10,747 nt of DNA, taken from contig JAGLBH010000044.1 of assembly GCA_018260285.1 (NCBI GenBank), forward strand, positions 1 through 10,747, in the 5' to 3' direction. The position numbers and the translations under genes were made by a program. The DNA comes from Arthrobacter sp. GTDB taxonomy: Bacteria > Actinomycetota > Actinomycetes > Actinomycetales > Micrococcaceae. The notes below the pieces were generated by a model, which was given only the letters and a program-made list of their open reading frames with translations, had not been told where the DNA came from and made no database searches. This document shows positions 1 to 10,747 of this stretch, piece by piece (the first letter of the stretch is position 1; every line of letters begins with the position of its first letter).

Positions 1-55
1 CGAGGACTAAAGACTCGTGAAGCTGACCGGTACTAATAAGCCGATAACTTACACC
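1..55 (+). rRNA. rrl: 23S ribosomal RNA, 3' end (partial)
   Basis: The first bases contain the conserved 23S 3'-terminal segment, recognisable by GACCGGTACTAATAAGCCGA (25-44), which matches the end of bacterial large-subunit rRNA. Aligned by eye to the E. coli 3' end, the mature molecule should stop near 55, within a few bases. The rest of the gene lies before the window. It is the upstream partner of the 5S gene at 290, in the usual 23S-5S order. Confidence 0.93.
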
Positions 56-289
56 ACCACCCCCTTCTTTGTGGGGTGTGTCAGGCACACTGTGTGTTCG
101 CGTCCCTATGTGGTTCTCAACCAACAACCCCAAGACCCTGTTTTCTTTGGTGCGGGTGTGGCAAGTTTCTTGTCATGCTTGTGGTAGAGTTGGTGGGTAC
201 AGTAGGAAACTGTTGATAAGCTTACCCGCCAGTTCCGAGCGGCCAAACCTTTTGTGGGTGTGGTTGTGGGGCTGGGCAGGGTTGATAGA
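56..289 (+). other. 23S-5S internal transcribed spacer
   Basis: This is the spacer between the two rRNA genes, about 234 bases. It has no tRNA and no credible reading frame. It is G/T-rich (GTGGGTGTGG-like runs) and C-rich at its start, so the pre-rRNA can form imperfect stems near 51-82 that may serve processing. I see no promoter here that would make 5S independent of the rRNA operon. Confidence 0.75.
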
Positions 290-409
290 GTTACGGCTGT
301 CATAGCGTGGGGGAAACGCCCGGTCCCATCCCGAACCCGGAAGCTAAGGCCCACAGCGCCCATGGTACTGCACTCGTGAGGGTGTGGGAGAGTAGGTCGC
401 AGCCGGACA
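290..409 (+). rRNA. rrf: 5S ribosomal RNA
   Basis: This is a complete 5S rRNA of about 120 nt. The 5' end (GTTACGGCTGTC) pairs with the 3' end (GCAGCCGGACA) to form helix I. Internal landmarks typical of actinobacterial 5S are GGGGGAAACGCCCGGTCCCA, CCGAACCCGGAAGCTAAG and GGGAGAGTAGGTCGC. It lies downstream of 23S on the same strand and is followed directly by a T-run and hairpins. The ends are set by helix I pairing and could be off by one or two bases. Confidence 0.96.
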
Positions 410-410
410 A

Positions 411-481
411 TTTTTTGCAGGATCAGAGTCCTGCTCACCGCACGGCCCCTTTGGGGTTGTGTTGGTGGGCAGGGCTCTTTT
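411..481 (+). terminator. rRNA operon terminator
   Basis: A T6 run (411-416) directly follows 5S. Two hairpins come next and cannot form together. A small one pairs GCAGGA (417-422) with TCCTGC (429-434). A long one pairs 430-449 with 453-473 around a TTT loop; it is almost continuous if G-U pairs and one bulge are allowed. The long hairpin is followed by CTCTTTT (475-481), the usual form of a Rho-independent terminator. Its length and position make it the likely end of the rRNA operon. Confidence 0.8.
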
Positions 482-490
482 CGTGTTTAA

Positions 491-558
491 CACCCGGGTG
501 CTGCCCACCCGGGTGCTGCCCACCCGGGTGCTGCCCACCAGGGTGCGGCCACCCGGGG
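491..558. repeat. 15-bp tandem repeat, about four units, each a palindrome
   Basis: The unit CACCCGGGTGCTGCC is perfect at 491-505, 506-520 and 521-535. It is degenerate at 536-550 (CACCAGGGTGCGGCC), and a trailing ACCCGGGG follows at 551-558. Each unit contains the 10-bp perfect palindrome CACCCGGGTG. It starts just after the rRNA terminator T-run. It could be a slippage-expanded repeat or a cluster of binding sites. No function is assigned. Confidence 0.9.
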
Positions 559-600
559 GAGCCGCTTCCCCCTTGCTGGCCTGCTCTTCCGGAAGGCGGA

Positions 601-706
601 TCCAGGTCACGGCCGGCTTCTCCAGACCACGGACACCTTCAACCCGTTTCCCGCGGGTCCGGGCGGGAAGACGGCCGTGGTCTGGACAAGGCGGCCAGAA
701 CCTGGA
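601..706. repeat. 106-bp palindromic element, copy 1
   Basis: This is a large imperfect inverted repeat. The left arm 601-632 and right arm 675-706 are both 32 bases and complementary at 27 of 32 positions. They flank a 42-base centre that holds the 8-bp palindrome CCCGCGGG (650-657). The ends are TCCAGG and CCTGGA. The same element recurs at 8960-9065 with 88 of 106 positions identical and no gaps, and similarity stops exactly at the inverted ends. No target-site duplication or encoded protein is evident. It may be a MITE-like or REP-like non-autonomous element; the class is not established. Confidence 0.88.
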
Positions 707-918
707 TGCAACGGCAGGTGTGCCGGCACGATGAACACACGACCCCGGGCACACACCCCCGGCACGGCCGCCCACGGAACCAGGCGGCCCTGTGAACGAG
801 AGGTCTGCGGGCCCCACAGGCGATCATCAGAGCGGCCGCGCTCCCACTCTGTTGGGCGGGGGAGTGCCAATGGTGCAGTGGAGGCGACCTCTGAGGAGAG
901 AGAGGGGATCCCCACACG

Positions 919-961
919 AAAAAGCCGCTCCCTGAGAGGAGTGAATCTCTCAGGGAGCGGC
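919..961 (-). terminator. Intrinsic terminator of the secreted-protein gene
   Basis: A perfect 15-bp stem is formed by 924-938 and 947-961 with an 8-base loop. Read on the minus strand it is followed by TTTTT (923-919). It lies about 23 bases after the stop codon of the minus-strand gene ending at 985. It is a textbook Rho-independent terminator for that gene and also closes the region facing the rRNA operon. Confidence 0.93.
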
Positions 962-984
962 GATTGCTCAGAAGCTACGGCAAC

Positions 985-1872
985 TTAGCAGGGGCGGATC
1001 GTCGACGTCGTCGTCTGGCCGCTGAGGGTCTCAGACGGAGCGATCGTGTAGCCGCTTGCTGCGGGAACGCTTTCCGTGATGGTTGCGCTCTGGATGGAGG
1101 ACGTCAGGGTGAAGTCGTTCCAGCCGTACGCAGTCGGGAAGTAAATCTGTGCCGGCATGAAGTTGACCTGGCCATAGCGGTTGGTGCCGCTCGAGGTGAC
1201 TGTTGCAGCCACCGTCGTGGTGTAGGTGATCACGCCGGTGAGGGTCTTGGAGCCGTCGGCGTTGGTCGTGATGGTCGGAGCAGCGGCGTTCCACGTGCCC
1301 GCGACGTTGCTGTAGGCAAGAGTTCCCGAGCCCGTCGTGGTTGAACGCGTGCCGGAGAGGCTCTTGTTCCAGACCTGGTTGTTGATCTTGATGTTCTGCA
1401 GGGTCCACGTGGAGTTTGCGCCAGCCGGGACGGTCAGGGACACCGTCGTGGTGAACTGTGCGCCAGAAGCAAGCGTGGAGCTGCCACCGGAAATGGGGGC
1501 ACCGGCAGAGGTCTGCGGGGTGCTCCACCAGAAACCGCTGATCGACGTGTAGGAGCCTGCAGTGCCCGTGGCGCCGTTGGTGACGGGGGTGAAGGAGCCC
1601 TCACCATTGGTGAACAGGTTGCAGTCCGTGGGGCGGCCCGTTGCCTGGTTCCAGTTGAGGTCGCTGTTGACGCCGTTGGTGCCGTCATTGCCGCCTGCAT
1701 AGCCGGTTCCGCCAGAGGTGGAGGAGCCTGAGACGAAAACGCCGCTAAGAACGCGAGCGACGGTGGAAGGGGTGGAAGCCGATGCAGACGGCGCCGTGGA
1801 GGCAAGCAGGACTGCGGGCATTGACCACGCGGCCCCTTGGGCGACGCGACGACGCGAGATGGATGAGCTCAT
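985..1872 (-). CDS. Uncharacterised secreted protein with twin-arginine-like signal
   Basis: The product has 295 aa and I do not recognise its family. Residues 1-32 look like an export signal: SRRR at 6-9, a weakly hydrophobic stretch at about 10-28 and a possible cleavage site after ASA (30-32). The twin arginines suggest Tat export, although the motif departs from SRRxFLK. The mature part is rich in Thr, Ser, Gly and Asn, looks beta-rich, and has only two cysteines, C84 and the final residue C295, which could form a disulfide. There is no LPxTG or C-terminal membrane anchor, so release to the outside or loose wall binding is likely. The ATG start has GAGGA 9 bases upstream. The gene is monocistronic with its own terminator. 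Confidence 0.8.
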   Translation of the reverse strand: MSSSISRRRVAQGAAWSMPAVLLASTAPSASASTPSTVARVLSGVFVSGSSTSGGTGYAGGNDGTNGVNSDLNWNQATGRPTDCNLFTNGEGSFTPVTNGATGTAGSYTSISGFWWSTPQTSAGAPISGGSSTLASGAQFTTTVSLTVPAGANSTWTLQNIKINNQVWNKSLSGTRSTTTGSGTLAYSNVAGTWNAAAPTITTNADGSKTLTGVITYTTTVAATVTSSGTNRYGQVNFMPAQIYFPTAYGWNDFTLTSSIQSATITESVPAASGYTIAPSETLSGQTTTSTIRPC

Positions 1873-2552
1873 AACTGATGTTCCTCAATGTTGCTGTTGC
1901 CCCAAGGCCCGCTCTCGTGAGAAGCAGTGAACTCGCTGGTTCACCGGTCTTCATCAGGAGAAGGAATCAGGGTGGCGGCCTGCCTCGTCTTCACTCAAAC
2001 AGCAGGGCAGTGCGACTGTCGCTGACAGCCAGCGGGCCAGGGGGCTGGGGATAAGGGGGTTTCTGTTTGAGCAAATTCAGAATATCACGATAGAACCATT
2101 AGCTAAATTGGCGGATTAAAACTAATGATTGTAAATCAGTTTCTAACATTCGATGCAAGATTAGGTTTCATTGAGTGAAAAAAGATTCGTGTGAATCGGA
2201 TGCTGCGCGGTCGCGTCCGGGGCGGATGTGAGCAGGGAAGGGGCCACTGGGGGTGTGGGAATTCTTGATGTCTGGCTGTCTGCATGCCGTGCAGGAAAGA
2301 CGTCTGACGATTCTGCGCCTCCTCGGACTCGTCTGATGAGAGGGGCCCCTGGGGTGTCTCTCAAGGAGTGTCGCTGCGATTGTTCTCGTAAGGGGGCGGT
2401 CGCCTCTTCATGGCCTGATGAAAGTGCAATAGGTTACTCTTCAGCAGTATGTCGAATATTCATTTCATCTGATGTTCGGTCAATATCTGCATCTTGTGAA
2501 ATCTCATGATCTGAAGACTCTGGAGCCTGCACGTGCTCACGGGGAGGCGGCG

Positions 2553-2577
2553 GGCCTGAGGCGGTATCGCTCAGGCC
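2553..2577. promoter_or_regulatory. Inverted repeat upstream of the SRPBCC gene, possible operator
   Basis: GGCCTGAG (2553-2560) and CTCAGGCC (2570-2577) form a perfect 8-bp inverted repeat with a 9-base spacer. It lies 15 bases before the putative -10 box TAGGCT (2592-2597), so it overlaps the place where a -35 element would be. That position suits a repressor or activator site. No regulator gene is adjacent to support it. Confidence 0.4.
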
Positions 2578-2591
2578 AGCGAGGCGAAGGA

Positions 2592-2597
2592 TAGGCT
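2592..2597 (+). promoter_or_regulatory. Putative -10 box for leaderless transcription
   Basis: TAGGCT fits the actinobacterial TAnnnT -10 pattern. Exactly seven bases separate it from the A of the ATG at 2605, the spacing expected if transcription starts on the start codon. No convincing -35 is present. The thioesterase-like gene starting at 8714 shows the same arrangement. Confidence 0.45.
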
Positions 2598-2604
2598 GGC
2601 GACT

Positions 2605-3126
2605 ATGAACTCGCTCTTCTCCCATGCGCCGACGACACAGACAGAGGCGAGCATGTCGCCTGCTTCCCCCAGGGAGGCGCTGCAGGTCGGCGTCTGGACG
2701 CTGCCTGTTCCGCTCGTCGATGCGCTGGCCGGCTTCCTCGAGCACACGCACCTCTGGTGGCCCTCGGAATTCACGGCCGATGAGGGGCACATCTATACAG
2801 AAGCCTCACGGGTGCTGGAGGAGGGGCCTCGCGCTGAGCCGCTCCTTCTGGGCACGCTCAGCATCACGAGGGAGGGCTCGTCGCACGTCTTCCTCGCCTT
2901 CACGCCGACAGATCCGGATCAGACCGGCACTGCCGTCCTGGGACTGGGCTTCGTCAGCGCCGCTCCAGAGTCCGGCCCTACCACGCTGGCGGCTCATGCT
3001 GCGGGAAGCAGCCCGCATCCGGGTTTCGACGGCCCCAGCACGGCGGAGGACTGGCAGGCCCTGGTCGGGTGCTACGCCTCGTTCATGGGCGCCGCTCCCG
3101 CAGGCCAAGACACAGTTAAGCACTGA
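2605..3126 (+). CDS. SRPBCC (AHSA1-like) domain protein
   Basis: The product has 173 aa and resembles the SRPBCC/START-like superfamily, small hydrophobic-ligand-binding folds often annotated as AHSA1 or polyketide-cyclase-like. The main clue is HTHLWWPSEF (47-56), close to the HLWWP motif typical of this group, after an N-terminal strand (about 27-36) and helix (37-48). Strands follow at about 62-70, 79-88 and 94-101, and a C-terminal helix with DW (149-150) at about 145-161. The usual central Gly-rich pattern is weak, so the family call is tentative and the ligand unknown. The first ATG fits a leaderless mRNA. An alternative ATG at 2653 (residue 17) has GAGG five bases upstream. The domain is complete with either start. 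Confidence 0.7.
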   Translation: MNSLFSHAPTTQTEASMSPASPREALQVGVWTLPVPLVDALAGFLEHTHLWWPSEFTADEGHIYTEASRVLEEGPRAEPLLLGTLSITREGSSHVFLAFTPTDPDQTGTAVLGLGFVSAAPESGPTTLAAHAAGSSPHPGFDGPSTAEDWQALVGCYASFMGAAPAGQDTVKH

Positions 3127-3205
3127 ATCGTTCTCTGGGGGCCGGTCTCGTTCTGAGCTCCGAGAGAGCCGCAGCGAAGAGGGTGCTCCGGGTCTTCGGA
3201 CGAAT

Positions 3206-3252
3206 GACAGAGGGCGGGTCCTGCGCTTAGTGCGCAGGGCCCGCCCTCTGTC
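3206..3252. terminator. Strong hairpin between convergent genes
   Basis: A 21-bp stem is formed by 3206-3226 and 3232-3252, with a single G-T pair and a five-base TTAGT loop. It lies between the convergent ends of the SRPBCC gene (stop at 3126) and the ABC ATPase gene (stop at 3280). There is no clear T-run on either side, so it may act as a bidirectional terminator or as a 3' RNA-stabilising hairpin. Confidence 0.75.
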
Positions 3253-3279
3253 GTCATGCTGGCGTGTCAGCCTGGGGGA

Positions 3280-4362
3280 CTAGTCGCCCAGGCGCTCGCC
3301 CGTCTTCGCGTCGAAGAGGTGCACGTGGCCGCCGACGGGGCGGACGTGGATCGTCTCCTCGGGCTTCGGGGGCTTGCGGCCGTCCACGCGGACGACGACG
3401 GAGCGCTTGACGCCCTTGACCTCAGCCGTGCCGTAGACGTAGGCATCCGCGCCGAGCTCTTCCACGACATCGACGAAGACCGGGAGGCCCTCGCCCTCCT
3501 TGACGAGCTCCAGGTCCTCAGGGCGAACGCCAAGGGTCACGGTGTCTCCGTTGGCCTGCTCCGTGAGGGACGGCGGAACCGGGTACAGCGTGTGGCCGAA
3601 CTCGACGTTCCCAGCCTGGGCCGGCAGTTCGAGCAGGTTCATGGCGGGGGAGCCGATGAAGCCGGCCACGAAGGCGTTGACCGGGCGGTCGTACAGGTTG
3701 CGGGGAGTGTCCACCTGCTGGAGCTCGCCCTTGTTGAGCACCGCCACGCGGTCGCCCATCGTCATGGCCTCGACCTGGTCGTGCGTCACGTAGACCGTGG
3801 TCACGTCGAGGCGGCGGGTCAGCGCGGCGATCTGGGTGCGAGTCTGCACGCGCAGCTTGGCGTCCAGGTTGGAGAGGGGCTCGTCCATGAGGAACACGCG
3901 GGGGCTGCGGACGATGGCGCGGCCCATGGCCACGCGCTGGCGCTGGCCGCCGGAGAGGTTCTTGGGCTTGCGGTCGAGGAACTCCTCGAGGTCGAGCAGT
4001 TTGGCCGCCTCCTGGACGCGCTGCGCGCGCTCTTCCTTGCTCACGCCCGCGATCTTCAGGGCGAAGCCCATGTTCTCAGCAACGGTCATGTGCGGGTAGA
4101 GGGCGTAGTTCTGGAAGACCATGGCCACGTCGCGCTCCTTGGGGGAGGCGTGGGTGACGTCGTCGTCCCCGATGAGGATGCGCCCGTCAGTGACCTCCTC
4201 GAGGCCTGCGAGCATGCGCAGCGTGGTGGACTTGCCGCAGCCCGAGGGGCCGACGAGCACGAGGAACTCGCCGTGCGGAATGTGCAGTGAGATCTCGTTG
4301 ACGGAGTTTCGCTCAGCGCCGGGGTAACGGCGAGAGGCTTTGTCGAAAGTGACCGAAGCCAT
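3280..4362 (-). CDS. Sugar ABC transporter ATP-binding protein, MsmK/UgpC family
   Basis: This 360-aa ATPase powers carbohydrate uptake as a cytoplasmic dimer under a sugar permease pair. Motifs in order are Walker A GPSGCGKST (38-46), Q-loop Q84, signature LSGGQ (136-140), Walker B VFLMDEP (156-162) with E161, D-loop SNLD (164-167) and H-loop H194. A C-terminal regulatory/TOBE domain (about 235-360) includes GSPAMN and GVRPEDLEL, as in MsmK, UgpC and MalK; the length is normal. The start at 4362 is chosen because AAGGGA lies just upstream and MASVTFDKA is the usual family N-terminus. An in-frame ATG five codons earlier is possible. No permease or binding protein is adjacent, so it may be a shared ATPase for several sugar importers. 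The substrate is not readable. Confidence 0.93.
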   Translation of the reverse strand: MASVTFDKASRRYPGAERNSVNEISLHIPHGEFLVLVGPSGCGKSTTLRMLAGLEEVTDGRILIGDDDVTHASPKERDVAMVFQNYALYPHMTVAENMGFALKIAGVSKEERAQRVQEAAKLLDLEEFLDRKPKNLSGGQRQRVAMGRAIVRSPRVFLMDEPLSNLDAKLRVQTRTQIAALTRRLDVTTVYVTHDQVEAMTMGDRVAVLNKGELQQVDTPRNLYDRPVNAFVAGFIGSPAMNLLELPAQAGNVEFGHTLYPVPPSLTEQANGDTVTLGVRPEDLELVKEGEGLPVFVDVVEELGADAYVYGTAEVKGVKRSVVVRVDGRKPPKPEETIHVRPVGGHVHLFDAKTGERLGD

Positions 4363-4411
4363 GATCTTTCCCTTCACGGGCAGGTACGTGCCCGACGATC
4401 CGAAATGAACG

Positions 4412-4430
4412 GAAAACCGATGCGGTTTTC
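4412..4430. promoter_or_regulatory. 19-bp palindrome upstream of the ABC ATPase, possible operator
   Basis: GAAAACCG (4412-4419) and CGGTTTTC (4423-4430) are perfect 8-bp inverted arms around ATG. The site lies 50-68 bases before the ABC ATPase start at 4362, inside the 137-base gap after otsAB. Its symmetry and position suit a repressor dimer site for sugar control. A small hairpin that helps end otsAB transcription is the main alternative. Confidence 0.5.
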
Positions 4431-4450
4431 AGAGCGCGGGCGCGCGACGA

Positions 4451-4492
4451 CGCGGACCCACCCTGTGAACTATCCCACACGGCGGGTCCGCG
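4451..4492 (-). terminator. Hairpin after otsAB
   Basis: CGCGGACCCACC (4451-4462) pairs with GGCGGGTCCGCG (4481-4492), a 12-bp stem with one G-T pair and an 18-base loop that can pair further. It begins eight bases after the otsAB stop. There is no T-run, so it could be a partial terminator that lowers read-through into the ABC ATPase gene or a stabilising structure. Confidence 0.55.
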
Positions 4493-4499
4493 CCGCTAC

Positions 4500-6830
4500 T
4501 CAGAGTGCAGAGTCAGCGGACGAGCCGCTGCGCTCCTGCCAGAGCTCCTCGAGGAACTCGGCCACGTCCTCCGGGGTGTCCAGGCGGACGGCGGCGCCGG
4601 TGGCGCCAGGACCCACCTTGACGCCGACATCCGGCTGGCCGGGGCCCTGGGACAGGGCGGCGAATCCGTTCTCGTCGGTCACGTCGTCGCCCATGAAGAG
4701 GATCGACGCGGGCGAGTACGCCTCGCGCAGAGTCTCGAGGCCCTCGCCCTTGTGGGCCTTGAGGACGGCCACCTCCACGACCGACTTGCCGCGGGAGAGG
4801 TGGGCCTGCGGCACCTCGACGTAGATGCGCTGCATCGCCTCGACGCTCGCCTGCTCCTGGTCGTCCTCCGTGACCTGGCGGACGTGGAGCACGACGCCGG
4901 CCGGCTTGATCTCCACCCAGGCCCCGTTGTACTTGCGGGCCACGTCCTTGAAGACGCGCTCGGCGCGAGCGAGCGTCTGCTCCTGCTCCTTGGCGAGGGT
5001 GAGCACGTGCGGCCGGGCTGTTCCCGGGATGTGCTGCTCAGCGCCGTGCGAGCCGATGAGAGCCACCTCCGCGCTCGGCGACGCGCACGAGCGCAGCGAG
5101 GCCAGGGAGCGCCCGGAGACAAAGGCGACCTGCACGTTCGGCAGGGCTGTGAGCTTCTCGATGGCGGCGTGCGTGCGCGGAAGGGGTCTCGCGTCCTCGG
5201 CCCGCGGGACGATCGGGGAGACCACGCCGTCGAAGTCCAGGGCCACGAGGAGGGACTCGGCCTCGGCGAGGTGGCGGCGAACAGAGACGCGGCGGTCCTC
5301 CGTCAGCGGCAGGCCGTGCGTCTCGTCCGCATTGGCGACGACGGCGCGGGCCGCCTCGCCGGAGCCGTCGGAGGGGTGGATGATCTCGCTGGCGGGGCAG
5401 TCTTCGATGGCCTTCTCCAATCGTCCGAGGAAGTCGTTCGACCAGCGGTCGATGTCATTGGCGAGCACCTGGCGGCGCATGCGCTTCATACGGCGCTGGG
5501 CCTCGTCGTCGGACATCGTGAGCGCGTGGAGGATGTCCTCCTTCATGCCCCCGATGTCGTGCGGGTTGGTGAGGATCGCGGTCGGGAGGTCGTCGGCGGC
5601 TCCGGCGAATTCGCTGAGGATGAGCACCCCCGTCTCGTCCTGGCGGGCGGCGACGTACTCCTTGGCCACGAGGTTCATGCCGTCTCGCAGAGCCGTCACG
5701 AGCATGACGTCCGCCGCGAGGTAGAGGGCCACCATCTCCTTCATGGGGTAGGAGTGGTGCAGGTATCGGATGGCGGTGTGCTCGAGGGTGTCGAAGTTGC
5801 CGTTGATGCGGCCGACCGCGAGCTCCACATCCTCGCGCAGCTGCACGTAGGAGCTGACCCGCTCGCGGCTGGGGCTGGCCACCTGGATGAGGGCCACGTC
5901 CTCGACCGAGACGGAGCGGTCGTTGAGCAGCTCGCCGTAGGCCTTGATGCGGTGGCGGATGCCCTTCGTGTAGTCCAGCCGGTCCACGCCGAGGATGATC
6001 TTGCGGTTGCCCAGGCTCTCGCGGATGAGCTGGGCGCGCTTGATGACCTCCGGGTCGATCGCGAGCTTCTTGATGACGTCCGTGTCGATGGAGATCGGAA
6101 AGGTGTCCGCGCGGACGAGCCTCGTGCGGCCGTCGCTCATCTCCACCTGAACCTGCTTGGCCTTGACCGGGCGCTGGGCGAAGCGGCGGACGCAGCGGAG
6201 GAAGTTGGCCGTGTCCGACTCCCTCTGGAAGCCCAGCAGGGAGGCGCCGAGCATTCCCTCGAGGACGGCGCGGCGCCAGGGCAGCTGGGCGAAGAGCTCG
6301 GCGGGAGGGAAGGGAATGTGGAGGAAGAAGCCGATCTTCACATCCGGGCGGAGCTGGCGGAGCAGGGCCGGCACGAGCAGGAGCTGGTAGTCCTGGACCC
6401 AGACCGTGGCGTTGGGGGCGGCCACGCGCGCGCACTCCTTGGCGAAGCGCTGGTTGACATCCCGGTAGGCGTCCCACCAGGTGCGGTGGTATTCGGGCGG
6501 GGCGATGACGTCGTGGAAGAGGGGCCACAGGGTGGCGTTGGAGAAGCCCTCGTAGTAGGTGCTCACCTCGGCTGCGGAGAGGGCCACGGGGACGAGGCGC
6601 ATCCCGTCGTGGTCGAAGTCCGTGAGAACCTCGTCCGGGGCACCGTGCCACCCGACCCACGCGCCGCGGGTGCGCTGCATGATGGGGTGCAGCGCGGTCA
6701 CAAGGCCGCCGGGGGAGCGCCGCCACTCCTCCCCGCCGGCCGAGGCTGGGTCTGAGACCCGGTCTACGGGCAGTCGATTGCTCACGACGACGAAGTCAAA
6801 GGTCTGGGGAGTGGTGGGTGCAGTGGACAT
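4500..6830 (-). CDS. otsAB: Bifunctional trehalose-6-phosphate synthase/phosphatase (OtsA-OtsB fusion)
   Basis: This 776-aa cytoplasmic enzyme should join UDP-glucose and glucose-6-phosphate into trehalose-6-phosphate and then dephosphorylate it to trehalose. The N-terminal GT20 synthase (about 11-475) shows SNRLP (17-21), SPGGL (39-43), VQDYQ (145-149), FFLHIPFP (168-175), GVDRLDYTKG (281-290, R284 and K289) and LRDGMNLVAKEY (381-392). The C-terminal HAD phosphatase (about 515-765) shows LDFDGVV (531-537, D532 and D534), VSGRS (571-575), KAHKGE (691-696) and GDDVTDE (714-720). All core catalytic residues are present; valine follows DFDG where threonine is more common. GAGGA just before the ATG sets the start. 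Trehalose protects against osmotic and drying stress and can supply carbon. Confidence 0.95.
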   Translation of the reverse strand: MSTAPTTPQTFDFVVVSNRLPVDRVSDPASAGGEEWRRSPGGLVTALHPIMQRTRGAWVGWHGAPDEVLTDFDHDGMRLVPVALSAAEVSTYYEGFSNATLWPLFHDVIAPPEYHRTWWDAYRDVNQRFAKECARVAAPNATVWVQDYQLLLVPALLRQLRPDVKIGFFLHIPFPPAELFAQLPWRRAVLEGMLGASLLGFQRESDTANFLRCVRRFAQRPVKAKQVQVEMSDGRTRLVRADTFPISIDTDVIKKLAIDPEVIKRAQLIRESLGNRKIILGVDRLDYTKGIRHRIKAYGELLNDRSVSVEDVALIQVASPSRERVSSYVQLREDVELAVGRINGNFDTLEHTAIRYLHHSYPMKEMVALYLAADVMLVTALRDGMNLVAKEYVAARQDETGVLILSEFAGAADDLPTAILTNPHDIGGMKEDILHALTMSDDEAQRRMKRMRRQVLANDIDRWSNDFLGRLEKAIEDCPASEIIHPSDGSGEAARAVVANADETHGLPLTEDRRVSVRRHLAEAESLLVALDFDGVVSPIVPRAEDARPLPRTHAAIEKLTALPNVQVAFVSGRSLASLRSCASPSAEVALIGSHGAEQHIPGTARPHVLTLAKEQEQTLARAERVFKDVARKYNGAWVEIKPAGVVLHVRQVTEDDQEQASVEAMQRIYVEVPQAHLSRGKSVVEVAVLKAHKGEGLETLREAYSPASILFMGDDVTDENGFAALSQGPGQPDVGVKVGPGATGAAVRLDTPEDVAEFLEELWQERSGSSADSAL

Positions 6831-6867
6831 AATTCCTCACAGGGGAGTCGGAGAGCCTCTTCCCCTC

Positions 6868-6873
6868 ATTATG
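6868..6873 (-). promoter_or_regulatory. Putative -10 box for otsAB
   Basis: Read on the minus strand this is CATAAT, five of six matches to TATAAT, 38 bases before the otsAB start. Just downstream an inverted repeat AGGGGA/TCCCCT (6841-6846 and 6861-6866) could fold in the leader. No good -35 is seen at 16-18 bases. Confidence 0.4.
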
Positions 6874-6939
6874 GGGGCTGGCCGCCTCGGAATGCTGCCC
6901 CCTGGCCAAGACTCCGAGAATCCTTCAGGTTTCGCCGCC

Positions 6940-6945
6940 TATGAT
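6940..6945 (+). promoter_or_regulatory. Putative -10 box for the DsbA-like gene
   Basis: TATGAT matches five of six consensus bases and lies 63 bases before the ATG at 7009. A 7-bp inverted repeat, AAGACTC (6908-6914) and GAGTCTT (6946-6952), brackets it. The predicted leader begins close to a small perfect hairpin, GTGCGC-CGA-GCGCAC (6961-6975). No clear -35 is seen. Confidence 0.4.
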
Positions 6946-7008
6946 GAGTCTTCAGAGAATGTGCGCCGAGCGCACGGCCACCACGAGATTTAAAGAGGAT
7001 CCAGTCTT

Positions 7009-7869
7009 ATGGCATCGTCCGCGTCGTCATCGGGGCCCACCCCCAGGGAAATCGCAGCCCAGCACCGGGAGAAGGAGCTCCGTCGCGAGCGCTCGCGACG
7101 GGCGGTGATCGGCGGGGCCATCATCGCTGCGGTGGCGGGACTGGTACTCATCGTGGCGCTCCTGTTCAAGAAGAACAACGACAAGACCACGGCCTCATCC
7201 CAGGGGCCCGCCCCCGCCTACGGCAACCAGTACGGCGGCGTGACGGCCATCCAGGGCGGAACGCTCAAGAAGGCCGGCGGCGTCACCGTCAACGCGGACA
7301 CGGTGGGACCGGCGGCGGACAGGCAGGCCACGCCCGCTCCCTCCGGCACGACGACGACGAAGAAGGGCCAGCCTGGCCAGGCGATCGTCTACGTGGACAT
7401 GGCCTGCCCCCACTGCGCCGCGTTCGAGGGCGCCTATGGCGACTACCTCAAGGGCCTCGTCGACGAGGGCAAGCTCACGGTGGAGTACCGCGTCATCGCG
7501 ATCCTGGACCAGCCCGCCAACAAGAACTACTCGACTCGTGCCGGCGGCGCCATGATGAGCGTGGCGGACAAGTACCCGGAGAAGTTCGTCCCCGCACTCC
7601 GCGCGATGTTCGAGAAGCAGCCGAATGAGGCCGTGGGCTCGGACAGCGCTGAGATCAAGACGATCCTCCACGGCGCCGGGGTCCCGAACGGGATTGACGC
7701 GATGGTGGACAACGGGGACTTCCGCTACTACACGAAGTTCACGAACGCCCTGGCGGCCCACGAGGCTGTTTTCGGCACGCCGTCCGTCTTCATCGAGGGC
7801 AAGAAGTGGAACGCGCAGGACGACTTCAAGAAGTTCCTCGAAGAGACGCTCGCTGCGCGCAAGGCCTAG
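7009..7869 (+). CDS. Membrane-anchored DsbA-like thiol-disulfide oxidoreductase
   Basis: The product has 286 aa. An Arg-rich cytoplasmic N-terminus (13-31) precedes one transmembrane helix (about 32-53) and a Gly/Thr/Lys-rich linker (about 55-122). A DsbA-type thioredoxin fold (about 124-284) then faces the cell exterior. The active site is CPHC (133-136), the same dipeptide as E. coli DsbA, and the facing cis-proline loop is GTPSVFI (256-262, P258). Helical insert residues lie between these. The likely role is disulfide formation or isomerisation in exported proteins; a VKOR or DsbB partner is not in the window. AGAGGA (6994-6999) lies nine bases before the ATG. The gene diverges from otsAB with no evident functional link. 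It is unrelated to true thioredoxin by motif (CGPC is absent). Confidence 0.9.
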   Translation: MASSASSSGPTPREIAAQHREKELRRERSRRAVIGGAIIAAVAGLVLIVALLFKKNNDKTTASSQGPAPAYGNQYGGVTAIQGGTLKKAGGVTVNADTVGPAADRQATPAPSGTTTTKKGQPGQAIVYVDMACPHCAAFEGAYGDYLKGLVDEGKLTVEYRVIAILDQPANKNYSTRAGGAMMSVADKYPEKFVPALRAMFEKQPNEAVGSDSAEIKTILHGAGVPNGIDAMVDNGDFRYYTKFTNALAAHEAVFGTPSVFIEGKKWNAQDDFKKFLEETLAARKA

Positions 7870-7922
7870 TCTGCGCGTCCCCGCTGGCGTGAAGAGCGCG
7901 GCTTCTGCGGGGAGAAGACAGT

Positions 7923-7951
7923 GTGACGATCTCATCCCGATGGGATAAACT
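7923..7951 (+). promoter_or_regulatory. Putative promoter of tRNA-Thr
   Basis: GTGACG (7923-7928) and TAAACT (7946-7951) are separated by 17 bases, each with four of six consensus matches. Transcription would start near 7958, about 77 bases before the tRNA. The hairpin at 7954-7985 would then lie in the leader, which makes the assignment uncertain. Confidence 0.35.
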
Positions 7952-7953
7952 AG

Positions 7954-7985
7954 AAGGACCCTGCGGCTTGCGCTGCGGGGTCCTT
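7954..7985 (+). terminator. Hairpin after the DsbA-like gene
   Basis: AAGGACCCTGCG (7954-7965) pairs with TGCGGGGTCCTT (7974-7985), a 12-bp stem with G-U pairs that two more pairs can extend to leave a TTGC loop. It is 85 bases after the DsbA-like stop. The following bases have few T residues. It may end the upstream transcript or belong to the tRNA precursor. Confidence 0.55.
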
Positions 7986-8034
7986 CGTGTCCGAGCTGCT
8001 GGCGAGTCTGCCGGTGGGGCGGATCACGGCAGCT

Positions 8035-8108
8035 GCCCCCTTAGCTCAGCTGGCCAGAGCATCTGTCTTGTAAACAGAGGGTCGCCGGTTCGAATCCGGC
8101 AGGGGGCT
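8035..8108 (+). tRNA. tRNA-Thr (anticodon UGU)
   Basis: This is a 74-nt cloverleaf. The acceptor GCCCCCT (8035-8041) pairs with AGGGGGC (8101-8107), and the discriminator is T8108. The D arm begins GCTCAGCTGGCCAGAGC, and the T arm carries the GGTTCGAATCC core. The anticodon stem TCTGT/ACAGA closes the loop CTTGTAA with TGT at 8069-8071, reading ACA threonine codons. The 3' CCA is not encoded. Confidence 0.96.
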
Positions 8109-8113
8109 CTCTC

Positions 8114-8167
8114 GGCCTCTCAGGCCTTTGTCGGTCTGGCCATTGCCGACCAGGCCTTTCGCTGGTC
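8114..8167. terminator. Short hairpins between tRNA-Thr and the thioesterase gene
   Basis: GGCCT-CTC-AGGCC (8114-8126) followed by TTTG could end the tRNA-Thr transcript. GACCAG (8148-8153) and CTGGTC (8162-8167) form a second stem that overlaps the stop of the minus-strand gene. Both stems are short, so termination is plausible rather than shown. Confidence 0.4.
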
Positions 8168-8714
8168 AGGCCCAGTCGTTGACCGCCGGGCGGCGCGTGC
8201 TCGGCAGCGCCACCGTCTCCCGCCAGGCGAGCACCTCCTCGGGAACATGGTTGCGGCCCTCCGGCGCGGGGCCGCCCATCGCCAGTACCTCAGCCACAGG
8301 AACGGGTCCCTGCTCGGAGACGAGCCGTGCGCAGACCCAGCCCCGCGCGTAGATCTCGCCCTTGACGACCATGCGCTGCTCGAAGTAGAACGCCTTGTCG
8401 TCCGAGCCCAGCAGGCGCGTGTGCATCTCGTACTTCTGCCCCAGCGTGAGCGACTTCCGGAATGAGATCGTCTCCGCAGCCACTACCGGCGTGTACTTGC
8501 GCTGCCTGGTCTGCTCGAAGACCCCTGCCCGCACGAGGAGGTCAAACCTTCCCAGGTCGAAGAGCGTGAAGTAGACCCCGTTGTTGATGTGAACCGCGAT
8601 GTCCACGTCCATGGGCCAGGCCCGCAGGGACATGACGGAGGTGTCCCACATGGACAGGGGCGTCCGCTTCTTGGAGAGGACGAGGTTCAGGAGTGTGCGC
8701 AGAAGATAATGCAT
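8166..8714 (-). CDS. Hotdog-fold thioesterase-like protein (4HBT family)
   Basis: The product has 182 aa and resembles the 4-hydroxybenzoyl-CoA thioesterase superfamily, closest in pattern to the THEM6-like group. Clues are RAWPMDVDIAVHINNGVYF (31-49), where H42, N44 and N45 lie at the family's substrate site, then DLGR (53-56) and the strand-forming stretch AETISFRKSLTLGQKYEMHT (80-99). It probably hydrolyses or binds an acyl-CoA-like thioester in the cytoplasm; a short hydrophobic N-terminus (about 3-13) could touch the membrane. The substrate is unknown. ATG at 8714 is preferred over GTG at 8723, because TAGGGT sits seven bases before it (leaderless pattern) and an AGGGTG stretch could also serve as a weak binding site. 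It lies alone between two tRNA genes on the other strand. Confidence 0.82.
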   Translation of the reverse strand: MHYLLRTLLNLVLSKKRTPLSMWDTSVMSLRAWPMDVDIAVHINNGVYFTLFDLGRFDLLVRAGVFEQTRQRKYTPVVAAETISFRKSLTLGQKYEMHTRLLGSDDKAFYFEQRMVVKGEIYARGWVCARLVSEQGPVPVAEVLAMGGPAPEGRNHVPEEVLAWRETVALPSTRRPAVNDWA

Positions 8715-8721
8715 GATCGTC

Positions 8722-8727
8722 ACCCTA
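8722..8727 (-). promoter_or_regulatory. Putative -10 box for leaderless transcription of the thioesterase-like gene
   Basis: Read on the minus strand this is TAGGGT, followed by seven bases and then the ATG at 8714. It repeats the TAGGnT-7-ATG arrangement before the gene at 2605. No -35 is recognised. Confidence 0.45.
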
Positions 8728-8799
8728 CCGCGCGGGCGCCGGAGGGAGGCGACGACGCCGCTGCCGCCTCCCGATTCGCGGAGAAGGGCATGAGTGCCC

Positions 8800-8805
8800 T
8801 ACACT
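8800..8805 (+). promoter_or_regulatory. Putative -10 box of tRNA-Val
   Basis: TACACT fits TAnnnT and lies 13 bases before the tRNA 5' end at 8819, leaving a very short precursor leader. No strong -35 is present at the usual distance. Confidence 0.4.
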
Positions 8806-8818
8806 GATTACTTGTTGC

Positions 8819-8892
8819 GCTTCCTTAGCTCAGTTGGTTAGAGCGCTCGCTTCACACGCGAGAGGTCGCTGGTTCGAGTCCAGTAGGAAGCA
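8819..8892 (+). tRNA. tRNA-Val (anticodon CAC)
   Basis: This is a 74-nt cloverleaf. The acceptor GCTTCCT (8819-8825) pairs with AGGAAGC (8885-8891), and the discriminator is A8892. The D arm is GCTCAGTTGGTTAGAGC and the T loop is TTCGAGT. The anticodon stem CTCGC/GCGAG closes TTCACAC with CAC at 8853-8855, reading GUG valine codons. The 3' CCA is not encoded. Confidence 0.96.
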
Positions 8893-8898
8893 CCGCTG

Positions 8899-8934
8899 AA
8901 GGCGGCCCGGAATCATTCCGGGCCGCCTTTGTGT
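8899..8934 (+). terminator. Intrinsic terminator of tRNA-Val
   Basis: Bases 8899-8913 and 8915-8929 are perfect inverted arms around a single C, so the real stem is about 12 bp of G/C with a short A/T loop. It is followed by TTTGTGTTT. It begins six bases after the tRNA end. The T-run is interrupted but adequate. Confidence 0.88.
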
Positions 8935-8959
8935 TTGCCCGTCGTGATGAGCGAACTTG

Positions 8960-9065
8960 TCCAGACTGCGGCCGCCTTCTCCAGACGGCGGACACCTTCG
9001 GCCCGAAATCCGCGGATCCAGGCGGGAAGACGGCCGTGGTCTGGAGAAGGCGGCCGAAACCTGGA
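8960..9065. repeat. 106-bp palindromic element, copy 2
   Basis: This is the second copy of the element at 601-706. Arms 8960-8991 and 9034-9065 are 32 bases, complementary at 27 of 32 positions, around a 42-base centre. The centre holds ATCCGCGGAT (9008-9017), where copy 1 has a C-G pair in place of one T-A pair. The two copies align without gaps over all 106 bases (88 identical), and similarity ends at TCCAG and CTGGA. It starts 26 bases after the tRNA-Val terminator T-tract. No target duplication is visible. Confidence 0.88.
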
Positions 9066-9518
9066 CGCGGGGCGGGCGAGGCTTCTTAGTGGGCCTGCCC
9101 AGGGTGGCATCGGCGAGGCTGCAGGGTGGTGCGGGCGAGGCTCCTCGAGGCCGCTGGCCCCTACACCCCCGAGGATTCCATACGCCCCCGGAGATGTGAG
9201 GGGGTTAGGGAAGCGCCGGGGGTGTAAGGGACTGCGCCCCCGAGAAATCGGGGGTGGCAGAAGGCGGACCCCTGAAAAACCGGGGGCGGTGGCAGGTGCG
9301 CCCCCGAGAAGTCGGGGGTGCTCTCAGGAGGCCCCCAAGAAACCGGGGGCGGATCGCCTCCGGGCCCTTCGCCGTCGTCCGCGCGGATCCCCGCCCGCGT
9401 GCGGGGCGCGCCGTCGCAGATGGTGGGGCCAAGACGCGGAGAGTAAGCTCGAAGGTGCGCCGAATCGCGGTCGCTCCCGCCCTTGCCCCTTTCAGTCAGA
9501 ACAGGTCAGCATCTCTCC
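9066..9518. other. Gene-free region before femX
   Basis: These 453 bases are very GC-rich and hold no supported gene. They contain a hairpin array (9162-9349) and a possible -10 box TAAGCT (9444-9449) that would give a femX leader of about 60 bases. Open frames through the region come from G/C-rich repeats. The array is either upstream of the femX promoter or, if transcription begins earlier, part of its leader. Confidence 0.6.
9162..9349 (+). repeat. Array of C5/G5 hairpins with about 32-bp spacing
   Basis: Four related hairpins start at 9237, 9269, 9301 and 9332, spaced 32, 32 and 31 bases. The first and third have perfect 7-bp stems CCCCCGA/TCGGGGG with loops GAAA (9244-9247) and GAAG (9308-9311). 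The second (9269-9284) and fourth (9332-9349) keep a C4-5/G4-5 stem and an A-rich loop with altered inner pairs. Upstream, TACACCCCCG (9162-9171) pairs perfectly with CGGGGGTGTA (9217-9226) around an inner stem of CCCCC (9185-9189) and GGGGG (9200-9204). Spacer sequences are only loosely alike. It looks like a diverged tandem duplication of a structured unit. Confidence 0.82.
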
Positions 9519-10595
9519 ATGGTGAACTTCACTGCTCGCTTTGCCACTGCCCAGGAAATCGTCGACTGGGATGATCACGTCACGGCGAACCCCAATGGCG
9601 GCAACATGCTTCAGTCCGCGTCCTTCGCAGAGGTGAAGTCCAAGTTCGGGTGGACCCCTCGGTTCCTCGTCCTCGAGGCGCCCGGCGTGCAGCCGAGCTT
9701 CAACCTGGTCCTGGAGAAGTCCAACGGCCCGCTCGGCAAGCTCTGGTACATGATCAAGGGCCCCGACGTCGCGGCCCCGGAGCACGTGGTTCCCGCAGCG
9801 GATGCGGTGACGCGCATGATCAAGGAGCGCAAGCTCGGGGTCTTCGCCGTCAAGATCGAGCCGGACGTGCTGGCCTCGGAGGAGACCCACCGGCTCCTCA
9901 CGGAGGGCGGGCTCGTCAAGACCTTCGACATCCAGCCGAATGACAACACCGCCGTCCTGGACACGAGCCTCGACGAGCAGCCGCTGCTGCGCTCTCTCCA
10001 CTCGCGCGGGCGCAACGCGATCCGCCGGGCCCTCCGCGAAGGCGCAGACGCCCAGTGGGTGGAGCCGACGGATGAGAACTTCCGCATCATGTACGCCCTT
10101 ATGAACCAGGTCCAGGACCGCAACGCCATCACGCTGCGCCCGTACGAGTACTACCGCAACTTCTGGCAGAACTTCGTGGACGCCGGCCAGGGCCGCCTCT
10201 ACTTCGCCTACGAGGACGGGGAGCCGGCAGTGGGCGCGTTCGTCGTCAGCTACGGCCGCAAGGGCACGTACAAGGACGGCGGCTCCAAGCCCCGCCGCAA
10301 GCAGTACGGCGACTCGCACCAGCTGCAGTGGAAGGCGATCCTGGACCTCAAGCAGGACTTCGACATCCAGGAGTACGACTTCTGCGGCACGCCCCCCGCG
10401 AGCGAGCTCAAGAACTCTGAGCACAAGCACTACGGCCTGGGCCTCTTCAAGACGAGCTTCACGAAGACCGTCATCTCTTACGTGGGCTGCTACGACGCCG
10501 TCGTGGACCCGGCGCGCTACCGCGTCTGGACCACGGTGGGGGAGAAGGTCGCCCGCAACCTCTGGGACCGCAAGCACCACCAGCCGTTCTACTGA
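9519..10595 (+). CDS. femX: FemX/FemAB-family peptidoglycan bridge aminoacyltransferase
   Basis: The product has 358 aa. FemXAB enzymes move amino acids from aminoacyl-tRNA onto lipid II to build the peptidoglycan cross-bridge at the inner membrane face. The sequence shows two GNAT-like halves (about 1-150 and 160-345). Family-like segments are GGNMLQSASFAEVKSKFGW (27-45), NDNTAVLDTS (141-150), SLHSRGRNAIRRA (159-171), the acceptor strand RLYFAYEDGEPAVGAFV (226-242) and the late motif EYDFCG (285-290) with GLGLFKTSF (306-314). The usual coiled-coil insertion seems short. The ATG at 9519 is chosen because the upstream in-frame TTG (9483) adds no homologous residues; the binding site is weak (AGGT). 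Micrococcaceae commonly have bridged peptidoglycan, which fits. The added amino acid cannot be read from sequence. Confidence 0.87.
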   Translation: MVNFTARFATAQEIVDWDDHVTANPNGGNMLQSASFAEVKSKFGWTPRFLVLEAPGVQPSFNLVLEKSNGPLGKLWYMIKGPDVAAPEHVVPAADAVTRMIKERKLGVFAVKIEPDVLASEETHRLLTEGGLVKTFDIQPNDNTAVLDTSLDEQPLLRSLHSRGRNAIRRALREGADAQWVEPTDENFRIMYALMNQVQDRNAITLRPYEYYRNFWQNFVDAGQGRLYFAYEDGEPAVGAFVVSYGRKGTYKDGGSKPRRKQYGDSHQLQWKAILDLKQDFDIQEYDFCGTPPASELKNSEHKHYGLGLFKTSFTKTVISYVGCYDAVVDPARYRVWTTVGEKVARNLWDRKHHQPFY

Positions 10596-10624
10596 GCACG
10601 ACCACCCCAGAGGAGTCACCTCCG

Positions 10625-10747
10625 ATGCAGGAGCCTCCCGCTTCTCCCCAGGAAGCCCTCGCGCGACTGGCCGGGCATGATCCGGGCCGCTCCACGGGCC
10701 CCGTCACGCACCCGACGGAGCGCGTGGAGGCTGCGCCCGCCGCAGAG
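10625..10747 (+). CDS. Start of an unidentified gene downstream of femX (partial)
   Basis: An open frame starts at ATG 10625 and continues without a stop through the window end (41 codons). AGGAG (10611-10615) lies nine bases upstream, a strong binding site. The gap to the femX stop is 29 bases, so the two are probably co-transcribed. The visible N-terminus (MQEPPASPQEALARLAGHDP...) is Pro/Ala-rich with no signal peptide or known motif. The product cannot be identified from this part. Confidence 0.7.
   Translation, partial: MQEPPASPQEALARLAGHDPGRSTGPVTHPTERVEAAPAAE

Follow-up and report, generated by a model that had tools for sequence, protein, structure and literature searches.

The question raised by this locus is what kind of unit lies at positions 601-706 of the window (the whole stretch of Arthrobacter sp. 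DNA analysed here, 10,747 nucleotides in length) and recurs at 8960-9065. Small bacterial intergenic repeats are usually explained as simple-ended MITEs or as REP hairpins. The two copies align without gaps, with 88 of 106 positions identical, and form the largest direct-repeat family of the window; what a sequence-only reading had noticed was in this respect reproduced by alignment and by repeat search. DNA and covariance searches of the source genome (G000, a draft of 1.98 Mb, ca. 2.0 Mb, in 395 contigs and 82% complete) raised the number from two to 17, all of them in this single draft genome of one strain: two on the contig of the window (C334) and one each on C34, C373, C22, C326, C66, C346, C119, C155, C99, C369, C368, C47, C382, C7 and C381. 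Fourteen are whole, C7 is without the first of the modules described below, and C119 and C47 are truncated by contig ends. The C381 copy was found at E 0.03 with copy a (601-706) as the query, at E 7e-13 when the query was longer and included copy b (8960-9065), and at 85 bits with a covariance model that was built from these same copies.

Pairwise identity between copies has a median of 79% (range 62-91%). When their 200-bp flanks were compared by BLAST, the only matches were repeats of a second family (family B, see below), a right flank of ~65 bp common to C326 and C369, and one 16-bp match. No gene called by a purpose-made codon-usage script overlaps any of the 17 copies, all of which are intergenic; this is the pattern of the defined non-coding unit that had been proposed and not that of a conserved coding sequence. 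The 106-bp element was described nowhere among the matches listed in open-licence papers. Rfam 15 at gathering score left it unmatched, the window giving only 5S, two tRNAs and msiK, and no match was obtained for copy b in a plasmid collection, for copy a in a phage collection, or for four exact patterns in viral contigs. The evidence supports a discrete non-coding unit that is dispersed in the genome and keeps one module order throughout.

Alignment of all 17 copies shows four near-identical 20-bp modules, two direct and two inverted, around a 26-bp centre. The consensus runs from L1 (TCCAGATCACGGCCGCCTTC) and L2 (TCCAGATCACGGACACCTTC) through a centre near GGCCCGATTTCCGCGGATCCGGGCCT to the inverted R2 and R1. 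Each arm consists of two modules and is 40 bp long, and pairing between arms is imperfect (32 of 40 positions in each window copy); the 32-bp arms and 42-bp centre of the initial description are corrected accordingly. The orientation of each copy was fixed from the centre, ahead of any look at gene context. The parts of the window referred to here and below are the following.

292..408, + strand, 5S rRNA gene, 192 bp upstream of copy a (Rfam RF00001, 99.8 bits)
601..706, + strand, copy a of the 106-bp element (repeat, DNA and covariance searches)
601..620, + strand, module L1 of copy a (copy alignment)
621..640, + strand, module L2 of copy a (copy alignment)
641..666, + strand, 26-bp centre of copy a, which sets the orientation (copy alignment)
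667..686, - strand, module R2 of copy a, inverted (copy alignment)
687..706, - strand, module R1 of copy a, inverted (copy alignment)
8819..8894, + strand, tRNA-Val (cac), 65 bp upstream of copy b (ARAGORN, Rfam)
~8900-8935, terminator-like hairpin between tRNA-Val and copy b (by eye)
8960..9065, + strand, copy b of the 106-bp element (repeat, DNA and covariance searches)
8960..8979, + strand, module L1 of copy b (copy alignment)
8980..8999, + strand, module L2 of copy b (copy alignment)
9000..9025, + strand, 26-bp centre of copy b (copy alignment)
9026..9045, - strand, module R2 of copy b, inverted (copy alignment)
9046..9065, - strand, module R1 of copy b, inverted (copy alignment)
9157..9356, + strand, repeat family B, adjoining copy b and separate from the element (~65-bp head, then hairpins at 32-bp period)

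All four modules follow the consensus TCCA-N6-GGMCRCCTT, in which TCCA and GGMCRCCTT are conserved and positions 5-10 vary. Over the 14 complete copies, mean site diversity was 0.04 at module positions 1-4, 0.37 at positions 5-10 and 0.06 at positions 11-19, with position 20 variable too in L2 and R1. This profile repeats in all four modules, as indicated by a mean between-module correlation of 0.61, the best of 20,000 permutations reaching 0.60. Some position-specific bases are common to the copies (GGACACC in L2 and a CAAGG or GAAGG junction), and for L2, R2 and R1 modules at the same position in different copies exceed those at other positions in identity, albeit only modestly. The shared module order and the position-specific bases indicate that the unit spread whole. 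The module pattern, searched through the genome with up to three mismatches, gave 48 matches, as against five for a reversed control pattern; with six exceptions (C335, C66:6098, C81, C108, C330 and C374), which are chance matches, all fall inside the 17 copies or at their edges. At the same tolerance the assembled sequence (82% complete) gave no sign of solo modules, solo ends or a longer element sharing these ends, so that the full-length transposon which the sequence-only reading had proposed to look for did not appear there.

The arms were also compared with each other. At positions 6-10 of the 14 copies, L2 and R2 were identical at 42 of 70 sites (44.5 in shuffles) and L1 and R1 at 24 of 70 (25.1 in shuffles); with shuffled pairing as the reference, no compensatory changes between paired arms were detected in these copies. 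The counts omit C7, and neither the inclusion of this misregistered copy nor the counting of G-U pairs changed the outcome. RNAalifold reported double changes in three of 31 pairs, with an unfavourable covariation term. As RNA, each window copy folds better than 200 of 200 shuffles, and the single-strand folding z-scores of six sequences range from -4.6 to -7.7; any palindrome folds in this way. We infer that conservation acts on sequence-specific sites and not on pairing, the module cores being preserved as if read by a protein. Since positions 5-10 vary, the cores are conserved and compensatory changes were not detected, putative protein-binding sites fit the alignment better than a conserved RNA hairpin.

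The TCCAG/CTGGA ends first described do delimit a unit; their exact sharpness does not hold across the family. To the right of the 106 bp most copies continue as CTGGA-YGCA, and flank positions 13, 20 and 39 on the left, and 1-4, 8 and 10 on the right, lie above the 99th percentile of random columns. In view of these conserved flank positions, the real ends may lie slightly beyond 601-706. The comparison of flanks for target duplications, also suggested at the outset, gave no consistent duplication in the 15 copies for which both flanks could be read; no exact flank pair exceeds 6 bp, and the one of this length, seen in a single copy, is displaced by one base from the end. With ~79% identity between copies, decay of target duplications is possible.

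Eight of the 17 copies follow a tRNA or 5S gene at a distance of no more than 300 bp: the tRNA-Val and 5S genes of the window, tRNA-Arg (C34), tRNA-Tyr (C326), tRNA-Ser (C346), tRNA-Gly (C119), tRNA-Glu (C155) and tRNA-Leu (C369). The L end is turned toward the 3' end of the RNA gene in all eight (two-sided binomial, 0.008), and for every one of them the model score favours the strand assigned from the centre by a margin above 18 bits; for C381 the margin is just 6 bits. Under random intergenic placement 0.5-1.0 tRNA-linked copies would be expected, as compared to the seven observed, assuming 10-20% intergenic DNA and given the 37 tRNA matches of the genome. The remaining 30 matches have no copy within 300 bp downstream, in a draft genome in which some of them are near contig ends. 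The distance from RNA gene to element ranges from 65 to about 275 bp. A terminator-like hairpin was seen by eye between gene and element in the tRNA cases inspected; a constant spacing from terminators was rejected, as the distances, again by eye, vary. In 13 of the 15 copies that have a called gene (protein or RNA) beside the L end, this gene points at the element (the exceptions are C22 and C7), and all six copies that have same-strand called genes on both sides follow the direction of those genes (binomial, 0.03); the figure is seven of seven if C381, one of whose neighbours was read by eye, is added. Upstream of the C22 element there is a tRNA-like stretch ending in CCACCA and seemingly without one arm (L126, ~10245-10300), called by neither ARAGORN nor Rfam.

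Replication direction was assessed by mapping 16 flanking segments onto the single-contig genome of a sister species (G001), which assumes the gene order of that genome, an order that may differ between species. In twenty 14-kb samples and one 15-kb stretch of G001, non-coding skew was negative at 0.15-0.84 Mb, near zero at 0.92-1.03 Mb, and positive but weak or mixed past 1.14 Mb; by eye, this would place the origin at about 1.05 Mb and the terminus at about 0.1 Mb. Orientation agrees with replication in 11 of the 13 judgeable copies, all but C119 and C382 (binomial, 0.022), and in 10 of 12 (0.039) when C346, close to the uncertain origin, is removed; not counted were C369, which is too close to the terminus, and three copies without a usable match (C7, C368 and C47). 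Replication strand as the only cause of orientation was rejected, as C119 and C382 follow transcription instead. Transcription and replication direction are partly confounded as causes.

Family B, the C-rich neighbour of copy b, has a palindromic head of ~65 bp, after which hairpins such as CGCCCCCGAGAAATCGGGGGTG recur every 32 bp, and occurs at more than 25 places in the genome. It adjoins the element at six loci (C334b, C22, C155, C346, C368 and C382). At C382, near-identical B copies (139 bp, 98%) stand on both sides of the element (L136, 1868-2470), probably as a result of a recent local duplication. Eleven of the 17 elements have no adjoining B, and 23 B places are away from the element. 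According to ARAGORN, a tRNA lies within 300 bp at two of these 23 (C49 and C22) and within ~400 bp at one more (C374), compared with seven of the 17 elements; contig ends cut into several of the B stretches.

The architecture pattern, with 22 matches in the source genome, had none in the sister species G001 and G002, and the covariance model found no copy in either; two weak G001 hits (E 0.37 and 7.5) are not elements. Under strict filters, a setting that recovered only nine of the 17 own copies and may therefore overlook weak relatives, the other 394 genomes of the family (395 including its own) gave none, and the wider occurrence in Micrococcaceae that the sequence-only reading had looked to was not seen in these searches. 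A 28.2-bit family hit (G206) and a 30.8-bit order hit (G698) were judged coding by eye or open frame, 25-26-base matches in G033 and G043 had no modules seen around them, and the five loci matching in a pattern scan of named genomes were all read as chance matches inside genes.

At the orthologous tRNA-Val and tRNA-Glu sites, G001 (69% G+C in the sample) has neither the element nor the neighbour repeat, family B not being seen at the tRNA-Val site, and is ~380 and ~420 bp shorter, respectively, a shortfall of the size of the element plus family B. The sites without the element are not alignable to the base. The tRNA-Arg gap is 434 bp in G001 and 460 bp in G000, 26 bp shorter even though no element aligns in G001; with gap lengths so similar, not every site shows the signature of a simple insertion. 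At the tRNA-Leu and tRNA-Tyr sites G001 has insertion sequences or other genes. An IS1249-type element lies just downstream of the tRNA-Leu terminator of G001 (L191, 3195-4673), the tRNA-Leu gene and its terminator being present twice, one on each side of it, and a similar insertion sequence, by eye, follows tRNA-Tyr (L193, from ~4337). In this genus, the DNA that follows tRNA terminators may be a hot spot for insertions. As a mobiliser of the 106-bp element IS1249 was rejected: its ends (GTTATAGGCCAAAA...) differ, and its transposase was not found in G000.

A survey of the order (396 genomes, own included, overlapping the family survey) yielded a 39.9-bit match in G422, a genome of another family in the same order (88% complete, 7% contaminated), at E 3e-6 for one genome and ~0.002 over both surveys. 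The match consists of an array of 19-bp modules, first in tandem and then inverted, in which a 17-base module stretch, CCAGACCGCGGACACCT, has two differences from the L2 consensus, both at variable positions, and one difference from the L2 modules of the two window copies. The 178 kb sampled from G422 contain another array of this core, and both arrays start, by eye, shortly after the stop codon of a long open frame; the array had no match in plasmid and phage collections. It is probably a distant relative of the element, with a likely common origin.

A script written to detect a tandem pair of 18-22-bp modules and, after it, an inverted pair returned the 14 complete copies and nothing else from 173 kb of G000. 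It returned nothing from 295 kb of G001, 18 kb of G002, 80 kb each of G037, G038, G046 and G003, or a control of 352 kb shuffled in 300-bp blocks. The 178 kb of G422 gave four hits: the two arrays of known core, one of a different core (AGGTAGTCG) and one that looks coding. The array of different core is inverted, is built of 19-bp modules with core AGGTAGTCG/CGACTACCT, and lies at L213, 4037-4112. Coding-like hits were discarded in G422 (L200, one of four), G047 (one of one, 153 kb) and G056 (L250, one of two, 80 kb); a 519-aa open frame also runs across the second G056 hit (L251), which may thus be coding too. These findings are suggestive of an inverted-module architecture that recurs across lineages, and the probable G422 relative in another family suggests the same.

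The best reading of the element, to which we would give about an even chance, is that of a new non-autonomous MITE-like family in one Micrococcaceae lineage, with ends made of tandem putative transposase-type sites. We infer that each end carries two 20-bp protein-binding modules (TCCA-N6-GGMCRCCTT) and that the protein is a transposase, which, acting in trans, would bind the two-plus-two sites, bring the ends together and transpose the element; the DNA immediately following stable-RNA genes and their terminators would be where copies insert by transposition or are best retained. Like a MITE, the element is short (about 100 bp), non-coding and intergenic, has inverted ends (40-bp imperfect arms), is confined to one lineage, and is dispersed in several copies whose flanks are unrelated but for family B, the C326/C369 flank and the 16-bp match. 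The G001 tRNA-Val and tRNA-Glu sites without the element and the probable G422 relative, with at least two arrays, also support a MITE-like unit. It differs from a MITE in that each end is two tandem 20-bp modules and in that its orientation is locked to upstream RNA genes, a bias that is unusual for a MITE and counts against this reading. So do the weak flank conservation, the similar tRNA-Arg gap lengths and the lack of a consistent target duplication, of an autonomous partner or parent insertion sequence in the assembled sequence, and of a candidate transposase (PF01797 and the IS1249 transposase of G001 were looked for in G000). The non-autonomous mobile element proposed earlier stands as the best reading, with no consistent target duplication, full-length element or transposase found to accompany it. 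Tn7-type transposon ends carry several tandem ~20-bp sites per end, inverted between ends. The element resembles them in its tandem ~20-bp sites, similarly inverted, but has no cargo and only 26 bp between its ends.

The orientation rule, the missing mobiliser and the missing target duplication would be better explained if the element were a resident polar protein-binding site downstream of stable-RNA genes, serving as a roadblock or insulator against read-through or separating transcription from replication. We regard this as unlikely, though it would account for the same end facing the RNA gene in eight of eight copies, for the common orientation of the six copies between same-strand genes, for a copy within 300 bp downstream of seven of 37 tRNA matches where 0.5-1 would be expected, and for module cores conserved despite ~79% copy identity. 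It is harder to reconcile with the 30 tRNA matches that have no copy, the absence from the sister species and the variable distance to the RNA gene, and the agreement with replication in 11 of 13 copies partly confounds it. In eukaryotes, the Pol I terminator boxes to which Reb1 or TTF-I binds stand downstream of stable-RNA genes in a fixed orientation; the repeated short putative protein sites of the element, likewise in fixed orientation, are an analogy, with no homology claimed. That the element is a bacterial counterpart of such a protein-bound terminator or fork barrier, i.e. a polar four-site block halting read-through RNA polymerase or replisomes, we consider quite unlikely. If it were so, inverted arrays of 19-20-bp modules, each with a conserved core and a variable spacer, would form a class found repeatedly in high-GC actinobacteria, the core sequence differing between lineages.

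A REP/BIME-like repeat acting via a hairpin in RNA or single-stranded DNA would suit the strong folding of the six sequences and a multi-copy, extragenic, palindromic, lineage-specific element near the 3' ends of genes. It is improbable in view of the absence of arm covariation at positions 6-10, the unfavourable RNAalifold term and the terminator-like hairpin seen between gene and element in the inspected tRNA cases. The Y1/RAYT transposase (Y1_Tnp, PF01797) gave no hit in the 82%-complete G000, and the control search found it in five of 14 named genomes. Unlike REP, BIME or REPIN sequences, the element has no GTAG-type head, its modules are tandem then inverted and not alternating, and its copies number 17 and not hundreds; the REP-like alternative of the sequence-only reading is weakened by the few copies as well as by the lack of a RAYT and of compensatory changes. 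According to PMC2817692, the basic REP/BIME unit is a short palindrome kept by complementary mutations; the 20-bp modules are non-palindromic and show no complementary changes. Passive spread by recombination with family B, in tolerant intergenic DNA downstream of terminators, draws on the six loci at which the two adjoin, on the doubly flanked C382 copy and on the occasional presence of B after tRNA genes too. We find it about equally improbable: 11 of the elements are without B, the 23 separate B places are seldom near a tRNA, and fixed orientation and module conservation would go unexplained. A coding sequence or an assembly artefact, for which one might cite the open frames of 91-198 aa that cross copies and a draft in 395 contigs, is hardly credible, as no called gene overlaps the copies, the 20-bp period is not a multiple of 3, and both the copies and their contexts differ.

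Compared to the usual explanations of small intergenic repeats, the constraint seen here falls on four distinct modules that resemble protein sites, in which the spacer varies and pairing is not constrained, and the unit is oriented by its tRNA and rRNA neighbours. If a transposase is responsible, its insertion-site rule would be worth finding; if a resident protein is responsible, the element would represent a novel means of insulating RNA genes with strong transcription.

Three further features of the window were recorded. Two predicted proteins, at 985-1872 (- strand, apparently secreted) and 2605-3126 (+ strand), matched nothing in NCBIfam or Pfam at the cut-offs applied. Positions 491-545, between the 5S gene and copy a, are taken up by 3-4 units of a 15-bp tandem repeat (CACCCGGGTGCTGCC). 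An msiK RNA leader on the - strand (4362-4421; Rfam RF01747, 53.3 bits) precedes an ABC-transporter ATPase gene.
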